Assembly (NCBI GenBank): GCA_903854795.1
Contig: CAINXF010000132.1
Span: 1-12,401 of the forward strand
From: Candidatus Kerfeldbacteria bacterium
Lineage (GTDB): Bacteria > Patescibacteriota > Patescibacteriia > SBBC01
DNA length: 12,401 bases
Reading direction: 5' to 3'
The notes under the pieces are model-generated. The model ran no database searches. It had not been told where the DNA came from and saw only the letters and a list, made by a program, of their open reading frames with translations. This document shows positions 1 through 12,401 of this stretch, piece by piece (the stretch's first letter is position 1; every line of letters starts with the position of its first letter). The translations under genes and the position numbers were made by a program.

Positions 1-2727
1 CATGCGCTTGACATCGGTCTGCCCGCGGACTTTCGTTTGCTGTCCCAGACCGAGCAGTGGCTTATGGTACGGAGGAACTTTGATACATTCGAACTCGACT
101 ACTACCGACCGCTTGGTAACCCGACGCGGTTCATCGCGGCGCTCATTCGACACTTCTCGCGTCTCGAGGACGAGGATATTGCGCCCGAGCAGTACCTGAC
201 GTATGCACAATCGTTGAAACTCGACCGCGACGAGGAGAAGTTCGTGAAGAAGAAGGACGATAAGGACGCCGACGAGATCACCGAGGCTCAGCGGATCAGC
301 GAGGTTGCCGCCGCGTACGCGACGTACCGGCAGCTGCTTCTTGATGAAGGGTGTCTCGATTTCGGGACGCTCATTACGTATGCCATCGCGCTGTTCAAGA
401 AGCGTCCCTCGATCTTGAAGAAATATCAGGAGCAGTTCCAGTATGTGCTCGTCGATGAGTTTCAGGACACCAACTGGGCGCAGTTCGAGCTCATCAAGCT
501 CATCGCGGCTCCACGGAACAACCTTACCGTGGTCGGCGATGACGACCAGTCAATCTACAAGTTTCGTGGCGCGTCGGTGTCGAATATCATCGAGTTCAAG
601 CATGATTTTCCGACGTGTGTACAGGTCGTGCTCACAAAGAACTATCGTTCGCGGCAACAGATCCTCGACCTTGCATACGGGTTCATTCAACGTAACAACC
701 CGAATCGACTTGAAGCGGCTCTCAACATCGAGAAGAAGACCGTGTTGAAAAAGGGAAGTACGAAGAAACCAGCGGTGGAACCGGTATCGAAGAAATTGAG
801 CGCGTTCGACAAAGAACCGGGCGTAGTCGAGTTCATCCACGCGACCACGCAGGAGGAAGAAGCCCGCACCGTCGCTGAGCGCATCGTGAAGCTTCAAAAA
901 TCGGAATCGCTCGACTGGAAGGAGTTCGCGGTGCTCGTGCGCGCGAACGACCACGCCGAGCAGTTCATCCATGCGCTCGAGCTCGCCGGCGTGCCGTACC
1001 AGTTCTTCGCGTCGAAAGGGCTCTACCGTAAGCCGGACGTGATCGACCTTGTGGCGTTCCTGCAATTGCTTGATAACTACCACGAAAGCGCCGCACTGTA
1101 CCGCATGCTCGAGCTACCGTCGTTCGGCGTGAAGGCCGAGGACGTGATCGAGCTCAACGCATTCTCGCGGCGGAAGACCGTGTCGTTGTACCAGACGCTC
1201 GTCCAGAGTCGTATCGTCCCAAACCTTTCTGTATCGTCCCGTAAAGGCATCGACGAGATTTTACATCTCGTGAGGACCGGCGCGGACTACGCGCGAACCC
1301 ATGCGGTGACGCAGGTGTGCCTCTTGTTCCTCGAGAAGGCGGGTACGCTCAAGGATCTCGGTAAGCGCAGTACGCCGAACATCGTCGAGCGTGTCGCGGC
1401 GATACGGAAGTTCCTTGGCGAGGTTGCCGATTTCGAGAAGGCACATCACCACGCGACCGTACGCGATTTCCTCGAGTTCCACGCGCTGCGGCTTGAATCC
1501 GGTGACGCCGGTAGTCTCGCAGGCACCGCCGAGCCGGACGTCGATGCGGTACGGATCATGACGGTGCATGGTGCGAAAGGCCTCGAGTTCAGCCATGTCT
1601 TCATGGTGCAGCTCGTCGACCGCCGGTTCCCGACGACCGAGCGTAAGGACCCGATCGAGATCCCCGAGCCGCTCGTCCGTGAGATATTACCCGACGGCGA
1701 CGTGCACCTGCAGGAAGAGCGGCGACTCCTGTATGTCGCGATGACACGCGCGAAGCATGGGCTGTACCTTACGGCTGCAGAGGACTACGGCGGCGTCCGC
1801 GCGAAGAAGCCATCACGGTTCCTCTACGAGCTTGGGTTTGTGCAGGAAGATCCGAAGAAAGAACCGCGGTTACTGGCGCAGCTCGAGCGCAGGGATCGGC
1901 AACCGGTCGGTGTGAGCGACCTTCGGTTCCTCGGCACGAAGTACAGTTTCTCGGCGCTCCGTTCGTATGAGAAGTGTCCGTGGCAGTTCCGCTACGCGTA
2001 CGTGCTGCGGGTGCCGGTCGGTGGCAATGCCCAATTCTCATACGGCGAAACCATGCACGCGACGCTTCAGAAGTTCTTCGAGCTCGTGCGTGATCGATCG
2101 AAGGTGGACCAAGGCGCGCTGTTCGAAGCAGCCTCTACGAACAAGAAGGAGGTTCCGGTCACGATGGACGAGCTGCTCAAGCTCTACGAAACGTCGTTCA
2201 TCGACGAGTGGTACGACAGCGAGGAACAGCGCGACAAGTTCAGGGAACGTGGTCGTATGGCGCTCAAGGCGTTCTACGAGAAGAACGCTCCCGCGCTACC
2301 GACGGTGCTCGGTCTCGAGCAGGGGTTCAATTTGAAACTCGATCGGTACATCGTCGGTGGGAAGATCGACCGTGTTGACCTTCTTGGTCGCGACGAAGCC
2401 GCGCAGCAGGATCGCGTCGGCATCGTCGACTACAAGTCGGGCCACGTTCGTGATAAGATAGAGCGCGCGGACAAGTATCAACTTTACATTTATGCACTCG
2501 CCGCGCAGGACCCGCACATCCTGAACGCGAATGTCGAGAAGTTGTCGTACTACTTCCTCGATGACAACGTGGAAGTCGAGCTGGCGCCGACGGAGAAGGA
2601 GCTCGAGGCGACACGCGCGTGGATCCTCTCGGTCATCGGGAAGATCTCGTCCGCACAGTTCGAGCCGACGCCGGGTGAGTGGTGCAAGTACTGTGACTTC
2701 CGTGACATCTGCGAGTACCGTCAATAA
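1..2727 (+). CDS. UvrD/PcrA-type superfamily 1 DNA helicase fused to a RecB-like Fe-S nuclease (5' end outside window)
   Basis: The frame is open from base 1, so the N-terminus with the Walker A motif lies upstream; an apparent TTG start at 37 is only an internal codon. Numbering residues from the codon at 37, SF1A helicase motifs appear in order: VDEFQDT (D140, E141), GDDDQSIYKFRGA (from 167), NYRSR (202), TVHGAKGLEF (H511) and YVAMTRAK (T570, R571). The C-terminus is a PD-(D/E)XK nuclease: D778 in GGKIDRVD, then D798 and K800 in IVDYKSG. C647 plus C883, C886 and C892 have the spacing of the 4Fe-4S cluster of AddB-like nucleases. Known family role: ATP-driven 3'-5' unwinding coupled to end processing in double-strand break repair. 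A single-chain enzyme of this kind may stand in for RecBCD or AddAB here; that is inference. A 30-nt gap separates it from the next gene. Confidence 0.93.
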   Translation, partial: HALDIGLPADFRLLSQTEQWLMVRRNFDTFELDYYRPLGNPTRFIAALIRHFSRLEDEDIAPEQYLTYAQSLKLDRDEEKFVKKKDDKDADEITEAQRISEVAAAYATYRQLLLDEGCLDFGTLITYAIALFKKRPSILKKYQEQFQYVLVDEFQDTNWAQFELIKLIAAPRNNLTVVGDDDQSIYKFRGASVSNIIEFKHDFPTCVQVVLTKNYRSRQQILDLAYGFIQRNNPNRLEAALNIEKKTVLKKGSTKKPAVEPVSKKLSAFDKEPGVVEFIHATTQEEEARTVAERIVKLQKSESLDWKEFAVLVRANDHAEQFIHALELAGVPYQFFASKGLYRKPDVIDLVAFLQLLDNYHESAALYRMLELPSFGVKAEDVIELNAFSRRKTVSLYQTLVQSRIVPNLSVSSRKGIDEILHLVRTGADYARTHAVTQVCLLFLEKAGTLKDLGKRSTPNIVERVAAIRKFLGEVADFEKAHHHATVRDFLEFHALRLESGDAGSLAGTAEPDVDAVRIMTVHGAKGLEFSHVFMVQLVDRRFPTTERKDPIEIPEPLVREILPDGDVHLQEERRLLYVAMTRAKHGLYLTAAEDYGGVRAKKPSRFLYELGFVQEDPKKEPRLLAQLERRDRQPVGVSDLRFLGTKYSFSALRSYEKCPWQFRYAYVLRVPVGGNAQFSYGETMHATLQKFFELVRDRSKVDQGALFEAASTNKKEVPVTMDELLKLYETSFIDEWYDSEEQRDKFRERGRMALKAFYEKNAPALPTVLGLEQGFNLKLDRYIVGGKIDRVDLLGRDEAAQQDRVGIVDYKSGHVRDKIERADKYQLYIYALAAQDPHILNANVEKLSYYFLDDNVEVELAPTEKELEATRAWILSVIGKISSAQFEPTPGEWCKYCDFRDICEYRQ

Positions 2728-2745
2728 AGACTATCATCAGTAATT

Positions 2746-2750
2746 GAGGG
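2746..2750 (+). promoter_or_regulatory. Shine-Dalgarno site that decides the dehydrogenase start
   Basis: GAGGG lies 7 nt before the ATG at 2758 but only 1 nt before an in-frame ATG at 2752. Only the downstream ATG has workable spacing, so 2758 is chosen as the start. Confidence 0.6.
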
Positions 2751-2757
2751 CATGGTT

Positions 2758-3549
2758 ATGAAGCAGCCAAAGGTTGGCATCATCGGCTACGGCATGGTCG
2801 GCAAGGCGGTGGGTGCTTGGTTCAAGAACGCAGCGATTTACAGCCTGCATCAATATGCAGACGGAATAGAAAAAGTGAACCAGTCGGATGTAATATTTCT
2901 GACCGTCCCAACGCCCTACAACGCAAAGACCGGATATGACCTTTCCGCGCTCGAGGATGCCACGAAGAAGATCACCGGTAGGAAGATCGTTGTTCTGAAG
3001 TCGACAGTCCTCCCGGGCACCACTATCGATCTGCAACGACGTTATCCGAAGCATACTTGGTTGTTCAACCCCGAGTTTCTCCGTGACAAGACGAACATAT
3101 GGGACTTCCTTCACGCCGACCGACAAATCGTCGGCATGGCGCGGAACACTGCGGCACACCGAAAGGCAGCGAAGCTCGTCATGCGCATGCTTCCCAAAGC
3201 GCCATACGAGGCGATCACGACATCGACCGAGGCGGAGGTGATCAAGCTCGGCGCAAACTGTTTCCTGGCCACGAAGGTCGTGTTCTCGAACATGCTTTTC
3301 GACCTTTGTGTGCGTCTTGGCGCTGATTACGAGGCGGTACGCGGCGGTGTAGGTAATGACCCGAGGATCACCACGAGCATGACTAAAGTGCTCCAGGACG
3401 GGTATCGTGGTTATAGCGGAAAATGCTTCCCGAAAGATATGGGAGCGCTCATATGGTACGGTAAGAAGACGAAGCATCCGTTCCCGCTACTTAAAGTCGC
3501 GGATTCGATCAACTGGAAACTACTGCCGAAGAAGTATCGTCAACGTTGA
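2758..3549 (+). CDS. Miniature UDP-glucose/GDP-mannose dehydrogenase-like protein lacking the C-terminal nucleotide-sugar domain
   Basis: This 263-residue protein matches the first two domains of the UDP-glucose 6-dehydrogenase family. It has an NAD-binding Rossmann motif GYGMVG (10-15), VPTP (50-53), STVLPGT (82-88), NPEFLR (104-109), the catalytic-type lysine K163 in EVIKLGAN, and the catalytic-type cysteine C223 in GKCFPKD. Full-length family members run about 390-450 residues and end in a UDP-sugar-binding domain. This one stops about 40 residues after the cysteine and is also short between the Rossmann motif and VPTP. The retained K and C suggest an active oxidoreductase, but the substrate cannot be assigned. 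The next gene starts 3 nt after its stop and is unrelated, so no separate C-terminal domain follows. An in-frame ATG at 2752 is the alternative start. Confidence 0.82.
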   Translation: MKQPKVGIIGYGMVGKAVGAWFKNAAIYSLHQYADGIEKVNQSDVIFLTVPTPYNAKTGYDLSALEDATKKITGRKIVVLKSTVLPGTTIDLQRRYPKHTWLFNPEFLRDKTNIWDFLHADRQIVGMARNTAAHRKAAKLVMRMLPKAPYEAITTSTEAEVIKLGANCFLATKVVFSNMLFDLCVRLGADYEAVRGGVGNDPRITTSMTKVLQDGYRGYSGKCFPKDMGALIWYGKKTKHPFPLLKVADSINWKLLPKKYRQR

Positions 3550-3552
3550 TAT

Positions 3553-4038
3553 ATGCCTGTCGAACCCCGCTATCGCGACCGTGCCGTTGCGCTCGCCATC
3601 ACCGATGGCCACGTGTTAGTGATCCGGCGCGTGCATCCCACGTGGGGTGAATACTACGTCTTTCCCGGTGGTGGCGTCGAGGACGGCGAAGCGCCGACCG
3701 ATGCTGTGCAGCGTGAGCTGCGTGAGGAGACCGGCCTCCACGTCATCGCAGGAAGGAAGGTCATGACCGGTTCGACGCCAGAGGGATTTATGCATCATTA
3801 TTTCCTCGTTACTACGCCGATGGTGCCGGTCGCGCTTCCGCAGGATGCCGAGGAGAGCGCACCAGAGCGTACAAAGCGGCGTGGCACCTACGAGCCCATG
3901 TGGATCCCGGTGAAACGCATCCCAGAACTGAACTTGAAACCTGAGGTGGTCACGAAAAAGCTGTTGGAATGTATCAACAACGGATTTCCGGATGTGCCGG
4001 TCGATCTCGGTCCGCTCTACGCTGACATCCGAAAATGA
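3553..4038 (+). CDS. NUDIX hydrolase
   Basis: This 161-residue single-domain protein has a complete Nudix box at residues 40-62, with E46, R54, E55, E58, E59 and G61 in the pattern GX5EX7REUXEEXGU. The box binds the divalent metal used to hydrolyse nucleoside diphosphates linked to another group. PGGGVEDGE precedes the Nudix helix in the usual way. Substrate specificity cannot be read from the sequence; nucleotide sugars, dinucleotides and oxidised nucleotides all remain possible. It starts 3 nt after the dehydrogenase stop, so the two are probably co-transcribed, and a nucleotide-sugar link would fit that neighbour, but this is inference. No Shine-Dalgarno sequence is visible; the start context is ATATG. 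Transcription probably ends at the hairpin 14 nt downstream. Confidence 0.93.
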   Translation: MPVEPRYRDRAVALAITDGHVLVIRRVHPTWGEYYVFPGGGVEDGEAPTDAVQRELREETGLHVIAGRKVMTGSTPEGFMHHYFLVTTPMVPVALPQDAEESAPERTKRRGTYEPMWIPVKRIPELNLKPEVVTKKLLECINNGFPDVPVDLGPLYADIRK

Positions 4039-4051
4039 CATATTGATGGAC

Positions 4052-4083
4052 AAAAAAAGGATGGCCGCGAGGCCATCCTTTTT
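4052..4083. terminator. Bidirectional intrinsic terminator with GNRA tetraloop
   Basis: A perfect 13-bp stem (4054-4066 with 4071-4083) has a GC core GGATGGCC and a GCGA loop, which fits GNRA. A-runs on one side and T-runs on the other give a U-tract on both strands. It sits between convergent genes ending at 4038 (+) and 4095 (-), so it can stop transcription from both. Confidence 0.93.
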
Positions 4084-4094
4084 AATCGATATAG

Positions 4095-4856
4095 TTACTG
4101 TGCGAAGACCGTGTCGTGGTACTGCCAGAACTTGCCTTGTGCGCTCGCACATTCTGATCCTTCCGCAAGTTGTTGCGCGTACGGGTGGATCGAGGTGAGC
4201 GGGAAGTGACGGTAGATCAAGGCGACCGTGTCGGGATACGCCGTCAGTGCCTGCTGGACGGACGCGTTGAATTGTTTGCAGTAGGGACACTGGAAGTCGG
4301 AGTATTCGATCATGTAGACCTTCGGTTTCGTCGCTCCGATCACATGGTCGTCCTTCGAGACGGCCGGTACGTTCGCGGTTCCCTTTGTGCCCGCCAGTGC
4401 CGCATCGATCGCGGTCTTGAGTTGGGCGTAGGGAAGTGCGCCGGAGATCTCAGTGCCGTTCACGAAGGTGGTTGGTGTACCTTGTACGCCCGCGGTGGTA
4501 CCGCTGCTAGTGTCGTTCGTGATGACCGACGAGTACGTTCCTGCAGTGAGACATGACTGAAACTTCGTCATATCAATGCCATTGATCGTGCTCGCGATAC
4601 GTACTGGGTCATAGAGCGTCGCATCGGCGGCTGACGTGTCAGTGTTCGTATTGGTCGTATCCGCGGCGACCGTATTCGTGTTCTTCTTCGAGCTTGTGAA
4701 CCCTCCGTCATGCACGGCGACGATCACGAGCGCGACGATGGCCATGAAGGCGAGCCCTGCTGAGAGGCCGAAGGCGAACGTCAGCTTCTGCGGGTCCTGA
4801 AAAAACGATTTGCCGCCGTTGCTTGACGACTCCGAGGTGCTCTTTTGTGTTTCCAT
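4095..4856 (-). CDS. Membrane-anchored DsbA-like thioredoxin-fold protein with circularly permuted domain order
   Basis: This 253-residue protein has a polar cytoplasmic tail (1-24), one hydrophobic anchor (about 25-48) and a Thr/Asn-rich linker (about 52-80). Next comes what is normally the C-terminal half of a DsbA/BdbD-like domain: helix ending FQSCL (C102), GVQGTPTTF with cis-proline P128, and the final helix ALPYAQLKTAIDAAL (140-154). Only then comes the normal N-terminal half: DDHVIGA lead-in (169-175), YMIEYSDFQ, active site C190-P-Y-C193, YRHFPL (215-220), SECA (C236) and GKFWQYHD. The protein ends at FAQ in the helical insert. Known family role: thiol-disulfide exchange on proteins outside the cytoplasmic membrane. 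The order swap is visible in the sequence; retained activity is inferred. The ATG at 4856 is chosen because the alternative TTG at 4883 would lie only about 8 nt from the predicted transcript start. Neither start has a Shine-Dalgarno sequence. Confidence 0.88.
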   Translation of the reverse strand: METQKSTSESSSNGGKSFFQDPQKLTFAFGLSAGLAFMAIVALVIVAVHDGGFTSSKKNTNTVAADTTNTNTDTSAADATLYDPVRIASTINGIDMTKFQSCLTAGTYSSVITNDTSSGTTAGVQGTPTTFVNGTEISGALPYAQLKTAIDAALAGTKGTANVPAVSKDDHVIGATKPKVYMIEYSDFQCPYCKQFNASVQQALTAYPDTVALIYRHFPLTSIHPYAQQLAEGSECASAQGKFWQYHDTVFAQ

Positions 4857-4897
4857 AGGTGGGCATTCAAAGATAATATTCAACTACGAACTGTAGA

Positions 4898-4906
4898 AGT
4901 ATACCA
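4898..4906 (-). promoter_or_regulatory. Extended -10 promoter for the DsbA-like gene
   Basis: Read on the minus strand this is TGG-TATACT, a TGn extended -10 with 5 of 6 consensus bases. No good -35 lies at 16-18 nt; a TTGACC further upstream is about 22 nt away, too far. The predicted start near 4891 gives a leader of about 35 nt to the ATG at 4856. Confidence 0.55.
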
Positions 4907-4987
4907 CAGAATGAAAATCGTCGTTGGTCAAGTCGTTGTGGAAAAGTCAGGATATTAATTCTATCTTCAGAAATGAGAAAAATACGG

Positions 4988-5016
4988 TTGTGAATGTGAC
5001 AGAAAAATGTTACGAT
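4988..5016 (+). promoter_or_regulatory. Sigma-70-like promoter of the pheS-pheT operon
   Basis: TTGTGA (4988-4993), a 17-nt spacer and TACGAT (5011-5016), preceded by a TGn extension (5008-5010). Key -10 positions T1, A2, A5 and T6 match consensus. The predicted start near 5023 leaves about 50 nt to the ATG at 5075. No T-box or attenuator-like fold was seen in this short leader. Confidence 0.6.
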
Positions 5017-5074
5017 ATTGAGGCACAATCTGTACCCCATACGACATTTTTAGAGGTCGACAGACCGCGCGCAC

Positions 5075-5488
5075 ATGCCCCTCAACCGATATTTCATCAT
5101 CATGGGAACCGGTACCGCCATCGCCGCAGCCTCGTGGGTTATGGTACTGATGTTCCTGAGCCCGCAGGTGTCCGGCACTATTGGCGTTGCGTTGTTTTTC
5201 GTAAGCTTCTTCCTCGTCATTTTCGGTATTGCGTCGATCGTCGGCTATCTTGCGCGGCGGCTCTTCCAGCGCGATGAGATCGCGTTCAAGTTGGTCGCGC
5301 TGTCGTTCCGTCAGGCGATACTGATCGCGACGCTCATGACCGGCAGCCTGTTCCTCCAGTCCCGCGGTTACTTCACTTGGTGGACCGCGTTGTTGCTGTT
5401 GTTGTTCCTGACGCTCATCGAGGCATTCTTCGCGGCACGCACGACCTCCGGTCGCCGTACGCAGCAGGGAGGCGCCCATGGAGCATGA
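5075..5488 (+). CDS. Four-helix integral membrane protein of unknown function, upstream of pheS
   Basis: This 137-residue protein has four hydrophobic segments at about 7-29, 35-60, 76-96 and 100-121. The Arg-rich turn at 61-66 (RRLFQR) and the positive tail after 121 suggest both ends lie in the cytoplasm. SFRQAILIATLMTGSLFLQS followed by TWWTALLLLL resembles a membrane protein I recall next to pheS in Patescibacteria; this is memory, not a search result. No enzymatic motif is visible. The last 11 nt overlap pheS, and its final codons supply the pheS ribosome-binding site, so translation of the two is probably coupled. An AGAGG at 5052-5056 is too far (18 nt) from this ATG to be a normal ribosome-binding site. 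It is the first gene of the operon behind the promoter at 4988-5016. Confidence 0.85.
   Translation: MPLNRYFIIMGTGTAIAAASWVMVLMFLSPQVSGTIGVALFFVSFFLVIFGIASIVGYLARRLFQRDEIAFKLVALSFRQAILIATLMTGSLFLQSRGYFTWWTALLLLLFLTLIEAFFAARTTSGRRTQQGGAHGA
5465..5472 (+). promoter_or_regulatory. Ribosome-binding site of pheS inside the upstream gene
   Basis: GGAGG at 5468-5472 lies 5 nt before the ATG at 5478. It is part of CAGGGAGGCGCC (5465-5476), which also encodes Gln-Gly-Gly-Ala near the end of the membrane protein. The same cassette recurs at pheT. Confidence 0.85.
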
Positions 5489-6458
5489 CCTGTCCATCCT
5501 TCGCGATGATTCGCTCGAGGCGATCCGGGTCGCACGAAGCGAGGCCGAGCTCGAACGGGTCGAAACGGACCTGTTAGGGCGGAACGGCAAGTTCGCTGCC
5601 GCGATGAAGCGGTTATCCGCGTTGTCACGGGACGAACGTCCACGGATTGGGAAGCTCATCCAGGAGGTCCGTCGTACGATCGATCAAGCGCTTGCCGATC
5701 GTAAGCGGACGTTTGGCACACACCGGCATACGTTCGATCCGACGCTGCCCGGTGAACGACCGGTGCGTGGACATGTCCATCCGATCACGACGTACAGCCG
5801 TCGCATCATCGAGGTGTGGCGGAGCTTTGGGTACGACGTCCACGAGGGGCCGGAGCTGGAGGAGGATTGGTACAACTTCGAGGCATTGAACTTCCCGAAG
5901 GACCATCCGACGCGCGACATGCACGACACGTTCTTCATCAAGGGACGTCCTGACCTCGTGTTGCGGACGCATACCTCGACGGTCCAGGCACGTTCGGTCT
6001 TCCATCGGAAGCCGCCGCTGAAGTTCGTCGAGATCGGGCGCGTATACCGCCACGAGGCGACCGACGCGAAGCACGAGTCGACGTTCACGCAGTGCGATGG
6101 GATCGCGATCGACCGCCATATGACCATGGCACATCTCGTCGGTACGTTGCATGTGTTCTTCAAGCGCATGTTCGGCGACGACGTGAAGATCCGCACGCGG
6201 CCGAGCTATTTTCCGTTCGTCGAGCCGGGTATCGAGATGGACCTGCAGTGGACGATCAACGGCAAGACCGAGTGGCTCGAGATGCTCGGCGCCGGCATGA
6301 TCCATCCGAACGTCATGAAATCTCTGAAGCTCGACCCGAAGAAGTGGAACGGGTTCGCGTTCGGCATGGGCTTCGACCGGCTCGTGATGTTGAGCTACGG
6401 CATCACCGACATACGAATGCTGTACAATGGTAACCTCGATTTTTTGAAGCAGTTCTAA
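5478..6458 (+). CDS. pheS: Phenylalanine--tRNA ligase alpha subunit
   Basis: Forms the catalytic subunit of the alpha2beta2 enzyme that charges tRNA-Phe with phenylalanine. At 326 residues it is full length. An N-terminal coiled-coil arm (about 1-85) that contacts tRNA is followed by class II motif 1 (about 101-125), THTS (164-167), motif 2 around RVYRHE (188-193), the pocket segment YFPFVEPG (244-251) and motif 3 GMGFDRLVML (296-305), ending LDFLKQF. By motif alignment with Thermus PheS, pocket residues E206, H212 and Q218 correspond to E193, H199 and Q205. E220, which contacts the amino group of phenylalanine, corresponds to D207, and the usual FHQ is FTQ (T204). The start has a strong Shine-Dalgarno sequence and overlaps the upstream gene by 11 nt. 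An unknown gene separates it from pheT. Confidence 0.98.
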   Translation: MEHDLSILRDDSLEAIRVARSEAELERVETDLLGRNGKFAAAMKRLSALSRDERPRIGKLIQEVRRTIDQALADRKRTFGTHRHTFDPTLPGERPVRGHVHPITTYSRRIIEVWRSFGYDVHEGPELEEDWYNFEALNFPKDHPTRDMHDTFFIKGRPDLVLRTHTSTVQARSVFHRKPPLKFVEIGRVYRHEATDAKHESTFTQCDGIAIDRHMTMAHLVGTLHVFFKRMFGDDVKIRTRPSYFPFVEPGIEMDLQWTINGKTEWLEMLGAGMIHPNVMKSLKLDPKKWNGFAFGMGFDRLVMLSYGITDIRMLYNGNLDFLKQF

Positions 6459-6462
6459 CCAT

Positions 6463-6942
6463 ATGAGCGAACAACCACGCCAACGACCGAACGAAGAGGC
6501 GATCCCGTACGTGCCGCGGCCCGAACAGACCGAACGCCGAGGTTCCAAGGAGTCGTTCATATATATGTTCCGTGATCTGTTGGAAGGTTTCCAGGACATG
6601 CCTGAGGAGCATATGCGGCCGGAGGATTACACATCGAAAGCCGATGAAGGAAATACCGTCAAAATGGACCGCGCACTGGCGCTCCGACGTAACAAGAGGA
6701 ACGTCGCGTGGTTTTCGGCGGTGACCTCGTCGGCGGAATTGGTGACGAACTTCTTTACGTTCGACGATGCAACGAGACAACAGATCGACGAGCTTTCCAC
6801 CTCACTCAGGACGAGCGTCGATGCGAAGGAGCTGACCACCGACGCAATGGTGAGCATGGGTGATACGGTCTGTCACTTGGTGATCCAAGCACTCGAGAGG
6901 TTACCGGACGATGGTTCAGCCGTACAAGGAGGCGCCGTATGA
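6463..6942 (+). CDS. Unrecognised soluble protein encoded between pheS and pheT
   Basis: I do not recognise this 159-residue protein. The first 30 residues are polar and rich in Pro, Arg, Glu and Gln and are probably disordered. Residues 31-60 include a Phe/Met/Glu-rich stretch (FIYMFRDLLEGFQDMPEEHM), and the remainder is predicted helical by eye, with VAWFSAVTSSAELVTNFF (80-97) as the most hydrophobic part. It is too short and too broken by polar residues to be a confident membrane span. No catalytic motif or signal peptide is visible. It starts 4 nt after pheS, has no Shine-Dalgarno sequence (context ATATG), and its stop overlaps the pheT start as ATGA. Its end carries the pheT ribosome-binding site. 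Codon use matches the neighbours. Co-translation suggests, but does not prove, a link to tRNA-Phe charging. Confidence 0.82.
   Translation: MSEQPRQRPNEEAIPYVPRPEQTERRGSKESFIYMFRDLLEGFQDMPEEHMRPEDYTSKADEGNTVKMDRALALRRNKRNVAWFSAVTSSAELVTNFFTFDDATRQQIDELSTSLRTSVDAKELTTDAMVSMGDTVCHLVIQALERLPDDGSAVQGGAV
6925..6932 (+). promoter_or_regulatory. Ribosome-binding site of pheT inside the upstream gene
   Basis: AAGGAGG (6926-6932) lies 6 nt before the ATG at 6939. CAAGGAGGCGCC (6925-6936) encodes Gln-Gly-Gly-Ala at the end of the upstream protein and differs by one base from the pheS cassette. Confidence 0.9.
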
Positions 6943-9203
6943 AAGTTCCGCTGTCATGGCTCAAGGAATTTGTGAACATTTCCGTTTCCCCGGCGGAACT
7001 GGCGGAACGATTGACCATGGCCGGGATCGAGGTCGAGGCGATCATCGATCGCAAGAAGGACTTCGATAAGGTCGTCGTCGGCGAGATCGTGCACATTCGG
7101 CCGCACCCGAACGCGGACAAGCTCCGGCTCGCGTTCGTCATCGTCGGGAAGGACGGGAAGCCGCAGGAGATCGTGTGCGGCGCGCCGAACATTGCGATCG
7201 GACAGAAGGTCGCGGTCGCGCTCATCGGTGCGAAGTTGCCCAACGGCATGACGATCGAAGCGCGGAACATCCGTGGCGTGGCGTCGCACGGCATGATCTG
7301 CGCGGAGGACGAGCTTAGTCTCGGCTCGCGCCATGACGGTACAATGGTGCTCGATCCGAAATTGAAGCCCGGGATGCCGTTCGCGAAGGCGATGGGACTT
7401 GATGACGTGGTCTTCGATCTTTCGGTGCCGACAAATCGTGGCGACTTGTTGTCGGTGCGCGGTGTCGCGCGCGAGACCGCAGCGATCCTCGGCCTGGCGT
7501 TCAAGGAGTCGTCGAGGAAGTTCAAGGAATCGTCGACGCCTGTTGCGCGTTCGATCGACGTCACGATCGCGGCATCCACACTCTGCTCAACATACACGGT
7601 GCGCATCATCCGCGGTGTGACCGTCACGGATTCGCCGGAGTGGCTCCAGCGTCGGCTGCAACTCTGCGGCGTCCGTCCGATCAATGCCGTGGTCGATGCG
7701 ACGAACTACGTCATGCTCGAGTACGGTCAGCCGCTCCACGCGTTCGATCTGGCGACGGTCAACGGGAGTGCTATTACCGTACGAACCGTGGAATCCGACG
7801 AAGCCATGACCACACTTGATGGCGTGGAGCGTACCCTGGACCAGTCGATGCTGGTCATCGCCGATGAGAAGGGACCGATCGCATTGGCGGGCGTGATGGG
7901 CGGCGCACACACTGAAATTTCGAACAGTACGAACGACGTCATCCTCGAGTCGGCGATCTTCGATGCGAAGAGCATTCGCCGGACGTCGATGCGACTCGGG
8001 CTTCGGTCCGAGGCGTCGCATAGGTTTGAGCGGGGATTGCCAACGGCGCTTCCGGCACAGGCGAGCGCCGCAGCGGCCGCGTTGATCGTCGAGCTGTGTG
8101 GCGGCACGGTCGATAAAGGTGTGGTCGTCGTGGGGAAGAAAATAGTTCCCGTTAAAACAGTATCAATCGACCCCGTCGCGTTCTCGTCGCTGCTCGGTAT
8201 GAGTATCGTACCGTCGAAAGCGAAGCAGGTGCTCACACGGCTCGGGTTCACGGTGAAAGGGACAAAGTCGTGGAAGGTCGCTGTACCGCCATGGCGGCTC
8301 GACGTCTCGATCGCGGAAGACCTGATCGACGAGGTCAGCAGGACTATCGGGTATCGGAACTTACCGGAAGTGTTGCCGCAGATGGAATACGTACCGAAGC
8401 CATACCCGCAACTCATGAGGCTCAAGGAGGATGTCCGCGACCTGCTCGTCGGGTTCGGGTTCATCGAGACGATCACACACGCGTACTACGGGTCGCCGTG
8501 GGCGCAGGACGTCGGCGGAAAGCATTTCGAGGTCGCGAACCCGCTTGATAAATCCCAGCAATACTTACGCAAGAGCATCATCCCACATGTGCGCGACATT
8601 CTGCACGCTTCTGTCGACGCAGGGAAGGACGCGAACATCTTCCAGGTCGGTCGCGTGTTCGTCCCACTCGACGGCAAGTCTATCACCGAGCAACAACCCT
8701 GGAAGCTCGCGATCGGCATCGCGTTCAAGGCGCCGCAGGGATACTGCGCAGGACGGAAGATCACCGGCATCCTTGATGAGCTGTTCGAGGCGCTTGGTGT
8801 GCTCAACGCGGGCGTCAATTCATCGAAAGCCGTGCTCGGTACGACGACCATGAAAGGAAGAGTGCTCGAATGGGCCGAGCTCGACATCGCGACCATGCGG
8901 AACAACTTTGCGCCGTTCGCGTTCAAGCCGCTACCGAAATACCCGGCGGTGCACCGTGACGTGTCCTTTTGGGTGCCAGAGTCGTTGCAGTACCGGAGTA
9001 TCGAACAGGCGATCGTCGAAGCCGCGCGTCCGCTCCTTGAATCGGTCGAACTGTTCGACGTTTTCGAGAAGTCTGGCAAGCGTAGTTATGCGCTCCATGT
9101 GACCTTCCGGTCGCCTGAACGGACGTTGACGGACGCCGAAATTTTAGCTAAAATGAAGGTAATAACAGAGAAGCTCAAGGCACTTGGCGCCGAGCTTCGA
9201 TAG
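6939..9203 (+). CDS. pheT: Phenylalanine--tRNA ligase beta subunit
   Basis: Structural, editing and tRNA-binding partner of PheS. At 754 residues it is slightly shorter than the roughly 790-800 typical of bacteria but has the full domain set. An EMAP-II-like tRNA-binding domain covers about 40-150 (VVVGEIVHIRPHPNADKL). SVPTNRGDLLSVRGVARE follows near 160-180. The B3/B4 editing region spans about 212-370 with H267 in PLHAFD and E337 in ILESAIF, positions matching known editing-site residues, so removal of mischarged Tyr is probably retained. A B5 DNA-binding-like fold covers about 405-478, a catalytic-like core 480-655, and the anticodon-binding FDX-ACB domain 663-754. It has the strongest Shine-Dalgarno sequence in the window and a 4-nt ATGA overlap with the upstream gene. 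Its last 80 nt contain a probable promoter for the gyrB unit. Confidence 0.98.
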   Translation: MKVPLSWLKEFVNISVSPAELAERLTMAGIEVEAIIDRKKDFDKVVVGEIVHIRPHPNADKLRLAFVIVGKDGKPQEIVCGAPNIAIGQKVAVALIGAKLPNGMTIEARNIRGVASHGMICAEDELSLGSRHDGTMVLDPKLKPGMPFAKAMGLDDVVFDLSVPTNRGDLLSVRGVARETAAILGLAFKESSRKFKESSTPVARSIDVTIAASTLCSTYTVRIIRGVTVTDSPEWLQRRLQLCGVRPINAVVDATNYVMLEYGQPLHAFDLATVNGSAITVRTVESDEAMTTLDGVERTLDQSMLVIADEKGPIALAGVMGGAHTEISNSTNDVILESAIFDAKSIRRTSMRLGLRSEASHRFERGLPTALPAQASAAAAALIVELCGGTVDKGVVVVGKKIVPVKTVSIDPVAFSSLLGMSIVPSKAKQVLTRLGFTVKGTKSWKVAVPPWRLDVSIAEDLIDEVSRTIGYRNLPEVLPQMEYVPKPYPQLMRLKEDVRDLLVGFGFIETITHAYYGSPWAQDVGGKHFEVANPLDKSQQYLRKSIIPHVRDILHASVDAGKDANIFQVGRVFVPLDGKSITEQQPWKLAIGIAFKAPQGYCAGRKITGILDELFEALGVLNAGVNSSKAVLGTTTMKGRVLEWAELDIATMRNNFAPFAFKPLPKYPAVHRDVSFWVPESLQYRSIEQAIVEAARPLLESVELFDVFEKSGKRSYALHVTFRSPERTLTDAEILAKMKVITEKLKALGAELR
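9126..9154 (+). promoter_or_regulatory. Near-consensus promoter with palindrome inside the end of pheT
   Basis: TTGACG (9126-9131), a 17-nt spacer and TAAAAT (9149-9154) give 5 of 6 matches at both hexamers. The perfect palindrome ATTTTAGCTAAAAT (9141-9154) includes the -10 and could be an operator. It uses AT-rich codons (ATT TTA GCT AAA) unlike the surrounding gene. The predicted start near 9161 is about 50 nt before the ATG at 9214, so it likely drives the small gene and gyrB. Confidence 0.65.
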
Positions 9204-9213
9204 TGTAAAAACC

Positions 9214-11585
<2,372 letters not shown>

Positions 11586-11597
11586 TATTTCGTCTAT

Positions 11598-11960
11598 ATG
11601 ACAGAACGTCCTTCAGAGGACATCGAACGTCATATCAGTACATTGCAGATGTTGCTAGAAAGTACGGAAGGGCATATTAAAAGTGCTAGGGCACTTTTGG
11701 AAGTTGCTACAGTCGGGCACGGTGATATTCGCGGAGATGAATGGCAAGATCTTGGTCCTGAAGGTCGACGTCTAATTTTGTTACATGCCGCTCAATCTGC
11801 GTCGTTGGAATATGCGAGAGCCGTTAATGAGTTGAAGCGCGCGGCGTCGGGCATGAGTTCTGATGCTCAAGCGGAGATGGAAGTGCGTTTGGCTGGATAC
11901 CAGGCAGAGATAAATGTTCTAGCGGAACGGTTGTTTGCAGAATCTGAGAAATACCAATAG
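11598..11960 (+). CDS. Small helical protein of unknown function downstream of gyrB
   Basis: This unrecognised 120-residue protein appears almost entirely helical. A first segment (about 5-38) and a second (about 54-118) are separated by a Gly/Asp-rich turn (VGHGDIRGDEWQDLG). Leu, Ala and Glu are abundant and there is no cysteine, signal peptide or membrane span, so a helical hairpin or coiled-coil protein is likely. Codon choice is noticeably more AT-rich than in the neighbours (TTG, AGT, GCT, GTT and AAT are common), which may reflect recent acquisition or weak selection. It begins 12 nt after gyrB with no Shine-Dalgarno sequence (context ATATG). It may be the last gene of the gyrB unit. 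A hairpin at 11679-11698 inside the frame resembles a weak terminator. Confidence 0.78.
   Translation: MTERPSEDIERHISTLQMLLESTEGHIKSARALLEVATVGHGDIRGDEWQDLGPEGRRLILLHAAQSASLEYARAVNELKRAASGMSSDAQAEMEVRLAGYQAEINVLAERLFAESEKYQ
11679..11698 (+). other. Hairpin inside the coding region
   Basis: AAAAGTGC-TAGG-GCACTTTT is a perfect 8-bp stem with a 4-nt loop and a T4 end, inside the gene starting at 11598. There is no T-tract beyond the stem, so any terminator effect would be weak. Confidence 0.45.
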
Positions 11961-12000
11961 GTGTGGGTGATGGAAGAGGCTGTAGTGATGCAGTTTTTTT

Positions 12001-12049
12001 GTTAGGGGCCAGGGGCTTAAATTTCGACCGTCGCCCCTAGGCCCCTAAC
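12001..12049. repeat. Strong imperfect inverted repeat (49-nt hairpin) in the intergenic gap
   Basis: The left arm GTTAGGGGCCAGGGGC (12001-12016) pairs with the right arm GCCCCTAGGCCCCTAAC (12033-12049), giving 16 base pairs with a single-base bulge and a 16-nt loop. A T7 run (11994-12000) precedes it, and no T-tract follows on the plus strand, so it is not a standard terminator for rightward transcription. It may be a REP-like or other dispersed element, but no second copy exists in this window. Confidence 0.8.
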
Positions 12050-12067
12050 GACCCCGTACCCTGACAC

Positions 12068-12112
12068 GACTCCTGCGGAGGGCGAGTCTGTTTTGTTTGT
12101 TTTTGTGTTTTG
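12068..12112 (+). terminator. Probable intrinsic terminator with T-rich tail
   Basis: GACTC pairs with GAGTC (12068-12072 with 12084-12088) around a short GC-rich loop; CTCC-TGC-GGAG is an alternative inner pairing. The T-rich tract at 12089-12112 is interrupted by G. It would end the gyrB unit, and the T-rich part overlaps the promoter region of the next gene. Confidence 0.5.
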
Positions 12113-12119
12113 TGATACT
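12093..12119 (+). promoter_or_regulatory. Promoter giving a leaderless or nearly leaderless transcript
   Basis: GATACT (12114-12119) with a TGT extension (12111-12113, TGn type) matches 4 of 6 -10 bases. A weak TTGTTT (12093-12098) stands 15 nt upstream. The predicted start near 12126 is about 2 nt before the ATG at 12128. Confidence 0.4.
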
Positions 12120-12127
12120 GTCGCCAT

Positions 12128-12328
12128 ATGGACCAAGACCTCGATACACGCCTGAAGGCGCTGGAAGAGAAGGTTGAGAAGACCGCGAAGGCGGTCGAGC
12201 AGATGCGGAAGATGTACCTCTGGACCATGTGGCTCGGCATCGCGATGATCGTCCTGCCCCTGATCGGCTTGGCGTTTGTTCTGCCAGGGTATTTGAAATC
12301 GTTCGATATCAATGGTCTCGTTAACTGA
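12128..12328 (+). CDS. Small single-span membrane protein with N-terminal coiled coil
   Basis: This 66-residue protein has a charged heptad-like helix (about 3-28: LDTRLKALEEKVEKTAKAVE) and one membrane segment (about 30-52: YLWTMWLGIAMIVLPLIG onward). A short tail follows (LKSFDINGLVN). The arrangement and the LWT...VLPLIGLAF pattern resemble small membrane proteins I remember as common in Patescibacteria; no search was possible. No function is known to me. The helix could mediate oligomerisation at the membrane face. It has no Shine-Dalgarno sequence (context ATATG), and its probable promoter is so close that the mRNA may be leaderless. The next gene begins 7 nt after its stop, so the two are probably co-transcribed. 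Confidence 0.8.
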   Translation: MDQDLDTRLKALEEKVEKTAKAVEQMRKMYLWTMWLGIAMIVLPLIGLAFVLPGYLKSFDINGLVN

Positions 12329-12335
12329 CACACAT

Positions 12336-12401
12336 ATGAACATTCGACGAGCGGTATGCTTCGGCCTTGCTGCCGTAGCCATTGTTTATTCATTTCGGGC
12401 G
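12336..12401 (+). CDS. Start of an exported or membrane-anchored protein (3' end outside window)
   Basis: Only 22 codons are visible, open to the edge. The sequence begins MNIRRAVCFGLAAVAIVYSF: a short basic n-region (R4, R5) followed by a hydrophobic stretch, as in a signal peptide or N-terminal anchor. The cysteine at position 8 lies too early and in the wrong context for a convincing lipobox. It starts 7 nt after the previous stop with the same ATATG start context and no Shine-Dalgarno sequence. The product cannot be identified from this fragment. Confidence 0.6.
   Translation, partial: MNIRRAVCFGLAAVAIVYSFRA

Follow-up and report, generated by a model that had tools for sequence, protein, structure and literature searches.

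The window, meaning the whole 12,401-nucleotide stretch of Candidatus Kerfeldbacteria DNA analysed here, carries on its minus strand a single uninterrupted open frame (4095-4883) that, read from the ATG at 4856 to the stop codon at 4097-4095, encodes a protein of 253 residues. On the evidence of this frame, its Pfam matches and homologues of the same order, the whole gene (4095-4856; all of its parts lie on the same strand) encodes a membrane-anchored, circularly permuted DsbA-like protein. At the N-terminus a hydrophobic helix, the putative membrane anchor (residues 22-50, 4707-4793; hydrophobic by sequence and helical over 22-50 in an AlphaFold2 model), is followed by a flexible, low-complexity linker rich in Thr, Asn and Ala (residues 51-80, 4617-4706; pLDDT block means of 45, 50 and 61) and then by the cis-proline half of the domain (residues 81-154, 4395-4616), which holds elements H4, H5, H6, b4, b5 and H7, carries GVQGTPTTF and ALPYAQLKTAIDAAL, and is the C-terminal half in normal order. 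A 16-residue linker that connects the former C- and N-termini (residues 155-170, 4347-4394; placed from the alignment of permuted sequences and the model) and the lead-in DDHVIGA bring the chain to the CPYC half (residues 171-253, 4098-4346), which holds b1, b2, H1, b3, H2 and H3, is the N-terminal half in normal order, and ends in FAQ with the stop codon directly after it. Both halves were delimited from phmmer alignments and AlphaFold2 elements, the CPYC half also from Pfam, and the element names are our own assignment.

The catalytic motif CPYC (Cys190 and Cys193, 4278-4289) reads CPFC in 27 and CPYC in 19 of the 46 permuted proteins collected in this study, and the cis-proline motif Thr127-Pro128 (4473-4478) is TP in all 46. 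Cys102 in helix H5 (4551-4553) and Cys236 in helix H2 (4149-4151), partners of a predicted structural disulfide, likewise have equivalents in all 46. The initial annotation had given the span as 4095-4616, which is right for the catalytic domain plus the stop codon and falls short of the whole gene by the anchor and the linker behind it. Just 3' of the stop codon lies an A/T-flanked hairpin (4053-4083), read from the sequence and absent from the output of a consensus scan, which is a possible bidirectional terminator common to the convergent NUDIX gene. Elsewhere in the window, 2752-3549 encodes a 265-residue protein resembling UDP-glucose/GDP-mannose dehydrogenases, in which Pfam recognises only the central domain and part of the NAD-binding domain, and 6463-6942, between PheS and PheT, is a 159-residue open frame without a Pfam match; two other genomes of the window's family have a similar frame at the same place (32-35% identity).

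Pfam Thioredoxin_4 (PF13462; 91.6 bits, cut-off 23.2) and DSBA (PF01323; 69 bits, cut-off 25.6) each match the protein in two separate stretches, and when phmmer was run against solved structures the stretches came out reversed; for 4pwo, query 175-260 corresponds to chain 65-151 and query 87-164 to chain 162-239. A profile built from nine permuted proteins likewise aligned to solved DsbA in two stretches in most top rows. Because the halves match separately and their order is common to homologues, the reversal is not a matter of chance, and the reading that the cis-proline half precedes the CPYC half within one frame, made at first from the letters alone, is borne out. A search that depends on the order of elements can report such an enzyme as two incomplete matches. 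The protein has the CxxC at the N-terminus of H1 and the cis-Pro loop of the DsbA/Thioredoxin_4 family (CPYC and GTP, by sequence), and a thioredoxin core with an inserted helical bundle, all elements of which are in the AlphaFold2 model; the Glu conserved before the CxxC motif is replaced in three of the 46 permuted proteins. The family order is b1-b2-H1-b3-H2..H6-b4-b5-H7 and the order found is H4-H5-H6-b4-b5-H7-b1-b2-H1-b3-H2-H3, which makes the protein a permuted relative of the family and not a standard member.

AlphaFold2, given an alignment of 25 sequences consisting of permuted rows only, predicts the domain of the window protein at pLDDT 93-98 in ten-residue blocks (overall mean 86.8, pTM 0.69). 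Each DsbA element occurs once in the model, the old termini are joined, and the new ends lie between H3 and H4, in agreement with the original view of one nearly complete domain with new termini in the helical region. When the model was compared by Foldseek with 350,542 PDB chains, 167 matches were obtained at E<=10, and the sole match at E<=0.001 was 1UN2 (E 3.1e-4, 194 columns, rmsd 5.7 A, with moderate TM scores of 0.43 by query and 0.56 by target), which is entitled crystal structure of circularly permuted CPDSBA_Q100T99. Among the best 50 of the 167 matches, only 1UN2 was aligned over more than 130 columns at an rmsd below 8 A, and the normal DsbA-type rows aligned about half of the domain, or more at an rmsd above 8 A. 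The prediction that the initial annotation had called for thus gives one confident DsbA domain from both halves, and its best match among solved structures, over the whole chain, is a known permutant. When E. coli DsbA is aligned with normal-order relatives, residues 99/100 come directly behind the counterpart of ..HDxLF and ahead of H4; by our count, which assumes a signal peptide of 19 residues, the 99/100 cut lies between LFEGVQKT and QTIRS, in the loop between H3 and H4.

Four of the five genomes of the window's family, its own included, have a gene of the same order, and the fifth (80% complete) gave no match. The three other homologues are colinear, full length and 57-62% identical to the window protein, and at all four loci the gene is flanked on one side by UvrD, from which one or two short genes separate it, and on the other by a small hydrophobic open frame, PheS, PheT and GyrB. 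The window sits in a 211-contig assembly, but since three of the four other family genomes carry the colinear homologue in the same neighbourhood, and the order is common to 46 distinct proteins, it is practically excluded that the swapped order is a product of assembly, made by misjoining two pieces of a DsbA gene that is really normal or tandem. The other two points raised at the outset, whether homologues share the order (they do, in the family, the class and the phylum) and whether the locus is misassembled, were both settled in favour of a natural gene. The gene is also under purifying selection: dN/dS was 0.04-0.13 in the ten of 12 pairs with finite dS, being 0.11-0.13 within the window's family (four of six pairs with finite dS, dS being near saturation) and 0.04-0.10 in family f134, where four permuted proteins that are closer to each other give six pairs.

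The permuted gene is widespread in the window's phylum, Patescibacteria; the initial annotation had anticipated neither this spread, nor the probable recurrence, nor the conserved cysteine pair on either side of the cut. Even draws of genomes gave a DsbA-like match in 364 of 380 genomes of the class, with a verified permuted gene in at least 22, and in 319 of 379 genomes of the phylum, with a verified permuted gene in at least 26; six genomes are counted in both draws, and both counts are lower bounds (at most 30 loci were read per search, and there are further colinear-looking matches, e.g. G720, G649 and G661). Colinear matches with an internal stop (G329, G178, G359, G148, G095, G098) proved to be two adjacent normal genes and were excluded from the counts. 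A contig scan not confined to the phylum, in which the best 80 of at least 539 relatives and five loci of the window's own genome were read (85 loci), had the permuted order in single-domain proteins at six loci, the window included. Deduplication left 141 single-domain proteins with both halves, 46 of them permuted and 95 normal, the latter reduced to 94 when the fragmentary row L133 was dropped. The 46 comprise 42 from the phylum-confined searches (42 genomes, 19 numbered families) and four contigs of the unconfined scan (L009 from Microgenomates, L010 from Amesbacteria, L007 and L011); L006 was found by both. As a narrow outside control, judged by match positions, seven of 61 Chloroflexota genomes had a match at E<=1e-30, none of them spanning both halves (12 match rows, none starting before query position 124).

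In ten of the 26 permuted genomes of the phylum draw the model has no match besides the permuted gene (G423, G466, G525, G581, G685, G692, G594, G623, G547 and G713, the last with six of its seven candidates scored), and four of these genomes (G594, G623, G547, G713) are listed as 100% complete. The window's own genome also has normal-order DsbA-like proteins, so that the main oxidase there could be one of these. One other frame of that genome, 885 residues long, contains a divergent DsbA-like domain (G000:C109:1907-2476), and a 391-residue normal-order DsbA-like protein with a C-terminal extension and without the structural cysteine pair lies beside a weak VKOR match (G000:C163:3852-4418 and 2431-2727).

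That the gene is the decaying remnant of a tandem two-domain DsbA, which kept its inner C-half and N-half and is an enzyme no longer, is very improbable. Tandem DsbA-domain proteins do exist elsewhere, mostly in Myxococcota/Deltaproteobacteria records, and tandem DsbA genes occur in this class, but the CxxC and Thr-Pro motifs are kept without exception, the dN/dS values and the confident fold are those given above, and decay sits badly with a gene that is the sole match in so many genomes. We hold instead, with considerable confidence, that the gene product is a functional thiol:disulfide oxidase of the DsbA/BdbD kind, tethered to the membrane and with a catalytic domain that nature has circularly permuted; the oxidase activity itself is inferred.

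The likely partner of such an oxidase is a VKOR-type membrane protein, which would re-oxidise it. The window's genome has two VKOR-family matches, both weak (28.9 and 24.4 bits, cut-off 27.5, one being below it), and no match to DsbB, and VKOR was not recognised within the 12.4-kb window itself. At four of eight f134 loci (L158, L163, L165, L166) a VKOR frame, delimited from stop to stop, begins no more than 30 nt downstream on the same strand, identified by Pfam for L165 and by similarity to L165 for the other three, and at two of three f8 loci (L137, L138) the permuted DsbA is followed by a normal DsbA and then VKOR. VKOR is thus adjacent at no fewer than six of the 46 permuted loci, a minimum because the flanks covered were about 1.2-1.5 kb for the majority of loci, reaching about 5 kb in a few.

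The second cysteine pair bears on where the chain was opened. The 94 normal-order proteins have both cysteines (81) or neither (13) and never one alone, as expected of a disulfide. The presence of the pair in every permuted protein is by itself weak evidence, since both cysteines are the commoner state in the normal proteins too, the rows are related and the query had both. The geometry is stronger evidence: all 46 cuts, as read from the ends of the sequences, fall between the two cysteines, in 36 before H4 and in ten after it (L006, L120-L124, L126, L128, L129, L159), so that a bond, should it form, would link the new ends to each other. For the second class of cut AlphaFold2 is also confident (L124, mean pLDDT 90.6); this model has an extra short helix (59-65) before H5, though H4 is also at the C-terminus, and the helix may be a remnant of a duplicated H4.

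In the arrangement that we propose for the window protein, the short linker would join the old termini, and the break in the chain would lie between H3 and H4 of the helical insert. The membrane tether would then enter through the helical domain, and the active site may, as suggested in the initial annotation, be presented differently relative to the anchor. The fold and the active site (CPYC, the Thr-Pro loop and the conserved Glu before the motif) would be rebuilt from the swapped halves, and a Cys102-Cys236 bond between H5, which now lies close to the N-terminus of the domain, and H2, which now lies close to its C-terminus, would close the domain across the cut. We think it quite unlikely that the halves are instead exchanged between two chains, in a domain-swapped dimer with an active site drawn from two molecules, under which the permuted order would stand all the same. 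The junction linker of the window protein has only about 16 residues, and its sequence fits packing within and between chains alike, but the AlphaFold2 monomer is a complete and confident domain, and the engineered permutant of the same order, 1UN2, was according to its title crystallised with its global fold preserved.

As to how one chain came to have this order, tandem duplication of the domain behind the anchor followed by loss of the outer halves, already suggested in the initial annotation, is a plausible route, and it may have been taken more than once in this phylum. No protein of the intermediate type (N-C-N-C) was found among the loci fetched from the phylum; single proteins with three to five tandem DsbA-like domains (NCNC...) occur in Myxococcota/Myxococcales (L012, L015, L032, L034), Deltaproteobacteria (L027), Omnitrophota (L008) and others. 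Tandem arrays of three normal-order DsbA-like genes were seen at L125, L136 and L141 in this class and at L084 in a Parcubacteria record, and would be a ready substrate for rearrangement by duplication and deletion. A normal-order ancestor at the UvrD-PheS locus was absent from six f2 and f3 stretches, the DsbA-like genes of which are in other neighbourhoods. A normal-order protein of a sister family (G009:C37) matches the anchor region of the window protein (query residues 14-75, E 3.8e-7), with weaker matches in G005, G006 and G008, and this shared anchor sequence suits rearrangement behind a retained anchor. For nine of the 46 permuted proteins (halves about 34-66% identical in the rows for those nine) we asked which normal proteins stand closest to either half. 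In L130 and L135 the two halves agreed (L173, with L169 or L134), and in the window's family they pointed to different proteins, a low-resolution comparison that bears on fusion of two paralogues.

To place the permuted proteins among the normal ones, we built trees with the halves in one common order (about 160 columns). The quick tree of 140 rows (46 permuted and 94 normal) needs 14 changes of label, and holding the 46 permuted rows as one clade costs 164 log-likelihood units (p-AU 1e-5), by which a single permutation event for all 46 is rejected; more than one change of order is thus probable. A second, careful tree (112 rows) omitted the long branch L003 and the rows from Acidobacteriota, Chloroflexota, Cyanobacteriota, Myxococcota, Pseudomonadota and Binatota, and kept two archaeal rows (L044, L056) and rows of bacteria without a named phylum. 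It has 13 label changes, at least seven of them forced by well-supported branches, and none of 200 bootstrap trees had just one, with the qualification that label changes on a tree cannot alone separate gain from reversal. The two permuted types within f64 are rejected as one clade (p-AU 4.9e-6). The length of the cis-Pro loop, a separate marker, is short in some and long in others of both the permuted and the normal proteins (L163 and L165 having the long loop, by sequence).

We therefore regard at least two origins of the permuted order as likely and more as possible. It is rather unlikely that permutation occurred once, early in the phylum, and that the scatter comes from later reversal, gene loss, transfer or poor tree resolution. 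A single origin gains from the short alignment, from the starred branches of the quick tree, which force only two changes, and from the fact that the window's family, f11, f36 and part of f64 fit as one clade (p-AU 0.446, not rejected), to which L007, L009, L010 and L150 can be added with a borderline result (p-AU 0.072). It has against it the rejection of the whole set and of the f64 types as clades, the forced changes of the careful tree and the occurrence of both loop lengths in both orders, and each reversal would require another full permutation.

By holding the helical domain shut after the chain is cut, such a disulfide would make the domain tolerant of permutation. We give about an even chance to the wider proposal that in Patescibacteria the DsbA domain has been permuted several times independently, with the cut always inside the loop bounded by a pre-existing disulfide that made it permutation-tolerant, and that there are lineages with no DsbA but the permutant, which there works as one unit of two genes with VKOR, a protein related to DsbB by permutation in its turn. 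If true, nature would have permuted this domain repeatedly, and a structural cause could be named. The occurrence of homologues in either order, with two or more places of cutting and with a cysteine pair that spans the cut and is kept or missing as a unit, bears on how often, by which steps and under what structural conditions folds are reordered in nature, and the combination of VKOR with one DsbA suggests how bacteria with small genomes may organise disulfide formation.

Compared with solved relatives of normal order (BdbD 3eu3, C. diphtheriae 4pwo and P. aeruginosa DsbA2 4n30), the window protein likewise has the CxxC, the Thr-Pro loop, the thioredoxin core with its helical insert and every element, but its two halves are reversed and its anchor feeds the helical domain and not strand b1. 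Circular permutations among thioredoxin-like proteins are said to relate remote families by structure. In those cases (Qi and Grishin 2005, cited in PMC3091736, which includes circular permutations among thioredoxin-like folds) the fold tolerates reordering as it does here; unlike them, the proteins of differing order described here are homologues with halves about 34-66% identical (nine permuted proteins). VKOR and DsbB have been proposed to be circular-permutation relatives through gene duplication and deletion (PMC4555120); they are membrane helical bundles, whereas here it is the soluble partner enzyme that is permuted, probably repeatedly. In M. tuberculosis DsbA (Rv2969c) a second disulfide, Cys140-Cys192, is described as linking H2 and H5 (PMC3792642), and Cys236 and Cys102 are likewise in helices assigned as H2 and H5 (compared by helix, not residue); that protein is predicted to be membrane-tethered (PMC3853704) and interacts with VKOR-derived peptides (PMC3792642), but is described as having a canonical DsbA-like fold in normal order, and the window protein is permuted.

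Engineered DsbA permutants are described in PMC2395249 (1A2J/100) and PMC3281007 and cited in the reference lists of PMC2213659 and PMC12667903. In the literature searched, so far as the texts were available, the swapped order is described only in such laboratory-made versions and no natural DsbA permutant was found, which is weak evidence because few subscription journals were covered. The closest comparison is 1UN2 (engineered E. coli DsbA Q100T99), which has the same chain order as the window domain and is cut in the same H3-H4 loop where that domain starts and ends. It has no second cysteine pair, the E. coli DsbA sequence having two catalytic cysteines only, and presumably no membrane anchor; it is artificial, and the window gene is natural. 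Circular permutation of E. coli DsbA is a classic laboratory folding test, and in this real, conserved and natural permutant evolution has made the same rearrangement with the same loop cut.
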